Source: Cryomorphaceae bacterium 1068
GTDB taxonomy: Bacteria; Bacteroidota; Bacteroidia; Flavobacteriales_D; Cryomorphaceae
Direction of reading: 5' to 3'
DNA length: 64,000 nucleotides
Assembly: GCA_027214385.1 (NCBI GenBank)
Contig: JAPVXR010000002.1
Span: 248,001 to 312,000 of the forward strand
The translations under genes were made by a program, and so were the position numbers. Every line of letters starts with the position of its first letter. Positions within the stretch are counted from its first letter, which is position 1. Shown here piece by piece: positions 1 to 64,000 of the stretch. A model generated the notes under the pieces. That model was not told the DNA's origin, made no database searches, and was given only the letters and a program-made list of their open reading frames with translations.

Positions 1-1
1 T

Positions 2-1420
2 GCCGGACTTCATTTTCAAGATCAGAAAGTAGATCGCAACGACGACGGATTTTTGGATATGCCGACCCGCGAAGGAATTAAGTTATTGAACCGCTGGAAA
101 TACTTCGGTGATTATTTTCGCTCGCAGTTTATGGCTTCATATGCTTATGAAGACCGCACATCCGGTCAGCGCGATTTCAATTTCAGTGACGACTTTGGTA
201 GCGAGAATGTTTACGGTTTCGGGATGGAAGTCAATCAGATCGACTTCATGGCGAAAGCGGGAATTCTTTCCAAAAAGCGCGAAGACCGCAGCGTGGGCAT
301 TCACACCATCTTTTCGCGCACGGATGTCGATTCCTATTTTGGAAACAATCCATACGTTGGAGTACAAACAACAGGAAGATTGAATGTGACCTTACAGCAG
401 AAGTTTTCGAAGTATAGCGACCACTCCATCTCGACGGGTCTTCATTTTCTCTACGACGAGTACAACGAATCATATCTTGATTCAGCATTCAACAGGATCG
501 AGCGGGTGCCCGGAGCCTTTGCTGAGTACACCTACGAGCGACCGCGATTTACTTTGGTGGCTGGTGCGCGCTACGACGCGCATAACCTTTACGGCGGGCA
601 GTTCTCCCCTCGATTGCATTTGAAGTACAACCTGCGACCTCTCACCACCATCCGGACAACCCTTGGTCGAGGTTTTCGGTCAGCCAATGCCTTTGGAGAT
701 CAATTGGGATTACTCGCTTCCTCAAGACAAGTACGTGTTTTGGACACTCCTCAAGCGGAGGAAAGTTGGAATACGGGAATCTCCTTTCTGCACAAATTTG
801 AGTTGTTTGATCGGCAGGCAGTCATCAACACGGATTATTACTACACTTGGTTCCAAAATCAATTGGTGGTAGATCGCGATTTTAGTGCGCGCCAATTGCT
901 CTTTTATAACCTGGATGGTGAATCAACAGCTCATAGTTTGCAGGCTGATTTTCAAATGGAGCCTCTGAAAGGACTTGGCATGAAATTCTCGTACAAGTAT
1001 CAAGTAGTGGAGACCGATTACTTAGAAGGAAGACTGCAAAAACCCCTGATCCCTGAGCACCGTGCCTTGATAAATGTCGGTTATACATCGCCTGACGGCA
1101 ATTGGTACCTTGACTTTACGACCAATTATTACGGGATGTCACGACTACCCGATACGCAGATGAATCCCGAGAATTTGCAATTGGAGGCGGAAAGCGAGAA
1201 CTTTTTACTCTTCAATACACAAGTGACGCGAACCCTCGGAAATTTTGAAGTTTATGTTGGTTCCGAAAACCTCGGTAACTTTATACAGGCAGATGCCATA
1301 GTAGATGCTGAAAATCCTTTTGGCGACTTTTTTGATGCTACCATGATATATGGACCATTAAATGGACGTACCGTATATTTGGGAGTGCGATTTAACCTTG
1401 AAAAACAATCTAAAAAATGA
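2..1420 (+). CDS. TonB-dependent receptor, C-terminal part (5' end outside window)
   Basis: The frame is open from base 2 with no start in view, so the gene begins upstream. The visible 472 residues are all beta-barrel in character: alternating aromatic and polar strands, many Tyr/Asn/Arg turns, and a final strand ending in VYLGVRFNL, which is typical of the last strand of an outer-membrane barrel. TonB receptors take up metal chelates, vitamins or oligomers using TonB energy. The stop overlaps the start of the next gene (ATGA), and that gene encodes a heavy-metal-binding domain, so a metal (possibly copper or another soft metal) is a reasonable but unproven substrate. The plug domain lies outside the window. 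Confidence 0.85.
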   Translation, partial: AGLHFQDQKVDRNDDGFLDMPTREGIKLLNRWKYFGDYFRSQFMASYAYEDRTSGQRDFNFSDDFGSENVYGFGMEVNQIDFMAKAGILSKKREDRSVGIHTIFSRTDVDSYFGNNPYVGVQTTGRLNVTLQQKFSKYSDHSISTGLHFLYDEYNESYLDSAFNRIERVPGAFAEYTYERPRFTLVAGARYDAHNLYGGQFSPRLHLKYNLRPLTTIRTTLGRGFRSANAFGDQLGLLASSRQVRVLDTPQAEESWNTGISFLHKFELFDRQAVINTDYYYTWFQNQLVVDRDFSARQLLFYNLDGESTAHSLQADFQMEPLKGLGMKFSYKYQVVETDYLEGRLQKPLIPEHRALINVGYTSPDGNWYLDFTTNYYGMSRLPDTQMNPENLQLEAESENFLLFNTQVTRTLGNFEVYVGSENLGNFIQADAIVDAENPFGDFFDATMIYGPLNGRTVYLGVRFNLEKQSKK

Positions 1421-1758
1421 AAGCAATAAAATTAATTCTGGTGTTCTGTTTCTTCGCTACTATTGGTATGGCCAATGAACCAGGCGAACTAACCGTAAAA
1501 TCTTCGATTGTCTGCGATATGTGCAAGACTACGATTGAAGAAGGACTCGCTTACGAAAAGGGAATTAAGCGTGTGGCGGTAGACGTAGAAGCTAACACCA
1601 TTTTTGTAAAGTATAATGAGAAGAAGCTCAATGAAGATGAAGTGAAAAGTCTTATTGCAGGACTCGGCTACGCTGCTGATAACGTTAAACCCGTCAAAGA
1701 GGCTTACGACAATCTTCACGGATGCTGCAAGATGCCGGGAGCTTGTGGAGACAAATAA
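1417..1758 (+). CDS. Secreted heavy-metal-associated (HMA) domain protein
   Basis: This 113-residue protein has a signal peptide (about residues 1-19) and one HMA fold with the CxxC metal site at Cys33 and Cys36 (VCDMCKTT). A Cys-rich tail near residues 103-110 (GCC...GAC) could add ligands. HMA domains bind Cu(I) or other soft metals and act as chaperones or transporter domains. The signal peptide puts this one in the periplasm or outer membrane. It overlaps the upstream TonB receptor by 4 bp, so the two are translationally coupled and probably form a metal-handling unit. The metal cannot be told from the sequence. Confidence 0.85.
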   Translation: MKAIKLILVFCFFATIGMANEPGELTVKSSIVCDMCKTTIEEGLAYEKGIKRVAVDVEANTIFVKYNEKKLNEDEVKSLIAGLGYAADNVKPVKEAYDNLHGCCKMPGACGDK

Positions 1759-2275
1759 GCCAATCATTCACGCTGTAAATGGTATGGCTCCATTCTTGGA
1801 AGAAGGTGTTTGGGTGGCGCCAAATGCTACGATTGTAGGAGAGGTCCACATCGGTGCGCGAAGTAGCATCTGGTACCAAACTGTTTTGCGCGGCGATGTC
1901 GGCAAAATTGTCTTGGGAAATGACGTGAACATTCAGGATGGATCCGTCCTCCATAGCACCACTGGAAAGAGTCAGGTTATTTTAGGAAATCGCGTGTCGG
2001 TGGGCCATCGAGCCATTGTGCACGGTTGTACGGCCGAGGATGACGTGCTTATCGGAATGGGTGCCATAGTAATGGACAACGCCTATCTCGAAAGAGGCTG
2101 CATAGTAGCTGCGGGAGCGGTTGTTTTGGAAAATTCTCGTGTGGAATCGGGCTGGATTTGGGCAGGTGTTCCTGCGAAGCCAGTTAAGAAATTGACAATT
2201 GAAGATGCTCTGAAGATGACCCAAGGAACAGCAGCGGGTTATGTAAAATACAAAGAGTGGTTTAAAACGAAGTGA
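1745..2275 (+). CDS. Gamma-carbonic anhydrase family protein (hexapeptide repeat)
   Basis: This is a left-handed beta-helix protein built on hexapeptide repeats, about 176 residues from the chosen start. The zinc ligands of gamma-carbonic anhydrases are present as His70 (IQDGSVLH), His88 and His93 (GHRAIVHG), with the accompanying Gln64 and Asp65. I chose GTG at 1745 because the translation then begins METNKPIIHAVNG, matching the usual family N-terminus. The first ATG (1784) would cut off the first strand. With GTG the gene overlaps the HMA gene by 14 bp. Many family members have no shown carbonic anhydrase activity, so the exact reaction is uncertain. Confidence 0.85.
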   Translation: METNKPIIHAVNGMAPFLEEGVWVAPNATIVGEVHIGARSSIWYQTVLRGDVGKIVLGNDVNIQDGSVLHSTTGKSQVILGNRVSVGHRAIVHGCTAEDDVLIGMGAIVMDNAYLERGCIVAAGAVVLENSRVESGWIWAGVPAKPVKKLTIEDALKMTQGTAAGYVKYKEWFKTK

Positions 2276-2281
2276 TCAATC

Positions 2282-3553
2282 CTATTTGAGTACGAGCTTT
2301 TCTGCGCTAAGGACTTTATTGTTTCCAATCAATTGAATCAGGTATAGCCCGGGTGGTATGTTGGATACATCAAATTTCCCTTCATGAGTCTGCCAAGAGA
2401 AAGAGGCTACGATCCTTCCCCAAATATCAAAGATGCGAATGTTCTCCATATTCCTGCCCGAAGGATTGGTTAATTGAATAGTGATCTTATCACTGGCGGG
2501 GTTGGGGAAAATCACCATCTCTTCTGAGTTCCTATCTCGCGTTCCTAGCGTCAACTCAATGCTTATAGTCTTTGAGAAAGTAGCCGATTTGCCGCATTTA
2601 AAAGTAGTCAGCACAACCGTGTAAACTCCGCTTTCATCATAGATATGGGTCGGATCTATTTCCGTGGAGGAATTGCCATCGCCAAAACTCCATGAGAGGG
2701 AATCAAAGTTTTCAGTAGTGTTGGTGAACGTGACTACTCCTAGATTGATCTCCTCAGAAAAATCAGGATAAGTCTGAACCAAGGTGTAATTCCACGATTC
2801 GAGTTCATCGAACACAATGAGCTTTGCAGCTTGTCTTATTGTATTTGCCGTAGTTTCGGGCAAAGTGGAGCTCCAAGTCACCAACGCAGGATCATTTTTG
2901 AATATCATGGTGTAGAAGGCACAGGCAGCAGCATAAGATCCTGCTAACGAAGGGTGCGAGCCGTCTGCGGTGTAAAGACCTATCTCGGAATGGTTTTCAC
3001 GTAAGTACCTCCATACAGCTCCTGTCGGGGCTATTTCAGTATGGTATATATCAGCCATATACGTATATGTAGCTCTGATGGAATCATCCATTCCTTCATA
3101 GGTGCAAACCCACGGAATAAACCCACAATTATTGACGTCACCATTTTCTCTCCCCCAAGTCATATAAAACATGGGCTCGCTGCATTCGTAGTTCGAGCGG
3201 ATACTATCAATCAGGATCTCAGCGAAAGGGTATAATTCTGCCTCTTTATATTCCGCACTGAAAGAAGTTTCCTGACTCTGCGCTTGAAGCGCAACATAAT
3301 CCCAGTTGTCAGCGGCAATTTTATTTAAAGTAGTGGGGTTGGTGGCGTGATTTAAAAAGCGCGCACCCCCCGGGGTATTGGAGTCAAAAATGAGTTCATC
3401 GCCAGTATTAGTAGCCATGTTCGAGACCATGGCTGGTAATGTGTTGTAGGCCGTATAGCTATTGCCAATAAAGAGAACTTTCTTAGTGGTTTGCGCTTGA
3501 ATGTTCGATAGTGCCATGCAAGCTAAAATCACATACGTTGCTAGCTTTTTCAT
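2282..3553 (-). CDS. Secreted SGNH/GDSL-like hydrolase with PKD domain and T9SS type A sorting domain
   Basis: The 423-residue protein has a signal peptide (1-20), then an SGNH-hydrolase fold with the block I motif IGNSY (Ser32) and the block V motif DGSHPS (Asp197, His200). Around residues 265-345 lies a PKD domain (WSFGDGNSS), and residues about 350-423 form a T9SS type A sorting domain (IFPNPASDKITIQL and a basic end). SGNH enzymes hydrolyse esters of carbohydrates or lipids. The substrate here is unknown. The protein is predicted to be exported and attached to, or released from, the cell surface by T9SS. Its start overlaps the murI stop (ATGA), so it is probably co-transcribed with murI although unrelated in function. 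Confidence 0.82.
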   Translation of the reverse strand: MKKLATYVILACMALSNIQAQTTKKVLFIGNSYTAYNTLPAMVSNMATNTGDELIFDSNTPGGARFLNHATNPTTLNKIAADNWDYVALQAQSQETSFSAEYKEAELYPFAEILIDSIRSNYECSEPMFYMTWGRENGDVNNCGFIPWVCTYEGMDDSIRATYTYMADIYHTEIAPTGAVWRYLRENHSEIGLYTADGSHPSLAGSYAAACAFYTMIFKNDPALVTWSSTLPETTANTIRQAAKLIVFDELESWNYTLVQTYPDFSEEINLGVVTFTNTTENFDSLSWSFGDGNSSTEIDPTHIYDESGVYTVVLTTFKCGKSATFSKTISIELTLGTRDRNSEEMVIFPNPASDKITIQLTNPSGRNMENIRIFDIWGRIVASFSWQTHEGKFDVSNIPPGLYLIQLIGNNKVLSAEKLVLK

Positions 3554-4356
3554 TTGAGGGTCTTTTTCTCGAGCTTGAGTTTCTCACCAAAGAAGAGCCT
3601 CGTGCTTTGCTCAAATGAGTGGGTCTTTTCTGAAACAAAGAAGTGATGATCGCCTGTCAATTTTTTCGAGGAAAAACCACGTTTTTTCAATTCTTTTTGA
3701 AGGCTTGTGGCCACAATGGTGGAGGAGTCGATCACTTCCGTTTTTCCTGTATAGTAAGATTCTACTTCGGGTTTGATCAGAGGGAAATGGGTGCATCCCA
3801 AGATTAATGCCTGAATCCCTTTTAGCGTGCTTTTCTCAAGGTAATTGTTGATGATGGCTTGAGAGATTCGGTTGTTGAAAAAGCCCTCTTCAATCATGGA
3901 TACGAGGAGGGGCGTGGCCAGCATCGACACTTTCAGGTCGGGGTTATTCTTCTGAATGCGCTTGGCATAGCTCCGACTATTTACAGTGGCTTTTGTGCCG
4001 ATCACTCCGATTTTACCTTTCTTGTATTTCTTGGCTGCATACTCCACGGTAGGATCAATCACGTTGATAACGGGAATATCGTCTGGAGCGATTTCTCGAA
4101 CATTAGGGTAGGCTGTAGCCGAAGCTGAGTTGCAGGCTATTACGATTGCCTTGCAATCATTGTTGAGTAAGAACCGCGTAATTTTTTCAGAGTAACCTTG
4201 TATCGTTTTACCTGTTTTTTCGCCGTAAGGCAAATGAGCAGTATCACCAAAATAGATGAGACGTTCAGCAGGCATAAGCTCATTGATGGCTGCAGCCACG
4301 GTAAGTCCACCGATACCGGAATCGAAAATGCCAATAGGGCGAGAATCAGATTTCAT
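3550..4356 (-). CDS. murI: Glutamate racemase
   Basis: Glutamate racemase interconverts L- and D-glutamate for peptidoglycan synthesis. The 268-residue protein begins with the family motif IGIFDSGIGGLTV (Asp12, Ser13) and has both catalytic cysteines, Cys75 in ACNSAS and Cys188 in ILGCTHFP, with His190 after the second. The length is normal for the family. The gene lies downstream of two OmpH-like genes, separated from them by a terminator hairpin at 4362-4394, and overlaps the next gene by 4 bp. Confidence 0.97.
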   Translation of the reverse strand: MKSDSRPIGIFDSGIGGLTVAAAINELMPAERLIYFGDTAHLPYGEKTGKTIQGYSEKITRFLLNNDCKAIVIACNSASATAYPNVREIAPDDIPVINVIDPTVEYAAKKYKKGKIGVIGTKATVNSRSYAKRIQKNNPDLKVSMLATPLLVSMIEEGFFNNRISQAIINNYLEKSTLKGIQALILGCTHFPLIKPEVESYYTGKTEVIDSSTIVATSLQKELKKRGFSSKKLTGDHHFFVSEKTHSFEQSTRLFFGEKLKLEKKTLK

Positions 4357-4361
4357 TGCAC

Positions 4362-4394
4362 AAAAAAAGGGATGTCTAAGATAACATCCCTTTT
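4362..4394 (-). terminator. Rho-independent terminator after the OmpH genes
   Basis: An 11-bp stem (AAAAGGGATGT at 4365-4375 against ACATCCCTTTT at 4384-4394) encloses an 8-base loop. On the minus strand the stem runs into seven T residues. It lies 21 bp past the OmpH stop and just before the murI start, so it separates the bamA-ompH transcript from murI. Confidence 0.8.
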
Positions 4395-4415
4395 CGGGTT
4401 ACTATTTTGTTTGGC

Positions 4416-4907
4416 TTAAAGTCCTAACTGAACCTTCACTTTTGCTGTTACATCTTCGCCACCCGCAAATAGCAGGCTGCCGTTGCTCGCGTCGAAAATA
4501 TAGGTGTAACCACCAGCCTCACCTACGGCTACGGCAGCAACACGTACTTTTTCGAACATACCTGCCATTAGCTCGTTTTGTTTGGTTTCAATTTCAGTGT
4601 AAGCTGTTTGCTGAAATTCTTGAATTCGTTTTTGCAAATCTTGAATCTCACCGGCAGCGCTGGCCTGCATAGCTTCTGACATTGAAGTGTCACTCTCGAA
4701 CTCGGTAACTTTTGCTTGATACGTTTCTACCATTTTATTCAAACGGCCTTCCAATTTGAGTTGTAGTTCTTGAATTTCTTTTTCAGCGGCAGCTCTTTCC
4801 GGTAAGAGTGTTACAATTTCTTCAAAGTTCGCGTGACCTAGCTTTTGTGCTTGGGCAGATACTGTCGCTCCGATGATCAATAATGCTGCAATGATTAGCT
4901 TTTTCAT
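4416..4907 (-). CDS. OmpH/Skp family periplasmic chaperone
   Basis: This is a small (163-residue) OmpH/Skp protein. It has a signal peptide ending at AQA, a short first strand (LGHANFEEIV), a long charged coiled coil (about residues 35-115, with heptads of Leu/Gln/Glu) and a C-terminal beta segment (GYTYIFDASNGSLLFA). Skp holds unfolded outer-membrane proteins on their way to BamA. I use the ATG at 4907 because the residues before it are low-complexity and the signal peptide begins there. It follows a second OmpH gene and bamA, the usual arrangement in Bacteroidota. Confidence 0.9.
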   Translation of the reverse strand: MKKLIIAALLIIGATVSAQAQKLGHANFEEIVTLLPERAAAEKEIQELQLKLEGRLNKMVETYQAKVTEFESDTSMSEAMQASAAGEIQDLQKRIQEFQQTAYTEIETKQNELMAGMFEKVRVAAVAVGEAGGYTYIFDASNGSLLFAGGEDVTAKVKVQLGL

Positions 4908-4944
4908 TTCTGTGTTTTGATTACTAAATGTCTGTTTTCTGTGA

Positions 4945-5559
4945 TTATCGACGAGGTGATTGTCCGTCTTTGCTTTGTTCTTGACGAGTGTCTGATCCGC
5001 TATCTTGATCGCTGTCATCGCTGTCATCGCGGTCGCTGGCACTAACACCAAGTCTACTTAAAACCCGATCGCTCTTATCGTAACGAGGATCGGCATATAA
5101 GATATTTGATTGGCCGGCTTTGTCAAAGATGACTGAGAATCCTCCGCCGTCAGCGACCTGTTTAATCGCCTGAAAAACTTCTTCTTGAATCGGTTGGATC
5201 AATTCTTCTCTTCTTCTGAAAAGATCTCCATCCACACCGAACCGTTGTCTTTGCAGTGCTTTTGCCTCTTCTTCTTGACGAATGATTTCATCCTCTCTCT
5301 CCTTGCGCATATCCTCCGTTAAAAGCACCTTCTCAGCTTGGTAGGCTTTGTAAAGTCGATCGATTGCTTCATAGCGCTGCTCGATCTCTTTTTGCCACTG
5401 GCTGGAAATTCGATCCAACTCTTTTTGAGCATCTTGATAAGATTCCAAATTCTTCAAGATGTAATCTGTATCGACATAGGCATATCTCTGAGCTGAAATA
5501 GTCAAACTGGAAAGAGTGGCTATCGATAGGAAGAAAAATGCTTTTGAAATTTGTTTCAT
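4945..5559 (-). CDS. OmpH/Skp family chaperone with acidic Asp/Ser tail
   Basis: This 204-residue OmpH/Skp homologue has a signal peptide (1-23), the starting strand RYAYVDTDYIL, a long coiled coil (about 40-130) and the closing strand FSVIFDKAG...ILYAD. The last 30 residues or so are a low-complexity tail of Asp, Ser, Gln and Lys that is not part of the Skp fold. It lies directly downstream of bamA and upstream of a shorter paralogue, so the cell has two Skp-type chaperones made with the Bam insertase. The tail may be a species-specific extension of unknown function. Confidence 0.9.
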   Translation of the reverse strand: MKQISKAFFFLSIATLSSLTISAQRYAYVDTDYILKNLESYQDAQKELDRISSQWQKEIEQRYEAIDRLYKAYQAEKVLLTEDMRKEREDEIIRQEEEAKALQRQRFGVDGDLFRRREELIQPIQEEVFQAIKQVADGGGFSVIFDKAGQSNILYADPRYDKSDRVLSRLGVSASDRDDSDDSDQDSGSDTRQEQSKDGQSPRR

Positions 5560-5605
5560 GTCTTAATGATCAGGCCCTTAGAGGGGCAGCGAATTTACAA
5601 TATTT

Positions 5606-8155
5606 TTACAGTTCTCCAAGATTCATGCCAATGGTAAAGTGAAACTGTCCTTGTGGCATAGCTGGTCGGCCGGGCACATCGTCAAATCTCCAACCGTAAT
5701 CCAGTCCCATCAAACCGAACATTGGAAGGAAAATCCTCACCCCCAATCCTGTGGATCGATACATTCTGAATGGGTCGAAATTCTCAATGCCATCGTAGGT
5801 ATTTCCAGCCTCCACGAAGCCCAATGCAAAAATGGTGGCTGAAGGATTAAGCGATAGCGGGTACCTTAACTCCAAAGTTTGTTTCATTACAATATTGGCT
5901 CCTTCGGCGGGAGAGAGACTTAGGTCGTCGTAACCACGAAGGGCAATAATTTCACGACCATCCAAGGCAAAACCCGTCAATGCTGCTCCCCCAAGGTAGA
6001 ATCGCTCAAAAGGAGAAATACCTTTAGCACGGCTGTAGTAGCCCAAGAATCCAAATCCTGATCGAGTCATCAATACGAGCTTTGGTGCCAACTCGGTGTA
6101 CCACTCTGCAGTTAATTTCCATTTGTAGTATTCTGCCCATTTGTAGCGGGTCTGTTCTGTTATGTCACCATCGTAATCTATGCCATCCCAGAGAGAATAA
6201 GGCAGAGTGAACTTCGTATTGAATCGAATGTTTGATCCCCATCGAGGGAAGATGGGATCAAAAACCGAGTTTCTTGAAATGTTCGCGATGAACGAGAGGT
6301 TATTTGATGTTCCGTTTTGGAAAGCAAAGATTCCCGTTCCACCTCCACTGCGGAAATTTCTAATGTCGTAGTAGAGGTAGCTCACACCTACGAGAAGTTG
6401 GAAGTAATCATCGGGCCATCCCAATCGCTTACCTAAACTTACGTTACCCCCTGTGATATATAGGGACTGTCTTTCTGCACCGTTGCGTTCTTGCTCTTTT
6501 GTTACTCCATTGGTTTGAACTGAGCGTTGGAAACCGACCGTAAATGCATTTGCCTTTTTCCCTCCAAGCCATGGCTCGGTGAAGGAAATATTGTAGGATT
6601 GGAAGAAGCGTCCATTTGACTGTGCTCGCAGAGAAAGGCGCTGGCCATCCCCTGCCGGAAGTGGATTCCAAGCTCCTTTTTGGAAGAGCTTGCGCATACT
6701 AAAATTGGTGAGGGAAACACCTAAAGTTCCAACAATTCGGCCTGCACCCCATCCACCGGAAAGCTCTATCTGATCGGACGGTCGCTCGGCAACCGTGTAG
6801 ATAACGTCCACCGTACCGGCTTGATCGTTCTGGACCGGGTTTACATTGAATGCCTCCGGATCAAAATACCCCAATTGAGCAAGCTCGCGCTGGGTACGAA
6901 TAATGTCTGATCGACTAAAAAGCTCTCCTGGCTTGGTTTTGATTTCTCTTCGAATGACATGATCACTCGTCTTGGTATTCCCTTTTACAATGACTCTGTT
7001 GATGCGGTATTGACGCCCTTCATAAATCCGAATTTCCACGTCAATGGTATCATTCGTTACGTTCTTTTCTACCGGGATCGCTTGGAAAGCCAGATAACCG
7101 TCGTCCAAATAGAGGGAGCTCACGTCTCCCCCGTTAGGGTTCATAAAGAGACGTCCCTCAAACTTTTCTTGATCGTAAATCTCACCACGTTCTATTGCCA
7201 AAATGGCCGATAATTTGGACGAACTGTATTTTGTGTTTCCGACCCACTCTACATTACCAAAATAGAATTGGTTGCCCTCTCTGATGTAAACATCAATATG
7301 AACGGTTCCGTCGGGATTCCTGTAGACGGAATCTCTGAGAATCTTCGCGTTTCGATAACCATCTTTGTTGTAGGAATTGATGATATTCTTAAGATCGCTT
7401 TTGTACTCCTCTCTGATGAATTTTGACCTTTTGAAGATTCTTAAGAAGTTCTTCTCCTTAGTCTTCTTCATCGACCTCAGGAGCTTTCTTTCGTTCAGCT
7501 TTTCGACTCCAATTAAATTGAGGTCACCGATTTTGACCTTCTCCTTTTTATCCACAGCGATCACTAAATACTCGCTGTTTGCCACCAAAGTATCGGGCAC
7601 TTGCGTGATTTCCACAAAGGCGTCCAAGTATCCCTTCTCTTTGTAGTGCCCCTTGATGATGTTCGAGGTATTCGTCAGAAGGTTTTCATTTACTATCGTC
7701 CCGCGAATCAAGTTGATCTTGTCACGAAGTGTTTCTGCTTCACCCTTTGAGATACCGTCAAACTTAAATCGGGATAAACGAGCTCTTTCGGTTAATTCTA
7801 TGTTCAAGAAAATCTCGCTACCTCGAACTTCCGTGGCCTTAATTCGAATATTCTCAAAGAGCTTTTGTTTCCAAAGATTTTTGATGGCTTTGGATATTTC
7901 CTCACCCGGAATGGTGATGGTTTCTCCGACGGAGAGTCCAGAAAATAGAATGATCGCCTTTGAATCGAGATTTTTCGCTCCTGAAACCGTAATACCACCT
8001 ACGGTAAATTCTTTCGGAATCCGATAGTCTATCTCCAGCTCACCTAACCCTACCTGCGCTTTAAGCGATGTAGAGATCAGCATAGCAAAGGCAGCAAGGC
8101 CAATGAGTAACCTAATAGGTAATTTGCTCGCTGATTTTCCCAAATCTTCTTTCAC
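5606..8155 (-). CDS. bamA: Outer-membrane protein assembly factor BamA
   Basis: BamA is the Omp85-family insertase that folds beta-barrels into the outer membrane. The 849-residue protein has a hydrophobic export signal (about 12-34), a series of POTRA domains (roughly 50-430, e.g. GITVSGAKNLDSKAI and YRINRVIVKGNTKTSDHVIRREI) and a C-terminal barrel (about 470-849). The start is a GTG that overlaps the end of uppS by 44 bp. The next ATG would truncate the signal sequence. Gene order uppS-bamA-ompH-ompH matches other Bacteroidota and supports the name. Confidence 0.96.
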   Translation of the reverse strand: MKEDLGKSASKLPIRLLIGLAAFAMLISTSLKAQVGLGELEIDYRIPKEFTVGGITVSGAKNLDSKAIILFSGLSVGETITIPGEEISKAIKNLWKQKLFENIRIKATEVRGSEIFLNIELTERARLSRFKFDGISKGEAETLRDKINLIRGTIVNENLLTNTSNIIKGHYKEKGYLDAFVEITQVPDTLVANSEYLVIAVDKKEKVKIGDLNLIGVEKLNERKLLRSMKKTKEKNFLRIFKRSKFIREEYKSDLKNIINSYNKDGYRNAKILRDSVYRNPDGTVHIDVYIREGNQFYFGNVEWVGNTKYSSSKLSAILAIERGEIYDQEKFEGRLFMNPNGGDVSSLYLDDGYLAFQAIPVEKNVTNDTIDVEIRIYEGRQYRINRVIVKGNTKTSDHVIRREIKTKPGELFSRSDIIRTQRELAQLGYFDPEAFNVNPVQNDQAGTVDVIYTVAERPSDQIELSGGWGAGRIVGTLGVSLTNFSMRKLFQKGAWNPLPAGDGQRLSLRAQSNGRFFQSYNISFTEPWLGGKKANAFTVGFQRSVQTNGVTKEQERNGAERQSLYITGGNVSLGKRLGWPDDYFQLLVGVSYLYYDIRNFRSGGGTGIFAFQNGTSNNLSFIANISRNSVFDPIFPRWGSNIRFNTKFTLPYSLWDGIDYDGDITEQTRYKWAEYYKWKLTAEWYTELAPKLVLMTRSGFGFLGYYSRAKGISPFERFYLGGAALTGFALDGREIIALRGYDDLSLSPAEGANIVMKQTLELRYPLSLNPSATIFALGFVEAGNTYDGIENFDPFRMYRSTGLGVRIFLPMFGLMGLDYGWRFDDVPGRPAMPQGQFHFTIGMNLGEL

Positions 8156-8855
8156 GATTTTGATAAACTACAATTGCCTCGAAGAAATCTTCCTTTTTAA
8201 AGTCAGGCCAAAAAACTGAGGTGAAGTATAACTCACTATATGCTATTTGCCAAAGCAAAAAGTTGCTTATTCTTTTTTCCCCACTTGTTCTAATGAGTAG
8301 TTCGGGATCAGGAATATCGCGGGTTTCAAGATAAGAATGGATGGTGTCTTGATCGATTGAGTCGAGGCTCAATTTATCATTTTTAACATCTTCGCTTATT
8401 GCTTTGATTGCCCTTGTTATTTCCCATCTCGAGCTGTAGCTCAAGGCTAAAACAAGTGTTATTCTTTTGTTATCCTTCGTTCGATCAATAGCTTGTGTCA
8501 GTGTCTCTCGGCAATTTTCCGGCAAAAGGTTCAAGTCTCCAATGGCTTGGAGTCTCACTTCCTTGTCCTGAAGCTCATCTATTTCTTTAACAATGGTTTG
8601 CACCAATAAATCCATCAGTGCTGAAACTTCTTCAATGGGTCGGTCCCAGTTCTCAGTGCTGAAGGCATAGAGCGTCAGGTATTTTACTCCAATATCTCCA
8701 GCTGCCGAAAGTGTTTCCCTTACTGCGCTCACGCCGTTTAAGTGACCAAAAATCCGCATTTCGCCCTGAGTCTGCGCCCAACGACCGTTGCCATCCATAA
8801 TCACGGCGACGTGCTTGGGAATTCTCTTGGGGTCTATTTGGTCTTTGAAGCTCAT
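8112..8855 (-). CDS. uppS: Isoprenyl transferase (undecaprenyl diphosphate synthase)
   Basis: The enzyme condenses isopentenyl diphosphate with farnesyl diphosphate to make the C55 carrier lipid for cell-wall and polysaccharide synthesis. The 247-residue protein has the signature HVAVIMDGNGRWAQ (catalytic Asp21) and the C-terminal RTSGEKRISNFLLWQ motif that binds the homoallylic substrate. Length and motifs are fully normal for a cis-prenyltransferase. It lies 50 bp downstream of the DUF6089 gene and overlaps bamA. Confidence 0.97.
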   Translation of the reverse strand: MSFKDQIDPKRIPKHVAVIMDGNGRWAQTQGEMRIFGHLNGVSAVRETLSAAGDIGVKYLTLYAFSTENWDRPIEEVSALMDLLVQTIVKEIDELQDKEVRLQAIGDLNLLPENCRETLTQAIDRTKDNKRITLVLALSYSSRWEITRAIKAISEDVKNDKLSLDSIDQDTIHSYLETRDIPDPELLIRTSGEKRISNFLLWQIAYSELYFTSVFWPDFKKEDFFEAIVVYQNRERRFGKISEQITY

Positions 8856-8905
8856 TTTTTGAAGGTGCGCAAAGGTCTTAAAAATTCGGACATTCTAAAA
8901 GGTCA

Positions 8906-9730
8906 TTAGTCAAAGGCGGTAGGGCACTTAACTTGCGGTTGACCTATTTTGTAAGTTAGAATAAGTCCCGTGAAAATATACCAATCTTCACGATTTGATT
9001 CACCTCTTTGCATGCCTGTGTTCGTGCCGTCAGGTCCCGTAGGAACAATACTCCTATCTGCCAGCTCTGCAGATAGAGGTCCGTTCTCCTCAATTAATAC
9101 TCCCTCGTCGACATACACGGTGCTTACATCATCCAGATAATCGGTAAAGGTTCGGCGCATACCCCATTCCAAAGAACCTGCAAAATTGCCAGCTATGTTG
9201 AATTTAAATCCAACACCAAAGGGTATGGCAATTTGCGTGAGCGAATATCGATCTTCAAAACCTTCAATTCCCTGTCCCTCTGTTCCCAGAGGTTGGAGGT
9301 CGATCCATCGGTCATCAAATTCGGCCTCCGGATTGTGGCGAAAAAGGGCCAGACCAATAAATAAATAGGGCGAAGAAGGCCGGCGACGATCACCGATCTC
9401 ATAGGTCAAAAAGTTGATCTCTATTTGACCTGAGAATTCGAAAATGTCGTTTCTAAAATTTAAGTTTCGATTCTCTTGCCAGGAGTCTTTGGAGTCGGCG
9501 TCATTGGCATAAAGCCTATTGTAAAGAATGGAGCCTTTGAAGGCCACCCTGTCATTAAAATTGTAGCGATAGATCAAGCCACCGCCCACGTTTAAGCCGG
9601 GATTTAAGTGAAACCGAGGGTTGATGTCACCTACGTAATAGCTCGTGCCGACCATAAATCCTACTTCGTGGTATTGGGCTTTGGCCGCAACCGATAATAG
9701 AATGGATGCTATGATCAAAAATTTCTTCAC
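8906..9730 (-). CDS. DUF6089 family outer-membrane beta-barrel protein
   Basis: The 274-residue protein has a signal peptide (1-18, ending AKA) and a barrel-like body starting with YHEVGFMVGTSYYVGDINP, the characteristic opening of DUF6089 proteins. They lie next to uppS/bamA in many Bacteroidota. The start is GTG at 9730. A TAnnTTTG box at 9780-9787 could provide a promoter. The biochemical role is not known. Position suggests an envelope function linked to outer-membrane assembly. Confidence 0.85.
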   Translation of the reverse strand: MKKFLIIASILLSVAAKAQYHEVGFMVGTSYYVGDINPRFHLNPGLNVGGGLIYRYNFNDRVAFKGSILYNRLYANDADSKDSWQENRNLNFRNDIFEFSGQIEINFLTYEIGDRRRPSSPYLFIGLALFRHNPEAEFDDRWIDLQPLGTEGQGIEGFEDRYSLTQIAIPFGVGFKFNIAGNFAGSLEWGMRRTFTDYLDDVSTVYVDEGVLIEENGPLSAELADRSIVPTGPDGTNTGMQRGESNREDWYIFTGLILTYKIGQPQVKCPTAFD

Positions 9731-9779
9731 GTAAGCTACTATCGCCTTTAAGCTGGTTTTATTGTGTTCTGAGTCGCTG

Positions 9780-9787
9780 CAAAAGTA
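9780..9787 (-). promoter_or_regulatory. Candidate -7 box upstream of the DUF6089 gene
   Basis: On the minus strand this reads TACTTTTG, a perfect match to the Bacteroidota consensus TAnnTTTG, 49 nt before the GTG start. No convincing -33 TTG is seen at normal spacing, so it is moderate evidence only. Confidence 0.4.
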
Positions 9788-9801
9788 GGAAATGCAGTGG
9801 A

Positions 9802-10680
9802 TTAGTTTCTTTTATCAAAGCCCCAGGCCAGTTTATTTCTCATAGTATTGAGAAAAGTGTGCCCTTTGGGTTTGAGAAGACTGATGGTGAAGGGTGATTT
9901 TGAAACTTTTATTTCCTCGTTTGGGAAGATCGTTTCAGGGCGGCTATCGATGGCTAGTAGTAAATTGTCGGTTCTTCCATCGGCTCGTAATTTTAGGGTG
10001 ACGTTGTTGGAAACCACCACGGGTCTCACATTAAGGTTGTGAGGAGCAATGGGAGTAATTACAAAATTTTCGGAGCCGGGAACAATAATGGGGCCACCAC
10101 AACTCAGACTGTAAGCTGTCGAACCTGTGGGCGTGCTGATAATTAGTCCGTCTGCCCAGTAGGTATTCAGGAATTCATTGTTTACGTATGTCTCGATTTT
10201 AATCATTGAGGCCGTATCCTTCTTGTGAAGGGTAACCTCATTTAATCCGAAATTCAGTTTTCCAAAAACGTTTCTTGACGTTTCGACTTGAAGCAGATTT
10301 CGTTTGTCTACTTCGTAGTCTCCGTTTTCCAAGCAGGTTAGCACTTCAGTCAATTCATCTACCGACAGGCTTGATATAAATCCAAGCCTACCTGCATTAA
10401 GTCCTACGATTGGGACGTTTGAATCTCTCACTAGCGTAACTGTATCCAGCAGTGTACCATCGCCTCCTATGCTCACCAGACAGCAGTAATCTTTGATTTC
10501 GACATCTTCCCTGTTGAATGTCTGGTAACCCGATTTCAGATAGCCTTCTTGATTCAAAAAACGAGCGTATCTCTCGTAGATCACCGGCTCAAACCCGCGT
10601 TTGTCTATGATGTCGAGAATCCCTGCAATCTCATTATTGAGTTCGTTCTGAAATGGTTTACCGTATATGGCGATTTTCAT
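9802..10680 (-). CDS. nadK: NAD kinase
   Basis: NAD kinase phosphorylates NAD to NADP. The protein (292 residues from the ATG at 10680) has the nucleotide-binding motif SIGGDGTLLDTV (GGDG at 72-75), the following NAGRLGFIS, the NE motif in GLNEVTLHKKD, and the conserved STPTGSTAYSLSCGGPI segment. The ATG overlaps the upstream stop by one base (TGATG), which favours it over the TTG one codon earlier. It is a normal-length family member in an envelope/housekeeping operon. Confidence 0.97.
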   Translation of the reverse strand: MKIAIYGKPFQNELNNEIAGILDIIDKRGFEPVIYERYARFLNQEGYLKSGYQTFNREDVEIKDYCCLVSIGGDGTLLDTVTLVRDSNVPIVGLNAGRLGFISSLSVDELTEVLTCLENGDYEVDKRNLLQVETSRNVFGKLNFGLNEVTLHKKDTASMIKIETYVNNEFLNTYWADGLIISTPTGSTAYSLSCGGPIIVPGSENFVITPIAPHNLNVRPVVVSNNVTLKLRADGRTDNLLLAIDSRPETIFPNEEIKVSKSPFTISLLKPKGHTFLNTMRNKLAWGFDKRN

Positions 10681-12098
10681 CAAAATGCTTGTTTGAAGTG
10701 TACGAAGATAGACTGATCTCCCACCGCATTTAAGGAGCCTTCTACCCGTACCACTTTGTCGTAATATGTAACTAAATCAAGGCCGACGCCCACGCTATAA
10801 AGGTATTCATTCACGAGCGAATTGTTCGGTGCAAATTGATCTCCACTTACATAACCCACGTCGAAGAAAAGATTGGCGTAAAGCGCCACAAATGTTTTGC
10901 TAAACTTTTCGGAAGGGACAAAAGGAATATTGATCGATTTTGGTTTGAGGATTTCATACTTCAAATTGGATTGGAAAAGACCGTAGGAAGTTCCATCAAT
11001 CACATAGAGTTGATAGCCACGAACGTAATCGCTGTATCCAAGTCCGCGTAAAAGATAATATGGTGGATCGTCCCAATTGATCTTCCCTTCTAAGTTGTGA
11101 GCTACATACCATTTATCTGATAGCTTGAAGTGATGTCGGTAACCGGCGAATGTGGTGAAAAGCCCAAGCCCCTCGCGATTAACAATACCCAGCCCGTCTT
11201 GAGACAAGGTGCCGTAAAGTAGAATTCCCTTTAGAGGATAGCGGCGGTAATCTCTCGTGTCATAGCGAATAGAGTAAGAGGCTCGCAGGAATTTTGAGTT
11301 GGCGCCACCTCCTGTGAAATAGTCAGGCTGCAATATCGGGACCGTATCATTGACTCTCGCATCGAAGTAGCTGATCTCGAAGTAGTGCCTCAGGTATATA
11401 TCTTCACGATAGCTCAGCCCTGCTTTGTATTGAAAATACTGACGTGCTTTATCTTCGGGATTGTTGTAAAACAAGCGCTCATTCCCTTCCGTGGTGTACA
11501 CGATTTCGTTGTTTTCAAAAAAGCCTGCGCTCAAGTTTAAGCCTAGCGTCTGCTTCTTATTGAGATTGGGAATAGACCAGCTCGCGCTATATTTTTTGGT
11601 ATAACCAAACCTCAATGTGAGTTGGAGGTCTTGATTTAGCCCTCGAAAATTATTGTGAGAAACTGCAACCCCATAATTCAACCAGCGCAATTCTTTGGTC
11701 TCCCACCAGGTATTGAAATTTGTTTGAGCGATCTCAAATATCGGAACGGGATAGATGTACCAACGCTCTTGAACCGTAATCAGCACGATCACCCGCTTAT
11801 TATCAATCTGGATGGGTTCTATTTCTACAAAGTTGAACAGGCGCAGATTCATCACGTTGTTCTCTGATTGCTCCATTCCTGCTTTCAGATTAGACCAATA
11901 CAAGGTATCGCCGATGGCCAGCGTTACTTCGCGCAGGATGATCCGCTCTTTGGTGAGCTTATTTCCTTCTATGATAAAATCGGTAATGATTTTTTTACCC
12001 GTTGTGTCAAGTTGAATGGATTCGACCAATTGGCCTTGAGCCGAAAACAGCGCAAAGAATCCCAGTATGAAGGCAAGAAAGCGAAACTTAATTGACAA
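10680..12098 (-). CDS. Omp85/BamA-like outer-membrane protein with one POTRA domain
   Basis: The 472-residue protein has a signal peptide (about 1-22), one POTRA-like domain (about 35-110: ITDFIIEGNKLTKERIILREV...VIVLITVQERW) and a C-terminal barrel with typical Omp85 motifs (YDTRDYRRYPLKG, a GL-R-GY-pattern near LRGLGYSDYVRGYQL). It is thus a short BamA/TamA relative, not the main insertase, which is encoded nearby. The only sensible start is TTG at 12098, one codon after the TAG of the CBS gene and in the same frame. No in-frame ATG exists before residue 78. The client is unknown. Confidence 0.8.
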   Translation of the reverse strand: MSIKFRFLAFILGFFALFSAQGQLVESIQLDTTGKKIITDFIIEGNKLTKERIILREVTLAIGDTLYWSNLKAGMEQSENNVMNLRLFNFVEIEPIQIDNKRVIVLITVQERWYIYPVPIFEIAQTNFNTWWETKELRWLNYGVAVSHNNFRGLNQDLQLTLRFGYTKKYSASWSIPNLNKKQTLGLNLSAGFFENNEIVYTTEGNERLFYNNPEDKARQYFQYKAGLSYREDIYLRHYFEISYFDARVNDTVPILQPDYFTGGGANSKFLRASYSIRYDTRDYRRYPLKGILLYGTLSQDGLGIVNREGLGLFTTFAGYRHHFKLSDKWYVAHNLEGKINWDDPPYYLLRGLGYSDYVRGYQLYVIDGTSYGLFQSNLKYEILKPKSINIPFVPSEKFSKTFVALYANLFFDVGYVSGDQFAPNNSLVNEYLYSVGVGLDLVTYYDKVVRVEGSLNAVGDQSIFVHFKQAF

Positions 12099-12101
12099 CA
12101 G

Positions 12102-12764
12102 CTAGAAGTTTATGTAGCGCATTAATTCTTCGTAGCGGTCTTTGATCATTTCGTCAAAGTCTGACTTATGAAAGGAAGCCGAGATAATGTAGTCGTAGCG
12201 ATTAAATGTTTGGATAATCGCATCGATATTCGTCAGGTTGAGCTTAAGGGTGAGCTCGATCTTTTGCGAATCGGGAACTGAGGTAACATTAGCGCTTAAA
12301 ATCTTTGCGTCGTTTCCCTCTACAATTTGAGAAATTTCCATGAGGGAATAGTCGGTTTGATTCAATTCCAAAACAACAATACCTCCGGGCTGCATTACAG
12401 AAGCCATATGAGAGAGTTCCCGAACCAAACAGTAGATGCTCACTACACCCATGTACTTGTTCTCATTGTCGAGAATCGGAATGGCACTGAGCTGAAACTC
12501 TGAAGCCACTCGAATCATATCATAAACGTGCTGATCCTTTTGTACGTAGATCATTTGCAAGTTTCTATGGCAATCCTTTAGGTGCGCTTCAGGGTCTTCA
12601 ATTTCCATCACTGCACTGTCTGAAATCAATCCCAAGAATTCATTTCCATCCACTACGGGTAACTGTTTCATCTTAAACTCATCCAAGAGTTGCATGGCAA
12701 AAAGCGCATTGTCACTACCGTCAAGGGTAGGAATCTCATCACTTATTAAATCTGCTGCTCTCAT
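12102..12764 (-). CDS. CBS-domain protein with C-terminal ACT-like region
   Basis: Two CBS motifs fill residues about 1-60 (ending VVDGNEFLGLISD) and 70-125 (ILDNENKYMGVVS). Residues 128-210 look like an ACT-type ligand-binding fold (GGIVVLELNQTDYSLMEISQIV). CBS pairs bind adenine nucleotides, and ACT domains bind small molecules, so a regulatory role is likely. The target is unknown. The gene starts the minus-strand block and is divergent from pdxJ, an arrangement common in Bacteroidota. Its stop is followed in-frame, after one codon, by the start of the Omp85-like gene. Confidence 0.85.
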   Translation of the reverse strand: MRAADLISDEIPTLDGSDNALFAMQLLDEFKMKQLPVVDGNEFLGLISDSAVMEIEDPEAHLKDCHRNLQMIYVQKDQHVYDMIRVASEFQLSAIPILDNENKYMGVVSIYCLVRELSHMASVMQPGGIVVLELNQTDYSLMEISQIVEGNDAKILSANVTSVPDSQKIELTLKLNLTNIDAIIQTFNRYDYIISASFHKSDFDEMIKDRYEELMRYINF

Positions 12765-12794
12765 GAGTTAAAACTTTACGGTTCTTTAAACGCT

Positions 12795-12802
12795 TACCTT
12801 TG
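12795..12802 (+). promoter_or_regulatory. -7 box for pdxJ
   Basis: TACCTTTG fits TAnnTTTG exactly and lies 29 nt before the ATG at 12832, in the 67-bp gap between the divergent CBS gene and pdxJ. Confidence 0.5.
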
Positions 12803-12831
12803 TGCACCGAATTTTGCAATATATGCGAAAG

Positions 12832-13545
12832 ATGACAAAACTAAGCGTCAATATCAACAAGTTTGCCACCCTAAGAAATGCACGGGGCGGTAATAATCCC
12901 GATTTGGTAAAAGTAGCAATCGACTGCCAGTCTTTCGGGGCTGAAGGAATTACCATTCATCCAAGACCTGATGAGCGCCACATCACAACTCAAGATGTAT
13001 ACAATCTAAAACCGATTATCACTACGGAGTATAACATCGAAGGGTATCCCGATGAGAGATATATAAAGCTAGTGGCTGATGCACGGCCCGAGCAAGCCAC
13101 ACTTGTTCCCGATCCGCCCGATGTCTTGACTTCCAATGCAGGCTGGAATACGAAAAAGGAGAAGCAGCTTCTTCAAGACGCTATTGGTCAGCTCAAAGAA
13201 AGCGGATCTCGGGTGAGCATTTTCGTCGATCCCGATCCTGAGTTGGCAGCTGCCGCCAAAGAAGCCGGTGCTGATAGGATTGAGCTTTATACCGAAGACT
13301 ATGCTCGAGGGTATAAGAAGAATCGCGAGGAGGCCATTAAGCCATATATAGAAGCAGCGAATGCAGCACACGAAGCGGGTCTGGAAATCAATGCAGGTCA
13401 TGACCTTGATCTGGAAAATCTACGGTATTTCCACCTCAATATTCCATCCTTGTCTGAGGTGTCCATTGGTCATGCGCTCGTATGTGATGCCCTTTACTTG
13501 GGATTGGAAAACTCCATCAGACTTTATTTAAAAGAATTGAGATGA
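12832..13545 (+). CDS. pdxJ: Pyridoxine 5'-phosphate synthase
   Basis: PdxJ joins 1-deoxy-xylulose 5-phosphate and 3-amino-2-oxopropyl phosphate to form pyridoxine 5'-phosphate (vitamin B6). From the ATG at 12832 the protein is 237 residues, the usual size, and begins MTKLSVNINKFATLRNARGG like other family members. Motifs seen include HPRPDERHI, the ELYTEDYA segment, and NAGHDLDLENL with GHALVCDAL near the end. An ATG three codons earlier (12823) is possible. The stop overlaps the next start by 4 bp. Confidence 0.96.
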   Translation: MTKLSVNINKFATLRNARGGNNPDLVKVAIDCQSFGAEGITIHPRPDERHITTQDVYNLKPIITTEYNIEGYPDERYIKLVADARPEQATLVPDPPDVLTSNAGWNTKKEKQLLQDAIGQLKESGSRVSIFVDPDPELAAAAKEAGADRIELYTEDYARGYKKNREEAIKPYIEAANAAHEAGLEINAGHDLDLENLRYFHLNIPSLSEVSIGHALVCDALYLGLENSIRLYLKELR

Positions 13546-14300
13546 AATTAGCTTTCCGACAAATGGGTTCGGGTGAGCCCTTGATCATTCTGCATGGTCT
13601 TTTTGGGTCGTCTGATAATTGGCAAACCTTGGGGAAACAGTTTGCTGAGGACTTTTCCGTTTACTTGGTCGATCAACGAAACCACGGGAGATCTCCCCAT
13701 AGCGATGATTTCAATTACGACCTTCTGGCCGCAGATCTAAATAAGTTCATGGAAGACCAAGAGATTGATCAGTCGACATTGATTGGTCATAGTATGGGTG
13801 GCAAGACCGTCATGCGTTTTGCTCAGATCTTTCCCGAAAGGGTAAAAAAACTGGTGGTAGCTGATATGGGAGTCAAAGCCTACAAGCCTCATCACCACGA
13901 TGTATTGCGCGCCTTTCAAGCCATCAATCCCGACACCTTGCACTCCCGATCGGAGGCCGAAGAGCGAATAGAGTCGATTATTCCTGAATTCGGGGTGCGT
14001 CAGTTTTTACTCAAGAATCTTTACCGCAAGAAAGAAGGTGGCTATGGGCTTCGTGTAAACTTTCAAGTAATGGAGGAAAAGATGGATCGAATTCTTGAGG
14101 CATTGCCCTCAGAACCATCTGAAGTCGATGCACTTTTTATTCGCGGAGTGAAATCAAACTACGTTCCCGATGCGGATTTTGATCAAATCAGAACGATATT
14201 TCCAAATGCTCAATTTGCTGATTTGCAAGCTGGGCACTGGCTTCACGCCGAAAAGCCCAAAGAATTTTATACCGAGGTAAAAAAATTTGTAACCAAGTGA
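13542..14300 (+). CDS. Alpha/beta-fold hydrolase (YbfF-like esterase)
   Basis: This 252-residue alpha/beta hydrolase has the oxyanion segment LHGLFGSSDNW, the nucleophile elbow GHSMGG (Ser84) and a C-terminal His232 (AGHWLHAEKP). The VDQRNHGRSP motif is typical of the YbfF group of acyl-CoA/short-chain esterases. The substrate cannot be inferred. It is coupled to pdxJ through an ATGA overlap, and two hairpins (14305-14326 and 14361-14390) follow the gene. Confidence 0.88.
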   Translation: MKLAFRQMGSGEPLIILHGLFGSSDNWQTLGKQFAEDFSVYLVDQRNHGRSPHSDDFNYDLLAADLNKFMEDQEIDQSTLIGHSMGGKTVMRFAQIFPERVKKLVVADMGVKAYKPHHHDVLRAFQAINPDTLHSRSEAEERIESIIPEFGVRQFLLKNLYRKKEGGYGLRVNFQVMEEKMDRILEALPSEPSEVDALFIRGVKSNYVPDADFDQIRTIFPNAQFADLQAGHWLHAEKPKEFYTEVKKFVTK

Positions 14301-14360
14301 AAAGTCCTGCCGTAATAGGTGCAGGATTTCATTAATAAGGTTTAATTGGTGATTAAGGTA

Positions 14361-14390
14361 GAAAGGGCTCAACGCAAGTTGAGCCCTTTC
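14361..14390. terminator. Bidirectional terminator between convergent genes
   Basis: A perfect 13-bp stem (GAAAGGGCTCAAC / GTTGAGCCCTTTC) with a GCAA tetraloop lies between the stop of the hydrolase gene and the stop of the convergent PLD gene. A weaker 6-bp hairpin is at 14305-14326. Confidence 0.8.
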
Positions 14391-14415
14391 TTATTTTGGT
14401 ATCTTTTTGAATGAT

Positions 14416-16617
14416 CTATTTCGAAATAGCCAATCGCTGAGTTCCCATTCTGTTCCCTTCGTTGTATTGCAAAATGTATAGTCCAGCAGGTAGACTGGAA
14501 ACGTCGAGAACTAATCCGTTTGATCCATTAAAGGCAGTAATGTTCAACTGCTTGATCATCTTTCCGTCCAATGAGAAAATGGAAACGGTTGCTGCACTTC
14601 CACCACCCTCAAATTGGAGAGTTACCCGATCTGACGTTGGGTTAGGGAATAGCTTGAGTTCAGTTTGAGCTACCTCGTTGGTACTTAATGTCACTTCGTT
14701 GTAACGAGCGGTAAACTCTTGGTGAAACAAATTGGCGATGGTCGCATCGTGGATGATCAACGTGTTTTCATCATTAACCGATTCGGCCGAAGATGTCCAG
14801 TTGTGAGAACCCGTGATGACGATAGGATCTGCATCGGGCTGGCTATGGTCGATGATACCATACTTGTGGTGAAGCTGCCCGAAACCTTCGTGAGAAATCA
14901 CGTTGATTCCTTCGTCTAGTAGGTATTGGAAGTCAGACCCCGTTCCGTTTACATCATTGACCAATCCTCTTGGTTGCACAAAAAGATTTGCCGCGTCCAC
15001 TATTGCATCGGCAAGGATATTATTAGTAATCAATAGTAAGGCAAATTCAAGATCGTATTCGGTGGTTTCAATCGCTTCGGCAATGGCCGTGGTAGTATTG
15101 TCGCTGGGCGAGAAGTAGAGTTCAATATTCTTTCCTCCGATGATAAATTTCTCCGGCGTGTTCTTGAACTTCAACTCTCCGAAACGCGAGTTTCCAGGAT
15201 CGGGCATCTGACCTGATCCACCCCACATTTCTTCGAATTCGATGGTGTAGGCTCTGGCCAAGGATTGATCTTTAATAATGATCAGATTGTTGGGATCCGT
15301 AAAAAGATTTCCTGTTGTAAAATTAGTTGATCCTGTCAGCACTAGCGCGCTATCCACATTGTTTCGATCAACAATGATGAACTTGTTGTGCATTCCACTA
15401 CTCGTAGAATTCTGTCTTTCGAGCACGGGAATGGCGTCATCCAAGTTGGCGAGAGCAGTATTGGCCGTTTGCCCTTCTGCGATGTAGCGAATAGCTACTC
15501 CTCGATCCAAGGCATTGTTTAAAGCCTGCACAATTGTACCGCTATTGATATTGTATCCCGCCATATCAAGGGTTGTCATTGCCCGATCAATTTGTGCAAT
15601 GATGGTGTCATCGGTAGCATTAAAAAGGCTAATAGCGTCTACTCCGGTTGAAACTGAAGTGTCAACCGAGCGATTGAAGTACACCGCAATATCTCCCGAA
15701 GATTCAGAAACGGTGCTAAAGGTCCCTGTTGCACTGGCAGTGTCCTCTCCATTTACGGAGAAAACGCGACAGAAGTATGGCGTTCCCGGCTCCAAGTCCA
15801 CCAAATTCACCACGTGATCTGCTACGGCTTCCTCCAATGTCACAATAGTACCATAATCGGGAGTGGGGCCGTATTCCACCCCGCTGCTTGATGCTACATC
15901 CGTGCTCCAGCTTAGTGTGAAGCTTGTCGTTGAAAGATTGGTCTGCTCTACCTCCGAACCGAAGTTGATATTGCTATCAGAGATGAAGTCTTCCGCAGTT
16001 CTGGGTAGGAGTTGATATCCACTGAAAGGATCAGCAAAACTGAATTGTGAAAGAATTCCGATCAATTCAATTTCTCCAAGTGGGATTAATTCACCTTGTA
16101 AAGGGGAGCTGGAAGGAACGTAAATGATTCCTGTTTCTTCTGAGGCCTCATAGTTGAAAGTTGAGCTAGAGAAAGTGCTACCACCAGCAGCGAAAACCGC
16201 ACCCGAGATTTGCACAAGCATTCCCTCAAAGGTTTCGTCGAGTTCATTTGGTGTTACCTCAAATGGCTGTGGAAGCTGGTTTCCGCTGCTTTCCAATACC
16301 ATTGATGAGATGTCAGGTCCGATTTCGAGTAGGTTTGCAAATTCGGTAATTTCTCCCGTTACGGTAATCTCATCACCAGGTTGTGGCACGAAATCTAGAT
16401 TATCCCAATCAAACCCGGGATAAATGGCAACACCTGCCGTCTCATCTTGGATATAACGGATGCTTCCAAGTTCAGGGCCATTGGTGACGATTCCCGTCAC
16501 GGTTGCCGTTTGTCCTACATTGTAGTTTTCTCGCATATCTGCAATGTTTTCCTGGCCAAAGGCCAAAGCAGAAAGAGCTACAAGAGATGCGGAAAAGGTG
16601 GATTTTAGAATTCGCAT
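14416..16617 (-). CDS. Secreted phospholipase D-fold protein with OB-fold, FN3-like and T9SS type A domains
   Basis: From the ATG at 16617 the protein is 733 residues. Order: signal peptide (1-21); OB-fold-like domain (about 25-115, TVTGIVTNGPELGSIRYIQD); a second similar domain (120-215); an FN3-like domain (220-305); two PLD repeats with complete HxKx4D motifs (His410-Lys412-Asp417 and His583-Lys585-Asp590, each followed by TGS-N); T9SS sorting domain (about 654-733, LFPNPTSDRVTLQF). PLD-fold enzymes cut phosphodiesters in phospholipids or nucleic acids. The OB-folds slightly favour nucleic acid. The gene lies 10 bp after a TonB receptor gene, so the two are probably one operon. Confidence 0.87.
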   Translation of the reverse strand: MRILKSTFSASLVALSALAFGQENIADMRENYNVGQTATVTGIVTNGPELGSIRYIQDETAGVAIYPGFDWDNLDFVPQPGDEITVTGEITEFANLLEIGPDISSMVLESSGNQLPQPFEVTPNELDETFEGMLVQISGAVFAAGGSTFSSSTFNYEASEETGIIYVPSSSPLQGELIPLGEIELIGILSQFSFADPFSGYQLLPRTAEDFISDSNINFGSEVEQTNLSTTSFTLSWSTDVASSSGVEYGPTPDYGTIVTLEEAVADHVVNLVDLEPGTPYFCRVFSVNGEDTASATGTFSTVSESSGDIAVYFNRSVDTSVSTGVDAISLFNATDDTIIAQIDRAMTTLDMAGYNINSGTIVQALNNALDRGVAIRYIAEGQTANTALANLDDAIPVLERQNSTSSGMHNKFIIVDRNNVDSALVLTGSTNFTTGNLFTDPNNLIIIKDQSLARAYTIEFEEMWGGSGQMPDPGNSRFGELKFKNTPEKFIIGGKNIELYFSPSDNTTTAIAEAIETTEYDLEFALLLITNNILADAIVDAANLFVQPRGLVNDVNGTGSDFQYLLDEGINVISHEGFGQLHHKYGIIDHSQPDADPIVITGSHNWTSSAESVNDENTLIIHDATIANLFHQEFTARYNEVTLSTNEVAQTELKLFPNPTSDRVTLQFEGGGSAATVSIFSLDGKMIKQLNITAFNGSNGLVLDVSSLPAGLYILQYNEGNRMGTQRLAISK

Positions 16618-16627
16618 TAAAAATTTT

Positions 16628-19600
16628 TTAAAGTGTTGCCTTAAGGGAAATGCTGAAAGTTCTGGGAAGGCCGAAGTATACCGAAGCTGAGTTAGCATCA
16701 AAAGCTTGAGTTGCAGCTTGCGTTGCCTCCCCACTGAGATAATTTGCTGTAACCAAGGCATCTCCTTCATTATTCGAGGCATCTGAAATATACCTTACAT
16801 TGAATACATTTTCAACAATCAGATTCAGATCCAGTGAAACCTTGCTAAAGTCGAATCTGTAGCCTGCGAAGATTGATGTCAATCCATATCCTGGTATTTT
16901 CCATGATTGTCGGCCTTCATTTCCATCACTAAGAAAAAGCGGGTCAAAGTTTGAATAATGCTTATCGAAATAGACGTATCTACCTTTCAAATAAGCATTC
17001 TTCATGAAATCATACTGAAGGGCTAATCCTATCTGCGTCTGAGGTGCATCACCAACAAAAACTCCTTTGGCATCGAAAGAGACTTCGACCAATTCATCTG
17101 TTGGGCGGTTATTTGGACCTACTTCAAATATGGGTCTTCCTTGGGGATCAAAAAAGTTAACTGTTTTTGCACTGTTCCATCTCCAATCTCCTATTGATGC
17201 AAAACCATCAAGATTAAGCTTTTCGCTTATGACATATTTAAAACTTAACTCTAAACCCATATGAATAGCGTCCATCTCGTTTAGATTCGACTGGACGAAA
17301 ATTCCTCTATCTGGAAGGAAAACTCCAAACCCTCCATCAACCGGTCGATTCTCCCAATATGTATAATAACCGTTTACATTCACGGAAAAATTGTACGTAC
17401 GATATCCGTAGCCTAATTCCGCCGAGCTAATATTCTCATTTTCTACATTGATAAAGAACTGATTGAATCGTCCTAATTCTACAACGTTTCGAAATCTTGG
17501 TGTTCTGCTGATGTAACCCGCATTGATGAATACGGTGTGTCTCTCTTCTATACTTCGACTGACACCAGCCTTTACTGTGAACCCCGGAATGTTTTTCCAA
17601 GGAACTTCAGATACCTGAGATTCAGAATCAAAATACCTAATTTCTCTTGCACCAACGATACTGGAAGTACCGGCTGGCCCATATTCATTTTCATTATTAG
17701 AAGGATTCGTTACAAAAGTAGTATCTCCTACAGTGTTAAATGAAGACGTCGCGCCCGCAGCACTATTGGCAGCTACTATAAGCTCACTACCATTCCAAAA
17801 TCCTACATCGTCATATGCAAGGGCATTTGGAAACCTCTCTCCATCTACTATGATATCACGTCTATTGAAGTAGTCAATCCGCTTATAACCAGTAACAACC
17901 CCCGATAGATTGACAAAAGCTCTCCAATTTTCGTTGTCATTGTACTTGAGTTCAGTAAAAAATGCTCCCCAGCGGATGAGGTTATCGTTGTAATATTGTA
18001 TCCTATCACCTTCTCTCGAGGCATTGCTAACGGAAGTAAATGGTCTGTCGAAGGGAAATTCGTCTGCTGGTGGTACATAGTAATCGCCACCAAGTAGGTT
18101 ATCCACTTCTCGATATTGCTCAGATTGGTAAGTCCTAAAATCGAGACCACCGGCAAAAGTCATTCTTTCACTAATCGTCCAATCAACGGTGGACAGCCAG
18201 CCCCACCAATAATGGTTGTCAAAAGTTTTTCTCAATATGATTGAACTCTTCAAATCAGTTAAAGAAATAGCAGTATCAAGGGGCAGTTGACCAAAAATAT
18301 TGGGCTGAGTATTGGTATTGTAGTCGGTTTGAAAATCAACTTGAAGATTCTCATCATAATCTCCATATCCTAGAGTAGGCACTCTACTTGTCTGTCCACC
18401 CCTTCCGTAGCTGTAATAAACCACGTTGGACAGATAGAGATTTTCATTTATTGTCCAAAAGTCTCGGACAGAAAAAACTGGCTTATGGTAATTTCTAACT
18501 CTTTCATTCTGGATGTCCCCGTTAAGTGTCCCCCAATGGTTGTTGTATCGAAAACCTCTTGAAATGACTCCAGCAGTATCGATAAAGTTATTGTCGGCAG
18601 CAATATCGAAGAATTCACCTTCTGACCAACCGTACTGCTCATTTAGATTAGAAAGTTGTTCCTGAAGGACTGGTCTTTCAGCAACACTAGCGTATTGCAG
18701 ACTTTGATAAACCACATTGTATGAAGATAAACGGTTGTACAAATCGTTGTTTCCTTGGAATAATCCAGCTGCATAGTCTTTGTCATATGTCGCAATTTTC
18801 TGTCGATCCTGCCTTACACCGTATTCGACAGGAGAACCCAAAGCGCTCACAGAAACAATGTGATTGCCCAATTCTTTTTGAACCTTACCGTAATAAAAGT
18901 ACTCTTCTCTGTACTGTTGCTCAGAAAACCCGTCTCCTTTTCTAAATGAACCTGCCAAAGAGAACCCCCACCCTTTATTCAATCGCCCTGAGTTATATCC
19001 AAACGAAGTTCTCAGGGTATTGAATGAGCCGTAATCTTGTCTTAGGTAGACACTCTCTTCGTTTTCAATACTCTTGGTAATAAAGTTGATGGTTCCACCA
19101 ATCGCAGGTATTGCCAACCTCGAGGAAGTCATACCTCTTTGCACTTGCATATTGGCAAGTACTCCGTCTATTCCAAAAGTGTTTGCCCAAAACACGTTTC
19201 CATTATCCATATTGTTGATGGGAATACCATCAATCATTACGGTGATATTCCGATCTTGAAAACCCCTGATTGCTACTCTGGCACCGCCGTCTGGACCTCC
19301 CGTTGGAGATACATAAACTCCTGGTGTAGTATTGAGCAGAAGCGGCAGATCATTCGCACCGAGTTCTTGCTTTATTTGTTTTGGAGTGATGTTTGAAAAG
19401 GCAACGGGTGTTTCCTCAGCGATCGCAAGGTCAGCAACGACTTCGACCTCACGAAGGGTAGTTGTTCCCAGAGCAAAATCGACCTGCTTGAACTTGCTAT
19501 CTACAGTTACTTTTTTCTCGATAGATTCATAGCCCACATAGCTTGCCTTCAATGTATACGTACCGTAAGAGAGGGTGAGCTCATATTTTCCATCGATATC

Positions 19601-19759
19601 TGTAGTAACTCCTTTGCCATCGGCATATACCACCGCTGCACCGATCAGGGTTTCACCGGTTCCTTTATCCTTTAATGTTCCACGAATAACTCCTGAATCC
19701 TGAGCCATTAAAGTCCATGAAAGAATGAACAGGATGGCACTGATTAATCCTCTTTTCAC
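16628..19759 (-). CDS. TonB-dependent receptor with CarboxypepD_reg-like N-domain
   Basis: This 1043-residue outer-membrane receptor has a signal peptide, a carboxypeptidase-regulatory-like Ig domain (about residues 25-100, GTLKDKGTGETLIGAAVVYA), a plug domain (about 125-235, with GARVAIRGFQDRNITVMIDGIP) and a long barrel. I chose GTG at 19759 (start KRGLISAILF) over a GTG 30 bp upstream, because the upstream one lies inside the terminator hairpin of the preceding gene. No SusD partner is present. The flanking genes encode a secreted lamin-tail-domain protein and a secreted PLD-fold enzyme, so the imported substrate is probably a product of those. Confidence 0.92.
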   Translation of the reverse strand: MKRGLISAILFILSWTLMAQDSGVIRGTLKDKGTGETLIGAAVVYADGKGVTTDIDGKYELTLSYGTYTLKASYVGYESIEKKVTVDSKFKQVDFALGTTTLREVEVVADLAIAEETPVAFSNITPKQIKQELGANDLPLLLNTTPGVYVSPTGGPDGGARVAIRGFQDRNITVMIDGIPINNMDNGNVFWANTFGIDGVLANMQVQRGMTSSRLAIPAIGGTINFITKSIENEESVYLRQDYGSFNTLRTSFGYNSGRLNKGWGFSLAGSFRKGDGFSEQQYREEYFYYGKVQKELGNHIVSVSALGSPVEYGVRQDRQKIATYDKDYAAGLFQGNNDLYNRLSSYNVVYQSLQYASVAERPVLQEQLSNLNEQYGWSEGEFFDIAADNNFIDTAGVISRGFRYNNHWGTLNGDIQNERVRNYHKPVFSVRDFWTINENLYLSNVVYYSYGRGGQTSRVPTLGYGDYDENLQVDFQTDYNTNTQPNIFGQLPLDTAISLTDLKSSIILRKTFDNHYWWGWLSTVDWTISERMTFAGGLDFRTYQSEQYREVDNLLGGDYYVPPADEFPFDRPFTSVSNASREGDRIQYYNDNLIRWGAFFTELKYNDNENWRAFVNLSGVVTGYKRIDYFNRRDIIVDGERFPNALAYDDVGFWNGSELIVAANSAAGATSSFNTVGDTTFVTNPSNNENEYGPAGTSSIVGAREIRYFDSESQVSEVPWKNIPGFTVKAGVSRSIEERHTVFINAGYISRTPRFRNVVELGRFNQFFINVENENISSAELGYGYRTYNFSVNVNGYYTYWENRPVDGGFGVFLPDRGIFVQSNLNEMDAIHMGLELSFKYVISEKLNLDGFASIGDWRWNSAKTVNFFDPQGRPIFEVGPNNRPTDELVEVSFDAKGVFVGDAPQTQIGLALQYDFMKNAYLKGRYVYFDKHYSNFDPLFLSDGNEGRQSWKIPGYGLTSIFAGYRFDFSKVSLDLNLIVENVFNVRYISDASNNEGDALVTANYLSGEATQAATQAFDANSASVYFGLPRTFSISLKATL

Positions 19760-19783
19760 AACGGGTGTTTTTGGAAAGAAAAA

Positions 19784-19808
19784 TCCCACTGCCGTTTGGG
19801 CAGTGGGA
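19784..19808 (-). terminator. Rho-independent terminator/attenuator after the LTD gene
   Basis: A 10-bp GC-rich stem (TCCCACTGCC / GGCAGTGGGA) with a short loop is followed on the minus strand by a run of T residues. It lies between the LTD gene stop (19825) and the TonB receptor start (19759), so it may end most transcripts and lower receptor expression relative to the LTD protein. Confidence 0.82.
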
Positions 19809-19824
19809 TAAATTAGTTGGTGAT

Positions 19825-20727
19825 TTACTGCTTTATGAATCGCGTCGAAAATCCTACGGCGCCTTCCATATTTACATTAACAATGTAAGTTCCTGCAGGA
19901 AGGTTATCGAAAGTAATTTCGGCTTGTTCAGCATTGACGATTTTTACTTCAGTAGCAATCAAGCGACCGGTCATGTCAAATACTTCTATGCTTTTGATGT
20001 TCTTATTGGTAGTCAGCGTCAATGGAGCGTTTCCTACTAAAGGGTTAGGGAATATCTGAACATCTACTGATTCTTGTGAACCGCTGCTAAGTGGGAAACA
20101 AGCACAGTCGTGAATTCCAAGATTGCTCCATACATCGGTTCCCAAAGTATCCCAATCCGCAAGAGGTATAAACTGTGTCGGAATAGTGGTAATACCTCCG
20201 GTTATATCAAATTTTCTCACCATGGTTTGATTATCGGTAATAAATGTTCCGTCAGGAGCAGACCATGCAATTCCAGGATCTTCTCCTGGTCTACCAAAAA
20301 CATCAAAAACCGGAGGGGTTTCATCGTATTTTACTAAAACCAAGGCATCGTTTCCGTTCATGAAAGTCGGTGCGGGATATGGGTTGTCCAATTGATCTGC
20401 CAGTGCTTGCAATTCAGGATCGCAGGCTGGAGATATAAATCCACCCAAATCAATATCTTCCGTTTGTCCATTAGCAACTACCCAAGTTCCATAAGGCTCT
20501 ATGGTGCCTGATAAATCAGTTTGGTCCGTTACACTACCTTGACCATTCGACCATCTCTCGAGAATGTATCCGTTCAAGTCAATGGGCTCTGAAGTTGGAT
20601 TGTAAAGCTCATAAGCTTTGTTGTTGCCCGTTCCAACAACGTATTCAGAAATAAAAATTCTGTCGCACTGCGCCGAGGCAGATAAAGAAGCCGCAATTAC
20701 TGCTGCTGAAAGTAGAAGTGTTCTCAT
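19825..20727 (-). CDS. Secreted lamin-tail-domain (LTD) protein with T9SS type A sorting domain
   Basis: The 300-residue protein has a signal peptide (1-19, ending ASA), a lamin-tail domain (about 20-130, with RIFISEYVVGTGNNKAYELYN and LNGYILERW), and a T9SS sorting domain (about 220-300, IFPNPLVGNAPLTL...FSTRFIKQ). LTDs are Ig-like folds often found attached to secreted nucleases, where they probably help bind the substrate or the cell surface. This one has no catalytic domain of its own. The downstream neighbours are a TonB receptor and a PLD-fold enzyme. ATG at 20727 gives a clean signal peptide, 27 nt after a TACTTTTG box. Confidence 0.87.
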   Translation of the reverse strand: MRTLLLSAAVIAASLSASAQCDRIFISEYVVGTGNNKAYELYNPTSEPIDLNGYILERWSNGQGSVTDQTDLSGTIEPYGTWVVANGQTEDIDLGGFISPACDPELQALADQLDNPYPAPTFMNGNDALVLVKYDETPPVFDVFGRPGEDPGIAWSAPDGTFITDNQTMVRKFDITGGITTIPTQFIPLADWDTLGTDVWSNLGIHDCACFPLSSGSQESVDVQIFPNPLVGNAPLTLTTNKNIKSIEVFDMTGRLIATEVKIVNAEQAEITFDNLPAGTYIVNVNMEGAVGFSTRFIKQ

Positions 20728-20753
20728 GTGTTTTGTTATAAGATTTCGTGGAA

Positions 20754-20761
20754 CAAAAGTA
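20754..20761 (-). promoter_or_regulatory. -7 box for the LTD-TonB receptor-PLD locus
   Basis: TACTTTTG on the minus strand, a perfect TAnnTTTG match 26 nt before the LTD start codon. No clear -33 element. Confidence 0.5.
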
Positions 20762-20858
20762 ACTATTTGCCAGGCTCTAGATTGAATTGGTGGTGAGTTG
20801 TGGATAAGATTTAATCTAAACTTAATGTTCATCGTTTGATTCTTTCGTCAACATTGAA

Positions 20859-23800
20859 GTGGTGATTTCTCCAAAATTATTCAAAACAGAGGTTTTTATT
20901 CGCCCTATATTTGCGGCTGTGAAGGGTCTTTTGTGCGTATCATTCTGTTTTCTATTCTTTCTTTTTCTTGCATTGCCAGAAGATGTTTTTGCGGGTAGAA
21001 ACGAGGGGATAAATGTGCAATATGAATGTTTAGGGGGTAATGATTACTTAGTCAGCGTTCACCTTTTTAGAGATTGCGCAGAATTTACTGATACACCTGA
21101 TTTTCTTGATGTTTTCTTTACTTCTTCCTGTGGTGCCATCGGATTTGTAGAAATTGATTTACAGGAAAGCCTGGAAGTATCACAACTATGTCCCGATTCA
21201 CTGCCTTCCAGCAGTTGCAATGGAGGGGCACTTCCAGGAGTCAATTTGAGTGTTTACAGTGGGGTGGTTAACTTGCCGCCTTGCGCCGATTGGCAAATTA
21301 TCGTGGCAGAGCAAAACCGCGCTTCTGTTCTAAATCTCGTCGATGATGGCACTAGCCGCATCCACGTGGAGGCTTTTTTGAACAATGCCTCGGGAGAGTG
21401 CAATACCTCGCCACAATTGGGATTATTCAATCTCCCTTTTGTCTGCGTAAACAGTGATTTTTTCTACAATCTTTCTTTCAATGACCCCGATGGCGATAGT
21501 TTGGTATACGCGCTCACACCTGCCATTACCTCTGACGAGGCCGATATGCCGCTGGATATGCCATACGAACCGGGCTATTCCCCTGCGGCACCTATTGATA
21601 ACCTGACATTTAATCCCGAAACGGGCCAAATGGACATGACCCCTACCACAGAGGGGAAATACACCATTGTGGTAGAAGTACGAGAATACCGAGATGGCGT
21701 ATTGATCGGAGTCGTTTACCTTGATTTTAATGTTATCGTTATCCCCTGCGCCGTTCCACCGCCCACACCGCTGCCGGGCTCTCTCGAGCAGATTAGTGGC
21801 GGCGGCTATCCGATTAGCGACAATCAAATCGGCATTTGCGCGGGTGATGATTTTTGTTTGGAACTTGACTTTGTTTCAACTGATCCATTGCTGGAACTGA
21901 CCCTCTCGGCAGATATTGCTGAAGCAATTCCCGGCGCCACATTCACTCAGACAGGTGTAAATCCTGCTACCATTGAATTTTGCGGAACTATTCCTTCCGA
22001 TTTCATAGGAGGTGATTTTGTTATTTCGGCGATTGACGATTTCTGTTCCATATATGGTCAAGCCTTTTATGCCGTTCAATTCGTTTTGCGCGAACCCATG
22101 TTTGCGGGACCTGATACGACTATCTGTGCCGGAGAGAGTGTGCAACTTTTTGCTGAAAATGATATCAGCTATACTTGGTCTGATTTGGATGGTAATCAGA
22201 TTCCGGTTGGGCCCGATTTTTCATGCAATCCCTGTGCAAATCCCGTTGCAACACCTGACACATCGAGTGTCTACATCGTGCAAGGTGAGTTTATCGATGG
22301 TGTTTGCGCTGCTACCGATACCGTAGTGGTAGATGTTCCCTTGAGTTTGGAAATAGAGGTGATTCCCGAAACTTGTTTCGAAAATGACGGGGTCATTGAA
22401 ATTGCTGTTTTAAATGGCTCGGGAAGCTATACCGTGGTTTGGGGTGACGATCCAACTATCACTTTGGTAAGAGCCGATCTCAATGAAGGAACTTATAACG
22501 TGACCATCACCGACGAGATATATAGTTGTTCTACCTCCCGAACCTTCATTGTAGAAAATCTCATTTCACCCGATGCCAATGCAGGCGGCGATGATTTTGC
22601 TTGTGGCACAGAATACCAACTAGAGGCCATTCCGAGCTTTGGCGAATCCCTTTGGACATCAAGTGATCCTGAAATTTCAATCTTAGATCCTACTTCCCCG
22701 AATTCTATTGTCACAGCAAGTTCAATCGGGGTTTATGAGCTGGTTTGGACGGAAGAAGATGGAGACCCAATCAATGGATGTATCGACAGGGATACCATAC
22801 AGATCGAGTTTTTTGATCAACCCACCGCTATGATCTCTGCTGTTGATTCGGTGTGCGGGTCAGAAGTAGAGTTGACTGTTTTCGGATCGAATGGAATTCC
22901 GAATTGGGACTTAAGTACAAATGTCACTCTCGTTGATCCGCTCTCTGATCCTGTCATCGCTGTCGCGGATATAGAAGGTTTGGAACTGATTATTTACCAA
23001 AGTGTCAATGGGCCATGTGTTGCGGCCGATACTGCTTCCGTAGAATTCATTGATCAGCCTGTTTCAGATGCGGGAGTTGGCGACATCGTTTGTGGAGATG
23101 AGGTCAACCTCTTTGCGGCGGCTTCAGTAGGAATTGGCGTATGGATTCTGCCTGATGAGCTTATTCCTTTTGGGACTCCGGTTGGGCCTAGTCTTGAGGT
23201 CACGGCTACGGTTTACGGATTTTACGACATCATTTGGCGGGAGACCAATAAAGGTTTTTGCCAAGATTCCGATACCATCGAAGTGGGGTTTGTGGAGCAG
23301 CCTGTTATTGAGCCCCTCGCGGACACACTAATTTGCGGCCCGTCGGCAGAAATTCCAGCTTCTCTTAACTCGGGCAATTTGCTTTGGGAAGGAGACATCG
23401 GATTGTCCATAACGGACAACTCGGCAAACCCGGTAGAAATAGGTGCCGCACCCGGGACATACGAATTGCGCCTTACCGCCGATAATGGCTTTGACTGCAT
23501 TGCTTTTGACACATTAAACCTTACATTTTTGGAGCAGCCCGTTTTGCCTCCAAGTGTCGTTGATTCGGTTTGCGGATTTGAAACCGAATTGATCAGTCCG
23601 ATTTCGGGATTTCCTATTGAGTGGTCATCACCTGACTTGAGCCTTAGTTCTACTACCGATCAACAAGTTATAGCCACCTCCTTGGCTGAAGGTGATTTTA
23701 CCGTGAGCCTAGTGGCAAGCAATCAGGCCGTTTGTTACGACACCACCATTTATGCGCTTAGTTTTTACGAGCAGCCATTGGTCTCTGCACAAGGAGACTT

Positions 23801-26330
23801 TTCTGTTTGCGGACTTATCGCTCAAGTGCAAGCCACTACTTCAGTGGGTGATTTGCTTTGGGAGAGTTCAGCTCAGGGTTCAACTTTTTCTAATCCGAGC
23901 AGTGCTACTACCGATTTTTCGGTGATTGACTTTGGCGAAGCAACCGCAGTCATTCTTGAAAAAAACGGTCCATGCGCCACCACTGATTCTGTTACGGTAA
24001 GTTTCGAGCCATCTCCGCAAATAGTGAACCCCATCTTGTCCTGTACGGGTATTGACGCGACGTATCAGGTTGCTTTTGATGCACTCGGCGATTATGGAAG
24101 CGGGTTTATTGTTACCGGTCTGGAAGGGGCATTTTCAGGAAATGCTTTTCTCTCTGATTTTGTAGAGTCGGGAATGGCCGTCAGTTTTTCTTTGAGCAAC
24201 AATACCGTTTGTACTTCTGCTGATTTTACGGGAAGCCTTACCTGTCCTGTCACCTCCTCTGCAGGCGAGATGAGTTCCGATACGGTGAGAACTTGCGGAG
24301 AGGAGCCCGCTGTGGTCACTCAATCGGTTCCTCCTGTTTTGGATGGAAATGATGTTCTGAAGTATGTCTTGCACGACAGCAATACCAATGTACTTGGAAA
24401 TATTTTTGCTTGGTCTGACATACCCGAGTTTACCTACAATGAGGACCTGCAAGTTAATACGACTTATTATGTTTCTTCCGTAGTGGGAAATCCACTTGGA
24501 GACCAGATTGATTTGACTCACCCGCAGGTATCCATTTCCGTCGGTCAACCGGTTATTTTCCTACCGCAGCCTACTGTTTTGGTGAATTATGACGAGATCA
24601 TTTGCCCCACCGATACGGCTATCGTCCTGTTTGAATTTGCCGGCAATTTGCCTCAAACTTTCACCTATACCTTCGGTGGAATAGAAACGACGCTTCAAGT
24701 GGATGAATCTCCTTTGGAGTTGATGTTCACTGATTCAGGGATGGTGGAACCGCTTTCGACACTTTCTGCTTATTGCGTCGGTGATGGAATCGGAGTCGGC
24801 CAAATCCAATTCCATCCTGAGCCGGATTTGATTTACGATTGGGATCCGGAAATTTGCACGGGAGATACCTCTTTGCTTCAAATCAATACCGTGGGAGTAG
24901 CTCCTTTCCAATTTGACTTGAACGGCGAATTCGGAGAACAGTCCTATCTCATTTCAGGGGATACGGCTTTGGCATTAACCATTGGCGGAAGCTACAGTAT
25001 CACGAATTATGCCGATCAATTATGCCCCGTGCTCGATACATTCGCGCTTGAATTGGTGGAGTATCCACTTCCATTGGTCGATGCAGGCTCTGACGAACTT
25101 GCATGTACGGGAGATACCCTGTTGATCGGGAGTTCCCCAATTTCGGGAGTGACTTATTCATGGGCCTTCAATACATCTGTTTTGGAGCCATCGCTTTCTT
25201 TCACTCCTTTTGCTGCTTTGAATGAAGGGTTTTTCCCTCAAGAGAACGAGCTCATTCTAACGGCTACCGACATTAATTGCACCAATCGGGATACAGTATT
25301 GGTCACCGTGTATAGTTTTCCTGAGCTTCAAATTTTTGCGCCCGGCACCATCTGCCAAGGCGACTCAACAGATGTAATTGGTTACGGTGCGCCGAACTTG
25401 TCATGGTCTCCTGCTCAACTTTTTTCTAATCCCGATAGTTCTCAGACCAGACTCTACACTCCCACGAGCACGGAAATTAGTCTGATGGGAACGAATGAGG
25501 CGGGATGTACTTCTGAAGTCTCATGGGACATCGAAGTAGCTCCCATTCCCGAAGTAGAAATTGTAGCTTCGACAGTCGCCGGCTGCGATCCGCTGCTAGT
25601 CGATTTTACCGCAGTGGATACTGCTGTCGGCTCAACTTATCAATGGAGCTTCAATTCCCAGCCAGTCGGCGAGTCTTCGCCAAATGTGTCTCAAGAATTT
25701 TCGACCGGACAATACACTATTGCCTTAGAAGTGACATCAGCAGCGGGTTGTAGCCGAACGACTCAATTGCCGGGAGGACTATCGGTATACACCACCGAAG
25801 CCGACTTTTCTTTCTTTCCCGAAAAGCCATCCATTACCAGTCCTAAGGTGACTTTTACAAGTCTCGCCCAAAATGCCGAGTTCAACTTCTGGAGAATCGA
25901 CACCCTTGATTTGGGCTCGGGAGAGTGGTACACTTATGAGTTCCCTTCTGACGTTGGTGGAGCATATGAAGTTTGTCTCGACGTAATTTCTAATGAAGGC
26001 TGTGTTGATAGCACTTGTCAAACCGTCACGGTAGCCGATGACTTTTTTGTTTATATCCCCACCGCTTTTACACCAGATGGTGACGGTTTGAACGATCTTT
26101 TTGCTCCTCAACTTTCGAGAATTGACATTGCCGAGTACCGCTTTTGGATAACTAACCGAAATGGTCGCGTGGTCTTTGAAACAAATGACCCCAACGAGAA
26201 ATGGAATGGATCAGAGAATAATGCAGGATACTTTGGCCGCTCAGACCTTTATCAGTGGCACCTCTCGGCAAAGCCTGATTTTAATCTTGAGGAACGGTTT
26301 TACAATGGGAAGGTGATGGTAATCAGGTAG
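20859..26330 (+). CDS. Giant T9SS type B surface protein (gliding-motility-associated C-terminal domain)
   Basis: The 1823-residue protein starts at GTG (no ATG near), has an export signal in residues about 17-45, and ends in the T9SS type B sorting domain (FVYIPTAFTPDGDGLNDLF, about residues 1730-1823). The middle is beta-sandwich repeats, including five tandem units of about 80 residues from residue 652 to 1050, each opening with a (D/E)QP motif and a CG pair (e.g. SVCGSEVEL, IVCGDEVNL, LICGPSAEI). PKD-like segments lie near the end. It resembles SprB-type adhesins carried by the gliding machinery, but type B domains are also found on non-motile surface proteins. It is transcribed alone and has no PorP/SprF gene beside it. 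Confidence 0.88.
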   Translation: MVISPKLFKTEVFIRPIFAAVKGLLCVSFCFLFFLFLALPEDVFAGRNEGINVQYECLGGNDYLVSVHLFRDCAEFTDTPDFLDVFFTSSCGAIGFVEIDLQESLEVSQLCPDSLPSSSCNGGALPGVNLSVYSGVVNLPPCADWQIIVAEQNRASVLNLVDDGTSRIHVEAFLNNASGECNTSPQLGLFNLPFVCVNSDFFYNLSFNDPDGDSLVYALTPAITSDEADMPLDMPYEPGYSPAAPIDNLTFNPETGQMDMTPTTEGKYTIVVEVREYRDGVLIGVVYLDFNVIVIPCAVPPPTPLPGSLEQISGGGYPISDNQIGICAGDDFCLELDFVSTDPLLELTLSADIAEAIPGATFTQTGVNPATIEFCGTIPSDFIGGDFVISAIDDFCSIYGQAFYAVQFVLREPMFAGPDTTICAGESVQLFAENDISYTWSDLDGNQIPVGPDFSCNPCANPVATPDTSSVYIVQGEFIDGVCAATDTVVVDVPLSLEIEVIPETCFENDGVIEIAVLNGSGSYTVVWGDDPTITLVRADLNEGTYNVTITDEIYSCSTSRTFIVENLISPDANAGGDDFACGTEYQLEAIPSFGESLWTSSDPEISILDPTSPNSIVTASSIGVYELVWTEEDGDPINGCIDRDTIQIEFFDQPTAMISAVDSVCGSEVELTVFGSNGIPNWDLSTNVTLVDPLSDPVIAVADIEGLELIIYQSVNGPCVAADTASVEFIDQPVSDAGVGDIVCGDEVNLFAAASVGIGVWILPDELIPFGTPVGPSLEVTATVYGFYDIIWRETNKGFCQDSDTIEVGFVEQPVIEPLADTLICGPSAEIPASLNSGNLLWEGDIGLSITDNSANPVEIGAAPGTYELRLTADNGFDCIAFDTLNLTFLEQPVLPPSVVDSVCGFETELISPISGFPIEWSSPDLSLSSTTDQQVIATSLAEGDFTVSLVASNQAVCYDTTIYALSFYEQPLVSAQGDFSVCGLIAQVQATTSVGDLLWESSAQGSTFSNPSSATTDFSVIDFGEATAVILEKNGPCATTDSVTVSFEPSPQIVNPILSCTGIDATYQVAFDALGDYGSGFIVTGLEGAFSGNAFLSDFVESGMAVSFSLSNNTVCTSADFTGSLTCPVTSSAGEMSSDTVRTCGEEPAVVTQSVPPVLDGNDVLKYVLHDSNTNVLGNIFAWSDIPEFTYNEDLQVNTTYYVSSVVGNPLGDQIDLTHPQVSISVGQPVIFLPQPTVLVNYDEIICPTDTAIVLFEFAGNLPQTFTYTFGGIETTLQVDESPLELMFTDSGMVEPLSTLSAYCVGDGIGVGQIQFHPEPDLIYDWDPEICTGDTSLLQINTVGVAPFQFDLNGEFGEQSYLISGDTALALTIGGSYSITNYADQLCPVLDTFALELVEYPLPLVDAGSDELACTGDTLLIGSSPISGVTYSWAFNTSVLEPSLSFTPFAALNEGFFPQENELILTATDINCTNRDTVLVTVYSFPELQIFAPGTICQGDSTDVIGYGAPNLSWSPAQLFSNPDSSQTRLYTPTSTEISLMGTNEAGCTSEVSWDIEVAPIPEVEIVASTVAGCDPLLVDFTAVDTAVGSTYQWSFNSQPVGESSPNVSQEFSTGQYTIALEVTSAAGCSRTTQLPGGLSVYTTEADFSFFPEKPSITSPKVTFTSLAQNAEFNFWRIDTLDLGSGEWYTYEFPSDVGGAYEVCLDVISNEGCVDSTCQTVTVADDFFVYIPTAFTPDGDGLNDLFAPQLSRIDIAEYRFWITNRNGRVVFETNDPNEKWNGSENNAGYFGRSDLYQWHLSAKPDFNLEERFYNGKVMVIR

Positions 26331-26521
26331 TATTTGATTGGGAAGTACAAAGTATTTAGACCGTTTGAGATCCGATGCAGTGTCTAACCTTAAAACTGAT
26401 GTCTTACTATTCTGATAAAAATTCAATTTCTCGACTTTTAACAGCTACCCGACTATCTCAATACCCAATACACTAGACCCTATACCAAACTTAATTTATC
26501 TTAGCCCGAAATTTTTTTGCC

Positions 26522-27226
26522 TTGAGCCAAAAGCTGGTCATTATACCGACGTACAATGAGTACGGAAATATTGAGAACATTCTGGATGCAGTGATGAATC
26601 TCAACGAAGACTTCCATGTGTTGGTGGTTGATGACGGCAGTCCTGATGGCACAGCCGATTTGGTGAGAAAAAAGCAAGAGCAGTACCCGATGCTGGTGCA
26701 CTTGCTCGAGCGAAAAGAGAAGACGGGCTTGGGAACGGCCTATATCACTGGTTTCCGTTGGGCGCTTAAGGAGGGCTACAAGTACATCTTCGAGATGGAT
26801 GCCGACTTTTCTCACAATCCCAAAGACTTGATTAGGCTGCACCAAGCTTGCGCAGATGGAGCCGATATGAGCGTTGGCTCTCGTTATACCAAAGGCGGAA
26901 AGGTTGACAATTGGCCGCTCTTCAGAATTTTCATTTCTTATTTCGCCTCGCTCTATGTACGGATGGTTTTATGGATTGGCGTGAAGGACGCTACGGCGGG
27001 ATTTGTTTGCTACCGCGACGAAGTGCTCAAGACCATCAACTTGGATGATATCGAATTTGTGGGTTATGCCTTCCAAATCGAAATGAAATACGCTGCCCTA
27101 AGAAGAGGATTCAAGATTGTAGAGGTACCTATCACCTTTATTGACCGGCAAGTAGGACAGAGCAAGATGAGCATGAATATTTTTACCGAGGCATTTTTCG
27201 GAGTGCTGAAAATGCGGTTTAAGTGA
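26522..27226 (+). CDS. Polyprenol monophosphomannose synthase-like glycosyltransferase (GT2)
   Basis: The 234-residue protein is a GT2 family member of the DPM1 type: IIPTYNEYGNIENI at the start, VVDDGSPDGTADLV, the DxD motif in EMDADFSHNP, the SRY segment VGSRYTKGG, and KDATAGFVCYR with IDRQVGQSKMS near the end. It is predicted to move a sugar (mannose in the reference family) from a nucleotide to a polyprenyl phosphate at the inner membrane. It has no C-terminal membrane domain. The start is TTG at 26522, as the alignment with the family begins right there. The stop overlaps the next start by one base. Confidence 0.9.
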   Translation: MSQKLVIIPTYNEYGNIENILDAVMNLNEDFHVLVVDDGSPDGTADLVRKKQEQYPMLVHLLERKEKTGLGTAYITGFRWALKEGYKYIFEMDADFSHNPKDLIRLHQACADGADMSVGSRYTKGGKVDNWPLFRIFISYFASLYVRMVLWIGVKDATAGFVCYRDEVLKTINLDDIEFVGYAFQIEMKYAALRRGFKIVEVPITFIDRQVGQSKMSMNIFTEAFFGVLKMRFK

Positions 27227-27666
27227 TGCTGTTCCGATCCCTGACTATTTTGGTGATCATCCTGATTTTCACGGGGTGTGGAGAGCCCGAAGTTGAAGTG
27301 GTTCCCGAAGGCCTTTTGGATAAGGACAAGTTTACCGAAGTGATGGTAGATGTGCAGCTGGTTGAAGGAATGAAAGTGCACAAGCTAGGTCCGAAGCGGG
27401 AGAGAAGCCCCGATATGGAGGCGATGTACGGTAATATCTTCGCAAAGCACGAGATCGAACAAAAAGATTTTGACGCTACTTACGACTACTACAAGTCGCG
27501 CCCCGATGAGATGGAACTGATCTACGAGCAAGTACTGGACAGCCTTTCCAAGCTCGATGTGGAGGTGAAGAAAATCTACAATACCCCGAAGAACATGAGA
27601 GATTCTTTGAATCTTGATTCGATTACAAGCGCGGCTTCAAAAAGGAAGTTGCAGCCGCTGAAGTGA
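27226..27666 (+). CDS. DUF4296 domain-containing lipoprotein
   Basis: The 146-residue protein has a lipoprotein signal (lipobox FTGC, Cys18) and the DUF4296 domain: the LLDKDKFTEVMVDVQLVEG segment and the YYKSRPDEMELIYEQVLDSL segment. DUF4296 proteins are common in Bacteroidota and their role is unknown. I start at ATG 27226, which overlaps the glycosyltransferase stop as TGATG, rather than at the GTG one codon before. Confidence 0.85.
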   Translation: MLFRSLTILVIILIFTGCGEPEVEVVPEGLLDKDKFTEVMVDVQLVEGMKVHKLGPKRERSPDMEAMYGNIFAKHEIEQKDFDATYDYYKSRPDEMELIYEQVLDSLSKLDVEVKKIYNTPKNMRDSLNLDSITSAASKRKLQPLK

Positions 27667-27684
27667 GCAGCTAGAAGTGTTGTA

Positions 27685-28665
27685 TCAAAACGCCTTAATC
27701 CACTCCAAAGATTTACCGACTGGAATAAATGCCAAATCCAACTCATTTTTGGCTTTCGAGTTTCCGTAATTTGAGTGCCGCTGAGCGCTTTGGGCAGTTT
27801 CTTTTGAAATGGACTTTATACCAAACAATCGAGCGATCAAGCCAAACCGCCAAGCCATGTCAAGGAAAAAATCGGGGAGTTTGGTTTTTGGCTCCTCGTT
27901 ACCGAAACTCTGCGCTGCTTTGATTAGGAGATCCTGAAAAGATAGATTTTCGGAGTTGAGCAAATAGCGCTCGCCAAACTTGGCTTCTTGCACTGCGGTG
28001 ATGCACGCTAGGGAAACATCCCTCACGTCTACCAATCCTACACCTCCGGAAGGATAGTACTTCGAGCCTTTCCGCAACATACTCATTAACATACCGCTGC
28101 TTTGATCAGCTTTTGACGGGCCCAAGATTATTGAGGGATTCATAGCTACTACTTTCAGTCCTTCGGCGCCAGCTCGCCAGACCTCACGTTCGGCCAGAAA
28201 CTTGGTCAAACCGTAAACGGATCGATTCTCGTCTCGTTGCCAATGCGATTCTTCCGTAGTGGGGCCTTCCTTCTCCACGCCCAGAGCAGCTACCGAACTG
28301 ATGTGACATATTTTTTCAACTCCCAAAGTGAGGCAGATATTGACCAAGTTCTTGGTTCCGCCCTCGTTCATTTGAAAGAGCGTCTTCTCGTCCTTCGGAT
28401 TGTAAGAAACCAGAGCTGCACAGTGATAAACCGTCTTGACTCCTTCGAGGGCGGTCTCAAGGGAGAAGATGTCGAGTAAATCACCTTCAACCCAATTGAT
28501 ATTATCGAGATCGTCGTCGAGAGCACCGTAGAATCGAAGCACCTTTTCGGCGAAAGCCATATCGCTACTAGAGCGCTTTAGGGCTCTGACCTTTTCATTT
28601 CTCTTCAGGAGATCGTAGACTATGCGAATACCTACAATTCCAGTGGCACCAGTGACCAAATTCAT
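27685..28665 (-). CDS. NAD-dependent epimerase/dehydratase (extended SDR)
   Basis: The 326-residue protein has the Rossmann motif TGATGIVG (Gly6, Gly9, Gly12), an ACID-like CAALV segment, a Ser in HISSVAALG and the YxxxK pair in SVYGLTKFLAER. These define an extended short-chain dehydrogenase such as a nucleotide-sugar epimerase, dihydroflavonol-reductase-like or 3-beta-HSD-like enzyme. The substrate is not clear. It converges with the DUF4296 gene and diverges from glgE. Confidence 0.9.
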   Translation of the reverse strand: MNLVTGATGIVGIRIVYDLLKRNEKVRALKRSSSDMAFAEKVLRFYGALDDDLDNINWVEGDLLDIFSLETALEGVKTVYHCAALVSYNPKDEKTLFQMNEGGTKNLVNICLTLGVEKICHISSVAALGVEKEGPTTEESHWQRDENRSVYGLTKFLAEREVWRAGAEGLKVVAMNPSIILGPSKADQSSGMLMSMLRKGSKYYPSGGVGLVDVRDVSLACITAVQEAKFGERYLLNSENLSFQDLLIKAAQSFGNEEPKTKLPDFFLDMAWRFGLIARLFGIKSISKETAQSAQRHSNYGNSKAKNELDLAFIPVGKSLEWIKAF

Positions 28666-28746
28666 GCTGCGAATTTAAGATTCTAAACGGTCAGAAGGTT
28701 CCTTTGTTGACATATGCTTTGACGCTCTCTAAGTCAGCCTTTTTGC

Positions 28747-28754
28747 TATTTTTG
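28747..28754 (+). promoter_or_regulatory. Candidate -7 box for the glgE operon
   Basis: TATTTTTG matches TAnnTTTG and lies 30 nt upstream of the glgE ATG, inside a T-rich stretch. The T-richness makes a chance match more likely, so confidence is low. Confidence 0.35.
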
Positions 28755-28784
28755 CTCAGCCTAAGTGTAAGAACTACAATTACT

Positions 28785-30722
28785 ATGGAAGAATTACGGT
28801 ATCGTGCAGTAATAGAAGATGTTAAGCCGGCAATTAATGGTGGTGAGTTTGCAATCAAAAGAGTCGTTGGTGAGAAGGTAAAGCTCACCGCTGATATATT
28901 TGGTGACGGACATGACATCGTGAACGCACAGTTGGTCTACAAACACGATTCAGAGAAGACGTGGAAAAAAGTAGCTATGACCTCATTGGTGAATGATCTT
29001 TGGGAAGTAGAGTTTGAGGTGAAGAAATTAGGGTTTTACACATACAAACTCGAAGCTTGGGTAGATTACGCCCTCAATTGGCAACACGAAATCAAGCGAA
29101 AGATTCAAGATGACCAACACGTGTCGTCAGAATTGCACGATGGGGTGAAATACCTCGATGCCGTGAAGGCAAAAAAGCACCAAAAGTTTTTGGCTGCTGC
29201 CAAAAAGGGTTTTGGGAACAAGCGTTCATACAAAAAGGCGATTGAGGTAGCTCAATCAGATGAGCTGAAGAAAATTTTCGAAGAATACCCTTACCAAACA
29301 TTTGTAACCACTTCACGAGATTTTCGCGTGAAAGTGGATCGTGAGCGAGCAGGTTTCAGCACGTGGTATGAGTTTTTCCCGCGCAGTGCAGGCGAATCGG
29401 TGCACAAACACGGAACATTCAAAGACTGCATCAAGCGGTTGCCACACGTTGCTCAAATGGGATTTGACGTTTTGTATTTCCCACCCATACATCCGATAGG
29501 AGAGAAAAACAGAAAAGGAAAAAACAACACCACCGAAGCTGAGAAAGGTGATGTGGGTTCGCCGTGGGCCATTGGCTCAAAGTTGGGCGGCCACAAGGAC
29601 ATTCATCCCGAGTTGGGAACGATGAAAGACTTCAAGGCCTTGGTAAAAGCTGCCGATGGTCTTGGCATTGAGATAGCCTTGGACTTTGCCCTGCAATGCG
29701 CTCCTGACCATCCATACGTCAAGGAGAATCCGCAGTGGTTTAAGTGGCGCCCTGACGGCACGGTTCAATACGCCGAAAATCCGCCAAAGAAATACCAGGA
29801 TATTATTCCCATTAATTTCGAATGCGAGGATTGGGAGAACCTCTGGAATGAACTGCAAAGCATCGTTTTCCATTGGATCGATGCGGGAGTGCGCATCTTC
29901 CGCGTGGATAATCCGCACACCAAGCCTTACCGTTTTTGGCGCTGGCTGATTGCCAATGTCCACGAGAAATACCCCGAGGTGATTTTTCTCTCAGAAGCAT
30001 TTACCCGTCCGAAGGTGATGCATCAATTGGCAAAAGTCGGATTTACTCACAGCTATACCTATTTCACTTGGCGAAACACGAAATACGAGCTGGAAGAATA
30101 TATGGATGAATTGGTCAACACCAAGTCCCGTGAGTATTTCCGCCCGAACTTTTGGCCCAATACGCCTGACATTCTTCCCAGCGAGCTTCAACAGCCCAAC
30201 GAAGCCGCTTTCATTCAGCGGTATTTCTTAGCTGCCACGCTGAGCAGCAACTACGGAATGTACGGTCCGGTATACGAAAACATGCATTACCAAGCCGTTC
30301 CCGGAAAGGAAGAATACTGGGATTCGGAGAAGTACGAAATTAAACGTCATGTATGGGATACCCGAGGAAAGCTGAAACAGGTGATCAAGATGGTGAACGC
30401 GGCGCGGAAGTCGCATCCCGCTTTACAGGACACGTTTAATTATAAGAAGTGTGCGGTAGATAACGAGCGCCTTATGGCCTATTACAAGGGCGATGAAGCT
30501 GCGAATGATCACTTCTTGTGCATTGTGAATATGGACACCTACTATACTCAAGCGGGCTGGGTTCAAGTACCCTTAGCCGATTTAGGAATAGCTGATGGCG
30601 AGGCCTATGTGGTTCAAGACTTGATCACCGAAGTGTCTTACACCTGGAGAGGTGAGTTCAATTTTGTTGAGCTAAATCCACACGGACTGCCTTTCCATTT
30701 CTTTAAAATCATAAAAGGATGA
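28785..30722 (+). CDS. glgE: Alpha-1,4-glucan:maltose-1-phosphate maltosyltransferase
   Basis: GlgE adds maltosyl units from maltose 1-phosphate to growing alpha-1,4-glucans. The 645-residue GH13 protein has an N-terminal beta-sandwich (about 5-110), the GlgE-type barrel, the nucleophile Asp375 in FRVDNPHTKP and the acid/base Glu404 in FLSEAFTRPK. These motifs are specific to GlgE within GH13. ATG at 28785 matches the usual family start. The reading frame extends upstream through a hydrophobic stretch, but that overlaps the promoter. The stop overlaps the maltokinase start (ATGA), so the substrate-making kinase is translationally coupled. Confidence 0.95.
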   Translation: MEELRYRAVIEDVKPAINGGEFAIKRVVGEKVKLTADIFGDGHDIVNAQLVYKHDSEKTWKKVAMTSLVNDLWEVEFEVKKLGFYTYKLEAWVDYALNWQHEIKRKIQDDQHVSSELHDGVKYLDAVKAKKHQKFLAAAKKGFGNKRSYKKAIEVAQSDELKKIFEEYPYQTFVTTSRDFRVKVDRERAGFSTWYEFFPRSAGESVHKHGTFKDCIKRLPHVAQMGFDVLYFPPIHPIGEKNRKGKNNTTEAEKGDVGSPWAIGSKLGGHKDIHPELGTMKDFKALVKAADGLGIEIALDFALQCAPDHPYVKENPQWFKWRPDGTVQYAENPPKKYQDIIPINFECEDWENLWNELQSIVFHWIDAGVRIFRVDNPHTKPYRFWRWLIANVHEKYPEVIFLSEAFTRPKVMHQLAKVGFTHSYTYFTWRNTKYELEEYMDELVNTKSREYFRPNFWPNTPDILPSELQQPNEAAFIQRYFLAATLSSNYGMYGPVYENMHYQAVPGKEEYWDSEKYEIKRHVWDTRGKLKQVIKMVNAARKSHPALQDTFNYKKCAVDNERLMAYYKGDEAANDHFLCIVNMDTYYTQAGWVQVPLADLGIADGEAYVVQDLITEVSYTWRGEFNFVELNPHGLPFHFFKIIKG

Positions 30723-32341
30723 GTAATCATACCTTAACCATATCGCAGTCTTGGAAAGAAATTTTCGCCGATGGTCAAGCATCGGAGGAGTTTGAAAAAA
30801 TCCTTCCCGATTATTTGCATCAAATGAGATGGTTTGGCGCAAAGACGGGAAACATAAAGCAATATACCATAGAGAATGCGCTGACTTACCAACTCCAAAA
30901 CGGTAGCCTGGCTTTTATTCTTTTGGTGGAGATCGTCTTTCAGACATCTAACACAGAAAACTACCTCCTTCCCGTAATCGCGGTAGACGAAATGGAAGAT
31001 GATGCAGATGTGATTTGCGAAATTCACAATGAAGCAGGAGAACGTCAAGGCTTTTTGATCGATGCGCTCTACGACTCAGCATTTCGAAACGACCTCTTCT
31101 TCAATATTATTTCCGAGAAACAGTTGGGACTTTCCATCGGAGAATTCCGATTCACCAAAGGGAATGTGCTGGGGGATTCATTTAGTGAAGAAAATCTGAG
31201 CTCAGAGTTGTTGAAGCTTGAGCAAAGCAATTCCACAATCGTCTACAACGGTGAGTATTTCCTAAAGATTTACCGGAAGCTCTTTCGAGACAACAATCCC
31301 GATCTGGAGTTAACCCATTTTTTATCCGACAAGGGTAATTTTTCCCATTCCCCTAAGTTTGCGGGAGGGATTGAGTGGGTGCGCGAGGGATACTACCGCG
31401 TATCGATCGGCTTGATGCAAGAGCGCGTAGAAAACCAAGGCGAGGCTTGGAATTACACGCTTCGACAGATGGAGGGGTTTTTCCAGCGATTTGCCGACAG
31501 CGATTTGAGTTTGGCTGATTTTCCCAAAGTTGATCTTTACAAACCTTTGAATATTGCCGATCTTCCTGAGAAAATTCAAAGCTTGATCGGAAAGGAGTTT
31601 TTGGAGAGAGTCCAAAAGTTGGCTGTCCGAACGGCAGAGATGCATATCGCTTTATTTTCAGATAAAACGGATAGGTATTTCACACCTGAGCCTTTTAGAG
31701 GGGATTACACCGTTTGGCTTTTGAACCGTTTGATGTACATGCTCGACGGTCGCTTTAATTTGCTCGAGCAGAAAGTAGATCAACTGCAGGGCCGAGCCCG
31801 CGAGTATGCGGAGTTTGTACTCGACAATAAAGAGGACATCAAAAATCACATCCTCAAATTTGATGAGCTGAATTTGAACTCAGCGAGAATACGAATTCAC
31901 GGGGATTACCACTTGGGACAAATATTGATCACAGGCGATGATTTTTGCATCCTCGACTTCGAAGGTGAGCCTGAGAGCACCATACGCGACCGAAAAGTAA
32001 AGCAACCGCCCGTCAAAGACTTGGCAGGCTTATGCCGCTCTTATCATTACGCAGTTTTCTCTACGGTCTTCAATGCCCTTCCTGAAAATATTGATCGAGA
32101 AGTCGCTACAGAATTGGGTGGAAGGCTCTACCGAATTATTACAGGGCTTAGCTTGGAGCGATACGTGGAGACGGCCATGGAAAATGGATTGAACATAGGC
32201 TACTCCAAAGAAATTGACTTTTTATTGCGCTACCATATATTTGAAAAGGCCATTTACGAAATTGGCTACGAATTGAATTCTCGTCCTGATTGGGTCATCA
32301 TTCCACTCAAGGGCATCATCCAAATCCTTAAGAACGATTAA
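30719..32341 (+). CDS. Maltokinase (maltose to maltose 1-phosphate)
   Basis: The 540-residue protein belongs to the Mak/Pep2 family with a eukaryotic-like kinase fold. Its N-terminal cap domain includes LHQMRWFGAK (about residues 35-45), the catalytic loop is IHGDYHLGQILI (near 392-403), and the metal-binding segment is ILDFEGEPE (near 411-419), followed by VKDLAGLCRSYHYA. Maltokinase makes maltose 1-phosphate for GlgE. In many genomes Mak is fused to trehalose synthase (TreS). Here it stands alone, and TreS is absent from the cluster. It is coupled to glgE by ATGA and lies 2 bp before glgB. Confidence 0.93.
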   Translation: MSNHTLTISQSWKEIFADGQASEEFEKILPDYLHQMRWFGAKTGNIKQYTIENALTYQLQNGSLAFILLVEIVFQTSNTENYLLPVIAVDEMEDDADVICEIHNEAGERQGFLIDALYDSAFRNDLFFNIISEKQLGLSIGEFRFTKGNVLGDSFSEENLSSELLKLEQSNSTIVYNGEYFLKIYRKLFRDNNPDLELTHFLSDKGNFSHSPKFAGGIEWVREGYYRVSIGLMQERVENQGEAWNYTLRQMEGFFQRFADSDLSLADFPKVDLYKPLNIADLPEKIQSLIGKEFLERVQKLAVRTAEMHIALFSDKTDRYFTPEPFRGDYTVWLLNRLMYMLDGRFNLLEQKVDQLQGRAREYAEFVLDNKEDIKNHILKFDELNLNSARIRIHGDYHLGQILITGDDFCILDFEGEPESTIRDRKVKQPPVKDLAGLCRSYHYAVFSTVFNALPENIDREVATELGGRLYRIITGLSLERYVETAMENGLNIGYSKEIDFLLRYHIFEKAIYEIGYELNSRPDWVIIPLKGIIQILKND

Positions 32342-32343
32342 CC

Positions 32344-34263
32344 ATGGAAAAAACGTCGAATGTCATCGCGCACAGCCTGCTGACAGAATTTGATATTTCA
32401 CTTTTTGCTTCAGGGCGGCATTTTAAGCTTTACGAAAAGCTAGGAAGCACTCCGATGGAAGTCGAAGGAGTAGCAGGAACTTATTTTGCAGTTTGGGCTC
32501 CAAATGCCGAGGCGGTTTCTGTGATTGGGAACTTCAATGAATGGGATACTCAAGCTCACCACCTCAATGCTCGCTGGGATAGCAGCGGAATCTGGGAAGG
32601 TTTTATACCTGGCCTCGGGGCTAACGAGCTATACAAATACGCCATCAAAGTGCGTGGTGGAGGAATCATTGAAAAAGGAGACCCTTTTGCAGAGATGTGG
32701 GAAGTACCACCATCTACCGCTTCTATCATCCGCTCTTTTGATCCCAAATGGTCGGACGGAACTTGGATGAAGAACCGTAAGAAAAAGAATGCTCTTGATG
32801 CGCCCTTCTCCGTTTACGAGGTGCACATCGGCTCTTGGAAAAGAAAATTCGACGAGCAAAACCGAAGCCTCACATACCGCGAAATGGCAGACGACCTCGT
32901 GTCATACGTCAAGGAGATGGGCTTTACACATGTGGAGATGATGCCCGTAATGGAGCATCCATTCTTTGGCTCATGGGGCTATCAGATTACGGGGTATTTT
33001 GCCCCGTCTTCGCGATTCGGAACTCCGGAAGATTTTGCGTTTTTGGTTAATGCGTTCCACAAAGCAGGAATCGGTGTCATCCTGGACTGGGTGCCTAGTC
33101 ACTTCCCGAATGATGCTCACGGATTGTATCAGTTTGATGGTACATCCCTTTACGAGCACGAAGACCCTCGCCTGGGTTATCACCCCGACTGGAAGAGCTA
33201 CATCTTCAATTACGGCCGTCATGAAGTGCGTTCGTTTTTGATTAGCAATGCCTTGTATTGGCTTGATAAGTACCATATTGATGGAATTCGAGTAGATGCA
33301 GTAGCATCCATGCTTTACCTCGACTACAGTCGAAATGAAGGTGAGTGGATTCCAAATAAGTTTGGTGGTCGAGAAAACCTTGAAGCCATTTCGCTTTTAA
33401 AAGAGATGAATGAGGCTGTTTATTCCAACTTCCCCGATGTGCAAACCATCGCTGAAGAAAGTACGAACTGGCCGAGTGTTTCAAGACCGGTAAGTGCTGA
33501 TGGACTTGGCTTTGGTATGAAGTGGATGATGGGTTGGATGAACGACATGTTGGAGTACATCAAGAAAAACCCACTCTACCGCAGCTACCACCAGAATCAA
33601 GTTACTTTTAGTTTGGTCTATGCTTTTACTGAGAATTTCATGTTGCCATTATCGCACGATGAGGTGGTACATGGCAAAGGCTCACTTTTGAGTAGAATGC
33701 CTGGCGACGAGTGGCAGCGCTTTGCCAATTTGCGCGCCCTTTACGCTTGGATGTTCACCCATCCCGGAGCTAAGCTCCTGTTTATGGGAAGTGAGTTTGG
33801 ACAGTTTTCAGAGTGGAAGCATGATGAGACCTTGCTATGGAATTTACTGAAGTTCGACTTTCATAACGGAATTTCTGAAATAGTGAAAGCCATGAATGAG
33901 CTCTACCGCACAGAGAAGGCGATGCATGAACTCAATTTCGATGCAGAAGGATTTGAATGGATCGATTACAGCGATAACAAGAACTGTATACTCTCTTTTT
34001 ACAGAAAGTCTAAGGGTGCTAAGCAAAAGCTCATGGTAGTGGGTAATTTTACCCCAAATGCACACGAAGAGTACAAAATCGGAGTCGATGAAAAAGGCTC
34101 TTTCAAAGAAATATTTAATTCAGACAGTGCCCGTTTCGGGGGAAGCGATTTCCTGAATAAAGGCGCAATTAAAACCAAAAAGGAAGTATTGCATGGACGC
34201 GAAAACAGCGTGACATTGCGTATCCCTCCGATGGGCTTCATTGTCTTGAAGCCAACCAAATAA
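32344..34263 (+). CDS. glgB: 1,4-alpha-glucan branching enzyme
   Basis: GlgB introduces alpha-1,6 branches into glycogen-like glucan. The 639-residue protein has an N-terminal CBM48 (about 30-120, AVWAPNAEAVSVIGNFNEW), a GH13 barrel with nucleophile Asp318 in GIRVDAVASML and the acid/base segment AEEST at 370-374, and the HDEVVHGKGSL motif. The C-terminal beta domain is complete. It is the third gene of the glgE operon. Length is normal for the short form without an extra N1 domain. Confidence 0.96.
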   Translation: MEKTSNVIAHSLLTEFDISLFASGRHFKLYEKLGSTPMEVEGVAGTYFAVWAPNAEAVSVIGNFNEWDTQAHHLNARWDSSGIWEGFIPGLGANELYKYAIKVRGGGIIEKGDPFAEMWEVPPSTASIIRSFDPKWSDGTWMKNRKKKNALDAPFSVYEVHIGSWKRKFDEQNRSLTYREMADDLVSYVKEMGFTHVEMMPVMEHPFFGSWGYQITGYFAPSSRFGTPEDFAFLVNAFHKAGIGVILDWVPSHFPNDAHGLYQFDGTSLYEHEDPRLGYHPDWKSYIFNYGRHEVRSFLISNALYWLDKYHIDGIRVDAVASMLYLDYSRNEGEWIPNKFGGRENLEAISLLKEMNEAVYSNFPDVQTIAEESTNWPSVSRPVSADGLGFGMKWMMGWMNDMLEYIKKNPLYRSYHQNQVTFSLVYAFTENFMLPLSHDEVVHGKGSLLSRMPGDEWQRFANLRALYAWMFTHPGAKLLFMGSEFGQFSEWKHDETLLWNLLKFDFHNGISEIVKAMNELYRTEKAMHELNFDAEGFEWIDYSDNKNCILSFYRKSKGAKQKLMVVGNFTPNAHEEYKIGVDEKGSFKEIFNSDSARFGGSDFLNKGAIKTKKEVLHGRENSVTLRIPPMGFIVLKPTK

Positions 34264-34270
34264 GTAATTA

Positions 34271-36697
34271 ATGAGTCAGAAAAATTTCATTTGTGTTCAC
34301 GGGCATTTTTATCAGCCCCCGAGAGAAAATGCGTGGTTGGAAAAGGTGGAGTATCAAGACTCTGCAGAGCCTTTTCACGACTGGAATGAGCGGATTTCGC
34401 AGGAATGCTATGGTCCGAACGGGTCTTCCAGAATACTGAGTGACGAGCATAGAATCGTAGATATTGTAAACAACTACGCCAAGATCAGCTTCAACTTTGG
34501 GCCTACTCTTTTGAGTTGGCTCGAAATACACCGACCTCAAATCTACAAGCAGATTCTCAGGGCCGACGAGCAGAGTATGGAGTACTTTGATGGTCACGGG
34601 TCGGCCTTGGCTCAGGTGTACAACCACATCATTATGCCACTTGCCAATAGGCGCGACAAGGAAACGCAGGTGATTTGGGGGATAAAGGATTTTGAGCATC
34701 GCTTTAAGCGAAAGCCCGAAGGGATGTGGCTGGCCGAGACTGCCGTCGACACGGAAACGCTGGAAGTTCTGGCAGAACAAGGGATCAAGTACACCATTCT
34801 GGCTCCGCGCCAAGGGAAGCGCTACAGAAAATTCGGAAGCTCGACTTGGGATGATGGAGTAGACTCTAAGGTGCCTTATGTCTGCAACTTGCCTTCCGGC
34901 AAAAAGATATGCCTCTTCTTTTACGACGGAGACCGCTCTCAAGCAGTAGCCTTTAAGGGTCTTTTAGCTGATGGCAAAGGCTTTGCCGAATACCTAACGG
35001 GAGCTTATGATGATCGCAGCGAGAATCAATTGTTGCACATAGCTACTGATGGCGAGAGCTACGGTCACCATCACCGCTACGGCGATATGGCATTGGCCTA
35101 CTGTCTCCGATACATCGAAGACAACGATCTGGCGCAGATTATCAATTACGGACAGTATTTGGAAGTAAATCCACCTGAGCATGAAGCTGAAATTCACGAC
35201 AATTCCTCGTGGAGTTGTGTACACGGAGTAGAGCGATGGAGATCAAATTGCGGCTGCAATACGGGTGGCAGAGGCGACTGGAATCAAGAGTGGAGAAAAC
35301 CTTTGCGAGAAAGCCTGGATTGGCTGCGTGATGAACTTGAGAAAGTTTACGTGAAGCGCATGGGTAAGCTACACAGCGACCCTTGGGCGCTGCGCAATGA
35401 ATACATTGACATCCTGCTGGAGCGAAGAAGAGATAAGGTAGACAAGTTTCTACTGACCCATTTTGGCAACCAAAAGCCGAGGGAGCGCACACATGTGATG
35501 CGCCTGCTCGAAATGCAGCGGCATGAGCTGCTCATGTACACGAGTTGCGCATGGTTCTTTGATGAAATTTCGGGTCTGGAAACCGTGCAAGTGTTGCAGT
35601 ATGCTTGCCGCGCCATTCAGCTGGCCGAGAGTGAGTCAAATGTCAAGCTCGATGCAGAGTTCAAGAAGCGAATTGCCAAAGCACAATCCAACCTTGTTGA
35701 GTACGGCAATGGCGCCGATGTTTACAAGAAGTTTGTGGAGCCATCTCAACTTACGCTTACCCAAATAGGGATGCAGTATGCGGTGTCTTCCCTATTTGCC
35801 GAAGACCCGAATAACCTCACTGTCTTCAATTACGATTGTAAATCAACCGAGTTTAAGTTGATTGTTCAAGGATCGCAACGACTTGCCTTGGGTCGGACTC
35901 ACGTCCATTCAAAGGTGACACTTAGCGAAAAGGACTTCAGTTTTGTTGTACTCTATCTTGGACAGCACCACTTGGTTGGTAAAGCATTTGAGAATATTCC
36001 CTTGGGGGAATTCCAAACTTTTTCAGATAAAGTGACGCAGGCATTCCAAGCGTCTAATTTGGCAGAGGTAATTGAAATCTTAAGGACTTATCCTGAGCAG
36101 CGTAGTTTCTCTTTCTTTGATATGTTCAAGGATGAGCAAATCAAAATGGTCAATGATGTTTTGGAAGAAGGTCTTGCTTTAGCCGCAAGCTCTTACCGCA
36201 AAATCAATAATCGAAATTACAATGTGATCAACGTGATGCATCATTCTCATTTGAATCCACCACGAATGCTCGTGCGTAATTTGGAGATGGTACTCAACAA
36301 TGAGTTGCGTGAGCTATTTGATAACGGTGAGCTGCGAATCTCCGTGAGAGATTTGAAGCGAGTGGTTGCGGAGATAAAGAGTTGGAATTTTACGATTGAT
36401 CATGCTGAGTTGGACTTTATTTGTGCCAATAAGCTGAATAGAATGCTCGAGCTTCATGGAGAGCCCGGTCAAAGCAGCGCAAGCCAGTTTGGTAGCTTAG
36501 TTACGAATATGCGGGAGGTACTGCAAATTTTAGCGACGGTTGGAATCTACCCGGAGTTGAATCAAATTCAAGATGTTGTATTCCATTACATACAGCACTT
36601 TTCTGATGACATCAGTCCCGAAGTGAGGGATGAGCTCTTCAAATTTGCCGAGCAGATCAATATCGAAACGAATCAATTCAAAAAAGTTAAGGCATAA
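34271..36697 (+). CDS. Glycoside hydrolase family 57 / DUF3536 protein
   Basis: The 808-residue protein starts with the GH57 motif VHGHFYQPPRE and has the nucleophile-region motif MWLAETAVDTETLE (Glu near residue 157). Large central and C-terminal parts match the DUF3536 arrangement (ATDGESYGHHHRYGDMAL, WSCVHGVERWRSNCGC). GH57 enzymes include amylases, 4-alpha-glucanotransferases and branching enzymes. The place as last gene in a glgE-mak-glgB operon suggests it trims or rearranges the same alpha-glucan. The exact activity is not known. A terminator hairpin follows 3 bp after the stop. Confidence 0.88.
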   Translation: MSQKNFICVHGHFYQPPRENAWLEKVEYQDSAEPFHDWNERISQECYGPNGSSRILSDEHRIVDIVNNYAKISFNFGPTLLSWLEIHRPQIYKQILRADEQSMEYFDGHGSALAQVYNHIIMPLANRRDKETQVIWGIKDFEHRFKRKPEGMWLAETAVDTETLEVLAEQGIKYTILAPRQGKRYRKFGSSTWDDGVDSKVPYVCNLPSGKKICLFFYDGDRSQAVAFKGLLADGKGFAEYLTGAYDDRSENQLLHIATDGESYGHHHRYGDMALAYCLRYIEDNDLAQIINYGQYLEVNPPEHEAEIHDNSSWSCVHGVERWRSNCGCNTGGRGDWNQEWRKPLRESLDWLRDELEKVYVKRMGKLHSDPWALRNEYIDILLERRRDKVDKFLLTHFGNQKPRERTHVMRLLEMQRHELLMYTSCAWFFDEISGLETVQVLQYACRAIQLAESESNVKLDAEFKKRIAKAQSNLVEYGNGADVYKKFVEPSQLTLTQIGMQYAVSSLFAEDPNNLTVFNYDCKSTEFKLIVQGSQRLALGRTHVHSKVTLSEKDFSFVVLYLGQHHLVGKAFENIPLGEFQTFSDKVTQAFQASNLAEVIEILRTYPEQRSFSFFDMFKDEQIKMVNDVLEEGLALAASSYRKINNRNYNVINVMHHSHLNPPRMLVRNLEMVLNNELRELFDNGELRISVRDLKRVVAEIKSWNFTIDHAELDFICANKLNRMLELHGEPGQSSASQFGSLVTNMREVLQILATVGIYPELNQIQDVVFHYIQHFSDDISPEVRDELFKFAEQINIETNQFKKVKA

Positions 36698-36699
36698 AA

Positions 36700-36725
36700 A
36701 AAGGAGGGCCGAGAGGCCCTCCTTT
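36700..36725. terminator. Bidirectional terminator after the glgE operon
   Basis: An 11-bp stem (AAAGGAGGGCC / GGCCCTCCTTT) with a GAGA tetraloop, A-run on one side and T-rich on the other, lies between the convergent GH57 and CBM48 genes. Confidence 0.85.
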
Positions 36726-36745
36726 AATGCTCAACCTGAGTGAGA

Positions 36746-37051
36746 TTATAGACTCACTACTGAGTTTTCTTCGAAAGTAACCGCGTTAGGACGGTAAGCA
36801 TCAGCTTCCCAATCATTTTCCCAGCGATCGCCATCAATAACGTAACGGAATTCGTATTCCTTACCTGTTTCCAAATTAACAACTGTCTTGAAAGAGCCAT
36901 CTTTAAGCTTCTTCATGTCAATCGGAGACTTAGTCCATTCGCTAAATTCACCGACCAATTTCACTTCTTTTGCTTCAGCTGCTGCTTCTGCAGGCATGCT
37001 GAATGTAACCTTACAAACAGGTTTCGATTTTAGAAACTGCTTTTTAATCAT
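36746..37051 (-). CDS. Stand-alone CBM48/isoamylase N-terminal-like glycogen-binding protein
   Basis: This 101-residue protein is a single early-set carbohydrate-binding domain (CBM48, like the glycogen-binding domain of AMPK beta): CKVTFSMPAEAA...VKLVGEFSEW, then EYEFRYVIDGDRWENDWEADAY. It has no signal peptide and no catalytic domain. Similar small proteins occur near glycogen genes. It may attach to cytoplasmic glucan granules or act as a regulatory or scaffolding subunit. It faces the glgE operon across a shared terminator and has its own promoter with notable repeats at 37083-37141. Confidence 0.88.
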   Translation of the reverse strand: MIKKQFLKSKPVCKVTFSMPAEAAAEAKEVKLVGEFSEWTKSPIDMKKLKDGSFKTVVNLETGKEYEFRYVIDGDRWENDWEADAYRPNAVTFEENSVVSL

Positions 37052-37385
37052 GACTTGTATATTGATATAACTTGTTGCGGTACAAATGTAAGGGAATTTA
37101 TTTCATAGTGTCGATATAACACTATGTTAACTTATCGTTAAATCAGCGAAATACATTGACTGATCTTTAAAACCCTTACCAATTCAGTGTTTTTGCCAAA
37201 ATCTTTTTTTCGACCACCTCGAATTTCGGCGCAAAAGTAATCTATGTTTTTGGTTTAAAGCTAGTTTAGTTCATTTTTTTAGCTTTTTTCTTTTCTAGGA
37301 ACGTGTGCTCTTGTCTTGGAAATATTGCCACATGCAAATCCCATAATTCAAGAATGCATTTTATCTTGAACCCTCAAGGAAGAGT
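37052..37385. other. 334-bp intergenic region between the CBM48 gene and the PagL-like gene
   Basis: The region holds no gene that I can support. The left part is the CBM48 promoter described at 37083-37141. A second minus-strand TAnnTTTG match (TACTTTTG, 37232-37239) lies about 180 nt upstream of the CBM48 start and may be another promoter. The rest is T-rich and unstructured, with no clear plus-strand -7 box for the PagL-like gene. Confidence 0.5.
37083..37141 (-). promoter_or_regulatory. Promoter of the CBM48 gene with 11-bp TTAAC repeats and a palindrome
   Basis: On the minus strand a -7 box TACATTTG occupies 37090-37083, 31 nt before the ATG. Upstream are TTAAC (5' base 37141), TTAAC (37130) and TTATA (37119), each 11 bp apart. 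They start 51, 40 and 29 bp before the -7 box, a register 3 bp different from the repeats at 46-54 kb. A palindrome (CATAGTGT / ACACTATG, 37104-37111 and 37119-37126) overlaps the -33 area and could be a second operator. The promoter call is sequence-based. Regulation is inference. Confidence 0.55.
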
Positions 37386-38447
37386 ATGCGTGGTAGTCTC
37401 ATTTTTTTGGCTTTTGTTTTTTGCCTTGTATCCCAAGGTCAAAACTCGGTTCCTTACATCAGTGGCGCTTATCACAAAGGCTTCGTTATCGTTCATAGTC
37501 GCGCAGTACGAGCGGTAGAAGATTCCTATCCACAAGGGTTTCAGCTCGATTTCGGCAAGCATAATACTTCTGAGAAAGTTTGGAATGCCTGCAACTGCTA
37601 TCCAAGAACAGGAGTTTCGCTGACTTTTTGGGATTTCGACAATCCCGATGTGTTGGGTTATGGCTTATCGGGTGTCTACTACCTCCAACCGGTTTTTCGA
37701 GCAGATAAAAAATTCAGCTTTTCGGTTAGGGGTGGAATTGGATTGTCATACAAGACCAATCCGCATGATCCTATTTCTAATCCGGACAATCAGAGCTACA
37801 GCACATCCGTGGCATTTCCGCTCGAGTTAGGTCTTGGCTTTCATTACAAGTTAGGAGATCTCTGGCAAGTTGAAGCCAGACTGATGTACAAGCATATCTC
37901 AAACGGTGGTTTGCGACAGCCCAACAAAGGCATCAATTGGCCTACTGCCGGTATTGCCATCAGCCGCTATCTGCGTCCTATATCATTTCCCGAAAGGGTC
38001 AAAACCGACTGGCGCCTTGATGCTACCGATCGAACCAGAAACGATATTAGCGCTTTCGTCACTTACCAAGAACCAACCGATGGAATCTAACTCGTGAGTG
38101 GCGGACTTGAGTATAAACATGCAAGACGAATCGGTCGATTGAGCAATCTTTCATTGGGAGGCGAGTGGATGTACGACACGAATCAAGCTAAGCTGTCAGA
38201 AGGAAAATCGCCCGAAACAGGTCACCATTTGGGAGCTGCGGTTGGACACGAGTTCATTCTGGGAAAGTTTCTTTTCAGTCAGCAGATTGGTGTCTACTTT
38301 TTAAAACCATCTTCTCGCCCTGAGGATTTGTACCAGCGCTACGGGCTCAATTACCGCATAAACCCATTACTATTGGTTGGAGTGAATCTGAAAGCTCACG
38401 GGCACGTCGCCGATTTCCTCGATATGAGAATCGGATTTAGCTTTTAA
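37386..38447 (+). pseudogene. PagL-like acyloxyacyl hydrolase gene interrupted by one in-frame stop
   Basis: Two open stretches, 37386-38090 and 38094-38447, are in the same frame, separated by a single TAA (38088-38090). Read through, they give a 353-codon protein with a signal peptide, an eight-stranded-barrel character and the PagL-type active-site motif MYKHISNGG (His and Ser) in the first part. The second part supplies the last barrel strands (LGGEWMYD, LLVGVNLKAHGHVADFLDMRIGFSF). PagL removes an acyl chain from lipid A in the outer membrane. A change of a Tyr codon (TAC/TAT) to TAA at codon 235 would explain the break. The rest is intact, so it is a recent pseudogene, a sequencing error or a split product. 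Confidence 0.72.
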
Positions 38448-38468
38448 GCTCGACCCCGTCAACAATAT

Positions 38469-38476
38469 TATCTTTG
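38469..38476 (+). promoter_or_regulatory. -7 box for tyrS
   Basis: TATCTTTG matches TAnnTTTG and lies 17 nt before the tyrS ATG, implying a very short leader. Confidence 0.5.
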
Positions 38477-38493
38477 CGCCAAATTTTACGCGA

Positions 38494-39771
38494 ATGTCTG
38501 CATTGATCGAAGAGCTGAAGTGGAGAGGACTCATCCACGATGTAACTCCGGGAACGGAGGAACAACTGAACAAGGAAATCACCAGAGGCTATGTAGGTTT
38601 CGACCCTACCGCCGATTCTCTTCACATCGGAAACTTGGTGCCTATCATGTTGCTTACCCATTTGCAAAGATCAGGTCACAAGCCCGTTGTTTTGGTGGGT
38701 GGCGCTACCGGTCGAGTGGGAGATCCTTCCGGGAAAACCCAAGAAAGAAAGCTTCTGAGTGTGGAGGATATTGAGTACAACCTCTCGGCCCAGAAGGCTC
38801 AATTGGAAAGGTTTCTCGATTTTGGTGATGGCCCAACGGATGCCATCATGGTCAATAATTACGACTGGTTTAAGGATATTTCATTTCTGGATTTCATTCG
38901 CGATGCCGGGAAGCATATTTCCATCAACTACATGTTGGCAAAGGACTCTGTAAAAACGAGGCTGGAAACGGGTATGTCGTTTACCGAGTTTACCTACCAG
39001 CTCATCCAAGGCTACGATTTTTACCACCTCAATAAGGAGATGGACGTAAAGCTGCAAATGGGAGGGAGCGACCAGTGGGGAAACATTACCACCGGAACGG
39101 AACTCACCAGAAGAATGGGTGGGAGCGATGTATTTGCTCTCACAGCACCTTTGGTTAAAAAGGCTGACGGAACCAAATTCGGAAAATCGGAAGGCGGCAA
39201 TGTTTGGCTAGATGCCGAAAAGACGAGTCCTTACCAGTTCTACCAGTTTTGGTTCAATGCCACAGATGAGGACATTGAGAACTTCGTCAGAATATTTTCG
39301 CTCAAGACAAAAGAAGAAGTCGAAGGCCTTATTGCCGAACACCGCGAGGAGCCTCACCGCCGTATTCTGCAAAAAGACCTGGCCGCTGAATTGACAGAGC
39401 GCATTCACGGAAAGCAAGCACTTGACGGAGCCATAGAGGCCAGTAATATCCTTTTCGGGAAAAGTACGGCCGAGAATCTTCAAGCCCTTTCGGAAAGAGA
39501 TTTTCTAGACGTTTTTTCAGGAGTTGAACAAGCTGAAGTAAGCCGAAGTGCAGTGACTGAAGGAACAGGTATTATCGATTTTCTGTCTGAAACCACAGGA
39601 TTTCTAAAATCGAAGGGCGAGGCCAGAAGGGCCTTGAACGAAAATTCCATCAGTGTAAACAAAGAGAAAGTCAAAGACGATTATTCGATTTCTGAATCGG
39701 ATTTGATTCAAGATCGCTACATTTTACTCCAAAGAGGAAAGAAGAATTACTTTATTGCCAAGGTTATTTAG
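38494..39771 (+). CDS. tyrS: Tyrosyl-tRNA synthetase
   Basis: This class I synthetase charges tRNA-Tyr. The 425-residue protein has the HIGH-type motif FDPTADSLHIGNL (about 32-44), the tyrosine-binding QGYDFYHL and QMGGSDQWGNI segments, the KMSKS-type motif KFGKSEGG (about 228-235) and a C-terminal S4 domain (about 355-425). Length is normal. Its stop codon lies in the first copy of the direct repeat that borders a repeat element at 39770-39942. Confidence 0.97.
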   Translation: MSALIEELKWRGLIHDVTPGTEEQLNKEITRGYVGFDPTADSLHIGNLVPIMLLTHLQRSGHKPVVLVGGATGRVGDPSGKTQERKLLSVEDIEYNLSAQKAQLERFLDFGDGPTDAIMVNNYDWFKDISFLDFIRDAGKHISINYMLAKDSVKTRLETGMSFTEFTYQLIQGYDFYHLNKEMDVKLQMGGSDQWGNITTGTELTRRMGGSDVFALTAPLVKKADGTKFGKSEGGNVWLDAEKTSPYQFYQFWFNATDEDIENFVRIFSLKTKEEVEGLIAEHREEPHRRILQKDLAAELTERIHGKQALDGAIEASNILFGKSTAENLQALSERDFLDVFSGVEQAEVSRSAVTEGTGIIDFLSETTGFLKSKGEARRALNENSISVNKEKVKDDYSISESDLIQDRYILLQRGKKNYFIAKVI

Positions 39772-39942
39772 AAGTCCTTTGAGGTAAAATGGTCTTCGAA
39801 ACGGTTCTCGATACAATCCGCTTCCTTCGTCAGCGTTCCACTCGAACTGACAATCTTGTTGTAACTCGTAACGATTTCATGTTTGTGTCACTTCGAGTGA
39901 TCCGCCTCGGGCGGATTGTATCGAGAAGTCCTTTGAGGTAAA
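39770..39942. repeat. Palindromic intergenic repeat element bordered by 19-bp direct repeats
   Basis: Two identical 19-bp direct copies (AGAAGTCCTTTGAGGTAAA at 39770-39788 and 39924-39942) border a segment with inverted arms: TTCTCGATACAATCCGC at 39805-39821 against its exact complement at 39911-39927. A second inverted pair inside (CCACTCGAACTGAC on the left, complement with two mismatches on the right) gives a nested hairpin. No open frame of note lies inside. It looks like a non-autonomous (MITE- or REP-like) repeat. The left direct repeat includes part of the tyrS stop codon. Confidence 0.75.
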
Positions 39943-39959
39943 TTGTAATTAGTAAGATT

Positions 39960-40949
39960 TTAATCCATCGCCACCATCAGGTTGCAGCCGCGCAAGTCGC
40001 TGTAATCGAAGCGACCCAGAATTTCGAAGCTTCCATCGGGATGGGTCTTGCCCAAGTCTGAAGTGGCGATGAAGGAGCAGGAGTACAGATTGGCCAGATC
40101 GATCACATTTACGCCTCCTGAACTGCCTGCGGGCAAAATAGTCAAAGGGTCATTGGTGTCGCGTACCAGCACTTTCATCCAAGGTGGGCAATTAAAAATT
40201 CCGTTTCCTTTCGAATAGGCTTGACTCAACAATTCAGTCATACCGTATTCGCTGTGGATGGTGTCGACGCTGAAGCCTGCTTTTAGTTCTGCATGCAGCT
40301 CTTCTCTCGTCATCTCTTTGCGCCGTCCCTTCATTCCGCCCGTTTCCATCACGATTGTATTCTGAAGCGCTGTGCCTTCCTCTTCGATAAAATCGAGCAG
40401 GCCAAAGCTTACGCCAATAAGTAATGTTTTCCGCTCACTTTCTGTCGCCAAGATAGCCCGAAGTCGATCAAAGTCGGCCAAGAAGAAACCGCTATCGGCA
40501 TGCTGCGAATCCCTAATTAATCGATCGACCATGTAAATGAGTGAAGACCCTGTGCGCTCCAGATAGGACGGGAGCAGCGCTAAAATTCTGTATTCAGAAG
40601 GCGAACCGTAAAACTGCTGAAATGCCTGTAAGAAGCTTTGCTCATAAGTTTCAGGTCGGTAGACGTAATGCTTTGAGGTAGCTGTGCCCGTGGTTCCGCT
40701 GCTGCTAAAAATGAGCGCCTCCCCGTCTGATTCACCACTTGTGATTTTGTGTGACTTGAACAGTTCAATCGGCAAAAAGGGAATATCCTCTACACGATTG
40801 ACCTCCTCCGCGTTTACCCCCAAAAGTGCCATGTATTGGCGGTAAACGGCATTCTCTCGCGCTTGGAATTGAAATACTTCAAGACATCTTTCGTTAAACG
40901 CTTGTTCGGAATTAATCTCGAAAATCTTCTCTACAGAAGGAGCAGTCAA
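39960..40949 (-). CDS. LuxE-like acyl-protein synthetase / adenylate-forming protein
   Basis: The 329-residue protein belongs to the LuxE/acyl-protein-synthetase group, with an adenylate-forming loop FSSSGTTGTATSKH (about 81-94) and the segment IHSEYGMTELLSQAYSKG (about 232-249) that resembles the YGxTE motif of AMP-binding enzymes. Flavobacterial homologues are often annotated as acyl transferases. No luciferase genes are present, so bioluminescence is not implied. The reaction is probably activation of an acyl or carboxylate group. The start is TTG at 40949. There is no closer ATG, and a -7 box lies 33 nt upstream. Confidence 0.8.
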   Translation of the reverse strand: MTAPSVEKIFEINSEQAFNERCLEVFQFQARENAVYRQYMALLGVNAEEVNRVEDIPFLPIELFKSHKITSGESDGEALIFSSSGTTGTATSKHYVYRPETYEQSFLQAFQQFYGSPSEYRILALLPSYLERTGSSLIYMVDRLIRDSQHADSGFFLADFDRLRAILATESERKTLLIGVSFGLLDFIEEEGTALQNTIVMETGGMKGRRKEMTREELHAELKAGFSVDTIHSEYGMTELLSQAYSKGNGIFNCPPWMKVLVRDTNDPLTILPAGSSGGVNVIDLANLYSCSFIATSDLGKTHPDGSFEILGRFDYSDLRGCNLMVAMD

Positions 40950-40982
40950 ATTAGGGTAAGGATTTTGATAATTGTAATTTTA

Positions 40983-40990
40983 CAAAGATA
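40983..40990 (-). promoter_or_regulatory. -7 box for the LuxE-like gene
   Basis: TATCTTTG on the minus strand, perfect TAnnTTTG, in the short gap to the divergent lipoprotein gene and 33 nt before the TTG start. Confidence 0.5.
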
Positions 40991-41001
40991 GTCTCCATTT
41001 C

Positions 41002-41532
41002 ATGAACCTCTTTCGATTCAGATCAGCACTTCTTTTGGCAGTACTTTTTGTGGTAGCTGCTTGCAACAATGATGATGATTTACCCGATGAACCGGTGATC
41101 AATTCAGTGGAGTATCTGGAGGCCGAGAAAGATTTGGTCATCAATTTCACCGATGGCGATGGAAACTTTGGTTTGCCTGCCGATATGATTGACCCTCCTT
41201 TTCAAGCTTGGGAAGATTCGGCTGATGGCATCATCAACAAGAATCACAACAATCTCTGGCTTGATGTCTACGTAAAGGAATCGGGGACTTTCCAATTACT
41301 GGAAACACCTAACCCTTACGGCTTCGATTTTCGCATTCCATTTCTCACTCCTGCAGGTCAGAATAAACAACTGAAAGTAACCGCCACTTACAATCTGATC
41401 GACTTGGCAGACTTTGCCGACGTGGGAGTGCTGGAATATGGTGATACATTGAAATTCAATGTCACCATCATTGACAGAGATTTGAATATCAGCAACACCG
41501 TTGTGTCCGAAGGACATATTCTGAGGGAATAG
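41002..41532 (+). CDS. Hypothetical lipoprotein
   Basis: This 176-residue protein has a lipoprotein signal (lipobox VVAAC, Cys21) followed by an acidic linker NNDDDLPDEP, then a beta-rich domain (about 35-170). The linker of Asp residues after the Cys is typical of surface-exposed lipoproteins in Bacteroidota. I recognise no family by sequence. It is divergent from the LuxE-like gene and precedes an accessory region of gene remnants. Confidence 0.75.
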   Translation: MNLFRFRSALLLAVLFVVAACNNDDDLPDEPVINSVEYLEAEKDLVINFTDGDGNFGLPADMIDPPFQAWEDSADGIINKNHNNLWLDVYVKESGTFQLLETPNPYGFDFRIPFLTPAGQNKQLKVTATYNLIDLADFADVGVLEYGDTLKFNVTIIDRDLNISNTVVSEGHILRE

Positions 41533-41838
41533 CTCCTCGGTTCTACGGCAAACGCTCTCTTTAAAACTTCCACTCTCAATTAAGCTTTTCGTTGCGGATT
41601 TGAAGGGATCGCTAGATAGGCTTCTACCATCCGTCTTTTTTCTGAAATTTTCTTGCTAAAGCTTTGGTCTAAACAAACCGCATTTATCGCGTATCTGATC
41701 TGTTCTTCGACGAATTTTAAGCCTCGAAGGGGGTAAATCCCCCTATTGTTTTCAGGAAAATTACCCCCTAAAAAAATAGGGTTTTTCCTATGCGTAAAAT
41801 GACTTTTATTCGAGTTATTGATCAGGGCAATTATATAA
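41533..41838. other. 306-bp stretch without a supported gene, holding a GC-clamp hairpin
   Basis: No plus-strand frame is intact. A minus-strand frame exists but its translation matches nothing I recognise. A hairpin with stem AGGGGG / CCCCCT lies at 41728-41744, and a second loose pair (CCCTATT near 41741, AATAGGG near 41774) follows. It may be the leader or degraded 5' part of the gene whose end survives at 41839-42069. Confidence 0.45.
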
Positions 41839-42069
41839 ACTAAGAATACCATTATAAGTAACGATCTGATTTCGTTGGACCAGCTGGAAGACTACTTAGA
41901 GGAAAACAAGCATTTACCTGATTTCCCGAGTGCTGTAGAGGTGGAAAAAGATGGCCTTGCCTTGGGAGAAACAGAACGTTTGCTCACGATAAAAGTCGAA
42001 GAACTGACGCTTTACATCCTCGAGCTGAAAAAGGAAATCGATACCTTAAGAGAAGAAATCAAAGACTAA
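41839..42069 (+). pseudogene. 3' remnant of a tail-fibre/S74-type surface protein gene
   Basis: The frame opens after an in-frame stop and has no ATG. The translation includes LDQLEDYLEENKHLPDFPS and a Glu/Leu/Lys-rich coiled coil (VEELTLYILELKKEIDTL), which I recognise as the usual C-terminal end of long Bacteroidota proteins with a peptidase S74 or tail-fibre-like domain. The rest of such a gene is missing upstream. It is therefore a truncated remnant, close to other fragments in the same patch. Confidence 0.6.
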
Positions 42070-42073
42070 GGCT

Positions 42074-42862
42074 ATGAGAAAGTACTTTTTTTATTCAATG
42101 ATTTTTCTTTTTCTGGCGGTGACAAGCTGCAAAGAAGACGATGAAGACCAATGCTGCGACCCGACCAATCCCGAGTGTGCGAATTATGATCCATGCTTAG
42201 GGAAGATGGAGACGACCGCTGATTTTGCAATTCTTCAACCCTATGCACAGGTTGGGCCTAATGCGGGGACTTTCTTTGAAGATTCTGTCACTTTTGGAGC
42301 TACGATGCGGTTCGTAGCGAAAGACACTGCCGCTGATTCTTACCGTTGGATTTTAGGGGTTGATACGATCTATGATGAAATTGAAGTGACTCGATCAACA
42401 TTTAGTTTGCCTGAAGGATCATATCCTGTCTCACTACAAGTCACTAAAGATCCTGACTCCCTCTGTTTTCCTTTGGATGATGGAATGGATGAGAAGACGA
42501 AATTCTTTACAAAGATTAACGGATGCGATGCAGCTATTTGGGGTGAATACCGTGGGATTTTGGAGAGCAATATAAACGATAGCTTGAATATCCGGCTATT
42601 GGTTTCTTCTTCACCTAACACTATTCAACCCTGTAATCCTCAATCTCCTATTGGTTACGTTTTTGGTCTTAATTTATTAGGTGAAAATGACACCATTCGA
42701 CTGGAAGGCAATGGGGCAACAAATACTCGGTATTCATTTCATTTGGAAAATAATACATCTGATAATACGGGAGAAGCTGTATTAGTCATAGAGACAGGCC
42801 TCATAGAAATATCCTATTCTTTGGAGGGTGAGACAGAAAAATTTAATGGAATTAAACTCTAG
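42074..42862 (+). CDS. Accessory lipoprotein A of a duplicated pair
   Basis: The 262-residue protein has a lipoprotein signal (Cys19, VTSC) and then a Cys-rich segment KEDDEDQCCDPTNPECANYD shared almost unchanged with the gene at 43250. After this N-terminal cassette the two proteins differ in sequence, though both seem beta-rich. The body includes a PKD-like SYRWILGVDTIY stretch. No family is recognised. It starts 4 bp after the upstream remnant, in a region of small, unstable genes. Confidence 0.7.
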   Translation: MRKYFFYSMIFLFLAVTSCKEDDEDQCCDPTNPECANYDPCLGKMETTADFAILQPYAQVGPNAGTFFEDSVTFGATMRFVAKDTAADSYRWILGVDTIYDEIEVTRSTFSLPEGSYPVSLQVTKDPDSLCFPLDDGMDEKTKFFTKINGCDAAIWGEYRGILESNINDSLNIRLLVSSSPNTIQPCNPQSPIGYVFGLNLLGENDTIRLEGNGATNTRYSFHLENNTSDNTGEAVLVIETGLIEISYSLEGETEKFNGIKL

Positions 42863-42867
42863 GCACT

Positions 42868-43230
42868 ATGAAAGTGAAAAGAAAACCACGTGTCGTGCTT
42901 AAATTTTCAACCATCTTCTTGGCAGTAATTATTTCTACTCAAATATTATATGCTCAGGAATGTGTGAACGGAATCAGCACCAATCCCGATAATCCTTCAA
43001 GTCCATATCCATTCAATGTAGGAACGAATAATTTGTGGCTGAATCAATTTAATATCGGGACGAGTAATGCGAGCGGATATAATGACATTCGATTAAACCC
43101 TAACGCAGGATGGCTTGTACCTGACTATACGACTGATAATTTCACCATGGACAATCCCTTCAACAACGGAGCTACACCCTCGGCCCCCGCTCCGCTGGGT
43201 TTGCAACCCTGCGGAAATCAAACCCATTGA
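42868..43230 (+). CDS. Short secreted protein, probably the N-terminal remnant of a longer surface protein
   Basis: The 120-residue protein has a signal peptide (about 1-29, ending YAQ) followed by ECVNGISTNPDNPSSPYPFN, which resembles the mature N-terminus of long flavobacterial tail-fibre-like proteins. It stops after about 90 mature residues (LQPCGNQTH). It may be the 5' end of the same kind of gene whose 3' end lies at 41839-42069, now out of order. That link is inference. It could also be a complete small protein. Confidence 0.55.
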   Translation: MKVKRKPRVVLKFSTIFLAVIISTQILYAQECVNGISTNPDNPSSPYPFNVGTNNLWLNQFNIGTSNASGYNDIRLNPNAGWLVPDYTTDNFTMDNPFNNGATPSAPAPLGLQPCGNQTH

Positions 43231-43249
43231 CCGTTTAACTCTATAAGCT

Positions 43250-44125
43250 ATGAAAAACTCACTTTTCTATTCCCTTCTATTTCTCTTTGTGGCAGTAACA
43301 GGCTGCAAGGAAGACGATGAAGACCAATGTTGCGACCCGACCAATCCGGAATGTGCGAATTATGATCCGTGTTTTGGAAACGAACCCACGGCGGAATTTA
43401 AGATGCGTGGCACTTCTGTAGGTTTCCCCGTATCTGAAAATCTAGTGGCTGAGTGGTGCGATACCATTCGCAGAGCAGGTGTAGAATTTATGGCTGACAT
43501 GGAAGATGCGGAAGTCTACGAATGGTATATCGGAACGGAAACTGAACCACGTTTCGGTCGATCGTTTAAACTAGATTTCGGTGATTATATCGAAGACACT
43601 TTGCAAAACTTAAACCCCGATACTCCCGATTATTATCTGCCGTTGGATGTCACATTAATTGTCAGAAATAGCATAGGGGCATGCGTAAGTGCGGATGATA
43701 CAATTTTAACAAGCACCTCACAACTTGTGTTTACCAGAAAATTCCTCCCGAGGGGTATTTTTATTGGAAGGGTGGAAGGAGAAGATTTTGATCGAGAAGT
43801 GATTTTATGGCAGGACGGTGAAGACTTAACTGCCCCGATTGAACCACTGCAATATTTCACTGACCTTATCGGGTTTTCCGAAGATACGATGAGAATTTAC
43901 GGAGCATATTTTATCAATTTTGAGACTCTGGCATCTTTCAAAAGGAGGAAATGGGAAGAAAGCTTTAATGAATGGTGGATTGGAACGGATGGTATACAAG
44001 TGTGGGATCAAGAAATAATTACATCTTCCAATGGACCTGATCGAGTGGAACTTTATTTTGAACGCTATCCTGAAGGTAGTTCCACCTTGGAAATAACCAG
44101 ATTTTCAGGAACGAGGATCGAATAA
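43250..44125 (+). CDS. Accessory lipoprotein B of a duplicated pair
   Basis: The 291-residue protein has a lipoprotein signal (Cys19, VTGC) and repeats the N-terminal cassette of the gene at 42074 with near identity (KEDDEDQCCDPTNPECANYD). The rest (about residues 45-291) is different and beta-rich, with a possible PKD-like VYEWYIGTETEP segment. The shared leader and differing body suggest a cassette in which the surface-exposed part is exchanged or evolves fast. Function is unknown. Confidence 0.7.
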   Translation: MKNSLFYSLLFLFVAVTGCKEDDEDQCCDPTNPECANYDPCFGNEPTAEFKMRGTSVGFPVSENLVAEWCDTIRRAGVEFMADMEDAEVYEWYIGTETEPRFGRSFKLDFGDYIEDTLQNLNPDTPDYYLPLDVTLIVRNSIGACVSADDTILTSTSQLVFTRKFLPRGIFIGRVEGEDFDREVILWQDGEDLTAPIEPLQYFTDLIGFSEDTMRIYGAYFINFETLASFKRRKWEESFNEWWIGTDGIQVWDQEIITSSNGPDRVELYFERYPEGSSTLEITRFSGTRIE

Positions 44126-44138
44126 CCAAAATCACGAT

Positions 44139-44312
44139 ATGTCATCCATCACCATCCACGACTTATCGGGCAGACCGATCAAGCAAGAAACCCTTCAAGC
44201 CCATTCCAGAGAAACTCAAATCAACCTATCGGGCATAGCTCCCGGCACTTACATCGTAAGAGTCGATTGCGGGGGTGAAGTGTTTTCGGAGAAGTTGGTA
44301 GTGACCAAATAA
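44139..44312 (+). pseudogene. Orphan T9SS type A sorting-domain fragment
   Basis: A 57-residue frame from ATG 44139 reads as the second half of a T9SS type A sorting domain: ITIHDLSGRPIKQETL, INLSGIAPGTYIVRVD and the end FSEKLVVTK. It has no signal peptide and no passenger, and is not in frame with the lipoprotein before it. It is best seen as the leftover end of a deleted secreted-protein gene. A terminator hairpin follows at 44342-44372. Confidence 0.65.
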
Positions 44313-44341
44313 GTGCTTTACTTGGGAAATCAAATGTTTCT

Positions 44342-44372
44342 AAAGCCCTTGCGAATCGCAGGGGCTTTTTTT
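44342..44372 (+). terminator. Rho-independent terminator
   Basis: Stem AAAGCCCTTGCG / CGCAGGGGCTTT (one G-T pair) with a three-base loop and a following run of seven T residues, after the orphan sorting-domain fragment and just at the end of the convergent Na/Pi cotransporter gene. Confidence 0.75.
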
Positions 44373-46431
44373 AGATCTTCCCTGTCAAAGCCTCGCTCAC
44401 ATTCTCAATATGATCTCCCACTTTTTCCAAGGAAGAGAACAGATCGCTGTAGATCGTTCCGCTCCTCAGATTGTAATTGCCCGATTCGATTCGAGAAATG
44501 TACTCTCTTCTTAGCTTGTTGCGAAGTTGGTTGATCTCCTTTTCCAAGGTTTTGGCTTTTTCCAAGTTGATGTCTTTCTCCTCCTCCTTTTCAAGGTTTT
44601 CCAGCATCAGGTCCAGCGCCATATCAATGATGCCAAACATGCGCAGCAGCTTCTCTCTTTGATCAGGTGTAAACCAAATTTTCGAAGCAGTTTTCCTTTC
44701 GATGGTATTTGCCATCTGATAAAAGATGTCGCCGATACGCTCCAAGTCACTGCCTATGCTCAAGAAGGCTCTCACTTTTTCACTTGATGTCGGAGATAGT
44801 TCGGTAGCAGCCAAACGGCTGCAGTATTGGGAGATCTCTATCTCCATTCTATCGGTAATCTTCTCGTATTTCTTTATCCGAGTGAGTAGTTTTTCCTGGT
44901 GTATCTCATCCGTTTCTGTGAGCAGACTCTTCACGAAATTGGACATCCGCGCCACGATTTCCCCAAATCGAATCACCTGATTCTTTGCTTCCAAAACAGA
45001 GATTTCTGAAAGCTGAATCGAGGAGTCAATGTATTCCAAGCGGAACTCCTCGTCCTCTCCACCTCTCGATCTGACCGTTTTAGTGGCAAGCTTTACCAAA
45101 AGGGGAGTAAACCAAATCAGCAGGAGCAAATTGGCCAGGTTAAACACGGAGTGAAAAGCCGCCAGGGCTATAGTGGCTGCTTGATGACCCGCCTCCGTTT
45201 GCTCGTAAGGATCGGCAGGCATGTAGCTGCCGATTATTTTCAAGACGAAAGGCAAGGCGAGTACCATCCAAGCTACCCCTATCACATTGAAGAGCGTGTG
45301 AATTCGGGCACTTCGTTTGGCGTAGACATTTCCTACCAGTGCTGAGATTTCGGCGGTAGCAGTTGTTCCGATGTTTTCGCCGAGTACCATCGCTGCAGCT
45401 ACATCAAATGGAATGACGCCGCTGGCACAAAGCGCCATGGTAAGCGTGATGGCCGAAGAGGAGCTTTGAACAATCACCGTAACGATGATACCCAATGCGA
45501 TAAACATCAGCGTCCCCAAAACGGGTTGAGTGGAGTATTCGATAAAGAATTGGACGAAGGCTGAATCCTCGGTAAACGTAGGCACCGTATCGACCAGAAA
45601 TCCCAAGCCAAAAAGGATCAGAGCGAAGCCAATGAGTGCTGTAATCCAGTTTCGCACTCCTGGCCTTTTTACGAGCAATAAGGGTACAACGAAGGCGAAA
45701 ATGATGAGTGCATAAGTGGTAATGTTTACCCGAAAGCCTAAGAAGGAAACCAACCAGCCGGTGATCGTGGTCCCAATGTTTGCCCCCATCATAATTCCCG
45801 CAGACTCGGTAAGGCTGATCAATCCTGCATTTACGAAGCTCACGGTCATCACCGTTGTAGCACTAGAAGACTGGAGCAATCCCGTGAGTGTAAATCCGGT
45901 TAGGACCGCCGTAAATCGATTCTTGGTCATAGAGCCCAGAATGCTTCTGAGTTTGCTTCCGGCGCTTGCTTGGATCCCTTCACTCATGGTTTTCATTCCA
46001 TAGATGAAGAGGCAAAGCGAGCCTATCATTAGGAGAAACCGAGTAATCCCCCAAGCCATTTTCGTTTCGAATCGATCACGCGTGGTCCAAACAGCCTCGG
46101 GAGAGGGCGCATTGGTTGAAATAAAACCTACTTGATAGATGTATCCCGTAGCAGAATACATATCTGTGAGCTTAATGGAGCCTTCGGTGTAAGCCATCGT
46201 ATCAGTGTAGAGCCATACTTCTCCCTCATTTGCCAGTACGGCTGATCGATTGTACCGCACAACGACTGCAGTGGGAGAGTTTTCTGCCGTGCAATCCACC
46301 TTCCAGCTGATGCTGATCTCATCTTCGGCTACGTAAGCTCCATATACCTCAGGGGTAAAGTCTGCCTGCGCCCATAGCGAGATAGACGACAAGAGCAACA
46401 AAAGAGATATGAGAAAACGTGATTTTACCAC
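44371..46431 (-). CDS. Na/Pi cotransporter family protein with N-terminal Ig/FN3-like domain and PhoU domain
   Basis: From GTG 46431 the protein is 686 residues: signal peptide (about 1-22, ending WAQ), an FN3-like domain (about 25-125), eight or so membrane segments (about 130-430) with the paired QSSSA motifs of NptA transporters (GLLQSSSATT and VIVQSSSSAIT), and a C-terminal PhoU-like helical domain (about 460-680). The family carries Na-coupled phosphate or exports phosphate. The N-terminal extracellular/periplasmic domain is unusual. A -7 box TACCTTTG ends 6 nt before GTG, so upstream in-frame codons are not used and the mRNA may be leaderless. Confidence 0.88.
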   Translation of the reverse strand: MVKSRFLISLLLLLSSISLWAQADFTPEVYGAYVAEDEISISWKVDCTAENSPTAVVVRYNRSAVLANEGEVWLYTDTMAYTEGSIKLTDMYSATGYIYQVGFISTNAPSPEAVWTTRDRFETKMAWGITRFLLMIGSLCLFIYGMKTMSEGIQASAGSKLRSILGSMTKNRFTAVLTGFTLTGLLQSSSATTVMTVSFVNAGLISLTESAGIMMGANIGTTITGWLVSFLGFRVNITTYALIIFAFVVPLLLVKRPGVRNWITALIGFALILFGLGFLVDTVPTFTEDSAFVQFFIEYSTQPVLGTLMFIALGIIVTVIVQSSSSAITLTMALCASGVIPFDVAAAMVLGENIGTTATAEISALVGNVYAKRSARIHTLFNVIGVAWMVLALPFVLKIIGSYMPADPYEQTEAGHQAATIALAAFHSVFNLANLLLLIWFTPLLVKLATKTVRSRGGEDEEFRLEYIDSSIQLSEISVLEAKNQVIRFGEIVARMSNFVKSLLTETDEIHQEKLLTRIKKYEKITDRMEIEISQYCSRLAATELSPTSSEKVRAFLSIGSDLERIGDIFYQMANTIERKTASKIWFTPDQREKLLRMFGIIDMALDLMLENLEKEEEKDINLEKAKTLEKEINQLRNKLRREYISRIESGNYNLRSGTIYSDLFSSLEKVGDHIENVSEALTGKI

Positions 46432-46437
46432 AGCGCG

Positions 46438-46493
46438 CAAAGGTATTCTGAACCAATGCTTCAAGGTCCATAGTGGGGTTAATTTTATGTTAA
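46438..46493 (-). promoter_or_regulatory. Na/Pi cotransporter promoter with two TTAAC repeats
   Basis: On the minus strand the -7 box TACCTTTG occupies 46445-46438. Upstream are two perfect TTAAC units, 5' bases at 46493 and 46482, 11 bp apart, beginning 48 and 37 bp before the -7 box. The -37 position is the same as at three other promoters in this region. A TTG about 16 bp from the -7 box may be a weak -33 element. The factor is inferred to be an OmpR-family regulator. Confidence 0.65.
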
Positions 46494-46602
46494 TTCGGAG
46501 AGGCTTCAAAAAATCACCGGATTCAGCGGTTGTTCATGGTTTTGTGGGAATTAATCTTCCTTAAAACTTGAGTTCACATTGGGCAATTCTTATAAGCTAT
46601 TG

Positions 46603-46647
46603 TTAACGACCAATTAAGGTAGGCTTAATTCGCTCGCACTACTTTCG
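46603..46647 (+). promoter_or_regulatory. Promoter of the atypical response regulator with three TTAA repeats
   Basis: TTAAC (46603), TTAAG (46614) and TTAAT (46625) are 11 bp apart and start 37, 26 and 15 bp before the -7-like box TACTTTCG (46640-46647, one mismatch to TAnnTTTG). The arrangement, with repeats taking the place of the -33 element, resembles PhoB-type activation. Confidence 0.65.
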
Positions 46648-46663
46648 AACCGATAAAGTAGCC

Positions 46664-47362
46664 ATGTCGTCTTTTGCTGAAGTAGTATGTGTGATGGGGA
46701 AGAATAGTCAGTTTTCCCAATTGTCAAAGCTCATCGAGTCTGAGCATTTGAAAGTGCATTGTATCGACAATTCTGATGAAGTCATTTCGATCATTCAGCA
46801 ACGAAAACCCGCCTTGGTAATGATGGATCTTCTGCTCGAAGGAAAAGACGCCATAGACCTATTGAAGGAAATGGAGCTAAAAGGGTTGAGGCGGTTTTGT
46901 TCCGTGGTGATATTGAGCGACCGAAGGGAGAATTATGTAGAAATCACTGCCCTCAATTCGGGAGCGGATGATTTTTTGGTTAAACCAGTCAATAAGCGTG
47001 TTTTTGTAAGCCGACTGAGAGCTTGGATGAGAAGTCACGCTACACTGCGAGGGGCGATCAGTATTGCCAAGAACGGCGAGGAGATTGTCTTAGACAGAGA
47101 TAGATATACGCTGATTACGAAGGGCGAAGAGTATCTGCTGCAGCGAAAGGAGTTCGAGATCATATCCCTTTTGGCTTCCAAGCCAAAAAAGGTTTTCAGT
47201 CGGGATGAGATCAAGGAGTTGGTCTGGGGCGAGCCGAATCACTTGGTTCGGAATAGAACCATCGATGTTCATATCCGAAACCTTCGGGTCAAAATCGGAC
47301 GTCGTTATATTAAGACCTACAAAGGAGTCGGGTATTCCTTCGATACGTCCTTATCAAATTAG
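46664..47362 (+). CDS. OmpR-family response regulator with atypical receiver domain
   Basis: The 232-residue protein has a receiver domain (about 1-120) and a winged-helix DNA-binding domain (about 135-228, with DRDRYTLITKGEEYLLQRKEFEII and NRTIDVHIRNLRVKIG). The phosphorylated Asp is kept (Asp55, VMMDLLLEG) and so is the Lys in LVKPVN. The acidic pair that binds Mg, DD in the paralogue at 54571, is replaced by Met11-Gly12. Phosphorylation may thus be weak or absent. No histidine kinase is beside it. It is divergent from the Na/Pi cotransporter and has the same repeat type in its promoter. Its stop overlaps the convergent M14 gene by 4 bp. Confidence 0.88.
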   Translation: MSSFAEVVCVMGKNSQFSQLSKLIESEHLKVHCIDNSDEVISIIQQRKPALVMMDLLLEGKDAIDLLKEMELKGLRRFCSVVILSDRRENYVEITALNSGADDFLVKPVNKRVFVSRLRAWMRSHATLRGAISIAKNGEEIVLDRDRYTLITKGEEYLLQRKEFEIISLLASKPKKVFSRDEIKELVWGEPNHLVRNRTIDVHIRNLRVKIGRRYIKTYKGVGYSFDTSLSN

Positions 47363-49047
47363 CGAAGCTCAAACACGGGTATTCTCAAGTGCCCTTTTTC
47401 GTAGTGGATCGAATTTTCGTAAATGTATTTGAGCTGCGCTCGGGCATCTTTCGCGAAGGCGGGATCTTTTTGTTTTTTTGAGTCAAACGATCGGCGCAAA
47501 GTGACATCTCTTTCCAAGATTTCGGCTGCTGTTTTTTCAAACAGGTAGGAAGAGAAGTACTCCTTTTGGTTCAAGACAGAATCGAAAAAATTCCAACTGA
47601 AGAAGCTGTCCTCACTCTGGGGATCGAGGGCTGTGGCCAAATAGCGTCGGGCATTTTGATTGGTTGGAATGAGGTAATCACCTTCGAAAAACTGAATGGT
47701 TTCTTCCCTTTCCGCCGTACCGACGTTTTTATGCGGGTAATGACCCTCATAGGGCCTTTCAGAAGTTTCGTAGTAGGTGGCATACCTGGAAGTGACATCC
47801 ATTAAGGTGTCTTCGGGGAGTTGGTACATTTCCACATTATTGGCCTCGAGCCTTTCGATCACCTCACTCCAAGCTTGCGGAATCAAATAGAACTCGGGCA
47901 ACACCACTCTGTAATATCCCTTCACTTCGTTGTAATAAGGCACCTTTCTCCTGTAGGGCTTTTTACGATCGTATTCTACGAAGGCCTCTCCCGAGAGCAC
48001 ACTCGTTGAGTTTTTCGCTTCGTATCCGGGAAAAGCTAAGCTGTCAACACCCTTTCCTATTTGCCATTTGGTGTAGAACCCTTCTGCCCCTCTCGTATTC
48101 TGATCCGCTATGCTTTTTAGTTTTCTCACAATCGATCCTTTTTCGGCAAGAAAAGAATCCATGCTTTCTAAAAAGTGGCTCGTAGCCTCCACTCTCCGAT
48201 CGAAAGATTTCAGCATATGAGCCTCGGTAGTGAAGCCAAGCGTATTGAACAGAGCTGCATATCCCGTGCTGTATCGCGGATAGTCCAAGAAGGCATAGAT
48301 GCCTTCTTCGGGAGTTTTGCCCTTGAAGTTTATATATGGGATCATTTCATCATTGAGTGATTTCATGCTTTGATAGAGAGCGGGCTCCAATTCTCTTTTC
48401 AGGAACGTAGCTTGCATCGGGTCAAGCTTTTCAGGAAAAGTCGATAAGAGAGTTAAGCTGGGTTGATAATCTGCCCCATTTGAAGTGTGGGTATCTATAA
48501 GAATGTGTGGGGTCCAGAGGTGAAATAATCTGGAAAAGGCTAAGGCATTTTCAGAATCGGCCTTGATGAAATCCCGATTGAGGTCAAGGTTCTTGGCGTT
48601 TCCACGAAAGCCGTATTCTTCAGGTCCTTCTTGATTGGCCCGTGTGTGGCTGTTGCGATTTAATGCTCCACCTACATTGTAAATGGGAATGATGACATAG
48701 ATCAACCCCGGAGTTGGCTCGGCCGCCTTTTGCATGGCGAAGGCGATGGAAGCATTGATTCCGCAAGCCTCACCCGGATGAATTCCGTTGATAATTAACG
48801 TCACTGTTTGCTCATTCGTCAGAGCTGACTTGGGAGAGAATTCACCTTTCGGGTCGATAACCAAATAGTGAAGTGGTTTTCCATTGTCCGTTTTACCGAT
48901 GGTATTGAGCTGAGCAGTATTGGGGTGATCAGCTGCAATTCGCTCGTAGAATGCGATTGCTTCTGAATAAGTGGGAGTATGGTTGGATGGAAATTGCCCA
49001 AACGCATTTGCAGACAGGGCTATAAGAAAAATGGAAAGGATTCGCAC
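47359..49047 (-). CDS. Secreted M14-family zinc carboxypeptidase
   Basis: The 562-residue protein has a signal peptide (1-17, ending AFG) and an M14 domain with the zinc motif GIHPGEACG (HxxE, about residues 89-97), NLDLNRDF, and the third ligand segment IDTHTSNGADY. A likely catalytic Glu lies in GFTTEAHML. Such enzymes trim peptides from the C-terminus, in the periplasm or outside. The C-terminal region (about 330-562) is not assigned. The start is GTG at 49047. The gap to the next divergent gene holds TTAA repeats that might affect it as well, but they are 1 bp out of register for this gene. Confidence 0.87.
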   Translation of the reverse strand: MRILSIFLIALSANAFGQFPSNHTPTYSEAIAFYERIAADHPNTAQLNTIGKTDNGKPLHYLVIDPKGEFSPKSALTNEQTVTLIINGIHPGEACGINASIAFAMQKAAEPTPGLIYVIIPIYNVGGALNRNSHTRANQEGPEEYGFRGNAKNLDLNRDFIKADSENALAFSRLFHLWTPHILIDTHTSNGADYQPSLTLLSTFPEKLDPMQATFLKRELEPALYQSMKSLNDEMIPYINFKGKTPEEGIYAFLDYPRYSTGYAALFNTLGFTTEAHMLKSFDRRVEATSHFLESMDSFLAEKGSIVRKLKSIADQNTRGAEGFYTKWQIGKGVDSLAFPGYEAKNSTSVLSGEAFVEYDRKKPYRRKVPYYNEVKGYYRVVLPEFYLIPQAWSEVIERLEANNVEMYQLPEDTLMDVTSRYATYYETSERPYEGHYPHKNVGTAEREETIQFFEGDYLIPTNQNARRYLATALDPQSEDSFFSWNFFDSVLNQKEYFSSYLFEKTAAEILERDVTLRRSFDSKKQKDPAFAKDARAQLKYIYENSIHYEKGHLRIPVFELR

Positions 49048-49093
49048 AGTGTTATTTTTCGACGAATATAGCTAAGACCGTGCCTTGCTCGTC

Positions 49094-49169
49094 TTAACAA
49101 TTAATTAATAAAACACAGCCATGTTTAACACAGGCTTAAAGAATTGCTGAAGCTATGAGCCTACTTTTG
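49094..49169 (+). promoter_or_regulatory. Promoter with two pairs of TTAA repeats (for the gene at 49174)
   Basis: TTAAC (49125) and TTAAA (49136) are 11 bp apart and start 37 and 26 bp before the perfect -7 box TACTTTTG (49162-49169). A second pair, TTAAC (49094) and TTAAT (49105), also 11 bp apart, lies further upstream. The -7 box ends 4 nt before the GTG start codon, so a leaderless transcript is expected. Confidence 0.65.
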
Positions 49170-49173
49170 CTTC

Positions 49174-49506
49174 GTGAAAAATTACTTGATTCTATTCGCC
49201 TTTGTTTTATTCTGCTTTTCGGCTACGGCCGGAAACTCGGATAAAAAGACAAAATCTGAAAAGGCTACTTGCTCTTATTCAGGTAAAGTGCTGGACGCTG
49301 AAAATGCCGAAGCGCTGACAGGTGCCACTGTTAAGTTAGTTGAGATAGACCAAGAGGTTTATGCCGATTTCGACGGAGAGTTTATTTTCGAAAATATCCC
49401 CGCAGGAACGTACACGCTTGAGATCAGTTTTGTGAGCTACGATACCAAAGTGGTTCAAGATTTCACCATAGAGGAAGGCGCGAAGTCCAAGAGATTCCTG
49501 TTGTAA
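49174..49506 (+). CDS. Small secreted CarboxypepD_reg-like domain protein
   Basis: The 110-residue protein has a signal peptide (about 1-19, ending ATA) and one carboxypeptidase regulatory-like Ig domain (about 30-110: YSGKVLDAENAEALTGATVKL, DFDGEFIFENIPAGTYTLEI, SFVSYDT). Such domains usually sit at the N-terminus of TonB receptors. Here the domain stands alone. The signal peptide begins exactly at GTG 49174, which supports this start. The function is unknown. A clear terminator follows and the promoter carries the TTAAC repeats, so it probably belongs to the same regulon as the Na/Pi cotransporter. Confidence 0.82.
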   Translation: MKNYLILFAFVLFCFSATAGNSDKKTKSEKATCSYSGKVLDAENAEALTGATVKLVEIDQEVYADFDGEFIFENIPAGTYTLEISFVSYDTKVVQDFTIEEGAKSKRFLL

Positions 49507-49523
49507 TCCGATTTTCAGGGTGA

Positions 49524-49555
49524 ATGTTGCAGAGTTAAGCTGCAACATTTTTTTT
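49524..49555 (+). terminator. Rho-independent terminator
   Basis: Stem AATGTTGCAG / CTGCAACATT with a 7-base loop and a run of eight T residues, 18 bp after the stop of the CarboxypepD_reg-like gene. Confidence 0.85.
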
Positions 49556-49572
49556 CGTTTCGACGTTTAATG

Positions 49573-49610
49573 TTACCAAATTGTTAAGAAAAGCTTACCT
49601 TCGTATTAAC
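49573..49610 (+). promoter_or_regulatory. Four TTA(A/C) units at 11-bp spacing upstream of the MORN-type gene
   Basis: TTACC (49573), TTAAG (49584), TTACC (49595) and TTAAC (49606) are each 11 bp apart. A -7-like box TACCTTCG (49596-49603) overlaps the third unit, so the register differs from the other promoters in this region. The last units may be coincidental. Confidence 0.45.
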
Positions 49611-49638
49611 GAGAGAAGGAACACATTAAACGAGAGTC

Positions 49639-50070
49639 ATGAAAAAGTCAGTATTCATAGCAGTTTTAGGATTATTTACAGCCTCAGCAGTATTTGCCCA
49701 AGAAGGTGAATTGGTGAGTGTAGATGATCAAAGCAGTAAAGCCTATTACACGTACAACCAGAATTACAACATCGAACCAGATGGTTCATATAGTGGAAAT
49801 ATTGCCGCCTACTTTGAAGATGGTAGCATCGAAGAAGTTGGAGTTTTGAGCAAAGGAGCCAAGACCGGAAAATGGCTGAAGTACAATTCAGAAGGAAAAG
49901 TTGTTGCTTCTGCCACCTTCAAAGAAGGTAAGAAAGACGATGTTTGGAGCGTCTGGGATGGAAATGGTAATTTAAGAATGACCATGCAGTACGACGAAGG
50001 AAAAAGAGTCGGAACCTGGAAGTTCTATGACGAGAACGGAGAGCTTATCAACGAAAAGACGTACGATTAA
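49639..50070 (+). CDS. Secreted MORN/YwqK-type repeat protein
   Basis: The 143-residue protein has a signal peptide (1-20, ending VFA) and then MORN-like repeats of the YwqK antitoxin type: GNIAAYFEDGSIEEVG, KTGKWLKYNSEGKVV, KDDVWSVWDGNGNLR, RVGTWKFYDENGELI. The repeats form a beta-meander. Despite the family name, no toxin gene is next to it, and the signal peptide argues against a cytoplasmic antitoxin role. It is followed by a perfect bidirectional terminator. Regulation may be shared with neighbours through TTAA repeats. Confidence 0.82.
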   Translation: MKKSVFIAVLGLFTASAVFAQEGELVSVDDQSSKAYYTYNQNYNIEPDGSYSGNIAAYFEDGSIEEVGVLSKGAKTGKWLKYNSEGKVVASATFKEGKKDDVWSVWDGNGNLRMTMQYDEGKRVGTWKFYDENGELINEKTYD

Positions 50071-50080
50071 AAAATACACA

Positions 50081-50120
50081 GCACAAAAAAAGGGGCGCAT
50101 TTGCGCCCCTTTTTTTGTGC
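50081..50120. terminator. Perfect bidirectional terminator
   Basis: Two 19-bp arms (GCACAAAAAAAGGGGCGCA at 50081-50099 and its exact complement at 50102-50120) around TT, with A- and T-runs on either side, between convergent genes. Confidence 0.9.
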
Positions 50121-50132
50121 TCTATTCTTTCA

Positions 50133-52973
50133 TCAGAATGTGTATCGATAAGAAAGTCGGATGGTTGTTCCCGGCTTGAAGGACTGAAATACTTGATCGC
50201 TTGCTCCGAATGATCGGTAGACCAATGTTCTGTCATCATCAAGAAGGTTGTTAGCCCCCAATGTAATTCTGGAGTTCAGCTTTTCGCCAAAGCTGTAATA
50301 AGCATTGAAGTCCAAACTCTGGAAAGGTATTGTGTACACATCAGGTCTTCTTCCTGAAGCAATAATGGTGAGTTGCTCACCTTGCACATTATAAGCAAGA
50401 GAGAAATTCATTTGCTTCTCGATAATCTCATAACTCAAATTGGCATTGATCGAATAAGGTGATTGGCCAGCCATGTCACGCTCAAAGTCAATAGTCTCTC
50501 CGGGTCTCAGATTCTCTAATCGGAGTTCGTATTCCGTCTGTCCTTCGTTGCCTGTATTCACTTCGCGCATATCTACTGCCGATTGAACCAAAGTCAGGTT
50601 TCCACCGATGAAGAAGCGGTTTAATATCTTACTGGTTTCATTGGCCAAAAAGCCAAGACTCTTTTTCACCTCCATTTCCACTCCCAATACATCGGCAGAT
50701 CCCGAGTTTCGTGGTTTGAGGTTGTCCGGGGCCGTTTCAAAAGCCACCAATTCAATGTGGCCGTCGAACTGCTTGTAGAAACCGGCTATCGAAATCAATT
50801 CGCGAGGACCAAGGAACCACTCCCATCTCAAGTCGTAATTCTGGATTTCCGTTTGCTGCAGATCAATATTACCCACGAAAGTTCTCTTAGTAATCGGGTC
50901 AAAGATTTGAGCGTTTGATTTCTCTTTAAAGCTTGGTCTTGCTAAAGTCTGCGTGTACGATGCACGAATGTTCATATCCTTGGTGGCCTTGTACACAAGG
51001 TTCAAAGAGGGTAAGAAGTTCAATTCGTCGAGCGTCTTTTCATCGTTCAGGTCTTGGCTTTCCTCACCGGTAACTCCGGTATAAAACATCGAACCTTGTT
51101 CAACACGCAAACCATAGATCACGCGAATTTTTTCAAGTAGACTATTCTCTCCCATTACATAACCGGCAAAAACATTCTGTCTCGCTTCAAATGTATTGAT
51201 GGGTTCAAAGTTTCCGATGGTGAAAGTTCCTGAATTGTCAGTGGGAGTCCACACATTTTCCTCTCTGAGGAACCAGTCGGGATCACCGACGATATCAGAC
51301 TTATTCACTCGATCGTGTCCGTATGCGAGCGTTTCAAAATCTCTCCACTTCAATAAAGCGTTTGCTCCCGCAGAAACTTTAAATGTGTTGTTGATTTCAT
51401 AGGTTGCATCTACTCGTACATTCTCATTGATTTCATTCAGATCTCTCCAAAAGCGGTCTATACCTGCTCCGTCACCTGTGTTCAAGGTAGTATCGCCCGT
51501 GGTTACAGAGAAAGCCGTTGACCTGAAGTCGGGATCATAAACACGAGAACGAGTGAAGGCATTTCGCCATTCAATATTCAGCTTATCGAAATTGTGACGC
51601 CCTCCCACCATAAATGTCGTGAGTGATCTCTGCGTATAGGTGAGAATGTCTTCGACCAATCTGGCTTGAGTTTGGTTCAAGTTCCTCGATTTTCGCTGCG
51701 ATGCTGAAGTTTCTCCACTTTGGCTGTGAAGCAACATCGCGGTAAAGTCTGAATTTCCTTTTTTGTAGGCAGCGGCGCCCAAGGCACTCCATTGCACTTC
51801 GTTTCTACCCACTACTCCAATTCGCTCTTCATCTTTGAAGAGTTCAGTTTCACCTTCACTGTCTCCTGCCGGCTTGAGAAAAGTATTGGCCTCGAAATCT
51901 TCGTAGTAAGTATTGTTGTTCCGATAGTTCAAAACAAAGTTGTACCCCCAAGTACCACCGTTTTCCTTGTTGATCTGATTACCGTGCCGCACAGACAAAG
52001 AAGTGTTCAAAAATGCGTTTGCCTTTGAAGCTGCAAGAGTTGGGTTAAATGAACGCGTGATGCTTTCCAACGCGGGATCATTCAAAGGCTCTACCGGGAT
52101 TTCGGTATTCTTATTAATGGGCAATTCTCTCGTACCGTCGTCAAAGCCTAAGAAATCCAAACTCCCTCTGTCGTATAGAATAAAGTCGCTGTTGAACGTC
52201 TGATCGATGGTGTAACCTACTCCCAAAGAAATCTGAGTTTCTTTAATGTCTGGAAAATTTTTGGTTACAATATTGACCAAACCTCCTGTGAAGTCTCCAT
52301 ACTGGTCAGGCGTAAATGATTTAAAAACGGCGACATTTTCGAGAACTGACGTTGGGAAGATGTCGATGGCCACTGCATTCACATCAGGATCCAAGCCGGG
52401 AATTGACATCCCGTTAAGGGTGGTCTTCGTGTATCGATCTCCAAGACCACGCACATAAACGTACTTACCTCCTTGTACCGTTACACCGGTAACACGCTTG
52501 ATAGCTCCTGAAAGGTCAGAGTCACCGATTTTTCGGATGGACTGAACAGAAAGACCGTCCGTTACAGCAGTCGCATTTTTCATATCCATCAGAACTGCGG
52601 TCTCTGTATTTCTTCTCGCCTCTGCCACGATTTCTACCGCCGCGAGTTCGTCCACAGCAGGCTTCAACTCAGTGTCTAGTACCGTAACTTCACCCGCTTC
52701 TATAGTAATCCCTGTGAAGGTTTGGCTTACGAATGAAATGAAAGAGATCTTGATGTCATAAGTTCCCGGGGCTAAAGGCAGAGAGTAGTTCCCGTCAAAA
52801 TCAGTGATCGTACCTACTCCAGGCTGATTAGCCAAAATAACCGTGGCACCAATCATTGGCCCACCTATTTCTCCATCTGCCACGTTTCCACGTAGAAAAC
52901 CTTTTTCCTGGGCTTGAGCCAAACTTCCAACGAAAACCAGAAGCAGAAACATGTAATACCTCACTTGAATCAT
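50133..52973 (-). CDS. TonB-dependent receptor with CarboxypepD_reg-like domain
   Basis: The 946-residue receptor has a signal peptide (about 1-22, ending AQA), a CarboxypepD_reg-like domain (about 25-105, MIGATVILANQPGVGTITDFDG), a plug (about 125-240, YVYVRGLGDRYTKTTLNGMSIPG) and a barrel ending GTTIRLSYRYTF. ATG at 52973 is used in place of the TTG one codon upstream. It lies 82 bp downstream of a beta-helix lipoprotein gene with a hairpin between, so both are probably in one transcript. Proximity to a PhoB/PhoR-like pair and a phosphate transporter suggests uptake of a phosphorus-containing compound, but this is inference. Confidence 0.92.
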   Translation of the reverse strand: MIQVRYYMFLLLVFVGSLAQAQEKGFLRGNVADGEIGGPMIGATVILANQPGVGTITDFDGNYSLPLAPGTYDIKISFISFVSQTFTGITIEAGEVTVLDTELKPAVDELAAVEIVAEARRNTETAVLMDMKNATAVTDGLSVQSIRKIGDSDLSGAIKRVTGVTVQGGKYVYVRGLGDRYTKTTLNGMSIPGLDPDVNAVAIDIFPTSVLENVAVFKSFTPDQYGDFTGGLVNIVTKNFPDIKETQISLGVGYTIDQTFNSDFILYDRGSLDFLGFDDGTRELPINKNTEIPVEPLNDPALESITRSFNPTLAASKANAFLNTSLSVRHGNQINKENGGTWGYNFVLNYRNNNTYYEDFEANTFLKPAGDSEGETELFKDEERIGVVGRNEVQWSALGAAAYKKGNSDFTAMLLHSQSGETSASQRKSRNLNQTQARLVEDILTYTQRSLTTFMVGGRHNFDKLNIEWRNAFTRSRVYDPDFRSTAFSVTTGDTTLNTGDGAGIDRFWRDLNEINENVRVDATYEINNTFKVSAGANALLKWRDFETLAYGHDRVNKSDIVGDPDWFLREENVWTPTDNSGTFTIGNFEPINTFEARQNVFAGYVMGENSLLEKIRVIYGLRVEQGSMFYTGVTGEESQDLNDEKTLDELNFLPSLNLVYKATKDMNIRASYTQTLARPSFKEKSNAQIFDPITKRTFVGNIDLQQTEIQNYDLRWEWFLGPRELISIAGFYKQFDGHIELVAFETAPDNLKPRNSGSADVLGVEMEVKKSLGFLANETSKILNRFFIGGNLTLVQSAVDMREVNTGNEGQTEYELRLENLRPGETIDFERDMAGQSPYSINANLSYEIIEKQMNFSLAYNVQGEQLTIIASGRRPDVYTIPFQSLDFNAYYSFGEKLNSRITLGANNLLDDDRTLVYRSFGASDQVFQSFKPGTTIRLSYRYTF

Positions 52974-52994
52974 CAATATTCTTTTTTAATATGT

Positions 52995-53023
52995 AAGCCC
53001 CAAGACTCATCGTCTTGGGGCTT
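52995..53023 (-). terminator. Hairpin between the lipoprotein and the TonB receptor genes
   Basis: A 12-bp stem (AAGCCCCAAGAC / GTCTTGGGGCTT) with a 5-base loop. On the minus strand it is followed by ACATATT rather than a T-run, so it may be an RNA-stabilising or partial terminator structure and not a full stop. Confidence 0.5.
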
Positions 53024-53055
53024 TAATGGGCTGATTTTTTATTTTGATTACTCGA

Positions 53056-54327
53056 TTAGAGCTCTCCCTTTTCTCCGGCTAGAGTCCAGCCGAAAACAGT
53101 ATTTAGATCTAAGGTTGCACCTGCACCCATCGGCTCTATGGCACCTTCTGCCAGTGTCTGAGCAGCTGCTAATTCATTCGGACAAGAAGTTGGGTTCTCT
53201 TCGTCTTCGTCGCCGTCATATACTTCAACACCACCACTAATTTCATCTTCAGTAAAGATCAAAGTTGGGTTAGCATCAGTAAGGTTTCCGAAAGCATCAG
53301 ATCGGTACTCACAAGCATCAGTGAATCGAGTTCTGAATTTCACCTCTTTATCACCTGATTCAAAAGTCACGTTATTCACGTTTCCTTGAGCACCTGATTT
53401 GAAGTCAGCAGCTGAACCATCAGCGCCTTCGATTCTGCAAATACCGTTGTTCAATGTGAAAAGACCGTCAGTGTAAGTGTCATTCTCCGGTCCGTCAATT
53501 TCAAGACTTTCATCGGTGCCAATTCCGTCTCCGTGAATAACTGCGAAGTTTGAGATGGTTCCTGAATAGTTCATGTCTAGGTCAATTCCGTCGTCACCTT
53601 GGTAGTATACCAATGCATTATCGATGTCAACAGTTCCACCGAAACACTCAATTCCGTCATCAAGTGTAGCGTAAACTTCTACGTTGTTGATTGTCGTACC
53701 TGTTCCAACTCCACCTAGAGTCAAACCGTTGATTTCGTTCCCTTCTCCGATGGAGATACCACCGTGACGGATAGAAACGTATTCGAAAACTCCTGAGTCA
53801 TCACCTGGCTCATCACCACCGTAGAGACCGTATCCTGCTTCAGCAGGTAGTCCTTCGATATTGGTTTCAGTGTCACCATCTTCAGCGCTAATCGGAGCGC
53901 TACCCAAGATGATTACACCACCCCAAAGCTGGTTGTCAGTTCGGTCCAAGTTAGTACCTGCTGTTTCACCTACCTGGATATTATCCGCAGAAGAAGTGAA
54001 GATGATTGGCGCTGCTGCCGATGATCCGCTGGTTTCAATTCGGCCACCTCTGGCAACGATAAGAGCCGATGCAGCAGTACCTTGACCTGAAGCGGCTTTG
54101 ATGATCGCTCCACCTTCTATAATGAGTGTAGCACCGTTATCAACTACTACTCTACCGTTGAGAGATGTAATTTCATTCGCAGGCCATGTTTCAGTACCTG
54201 TGATAATTCTCACAGTGTTTGTTGGAGGAGTATCTTCTTCGTCGTCATCATCGTCGCAAGAAGTCAATAGCAATGACCCCATCATCAAGATGGCAGCCAT
54301 GTTTCTAAGTTTTCTAAAGTTATTCAT
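53056..54327 (-). CDS. Surface lipoprotein with parallel beta-helix
   Basis: The 423-residue protein has a lipoprotein signal (LLTSC, Cys24) followed by an Asp/Glu run (DDDDDEED) and a body that reads as a right-handed parallel beta-helix: repeated G-x-L/I-V-x-x-G rungs such as NGRVVVDNGATLIIEGGAII and later NNVEVYATLDDGIECFGG. Such proteins occur next to TonB receptors, perhaps as surface partners that bind a polymer or organic molecule. It is divergent from the response regulator gene at 54571 and precedes the TonB receptor in the same direction. The ligand is unknown. Confidence 0.82.
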   Translation of the reverse strand: MNNFRKLRNMAAILMMGSLLLTSCDDDDDEEDTPPTNTVRIITGTETWPANEITSLNGRVVVDNGATLIIEGGAIIKAASGQGTAASALIVARGGRIETSGSSAAAPIIFTSSADNIQVGETAGTNLDRTDNQLWGGVIILGSAPISAEDGDTETNIEGLPAEAGYGLYGGDEPGDDSGVFEYVSIRHGGISIGEGNEINGLTLGGVGTGTTINNVEVYATLDDGIECFGGTVDIDNALVYYQGDDGIDLDMNYSGTISNFAVIHGDGIGTDESLEIDGPENDTYTDGLFTLNNGICRIEGADGSAADFKSGAQGNVNNVTFESGDKEVKFRTRFTDACEYRSDAFGNLTDANPTLIFTEDEISGGVEVYDGDEDEENPTSCPNELAAAQTLAEGAIEPMGAGATLDLNTVFGWTLAGEKGEL

Positions 54328-54485
54328 TTGGTGAAATGTTTGTCGTTAGGTATTTCGTTTTTTGATGCCACAAAGAAAGGGGGAGTGAATTAGCGTAAGA
54401 TGAATTCTAACTTACCTCTGAGTTATTCTATTGTTGTCTCAATGTTAAGAGGTGGTCTTGCCTTTTGTGATTCTTATATTTGAAC

Positions 54486-54541
54486 TTAATTTAGGTTTAA
54501 CAACCGAATAACAAGGCGGGAGAATTCAACACCTAATTTTG
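54486..54541 (+). promoter_or_regulatory. Promoter of the two-component operon with three TTAAC-type repeats
   Basis: TTAAT (54486), TTAAC (54497) and ATAAC (54508) are 11 bp apart and start 48, 37 and 26 bp before a perfect -7 box TAATTTTG (54534-54541), 29 nt before the GTG start. Repeats of a regulator's own site at its operon suggest autoregulation. The same intergenic region also serves the divergent lipoprotein gene. Confidence 0.68.
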
Positions 54542-54570
54542 CCACCGTTTTCTACTAAAGCTACCACAGC

Positions 54571-55251
54571 GTGAAAAAAGAAAAGATCCTTTTGGTCGAT
54601 GATGAACAAGACATTATTGACTTGATCAGCTACAATTTAGAAAAGGAGAACTATCAAGTTAAGTCTGCTCTGAATGGGCGCGACGCGATAGAAACGGCCA
54701 AGGAATTCCTGCCTGACTTAATTCTTTTGGATGTAATGATGCCCGAAATGGACGGTATCGAGACGTGCGTAGAAATGAGAGAAATCGATTCTCTAAAGCC
54801 CAGTATCATCGCATTTTTGACTGCCAGAGGTGAAGATTATTCGCAAATTGCGGGATTTGATGCGGGCGCGGATGATTACATTTCAAAACCGATAAAGCCT
54901 AGAGTTTTACTTTCCAGAATTCAAGCACTTCTCCGTCGAAAACGATCAGCCTCTGACGCAAGGACTGGCGCTCCTGTTGGCGGCATCGTCATCGACAAAG
55001 AAAAGTATTTGGTGGTCCAAGATGGGAAAGAGCTCAACTTACCCAAAAAAGAATTTGAGTTGCTTGCACTGCTCATTAGCAAGCCCGGTCGCGTATTCAC
55101 TCGCGAGATCATTCTCAATACAATTTGGGGAAATGACGTGGTGGTCGGCGATCGAACCATTGATGTGCACATCCGAAAACTTCGAGAGAAAATCGGGAGC
55201 AAATTCATCAAAACCATCAAAGGAGTCGGTTACAAATTCGAAGCTAAATGA
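54571..55251 (+). CDS. OmpR/PhoB-family response regulator
   Basis: The 226-residue protein has a complete receiver (about 1-120) with the acidic pair Asp10-Asp11 (LLVDDEQD), phospho-Asp54 (LLDVMMPEMDG), a Thr in FLTARGED and Lys in YISKPIKP, and a winged-helix DNA-binding domain (about 130-226, FTREIILNTIWGN, RTIDVHIRKLREKIG, IKGVGYKFEA). It is closest in kind to PhoB-like regulators. Starts at GTG 54571. It overlaps the histidine kinase by 4 bp. The repeat-bearing promoter and the phosphate-transport gene nearby favour phosphate control, without proof. Confidence 0.9.
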   Translation: MKKEKILLVDDEQDIIDLISYNLEKENYQVKSALNGRDAIETAKEFLPDLILLDVMMPEMDGIETCVEMREIDSLKPSIIAFLTARGEDYSQIAGFDAGADDYISKPIKPRVLLSRIQALLRRKRSASDARTGAPVGGIVIDKEKYLVVQDGKELNLPKKEFELLALLISKPGRVFTREIILNTIWGNDVVVGDRTIDVHIRKLREKIGSKFIKTIKGVGYKFEAK

Positions 55252-56288
55252 CAGGACGAAGTCCTTTCAAAGTAGCTGTTTTTACAGCTGTTATCGTGGC
55301 CTTGGCCATTTTCTTCCTGCTAATCGGCACGCTTCTTCTTTTTGGTGAAAAAATCGACTGGCTTCAGGTTGTCGTTTTTACCTCATTGGCATTTCTTTCT
55401 TCTTGGTTGGTGATCTACAAATCACTACAGCGCTTCATTTACGCCAAGATCAAGCTCATCTTTCGAAATATGCACTCCCTCAAAGTGGGGCGATCTGCTT
55501 TCAGGCTCGACATGTCTAAAGATGTACTGGGAGATGTAAATAAAGAAGTTGTCGATTGGGCCGAAGACCGTATGGCCGAAATCGAAGATCTTCGAGAGAA
55601 AGAGAACTTTAGAAAAGAATTTGTTGGCAACGTGGCTCATGAGCTCAAGACACCGATTTTCAGTATTCAGGGCTACATCTTGACCCTCTTGGAAGGAGCG
55701 CTGGAAGATCCCAATTTCAACCGAAAATTTCTCATGAAAGCCGCCAAGTCTGTGGATCGAATGACCATGCTGGTGGAAGATCTTGACACCATTACCCAAT
55801 TTGAGTCTGGTAGCTTAAAGCTGGATATCGAGAAGATTGATATCGTAGAATTGGTGAAAGAAGTCATAGAACAAAGAGAAGAAGAAGCAAAGCAGAAAGA
55901 AATCACCATTGGGTTCAATAAGAACTATGACAAGCCGATATATGTCGAAGCTGACTCATTCAGAGTGAGTCAAGTGCTCATTAACCTCATTACAAACTCC
56001 ATCAATTACGGAAAGATTGGAGGGAAAACTACAGTGAGATTCTTTGATTTGGATGAGCGAATTCTCATTGAAGTTGAAGATGATGGGCCGGGTATTGACA
56101 AGGAGCACATCCCCAGACTTTTTGAGCGTTTTTATCGTGTCGATAAAAGTCGATCTCGCCATCAAGGTGGCACGGGGCTGGGGCTTGCTATCTGTAAGCA
56201 CATTATCGAGGGTCATGAGCAATCGCTCAATGTGAGAAGCGAAGTCGGGAAAGGATCCGTCTTTTCGTTTACCCTGGCTAAGGCCTGA
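55248..56288 (+). CDS. PhoR-like sensor histidine kinase with no extracellular domain
   Basis: The 346-residue protein has two membrane segments (about 8-32 and 39-57) joined by only about six residues, so no room for an external sensor domain. Then follow a linker, the H-box FVGNVAHELKTPIFSIQGY (phospho-His131), and the ATP-binding domain with the N-box (LINLITNSINYG), G1 (VEDDGPGI), F-box (LFERFYRVDKS) and G2 (GGTGLGLAI). The layout is like PhoR, which senses phosphate through transporter and PhoU rather than directly. It is coupled to the response regulator by ATGA. Confidence 0.92.
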   Translation: MTGRSPFKVAVFTAVIVALAIFFLLIGTLLLFGEKIDWLQVVVFTSLAFLSSWLVIYKSLQRFIYAKIKLIFRNMHSLKVGRSAFRLDMSKDVLGDVNKEVVDWAEDRMAEIEDLREKENFRKEFVGNVAHELKTPIFSIQGYILTLLEGALEDPNFNRKFLMKAAKSVDRMTMLVEDLDTITQFESGSLKLDIEKIDIVELVKEVIEQREEEAKQKEITIGFNKNYDKPIYVEADSFRVSQVLINLITNSINYGKIGGKTTVRFFDLDERILIEVEDDGPGIDKEHIPRLFERFYRVDKSRSRHQGGTGLGLAICKHIIEGHEQSLNVRSEVGKGSVFSFTLAKA

Positions 56289-57338
56289 CTATTGCTTCAA
56301 GAACGCTTCAACAACCTTGCTATCTGATTTAAAAAAGCCAAATCTCTCTTTGGTCTGAAACTCTTTATTCAAGCCTCTCTTTATTCGTTCCACATCTAGT
56401 TTTTCCTGACTGCAGGTTGAAAACTGCGGTTGTATCCTCATCCTGCCGGCCAGATACTCTTGTTCTGATTGCCCCGGAGTAGGGATCAAAAGTGCCTTGG
56501 ATCCGATCACCATCAAATCGCAGATCGTAGAGTATCCCGAACGGCCAATGACCAATTCGCAAGCAGCAAGCTTTGAGGCCATCTCTTCGCCATCTCCAAG
56601 AGGGGTGTTTTCAATACTGTCGTCACCAAGTTCATCTATAGATTCACTTCCTCGAAAAAGAATTTTTTTCCCTTCAATGGACTTTAGAATTTTTAAGAGA
56701 TGTTTTTCCAGGATACTCCGTTGGGGCTCAGGGCCGCCCAGAACTACACCGATACGGTATTTTTTTTCAGCGATGTTATCCTTCATAAAGCGCGAAGGAA
56801 TTCCCAGGTGCTTTTTGGGAATCATCACTTTTTGGCTTGAAGCCAAATCACCTGATACCAGATGGTTGGGCCCGTCCGGAATCCATACTTCCGAAAATTG
56901 GTTGATCCAATTCGCCAGTTTGGCGTTTATCAAGCTTTCGCCAAAAGGCGCCTTAAGCGAAAGCTGATGGCTGATAAGTGCCGATGGAACGCCGTCGTTA
57001 TAGGCTCCATATACATTGTCAGAGACAATATGAGTGAACTTCTTTGCTTCCACAAGCTTTGATATAAAACGATGTTGCTCGGAGTTTATATTCGACTGGA
57101 CAAGTGCCCTTTTGATCATCCCTGACTTTGCCCCTTTTTTAGAGTACAGTATTTCCCTGTCGGGCAAATCGTAGAAAACGAATGCCGGAAATCTCTTTTT
57201 CAAGTAGCTGAGCGCCAATCCCGATGAAGTGATTTCTACTTCTGCCCCAAAGTGCTGTAGCGATTCGATGATTGGCACGGAGCGCGTGGCATGGCCCAAG
57301 CCCCAATTCAATACTGCGTAAAGCACTCGTTTTTCCAT
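56289..57338 (-). CDS. MurG/UGT-like glycosyltransferase family protein
   Basis: The 349-residue protein has the two-domain GT-B look: N-terminal LYAVLNWGLGHATRSVPIIE (about 5-24) and a C-terminal nucleotide-binding segment LVIGRSGYSTICDLMVIGSKALLIPTPGQSEQ (about 265-296), as in MurG-like and UDP-glucuronosyltransferase-like enzymes. Donor and acceptor are unknown. ATG at 57338 is used because the codons upstream overlap a perfect -7 box (57343-57350) that ends 4 nt before it, so the mRNA may be leaderless. It is divergent from trmB. Confidence 0.82.
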   Translation of the reverse strand: MEKRVLYAVLNWGLGHATRSVPIIESLQHFGAEVEITSSGLALSYLKKRFPAFVFYDLPDREILYSKKGAKSGMIKRALVQSNINSEQHRFISKLVEAKKFTHIVSDNVYGAYNDGVPSALISHQLSLKAPFGESLINAKLANWINQFSEVWIPDGPNHLVSGDLASSQKVMIPKKHLGIPSRFMKDNIAEKKYRIGVVLGGPEPQRSILEKHLLKILKSIEGKKILFRGSESIDELGDDSIENTPLGDGEEMASKLAACELVIGRSGYSTICDLMVIGSKALLIPTPGQSEQEYLAGRMRIQPQFSTCSQEKLDVERIKRGLNKEFQTKERFGFFKSDSKVVEAFLKQ

Positions 57339-57342
57339 CGAC

Positions 57343-57350
57343 CAAAGATA
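57343..57350 (-). promoter_or_regulatory. -7 box for the glycosyltransferase gene (leaderless)
   Basis: TATCTTTG on the minus strand, perfect TAnnTTTG, ends 4 nt before the ATG. A TTG 16 bp upstream could be the -33 element. Confidence 0.55.
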
Positions 57351-57373
57351 CATGCGAAACCGAGTGCAATGGC

Positions 57374-57381
57374 TACTTTTG
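57374..57381 (+). promoter_or_regulatory. -7 box for trmB
   Basis: TACTTTTG on the plus strand, perfect TAnnTTTG, 16 nt before the trmB ATG, back-to-back with the minus-strand box of the divergent gene. Confidence 0.55.
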
Positions 57382-57397
57382 CACCTTTCAATTCAAG

Positions 57398-58102
57398 ATG
57401 GGAAAAAACAAGCTGCGCCGGTTTGCCGAAATGAAAAAGCAGTCATGCGTATTTGAGCCGGATAAGGAAACTTTGCTCGAAAATCGTTTTGACATGAAAG
57501 GAAAGTGGGCCTCCTTTTTCGGAAACGACAACCCCATTACCATAGAGCTAGGTTGTGGAAAGGGAGAGTATACCTTGGCCTTAGCCCGAAAATACCCTGA
57601 GAGAAACTTTATAGGCATGGACGTAAAGGGTGCGCGCATCTGGCTTGGCTCCAAAACGGCTGAAGAAGAGGGTTTATCAAACGTAGCTTTTGTGAGAACG
57701 AAAATTGAGTTTATCAATTTTGTCTTTGATTTTAGCGAGGTCAGCGAAATTTGGCTCACCTTTTCCGATCCTCAGCCAAAGGACAAGAAAGGCACTAAGC
57801 GTCTTTCAGGGTGGGCTTTTCTGAAGCGCTATGGCAGACTTTTGACAAAGGACGGTTTGATTCACGTAAAAACAGACAGTCAAATTTTCTATAACTCTAC
57901 ACTTGAGACCATCGAAGAGGGTGAGCATCACCTCCTGAAATCGAGTGATGACATTTACGAGAAGGGATGGAATGATTTCAATAAAGAAGAGCAGGAGATA
58001 CTTGTGGTAAAGACATTTTATGAGATGAAGTGGCTCGCGATAGGAAAGAAAATCAAATACCTCAGATTCAGATTAAATGACAGCTACTACCAAGATATCT
58101 GA
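57398..58102 (+). CDS. trmB: tRNA (guanine-N7-)-methyltransferase
   Basis: TrmB makes m7G46 in tRNA using SAM. The 234-residue protein has the SAM motif TIELGCGKGEYTLALA (about 47-62), NFIGMDVKGARIW, and the conserved LTFSDPQPKDKKG segment with its Asp/Pro pair. ATG at 57398 begins MGKNKLRRF, the common start in Bacteroidota, and follows a good -7 box. The end overlaps the alkyltransferase-like gene by 26 bp. Confidence 0.95.
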   Translation: MGKNKLRRFAEMKKQSCVFEPDKETLLENRFDMKGKWASFFGNDNPITIELGCGKGEYTLALARKYPERNFIGMDVKGARIWLGSKTAEEEGLSNVAFVRTKIEFINFVFDFSEVSEIWLTFSDPQPKDKKGTKRLSGWAFLKRYGRLLTKDGLIHVKTDSQIFYNSTLETIEEGEHHLLKSSDDIYEKGWNDFNKEEQEILVVKTFYEMKWLAIGKKIKYLRFRLNDSYYQDI

Positions 58103-58439
58103 AAAAAATAAGGACTTCTTCGATATGGTTTTCGAAGTGGTCAAACAAATACCCTTTGGGCGCGTTACGAGCTATGGAGCGATAGCCAAGTATTTAGGTA
58201 TGGCTCGTTCATCTAGGATGGTGGGCTGGGCGATGAATGCTTCGCACACGCTTCCCGAGCCTGTTCCCGCTCATAGAGTGGTCAATCGCTCGGGTCTCCT
58301 TACCGGAAAACACCATTTCGGAGATGAAACTGAAATGCAGAGAAGGCTTGAGGCGGAGGGAATAAAAATTGAAAATGATCAAATCCTGGATTTCGAAAAA
58401 CACCTCTGGGATCCTGCTAAAGAATTGAGCTTAGATTAA
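58077..58439 (+). CDS. Alkyltransferase-like (ATL) DNA-binding protein, MGMT family
   Basis: The 120-residue protein matches the DNA-binding domain of O6-methylguanine-DNA methyltransferase (FGRVTSYGAIAKYLGM, SRMVGWAMN, VPAHRVVNRSG), but the reactive Cys of PCHR is Ala65 (PAHR). It is thus an ATL protein, which binds alkylated guanine and flags it for nucleotide excision repair instead of repairing it. The start overlaps trmB. Co-transcription with trmB and mrp is likely. Confidence 0.93.
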   Translation: MTATTKISEKNKDFFDMVFEVVKQIPFGRVTSYGAIAKYLGMARSSRMVGWAMNASHTLPEPVPAHRVVNRSGLLTGKHHFGDETEMQRRLEAEGIKIENDQILDFEKHLWDPAKELSLD

Positions 58440-58440
58440 A

Positions 58441-59508
58441 ATGGAATTGACCAAAGAAAAAGTACTAGAGATACTGGGCAATGTGATGGAGCCCGAGTTA
58501 AAAAAAGACATTGTAACCGAAAACCTTGTTCGCAATGTCGAAGTAAGTGAAGGCACTGTTTCTTTCGATCTCCACGTATTGAGTCCTGCGATGCACAGCC
58601 GAAAGCGGATGGAAGATGCTTGTCGTTTTGCGCTCGAGAGAAATTTCGGCAAGGAACTGCAAGTCAATATTTCGACGAAAGTCTTGAGCAAAGAAGACCG
58701 CACACCAGATCAGCGTAAAATACTGCCCGGAGTAAAAAATATCATCGCTGTAGCATCTGGGAAAGGCGGGGTAGGAAAATCTACGGTAGCAGCCAATCTT
58801 GCAGCCGGATTGGCAAGAGAAGGTTATTCGGTTGGTTTGATTGATGCCGATATATACGGGCCTTCCATGCCCATTATGTTCAATGTGGAAGACGAGAAAC
58901 CGAAGACCAAGGAGATTGATGGAAAGACTTACATTTTGCCCGTTGAGAATTACGGCGTGAAGATGTTGTCGATCGGGTTTTTTGCTGACACTTCTCAAGC
59001 CATTGTCTGGAGAGGTCCGATGGCGAGTAAGGCATTGAATCAAATGTTTACTGACGCCTATTGGGGGCCGCTTGATTATATGATTGTAGATCTGCCTCCC
59101 GGAACCGGTGATATTCACCTGAGCTTGGTACAGGTAGTGCCGCTTACAGGAGCCGTGATCGTGAGTACCCCTCAGAACATCGCTTTGGCTGATGCGAAAA
59201 AAGCCGTGGGAATGTTCAATCTGGATGTGATCAATGTTCCCGTTTTGGGAATCGTTGAGAACATGGCTTACTTCACTCCCGGTGAATTGCCCGATAGAAA
59301 ATACTACATCTTCGGACGCGAAGGAGCCAAAGGTTTGGCTGAAGAGCTTCAAGTGCCCTTTTTGGGAGAGCTGCCAATCATACAGTCAATACGTGAATCA
59401 GGCGATGCAGGACGGCCTGCAGTGCTTCAGGAGGAGACTCCTTCAGGAGACGCTTTTCGCCAAATAATTCGTAATTTTGTGGGCGAATTATCAAAGCGAA
59501 AAATTTGA
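58441..59508 (+). CDS. Mrp/NBP35 family P-loop Fe-S carrier
   Basis: The 355-residue protein has an N-terminal DUF59/MIP18 domain (about 1-85) and a ParA-like ATPase with deviant Walker A SGKGGVGKST (about 106-115), DADIYGPSMP and VDLPPGTGDIHLS. Family members carry or transfer Fe-S clusters to apo-enzymes. The CxxC pair of classical ApbC is not seen in the NMAYFTPGELPDRKYYIFG region, as in many Bacteroidota homologues. Together with the downstream NifU-domain gene and korAB (a 4Fe-4S enzyme) the context fits Fe-S maturation. Confidence 0.93.
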   Translation: MELTKEKVLEILGNVMEPELKKDIVTENLVRNVEVSEGTVSFDLHVLSPAMHSRKRMEDACRFALERNFGKELQVNISTKVLSKEDRTPDQRKILPGVKNIIAVASGKGGVGKSTVAANLAAGLAREGYSVGLIDADIYGPSMPIMFNVEDEKPKTKEIDGKTYILPVENYGVKMLSIGFFADTSQAIVWRGPMASKALNQMFTDAYWGPLDYMIVDLPPGTGDIHLSLVQVVPLTGAVIVSTPQNIALADAKKAVGMFNLDVINVPVLGIVENMAYFTPGELPDRKYYIFGREGAKGLAEELQVPFLGELPIIQSIRESGDAGRPAVLQEETPSGDAFRQIIRNFVGELSKRKI

Positions 59509-59546
59509 CTCAAAACTTTGTAATTCAAAATATTACGCCGCTGACT

Positions 59547-59795
59547 ATGGATAATTTGATAGAACGAGTAGAGGGAGCCCTCCTTCAGATCAGACCTTTT
59601 TTGGAAGCCGATCGCGGTGATATCACTTTGGTGGAAGTCACGGATGATTTAATTGCACGCGTTGAGCTACATGGAGCCTGTAAAGAATGTTCTATGAGTT
59701 TTATGACACTTAAAGCTGGAGTGGAGGAGAGCATTAAAAAAGCAGCTCCTGAAATTAAAGCGGTAGAGGCAATCAATCTCCTGCAAACAAAATAG
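59547..59795 (+). CDS. NifU C-terminal domain Fe-S scaffold
   Basis: From ATG 59547 the protein is 82 residues and consists only of the NifU C-terminal (Nfu) domain: MDNLIERVEGALLQIRPFL, with the CxxC pair Cys45/Cys48 in LHGACKECSMSFMTLKAG. Nfu proteins hold a 4Fe-4S cluster between two subunits and pass it on. It lies between mrp and korA, so it may serve the ferredoxin oxidoreductase. A TTG 42 bp upstream could start a longer form, but the family start favours this ATG. Confidence 0.93.
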   Translation: MDNLIERVEGALLQIRPFLEADRGDITLVEVTDDLIARVELHGACKECSMSFMTLKAGVEESIKKAAPEIKAVEAINLLQTK

Positions 59796-59835
59796 ATTCT
59801 GCTACCGTTCTCTTAACATTCAATTCTAGATTCTC

Positions 59836-61698
59836 TTGGAAGATCTCAAAACGATAAAACACAATAAAGAAAGCAAACAGGATGTCGCTATCCTTTTTGC
59901 GGGAGACTCAGGTGACGGAATTCAATTGACGGGAAGTCAATTTTCCAATACCAGTGCCCTCTTTGGTAACGACGTCAGTACATTTCCTGATTATCCGGCT
60001 GAGATTCGTGCTCCTCAAGGCACAATAGCAGGAGTTTCAGGCTTTCAACTCAACTTTGGGAGCATCGAGATTTTCACTCCCGGTGATCTCTGCGATGTGC
60101 TTGTGGTAATGAATGCGGCGGCGCTTAAAGCCAATTTGGGCAAACTCAAAATTGGCGGTACCATCATCGCCAACACCGACGGATTCGACAAAAAGAATCT
60201 GAAACTTTCAGGATACGTGGATATGCGAAACCCGCTGGAGGACAATAGCCTTGGTAAGTACCGTATCATAGAAATAGATGTGACAAAGCTTACCCGTGAA
60301 TCGCTAAAAGAGTCGGCACTTGGTATCAAAGAGAAGGACAGAAGCAAGAACATGTTTGTTCTGGGATTCCTCTACTGGATGTACAATCGAGAGTTGGCCC
60401 CAACCGAAAAGTTTCTTCACGAGAAGTTTAAAAGCAAACCCGATTTGATCGAAGCCAACATGGCTGTGCTCAAAGCGGGATACAATTACGGCGATACCAG
60501 CGAGACCTTCACTACTCGATATGAGGTGAAGCCTGCTCCTCTTCCCAAAGGTGTATACCGAAACATCATGGGAAATCAAGGGGTTGCCATTGGTTTGATC
60601 GCGGCTTCGCAAAAAGCAGGATTGCCACTTTTTTATGGTAGTTATCCGATTACTCCTGCTTCCGATATTCTTCACGAACTGTCCAAACACAAGAATTTTA
60701 ACGTCCGCTCTTTCCAAGCAGAAGATGAGATTGCCGCCATTACGTCGGCTATTGGAGCATCCTTTGGAGGAAATATCGGAATCACCGCCTCGAGTGGCCC
60801 TGGAATTGCTTTGAAAGGAGAAGCTCTGGGATTGGCTTGCATTCTCGAAATACCACTCGTGATTGTGAATGTACAGCGTGGCGGTCCATCTACAGGATTG
60901 CCCACCAAGACGGAACAAGCTGACTTGCTCCAAGCCATCTACGGTAGAAACGGAGAGGCACCTATTCCGGTTATTGCTGCCAGTTCGCCACGCGATTGTT
61001 TCAATCAGGCTTTCGAGGCAGTGCGTATTGCCATCGAACACATGACTCCGGTATTTCTCTTAAGTGACGGATACATCGCCAATGGAGCGGAGCCGTGGAG
61101 ATTTCCATCGGCAGATCAATTGAAAGCGATCAACCCGCCGGTAGTTAAGGAGGCGACTGATGAAGAGTTTTTACCATACCGACGCGATGAGAAAGGAGTG
61201 CGACAGTGGGCTGTTCCCGGCATAAAAGGACTGGAGCATCGGATCGGTGGATTGGAGAAGCAAGACGAAACCGGAAACGTTTCTTACGATCCCGAAAACC
61301 ATGAGAAAATGGTGGGGCTTCGGGCAGAAAAAATTGCGAAAATTGCTGATTTTATTCCCTTGCAAAAGGTAGATCAGGGAGCTGAAAAAGCGAAGCTGTG
61401 TATCCTTGGTTGGGGTTCCACTTATGGTGCAATTAAGACTGCCGTCAAAGAACTTTTGGCCGAAGGGCATTCGGTCTCTCAAGTACATGTAAAATACCTT
61501 TTTCCATTTCCAAAAAATCTGGGAGAACTGCTCAAAGGATTTGATCAGGTCATTGTACCTGAGTTGAATAAAGGGCAATTGGTAAAAATCATCAGAAGTG
61601 AATTCCTGATCGATGCCAAGCCATTGAGCAAAGTGAAGGGATTGCCCTTCTCCGCAACTGAAATAAAAGAAGCGGCCCTTAAACACCTTGAATCATGA
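59836..61698 (+). CDS. korA: 2-oxoglutarate:acceptor oxidoreductase, alpha subunit
   Basis: The 620-residue protein joins the gamma domain (about 10-205, LFAGDSGDGIQLTGSQ) and the alpha (pyrimidine-binding) domain (about 235-620, FYGSYPITPASDILHEL, TSSIGAS-like and SGPGIALKGE). With KorB it decarboxylates 2-oxoglutarate to succinyl-CoA while reducing ferredoxin, an alternative to the dehydrogenase of the TCA cycle. Starts at TTG 59836. The stop overlaps korB by 4 bp. Substrate is inferred from subunit size and family. Other 2-oxoacids are possible. Confidence 0.92.
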   Translation: MEDLKTIKHNKESKQDVAILFAGDSGDGIQLTGSQFSNTSALFGNDVSTFPDYPAEIRAPQGTIAGVSGFQLNFGSIEIFTPGDLCDVLVVMNAAALKANLGKLKIGGTIIANTDGFDKKNLKLSGYVDMRNPLEDNSLGKYRIIEIDVTKLTRESLKESALGIKEKDRSKNMFVLGFLYWMYNRELAPTEKFLHEKFKSKPDLIEANMAVLKAGYNYGDTSETFTTRYEVKPAPLPKGVYRNIMGNQGVAIGLIAASQKAGLPLFYGSYPITPASDILHELSKHKNFNVRSFQAEDEIAAITSAIGASFGGNIGITASSGPGIALKGEALGLACILEIPLVIVNVQRGGPSTGLPTKTEQADLLQAIYGRNGEAPIPVIAASSPRDCFNQAFEAVRIAIEHMTPVFLLSDGYIANGAEPWRFPSADQLKAINPPVVKEATDEEFLPYRRDEKGVRQWAVPGIKGLEHRIGGLEKQDETGNVSYDPENHEKMVGLRAEKIAKIADFIPLQKVDQGAEKAKLCILGWGSTYGAIKTAVKELLAEGHSVSQVHVKYLFPFPKNLGELLKGFDQVIVPELNKGQLVKIIRSEFLIDAKPLSKVKGLPFSATEIKEAALKHLES

Positions 61699-62726
61699 CC
61701 CAAGAGCAAACGACATACACAGCGAAAGATTTTTCCAGTGATCAGGAAGTAAGGTGGTGCCCGGGATGTGGCGACTACTCCATCTTGAAGCAAGTACAAA
61801 GTGTACTTCCCGACATTGGCGTGGCCAAAGAAGACATCGTTTTCATTTCGGGAATTGGTTGTTCTTCTCGCTTTCCATACTATCTCAATACATACGGGAT
61901 GCACAGCATCCACGGTAGAGCTCCGGCCATTGCGAGTGGATTAAAGATTTCCAATCCCGATTTGAGTGTTTGGGTCATTACCGGTGACGGAGATGCGCTT
62001 TCGATCGGAGGAAACCACCTCATTCACTTGTTGAGAAGGAACTTCGACATGAACGTACTTCTCTTCAATAACGAGATTTACGGATTGACCAAGGGCCAGT
62101 ATTCACCCACTTCGCCTGAAGGAAAGGTGACCAAGAGCACGCCGATGGGCAGTGTGGATCACCCGTTCAATCCTTTGGCCTTGGCGGCAGGGGCAGACGG
62201 AACCTTTATCGCCCGTACGATGGACAGAGATCCAAAACATCTGCGACAGATTTTAAAAGAAGCCGACGACCACAAGGGAACTTCGCTTATAGAGATCTAC
62301 CAAAACTGCAATGTCTTCAACGATGGTGCTTTTGGGGTCTTTACCGACAAGGGCACTAAAGCTGATACGACGGTTTTTGTAGAACACGGTCAACCATTGG
62401 TTTTTGGTGAACACGAAAACAAAGGAGTTCGGTTGGATGGAGCCACCCCGGTGGTAGTCGATCTTGAATCAGGAGATTTCTCAAAGGACGACCTGTGGAA
62501 ACACGACAAGACTGATCGCTCGAAGGCAGGGCTTTTGATGCGTTGTTTCGAGACGCCTACAAAGGATCTTGAAAGCCTCCCACGTCCATTCGGTGTTTTC
62601 TATCAGGAAGACAAAACCTGCTACGAAGAAATGCTTCACGCTCAAATCAAATCGAGTATTGAGACCAAAGGAAATGGCGATCTAGAAGCCCTGCTTAGAG
62701 GAACCAACACTTGGGAAATCGAGTAA
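61695..62726 (+). CDS. korB: 2-oxoglutarate:acceptor oxidoreductase, beta subunit
   Basis: The 343-residue ThDP-binding subunit has the Cys ligands of its 4Fe-4S cluster, Cys22 and Cys25 (RWCPGCGDYSIL), Cys56 (SGIGCSSRFPYY) and a fourth in YQNCNVFND, plus the thiamine-diphosphate motif VITGDGDALSIGGNH. It pairs with korA just upstream (ATGA overlap). Length and motifs are normal. Confidence 0.94.
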   Translation: MTQEQTTYTAKDFSSDQEVRWCPGCGDYSILKQVQSVLPDIGVAKEDIVFISGIGCSSRFPYYLNTYGMHSIHGRAPAIASGLKISNPDLSVWVITGDGDALSIGGNHLIHLLRRNFDMNVLLFNNEIYGLTKGQYSPTSPEGKVTKSTPMGSVDHPFNPLALAAGADGTFIARTMDRDPKHLRQILKEADDHKGTSLIEIYQNCNVFNDGAFGVFTDKGTKADTTVFVEHGQPLVFGEHENKGVRLDGATPVVVDLESGDFSKDDLWKHDKTDRSKAGLLMRCFETPTKDLESLPRPFGVFYQEDKTCYEEMLHAQIKSSIETKGNGDLEALLRGTNTWEIE

Positions 62727-62906
62727 TCAGCCAAACGGGAACCACAATGCACTTCGAGAATCACCAATAGAAAAAGAGTCTCTGATACCTCATCGATCGC
62801 GACTGCGATCCTCGGTGTACTCACCTAAAAACACCCTGCTAATCAACTTTTCTCTGTGCACTCTGTGCAACTTTCGAACACTCAACCCACGCAGGCTGTT
62901 TCGAAA

Positions 62907-63689
62907 CTATCCTTTTAACTCTTGCGGAATCTCACAAACGGGAATTGGCACCATCTTGTGCTTATTGCGGTTGTGGTAGCCTTGATAAATCTCAAAGACT
63001 TCTTTTTTTCTGCCTTCCAGCGAATTCGGATCGCCTGAAAAATCCATGGCCCATTCCAATTCGGGGTAGGTGGCTCCTATTTGATCTTCATCGGTGCGGT
63101 CGTCTCCCCACAGACCGTCGGTGGGCGGTGCTTGCATGATTTCGTCTATCACACCCAATTCCTTTCCGAGGGCATAAACTTCGGTTTTGTTCAAGTCGGC
63201 GATCGGGCTGAGGTCTACTCCGCCATCGCCGTATTTGGTGTAAAACCCTACACCGAAATCTTCTACTTTGTTTCCCGTTCCGGCTACCAAGTAGTTATTC
63301 AATCCCGCGAAATAATAAAGCGTCGACATCCGAAAACGGGCTCGTGTATTGACCAAGCTGAATTCGTGCTTGTCCTTATTGCCGGAAGGCGGCAAGGCAT
63401 GAACGAAATTGTCAAAAATCTCAGTGAGCTCGACCCAATGCGAAGAAACGTTTTTATGGTGCGTTTTGAGCTTGGCTATATGAGTAGCTGCTCGGGAGAC
63501 TTGGTTGGCAGCTTGATGGATTGGCATTTCCACGCAAAGCGTGGGAAGACCTGTTAAAGCACATAGTGATGAAGTAACGGCAGAGTCGATTCCACCCGAA
63601 ACGCCTACCACGAAGCCATTGGAATGGGCTTGGTCTGCATACGTTTTCAACCAATGAACAATGTGCTGAACAACTGCCTCTGTCTGCAT
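62907..63689 (-). CDS. nadE: NAD+ synthetase (ammonia-dependent type)
   Basis: The 260-residue enzyme makes NAD from deamido-NAD and ATP. It has the P-loop SGGIDS at 31-36, the LVAGTGNKVEDFGVGFYTKYGDGGVDLSP family segment and the DDRTDEDQIGATYPELE segment. There is no glutaminase domain, so it uses ammonia or a separate glutamine source. The 180-bp gap to korB (62727-62906) holds no gene or clear hairpin that I can support. Confidence 0.94.
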   Translation of the reverse strand: MQTEAVVQHIVHWLKTYADQAHSNGFVVGVSGGIDSAVTSSLCALTGLPTLCVEMPIHQAANQVSRAATHIAKLKTHHKNVSSHWVELTEIFDNFVHALPPSGNKDKHEFSLVNTRARFRMSTLYYFAGLNNYLVAGTGNKVEDFGVGFYTKYGDGGVDLSPIADLNKTEVYALGKELGVIDEIMQAPPTDGLWGDDRTDEDQIGATYPELEWAMDFSGDPNSLEGRKKEVFEIYQGYHNRNKHKMVPIPVCEIPQELKG

Positions 63690-63728
63690 AAAACCTTTTT
63701 ATTCTTAACGAAGAGAAAGAGCTCTTGT

Positions 63729-64000
63729 TTAGAAGTAGACCCCGGCAGTGATCATGAATAAATTAGTGGAGGCTTTTACCCTTCTCTCGGTCTGGGGCTC
63801 ACCATTATCACCGGGGATCAGTTCACCTATGCTATTTGTTTTTGGGAGCTTGTAATCGTCGCTAAAAACATTGTTCAAACCACTGTTATAAGCCGCGGTG
63901 AAATAGAGGTTAGTTGTACCTCCGATTTGCATCTCGAAACCTGCTTCAATACGAAGTCCAAAACGCACAAGAGAAGTTAGATCAGAGGCGTCTTCATCCT
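63729..64000 (-). CDS. Outer-membrane beta-barrel protein, C-terminal part (5' end outside window)
   Basis: The frame is open to the end of the window, giving about 90 visible residues: DLTSLVRFGLRIEAGFEMQI, LYFTAAYNSGLNNVF, and an ending LFMITAGVYF that is typical of the last strand of an outer-membrane barrel of the PorT/OMP_b-brl type. Function cannot be judged from this part. Confidence 0.72.
   Translation of the reverse strand, partial: DEDASDLTSLVRFGLRIEAGFEMQIGGTTNLYFTAAYNSGLNNVFSDDYKLPKTNSIGELIPGDNGEPQTERRVKASTNLFMITAGVYF

Follow-up and report, generated by a model that had tools for sequence, protein, structure and literature searches.

The 64,000-nucleotide stretch of DNA from Cryomorphaceae bacterium 1068 analysed here (the window) carries on its minus strand a trio of genes that probably constitutes an outer-membrane nucleic-acid scavenging locus operating through the type IX secretion system (T9SS) and TonB, a reading to which we give a probability of about 0.7. 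The trio encodes a lamin tail domain (LTD) protein (19825..20727, 300 aa), a TonB-dependent receptor (TBDR; 16628..19759, 1043 aa, with a GTG start) and a secreted PLD-fold enzyme with two HKD motifs, presumed to be a nuclease (14416..16617, 733 aa). Support for a nucleic-acid substrate is comparative rather than biochemical, and we infer the nuclease activity, binding by the LTD and by the DUF5689 module described below, the cargo of the receptor, the nutritional purpose and the choice between DNA and RNA. The LTD and receptor genes are separated by 65 bases, and long open reading frames extend upstream of the likely starts of both. The receptor stop (16628) and the ATG of the PLD gene (16617) lie 10 bases apart, the distance given in a preliminary description of this DNA.

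Pfam profiles placed the lamin tail domain of the first protein, which also has a signal peptide, at about 20673-20329 (minus strand, E 2.6e-12) and a T9SS type A sorting domain (Por_Secre_tail, E 7e-11) at about 20055-19861 (minus strand). Its structure model (pLDDT 91.5) matched the globular domains of lamins B1 and A/C (Z 9.4-9.6) as well as the CTDs of T9SS cargo proteins (Z 9). A second type A sorting domain ends the PLD protein (14425..14652, minus strand, Por_Secre_tail E 3.4e-12), and a gene for the T9SS sortase PorU is present in the genome (1288 bits), so that both proteins are predicted T9SS cargo, flanking a same-strand receptor just as the preliminary description had stated. The receptor itself contains a CarboxypepD_reg domain (CarbopepD_reg_2, a profile match at about 19687-19436, minus strand) followed by a plug (about 19417-19091, minus strand, Plug E 1e-14). 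A Pfam match to the barrel was obtained only in a homologue (L119), which aligned over its full length with the family of the window receptor; the plug and the C-terminal barrel together identify the latter as a putative TBDR. In an NCBIfam scan at E 0.1 no SusC/RagA-named model matched it and other TBDR models did; a haem or siderophore receptor was considered and rejected, as the matches to haem/haemoglobin and B12 receptor models lay far under cut-off (83 bits vs 317). In L119 the sorting tail of the LTD protein enters the receptor frame without an end of its own, most likely through a frameshift, and a true LTD-receptor fusion was discarded.

The PLD protein is modular, comprising on the minus strand a DUF5689 module (15988..16524, Pfam E 4.5e-9), a fibronectin III or purple-acid-phosphatase N-like module (15712..15951, Pfam) and the catalytic domain, matched by PLDc_2 in two stretches (E 3.9e-35). 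The N-terminal region, earlier termed OB-fold-like, corresponds to DUF5689; the model shows two strand runs there and fold matches barely cover it, and the lack of a solved structure for this region among the VIA-align matches listed says nothing about its fold. In a 38-row alignment, the first HKD motif (H410, K412, D417 and GSxN; 15322..15390, minus strand) retained H and K in 37 rows and D, G, S and N in 36, the remaining rows being gaps, and the second (H583, K585, D590 and GSxNW; 14797..14871, minus strand) was kept in 35 rows with three gaps and a cysteine in place of S604 in one row. Both motifs are complete, as first claimed, and unvaried in all homologues that reach them (34 to 37 of the 38 rows) except for that single S604C.

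The three genes keep together in many families of a large assemblage of water- and sediment-dwelling bacteria, which answers the search among relatives called for in the preliminary description and goes against its refuting condition of no co-occurrence. Matches to the receptor subfamily came from 217 of the 299 genomes sampled in the order and 100 of the 395 in the class. When 80 loci were picked by receptor sequence alone, 63 had an LTD gene directly upstream together with a PLD or Endonuclease I gene within two genes downstream, and the misses were mostly contig ends or broken frames; in a set of 55 loci sampled one per genus, LTD and nuclease genes flanked the receptor in 41. Among 60 control loci of other TBDRs, by comparison, an LTD gene was never found (0/60), a nuclease gene was found in 3/60 and the two together in 0/60. 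The association has exceptions: the one other genome of the genus (G001) has neither receptor nor PLD gene, some PLD paralogues stand by themselves with neither LTD nor receptor (L053-L056), and a few receptors of the clade stand without LTD and without nuclease (L107, L117). Further neighbours conserved in Bacteroidales, namely FBPase, Mfd, a glycosyltransferase, an amidohydrolase and a MORN protein (L105), look like ordinary genome context and were set aside.

A key indication of the substrate came from the third gene: its catalytic domain has the PLD (HKD) nuclease fold in some loci and the unrelated Endonuclease I fold in others, and either one often follows the same DUF5689 module. Pfam assigned Endonuclease_1 to 32 of 32 EndoI-type third genes and PLDc_2 to 37 of 38 PLD-type ones, and DUF5689 is retained as the catalytic domain changes (39% identity over the module between the window protein, P0001, and the EndoI-type L063_5). 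On the receptor tree of 109 rows this exchange required 8 changes, and on one of 164 rows at least 12, of which 7-8 are forced by well supported branches. Moreover, a split 5'-nucleotidase gene adjoins EndoI-type loci in both surveys (11 of 30 in the per-genus set, 6 of 31 among the 80 loci) and none of the PLD-type loci (0/13 and 0/37); its restriction to one type counts against the scavenging reading. The exchange and the nucleotidase at EndoI-type loci argue for nucleic acid, and not phospholipid, as the substrate.

The preliminary description had allowed for either substrate; the nucleic-acid half of that proposal was strongly supported by the exchange behind the same receptor, and the phospholipid half lost ground. 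That the enzyme might release phospholipid head groups or other phosphodiester products for import is suggested by its PLD fold and by the phospholipase D entry 7e0m (Z 32.7), which stood level with PLD3 among the best fold matches of the model. Against this, the repeated replacement of PLD by Endonuclease I makes a phospholipase improbable, the nearest solved sequences are Zucchini and the Nuc endonuclease, and NucT nuclease models match, albeit under their cut-offs, so that we consider phospholipid scavenging very unlikely. The fold matches also include the nucleases PLD3 and PLD4 (Z 33-34) and a Streptomyces PLD (Z 25-26), and with its two intact HKD motifs the protein is presumed to be a PLD-superfamily nuclease.

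Extracellular DNA could also be handled for purposes other than feeding, such as remodelling of the biofilm matrix or protection from phages or free DNA, the receptor then importing something unrelated. The extracellular nucleases of other bacteria are described as acting in biofilms (PMC6085458), and the PLD domain gave weak PADLOC matches to DrmC and others. These matches reflect the PLD fold in general and were rejected as signs of a defence function; furthermore, receptor and nuclease genes are usually separated by a few to a hundred bases and kept together across the class, and 5'-nucleotidases join many of the loci, which leaves this alternative rather unlikely.

A role in natural transformation, in which the receptor would carry long DNA destined for recombination and the nuclease would do no more than trim it, as the DUF5689/TBDR pair of Riemerella may do, deserves similar doubt. 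In Riemerella anatipestifer, a TBDR-type outer-membrane protein and a protein with DUF5689 and DUF5017 (RA0C_RS04915/RA0C_RS04920) are, according to PMC8459023, experimentally tied to transformation and essential for it; that pair resembles the trio in its receptor type, its link to extracellular DNA and, by Pfam name, the DUF5689 that also occurs in EndoI-type third genes. PLD nucleases similar to that of the window adjoin competence-type loci in three genomes (L051, L308, L309), an observation that was counted for scavenging as well. However, the trio receptors formed a single clade (branch value 100) on the 109-row tree, separate from the competence-type clade as represented by L051_2 and L196_9, which stand in for the Riemerella sequence, and the tree ruled out membership of that clade; on the larger, 164-row tree the best branch misplaced two outgroup rows. 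The trio also has an LTD protein and a nuclease in place of a DUF5017-type partner: none lies in the window, and a whole-genome search run without a positive control gave no match, whereas the same query gave matches in 23 of the 149 genomes searched in the class. Finally, a secreted endonuclease accompanied by 5'-nucleotidases fits feeding better than gene transfer.

In the scavenging model that we favour, the LTD protein and the DUF5689-nuclease would leave the cell through the T9SS and probably be held at its surface, where the former would collect extracellular nucleic acid close to the receptor. The DUF5689 module would guide the nuclease, which would cut the nucleic acid, the receptor would take in oligo- or mononucleotides, and the periplasmic 5'-nucleotidases encoded alongside many EndoI-type loci would free phosphate and nucleosides. 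The LTD protein is similar to the N-terminal part of ExeM, an extracellular nuclease (NF033680, E 7.5e-17, far under the cut-off of that model); the LTD of ExeM itself is described as dispensable for DNA degradation in vivo (PMC6085458), and for that reason a binding role of the LTD is a weak part of the model. ExeM and NucH likewise combine an LTD, an OB-type module and a nuclease in secreted form, but as one polypeptide with an EEP nuclease; profile scans with Pfam and NCBIfam found no EEP domain in the LTD or PLD protein of the window, and in the trio these parts belong to different proteins, an LTD protein and a PLD or EndoI protein, with a receptor added. In Ca. Izemoplasma, loci for DNA degradation also include an extracellular nuclease with a lamin tail domain, there co-located with nucleoside-handling genes, and the main text of PMC8289736 mentions no TBDR. 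The exonucleases PLD3/PLD4, Zucchini and Nuc share the HKD fold with GSxN motifs, whereas the window protein is predicted to be T9SS-exported and is joined to DUF5689 and fibronectin III-like modules. SusCD polysaccharide utilisation loci likewise place the gene of a CarboxypepD_reg TBDR next to genes for a surface protein and a degradative enzyme that is secreted; in the trio, however, no SusD-family lipoprotein lies beside the receptor (Pfam found none among 76 upstream proteins), the putative surface protein being the LTD protein and the enzyme a presumed nuclease.

Extracellular DNA is a large pool of phosphorus, nitrogen and carbon, and to our knowledge the passage of DNA pieces through the Gram-negative outer membrane is hardly understood. 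In the literature searched (titles and starts of abstracts, with few subscription journals or preprints) we found no description of a locus of this kind, no paper with "TonB-dependent" and "lamin tail" together and a single paper that mentions DUF5689. It is an even bet, in our view, that a widespread class of TBDRs imports nucleic-acid fragments which an LTD protein grips, an exchangeable DUF5689 nuclease cuts and TonB pulls through, the competence receptors of Flavobacteriaceae putting the same components to a sister use; the eating of DNA and its uptake for recombination would therefore share a toolkit, linking scavenging to natural competence in Bacteroidota. If the model holds, roughly three in four sampled genomes of one order and one in four of the class have a receptor that belongs to a dedicated locus for scavenging nucleic acid, whose genes current annotation shows as unrelated (an LTD protein, a TonB receptor, a PLD or endonuclease), nucleic acid joins the cargo of TonB receptors, and DUF5689 and bacterial LTD proteins gain a role.

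Upstream of the LTD gene, TACTTTTG at 20754..20761 (minus strand) matches TAnnTTTG, which we take to be the consensus of the Bacteroidota -7 element, and is a likely promoter of the trio; no -33 element was seen by eye for this candidate. The terminator noted earlier between the LTD and receptor genes corresponds to a strong hairpin at 19783..19809 (minus strand; 11 pairs, 7 of them GC, followed by a T run) that ends 23 bases before the receptor start. As this terminator-like hairpin separates them from the LTD gene, the receptor and PLD genes probably need read-through, and we propose that the LTD protein is made in excess because the terminator following its gene is leaky. The feature extends beyond the window, similar hairpins being present in 41 of 81 homologous LTD-receptor gaps compared with 7 of 77 receptor-nuclease gaps.

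On the minus strand of the window, the genes for the LTD (lamin tail domain) protein (20727-19825), the TonB-dependent receptor (TBDR; 19759-16628) and the PLD-fold protein (16617-14416) are transcribed in that order. Pfam placed a type A sorting domain of the type IX secretion system (T9SS) at the C-terminal end of both the LTD and the PLD proteins, whose N-termini appeared signal-peptide-like by eye, and a genome search found the PorU sortase encoded in the same genome. This agrees with the preliminary description of two T9SS-exported proteins flanking a same-strand receptor, and the 10 bp it gave between receptor and PLD gene were measured again. The receptor contains CarboxypepD_reg and plug domains, and the PLD protein consists, from N- to C-terminus, of DUF5689, an fn3-like domain, two PLDc_2 domains and the sorting tail (Pfam). 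Divergent from the trio, a gene at 20859-26330 (plus strand) encodes a protein of 1823 aa containing PKD and CHU_C (T9SS type B) domains, and related giant genes face the LTD gene in the neighbourhoods L039, L040 and L050 of related genomes. At the other end, a strong 14-pair hairpin (14360-14391) between the PLD gene and a convergent abhydrolase gene (13542-14300) could stop transcription from one or both sides.

A PLD search of 60 related genomes (window genome counted) provided 32 neighbourhoods, 14 of which, including the window, contained LTD-TBDR-PLD trios, with the PLD truncated at a contig end in L052 and frame-split in L039 and L059. LTD-TBDR-Endonuclease I trios were found in four (L063, L064, L065, L069), TBDR-PLD without LTD in one (L046), and no trio in the other 13 (PLD or DUF5689 paralogues, plus L051). 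In L053-L056, T9SS PLD paralogues that are related to the window protein along most of its length occur alone, outside trios, in a conserved neighbourhood. A second survey used the receptor alignment alone as query, and in the best 80 of 554 loci an LTD gene lay directly upstream of the receptor in 72, the rest being T9SS-tail fragments (3, LTD frame-split or cut), opposite strand (3, among them L119, whose LTD shares the reading frame of the receptor ORF) and contig ends (2). Downstream of these 80 receptors were PLD (37), Endonuclease I (31), only a DUF5689-like gene (3, one cut by a contig end), contig ends (7), an opposite-strand gene (1; L139, where PLD precedes LTD) and one other, cut. 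Of 76 upstream proteins, P0003 among them, Pfam recognised LTD in 71; in third-gene proteins it recognised PLDc_2 in 37/38 and Endonuclease_1 in 32/32. The conserved triplets that the preliminary description had proposed to seek in relatives were found, with both partners (LTD, and PLD or Endonuclease I) at 63 of these best 80 of 554 loci and at 41 of 55 in a partly overlapping genus set, drawn by receptor match from the order and class searches and taking a single locus from each genus to the extent that the searches listed places. This set had LTD in 49 and a nuclease in 43 (30 EndoI, 13 PLD); the loci without both partners (L256, L261, L274, L277, L278, L280, L281, L282, L284, L286, L287, L288, L289, L297) are in some cases contig ends, and the lowest-scoring may be other receptors. 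As a control, 60 neighbourhoods around different TBDRs from the phylum were examined: none had LTD within four genes, and three had a nuclease.

At E <= 1e-170 the receptor subfamily was present in 217/299 genomes of the order and 100/395 of the class, and was not found in the sole other genome of the window's genus. A looser cut-off (1e-80) gave receptor matches in 99/395 genomes of the phylum, and the trio was absent from all of the 60 control neighbourhoods, which were drawn from its weaker matches. Two trio-clade receptors (L107:3316-7087, L117:7980-11755) lack LTD and nuclease; their only partner downstream is a DUF5689-like T9SS protein of ~297 aa. Outside the trio clade, L225:865-12852 carries consecutive genes for a TBDR, a T9SS protein and Endonuclease I, near a gene resembling 5'-nucleotidase, possibly an independent version of the trio.

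FastTree receptor trees showed repeated changes of the third gene between PLD and EndoI: at least 8 with 109 rows and at least 12 with 164 rows, 7-8 of the latter forced by starred branches. In the larger tree, two outgroup rows are misplaced across the best branch. Mainly because two unrelated nuclease folds are exchanged behind one receptor, nucleic acid would be the substrate, and this reading, put forward earlier for the LTD-receptor-PLD genes, is now the best supported for the trio on comparative grounds. The N-terminal DUF5689 module was detected by Pfam in 25/38 PLD-type and 12/32 EndoI-type proteins, and LTD also inside two of the latter. A split 5'-nucleotidase often stands beside EndoI-type loci (11/30 in the genus set, 6/31 in the best-80 set) and beside none of the PLD-type loci (0/13 and 0/37, respectively). 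In L063:10256-11850 it comprises two genes, that for the C-terminal domain ahead of the metallophosphatase gene, and this one protein examined by eye bears a twin-arginine-like signal. Similar split genes occur in L125, L131, L141, L144, L146, L147, L273 and L275 (both divergently oriented), L292, L294, L295, L299, L300, L303, L304, L306 and L307.

The PLD protein model (pLDDT 86.9) was closest to PLD3, a lysosomal 5' exonuclease according to structure entry titles, and PLD4 (Z 33-34). Phospholipase D 7e0m ranked level with these (Z 32.7), and Streptomyces PLD scored lower (Z 25-26). By sequence, the solved relatives of the PLD protein are Zucchini and the Nuc endonuclease. The LTD model (m5dfe8142f2dc, 19825-20727; pLDDT 91.5) matched the globular domains of lamins (Z 9.4-9.6). 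Its top structural match over two domains, with a score on a par with theirs, was BT_1938, a DUF4876 protein from Bacteroides thetaiotaomicron (Z 10.1, 170 residues).

The LTD-receptor gap of the window holds an 11-pair hairpin and a T run. Across loci, some near copies of each other, terminator-like hairpins were detected in 41/81 LTD-receptor gaps (7.9% in shuffled sequences) compared with 7/77 receptor-nuclease gaps (2.3%), these gaps being of unequal length. As the 23 bases from hairpin end to receptor start in the window leave hardly any room for a promoter, the hairpin is likely a leaky terminator, which would keep the LTD protein in excess.

In Riemerella anatipestifer, one report (PMC8459023) describes as indispensable to natural transformation both the outer membrane protein RA0C_RS04915 (CarboxypepD_reg), through which its authors propose that DNA passes, and the adjoining RA0C_RS04920 (DUF5689 and DUF5017); another (PMC8383284) describes impaired transformation in tonBA or tonBB mutants, the tonBB effect perhaps acting via iron. 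The trio receptor belongs to a different clade of the receptor tree from competence-type receptors (L051_2 and L196_9, standing for the Riemerella one). All parts of the trio come from known families. What seems to lack a description in the literature searched is their combination, together with its spread, the exchange of nucleases and the tie to competence through DUF5689. In three genomes a window-type PLD nuclease lies near a competence-type locus: in L051, and in two (L308, L309) of five such loci fetched later (L308-L312). There (L051:4612-12139, L308:3363-12153, L309:4586-12732) a TBDR, a DUF5689(+DUF5017) protein and a second T9SS protein are found with the T9SS PLD nuclease close by, a possible hybrid of competence and scavenging.

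Follow-up and report, generated by a model that had tools for sequence, protein, structure and literature searches.

The PhoBR operon of Flavobacterium johnsoniae is strongly induced by phosphate depletion. Low phosphate gives log2 fold changes of 8.0 for a TonB receptor, 9.9 for a pectin-lyase-fold (beta-helix) lipoprotein, and 3.1 for PhoB, and the text searched defines no binding site for PhoBR (PMC8115612). The Riemerella anatipestifer regulator PhoP binds TTTAACA by DAP-seq and EMSA, including at its own promoter, both with and without phosphorylation (PMC9603813). Apart from this Riemerella PhoP motif, no Bacteroidota Pho box was found in the literature searched. The Pho box of the cyanobacterial PhoB protein SphR is CTTAACCT with 3-bp linkers, repeated directly in tandem at least three times ahead of phosphate genes, and that of Escherichia coli PhoB consists of at least 2 direct repeats at 11 bp upstream of a core promoter element (PMC1906773). 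In Staphylococcus aureus, the C-terminal PhoU domain of NptA modulates PhoPR, a PhoP/PhoR-type system (PMC13170248).

We analyzed a 64,000-nucleotide stretch of DNA from Cryomorphaceae bacterium 1068 (contig JAPVXR010000002.1, positions 248,001 to 312,000), hereafter the window. It contains a block of genes in the order NptA, regulator, M14 peptidase, CarboxypepD_reg, MORN, TonB receptor, beta-helix, PhoB, PhoR, and glycosyltransferase (GT), which is syntenic among the members of its family, apart from a few losses, rearrangements, and breaks between contigs (Table 1). Domain searches identified the MORN protein and agreed with the initial annotation, which had placed 2 OmpR-family regulators, a transporter with a PhoU domain, and a PhoR-like kinase in this stretch. 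PhoB (54571..55251) has an OmpR-type receiver and a winged helix, and the PhoR-like kinase gene is adjacent. Its top-scoring NCBIfam models are TIGR02154 and NF053854, although both scores fall under the curated cut-offs (218.5 against 296.2 bits and 209.5 against 270, respectively). The Pfam scan gave no match for the beta-helix lipoprotein. As in F. johnsoniae, where most of these genes are phosphate-induced, PhoB and PhoR lie together with a TonB receptor, a beta-helix lipoprotein, and a glycosyltransferase; the likeness is one of gene kinds and order only (PMC8115612). In contrast, nptA and an atypical PhoB paralogue are not described within the PhoBR locus in the text searched (PMC8115612).

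Table 1. Genes, candidate Pho-box arrays, and -7 boxes of the locus in window coordinates. Distances in brackets are counted from the first base of the -7 box in gene orientation.
Feature	Position	Strand	Remarks
nptA, Na/Pi cotransporter with C-terminal PhoU domain	44371..46431	-	PF02690 E=4.7e-52, PF01895 E=1.4e-17; start codon 6 nt after -7 box
nptA -7 box TACCTTTG	46438..46445	-	conserved box 48 bp from array start
nptA candidate Pho-box array	46478..46493	-	TTAAC 46493-46489 (-48), TTAAC 46482-46478 (-37)
Atypical-regulator candidate array	46603..46629	+	TTAAC 46603 (-37), TTAAG 46614 (-26), TTAAT 46625 (-15)
Atypical regulator gene -7 box TACTTTCG	46640..46647	+	
Atypical PhoB-like OmpR-family regulator	46664..47362	+	receiver and winged-helix domains; best NCBIfam model PhoB TIGR02154, below cut-off
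CarboxypepD_reg gene, upstream 11-bp pair	49094..49109	+	TTAAC 49094 (-68), TTAAT 49105 (-57); kept in L085, L087, L089
CarboxypepD_reg gene, proximal 11-bp pair	49125..49140	+	TTAAC 49125 (-37), TTAAA 49136 (-26)
CarboxypepD_reg gene -7 box TACTTTTG	49162..49169	+	GTG start codon 4 nt downstream
Small secreted CarboxypepD_reg-like protein	49174..49506	+	PF13715 E=1.3e-15
TonB-dependent receptor	50133..52976	-	PF00593, PF07715; matches Fjoh_0545 by position
Beta-helix lipoprotein (FII-like)	53056..54327	-	orthologues adjoin PhoB; matched to Fjoh_0546 solely on position and description
Probable -7 element CATCTTAC of fifth-array promoter	54395..54402	-	non-canonical; 46 bp from first unit; position kept in L084, L085, L087
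Fifth array, beta-helix/TonB-receptor genes	54411..54448	-	TTAAC, ACAAC, ATAAC, GTAAG in 11-bp steps; upstream of both genes
phoBR candidate Pho-box array	54486..54512	+	TTAAT 54486 (-48), TTAAC 54497 (-37), ATAAC 54508 (-26)
phoBR -7 box TAATTTTG	54534..54541	+	
PhoB-like response regulator	54571..55251	+	receiver and winged-helix domains; best NCBIfam model TIGR02154 PhoB
PhoR-like histidine kinase	55248..56288	+	HisKA, HATPase_c; PnpS and PhoR score best among NCBIfam models, under the cut-off

Four promoters of the locus, those of nptA, the atypical regulator, the CarboxypepD_reg gene, and phoBR, carry 2 or more tandem direct repeats with an 11-bp period. The initial annotation had described these repeats, and its units and -7 boxes proved correct to the base, with TTAAC standing 37 bp before the -7 box in all four cases. 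Unit sequence and register are read directly from the DNA. The repeat unit is NTTAAC with C at 62%, and the units are therefore direct repeats pointing toward the gene. An inverted-repeat reading of TTAA was rejected on the same directional fifth base. Upstream of the beta-helix and TonB-receptor genes we found a fifth array, absent from the initial annotation, which is shifted by 2 bp out of register and has a non-canonical -7 box; its TTAAC-N17-ATAAC arrangement and a further TAA unit after it are conserved in 4 relatives (L084, L085, L087, and L089). No clear array was found upstream of the GT gene (56289-57353).

The -7 box of F. psychrophilum lies at -12 to -5 (PMC9723704), and with this placement the units would fall at about -60, -49, -38, and -27, as expected of an upstream activator array that covers or abuts the -33 element. 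We read the arrays as predicted PhoB-type Pho boxes that keep a constant register with the -7 box of Bacteroidota, with a probability of about 0.85. Points that weigh against this reading are the PhoB scores under the cut-offs, the shifted fifth array, the AT-rich and palindromic TTAA core, the differing phoB spacing in Flavobacteriaceae, and the order-wide sites at genes with no clear link to phosphate (both below). They share the 11-bp period and the TTAAC core with the SphR boxes, yet belong to another phylum and promoter type, keep a fixed distance to TANNTTTG, and consist of TTAAC-N6 units with looser flanks (PMC1906773). The E. coli Pho box differs in its CTGT-type core and in position, its pair beginning some 29 bp ahead of the -10 hexamer (boxes of 8+3+8 bp, then 10 bp), compared with 37 bp before the -7 box here (PMC1906773). 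Riemerella PhoP is likewise a Bacteroidota regulator with a TTAAC core and autoregulation, and its PhoPR is upregulated in phosphate starvation; in contrast, the text read describes neither a promoter register nor an 11-bp grammar, and the comparison covers motif and regulation (PMC9603813).

Several further features of promoters in the window were recorded. The start codons of nptA and the CarboxypepD_reg gene lie 4 to 7 nt past the -7 box (window 46431 and 49174, and the orthologues in L084 to L089), which suggests Pho transcripts with little or no leader. The MORN gene promoter (window 49575-49620) has a TTAAGAAAAGCTTA-CTT core that is conserved in several relatives and differs from the Pho array. 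On the minus strand at 37141-37090, TTAAC-N6-TTAAC stands 51 and 40 bp before TACATTTG, 3 bp out of register, upstream of a gene for a 101-aa glycogen-binding-like protein.

Among the family genomes that show the respective promoter, the nptA pair (-48/-37) is in register in 7 of 7 and the triple of the atypical regulator (-37/-26/-15) in 7 of 7 orthologues. PhoB keeps its -37/-26 units in 7 of the 8 genomes of the family, and the eighth retains -48 and -26. The spacers between units differ among relatives, and the identity of the regulator to its orthologues is 48 to 75%. In 4 of 5 promoter sets, the four-column block of highest conservation lies at the TTAA phase or at most 1 base from it; the beta-helix set (six rows, of which L087 is mis-anchored) is shifted from this phase, as suggested by its own -7 box. 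We then counted the spacing from each 11-bp pair to TANNTTYG in nine related loci, leaving out the window and covering 50 spacings (16-65). Of 35 events, 33 fall at 26, 37, or 48 (5, 15, and 13, respectively, with 2 elsewhere), events that are not independent, given the common descent of the relatives and the repeated counting of units that overlap within an array. Beyond the family, both in the rest of the order and in further Bacteroidota, spacing peaks appear again at 37, 48, and 49, with 59 also in the further Bacteroidota; in Flavobacteriaceae, most phoB arrays stand 41-43 or 52 from the apparent box instead. The repeats had been taken as sites of an OmpR/PhoB-type activator, and a register conserved across the family and beyond supports this prediction. 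In one locus (L099, G053:C16), 2 PhoB copies about 5 kb apart flank the beta-helix and TonB-receptor genes and have identical BLAST scores to the window PhoB.

Genome-wide counts were obtained by pattern searches of the 4.32-Mb genome. TTAAC exactly 37 bp before the box (TTAAC-N32-TANNTTYG) occurs 15 times, compared with about 3.6 matches for each of the other spacings (103 over 29 spacings; 118 in total for spacers of 20-49; Poisson 5e-6). This excess is not due to chance. According to the printed contexts, a second unit 11 bp away fitting TTAAN or ATAAC is present at 4 of the 15 sites, and these are the four locus promoters. The strict pattern TTAA-N7-TTAA-N22-TANNTTYG has 2 matches in the genome, both at the locus; by this measure the sites are local, which supports the local regulon proposed initially. 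A three-unit pattern with one mismatch performed no better than its reversed control (7 genome sites, 2 of them at the locus). Could the arrays reflect chance or the general texture of AT-rich promoters? TTAA is palindromic, AT-rich, and common in AT-rich intergenic DNA, and there are 11 further TTAAC-at-37 sites in the genome. However, the concentration of spacings in relatives at 3 of the 50 values, the register conservation in 7 of 7 family genomes at nptA and at the atypical regulator, and the accumulation of sites at one gene family (see below) contradict chance, which we regard as extremely improbable. General TTAAC texture was rejected on the spacing histogram of the nine relatives' loci.

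Two sites elsewhere in the genome were also noted. At G000:C2:503345-503389 (L019), ATAAC, AACAC, and TTAAC stand at -59, -48, and -37 before TAGCTTTG, upstream of an ORF for a 132-aa response regulator, which is a possible extra member of the regulon. At G000:C2:144818-144862 (L003 and L012), three TTAAC units precede the box of a gene for a secreted protein; their distances of 37, 19, and 8 bp do not match the phase of the Pho array.

The association with phosphate genes was examined by scanning 150 genomes of the order for TTAAC-N6-TTAAY-N32-TANNTTTG, a search not anchored on the locus. It returned 47 sites in 34 genomes, whereas the control with the pattern reversed gave 12. Of the 47 sites, 21 stand before NptA and 3 before PhoB (for 5 sites, the gene that follows was identified by eye or left unnamed); outside the family of Cryomorphaceae bacterium 1068, the figures are 14 NptA and 2 PhoB of 39. 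The chance of 21 NptA sites is about 3e-55 at a rate of 1.5 NptA promoters per 2500, which is our own assumption; related genomes are not independent, and the excess is sensitive to neither. In-register arrays precede NptA in families f1, f3, f4, f8, and f13. The remaining sites precede mixed genes, including those for 2 TetR regulators, a MarC protein, surface proteins, and TonB-plug proteins; about half of all sites stand before genes without a clear phosphate role, some by chance, and therefore not every match is a Pho box. In more distant Bacteroidota, in-register arrays were found before genes for PstS-type binding proteins (F. aquicola and F. agrisoli), before porin O/P in F. agrisoli, before Pit (PHO4 transporters) in 3 loci, and before DUF47 (PitR-type) in 1. 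The gene content of these distant loci is biased toward phosphate because they were fetched around PhoB genes, a bias that the 150-genome scan does not have. The PhoB probe for the named-genome scan had as its first row a Flavobacterium-like PhoB sequence that served for fetching real loci only, and the 80 returned did not include F. johnsoniae.

Conservation and gene association are likewise direct observations. The same arrangement precedes phosphate-uptake genes in related bacteria, and the array is therefore very probably the landing site of the phosphate-starvation switch. The initial assignment to phosphate is strengthened by the NptA and PhoB sites, by the pstS, Pit, and DUF47 promoters, and by synteny with the F. 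johnsoniae PhoBR locus (PMC8115612). Alternatively, the arrays might be bound by a regulator for another signal, such as redox or envelope, with a secondary link to phosphate genes. Other OmpR-family regulators use similar repeats, and the Riemerella PhoP motif resembles that of ArcA, with the Bat operon among the direct targets (PMC9603813). We consider this very unlikely: sites in register cluster before NptA and PhoB, other Bacteroidota have them at pstS, Pit, and DUF47, and the orthologous F. johnsoniae locus responds to phosphate (PMC8115612).

The genome has a PhoB/PhoR pair, one Pit gene, and one NptA, and PstB was not found at E<=1e-60 in it or in 8 relatives, whereas the same search was positive in 13 of 14 control genomes. 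PhoX was also not found in the genome. Pit is missing too in several relatives. NptA, whose promoter bears the boxes, is therefore the likely regulated phosphate importer. S. aureus differs in also having Pst, PhoU, Pit, and PitR (PMC13170248). By analogy with its NptA, the transporter is the likely source of the signal to PhoR: in a circuit without Pst, phosphate status would probably be signalled through the PhoU domain of NptA.

The second regulator has lost the acidic pair of its receiver (DDE to G-x-N in 7 of 7 orthologues), as is characteristic of atypical response regulators, and retains the phospho-Asp (Asp55), Lys107, and a recognition helix near-identical to that of PhoB. We infer that its action is set by its own dose, through the three-unit promoter, rather than by phosphorylation. 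Alternatively, the boxes might be mainly those of this regulator, as a phosphorylation-independent OmpR-type factor controlling its own promoter and its neighbors. Its promoter has the most strictly kept array, its recognition helix is nearly the PhoB one, and it divergently adjoins nptA in the family genomes. On the other hand, family f1 alone yielded close orthologues of the paralogue, at an identity of about 50% or higher, and in other families the same array and register stand before NptA and PhoB where the best matches are PhoB-like. We therefore judge control mainly by the atypical regulator unlikely and retain PhoB as the predicted principal occupant of the boxes.

In the proposed mechanism, each TTAAC-N6 unit would accommodate a single DNA-binding domain from a PhoB-type regulator, with the domains arranged head-to-tail on one face of the DNA. 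From 37 bp (±11) upstream of the -7 box, phosphorylated PhoB would recruit RNA polymerase in phosphate starvation. Binding and activation are what we infer for nptA, phoBR, the TonB receptor and beta-helix lipoprotein genes, the small CarboxypepD_reg protein gene, and the PhoB paralogue gene. The paralogue, without the acidic pair needed for normal phosphorylation, would probably bind the same boxes independently of phosphorylation and set gain or shut-off. We hold the signal route and the role of the paralogue with less confidence than the Pho-box reading. In a tentative model, possible but with the odds somewhat against it, a Pho circuit without Pst would have NptA-PhoU report phosphate to PhoR, and a PhoB paralogue particular to the family and not normally phosphorylatable would either compete with PhoB or cooperate with it at the shared fixed-register boxes, as a built-in gain control.

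Sequence comparison predicts that the array is a genuine Pho-type operator in a fixed register, conserved and coherent in function. This type of element is already known; what is new is its grammar in Bacteroidota, together with a circuit that lacks Pst and includes a PhoB paralogue. Phosphate-starvation genes of Bacteroidota have so far been known from transcriptomics and proteomics. The unit sequence and the exact promoter register provide a scannable rule that would predict Pho regulons genome by genome, uncultured lineages included, and the presence of a PhoB paralogue beside a transporter-sensor in genomes without Pst poses a separate regulatory question.
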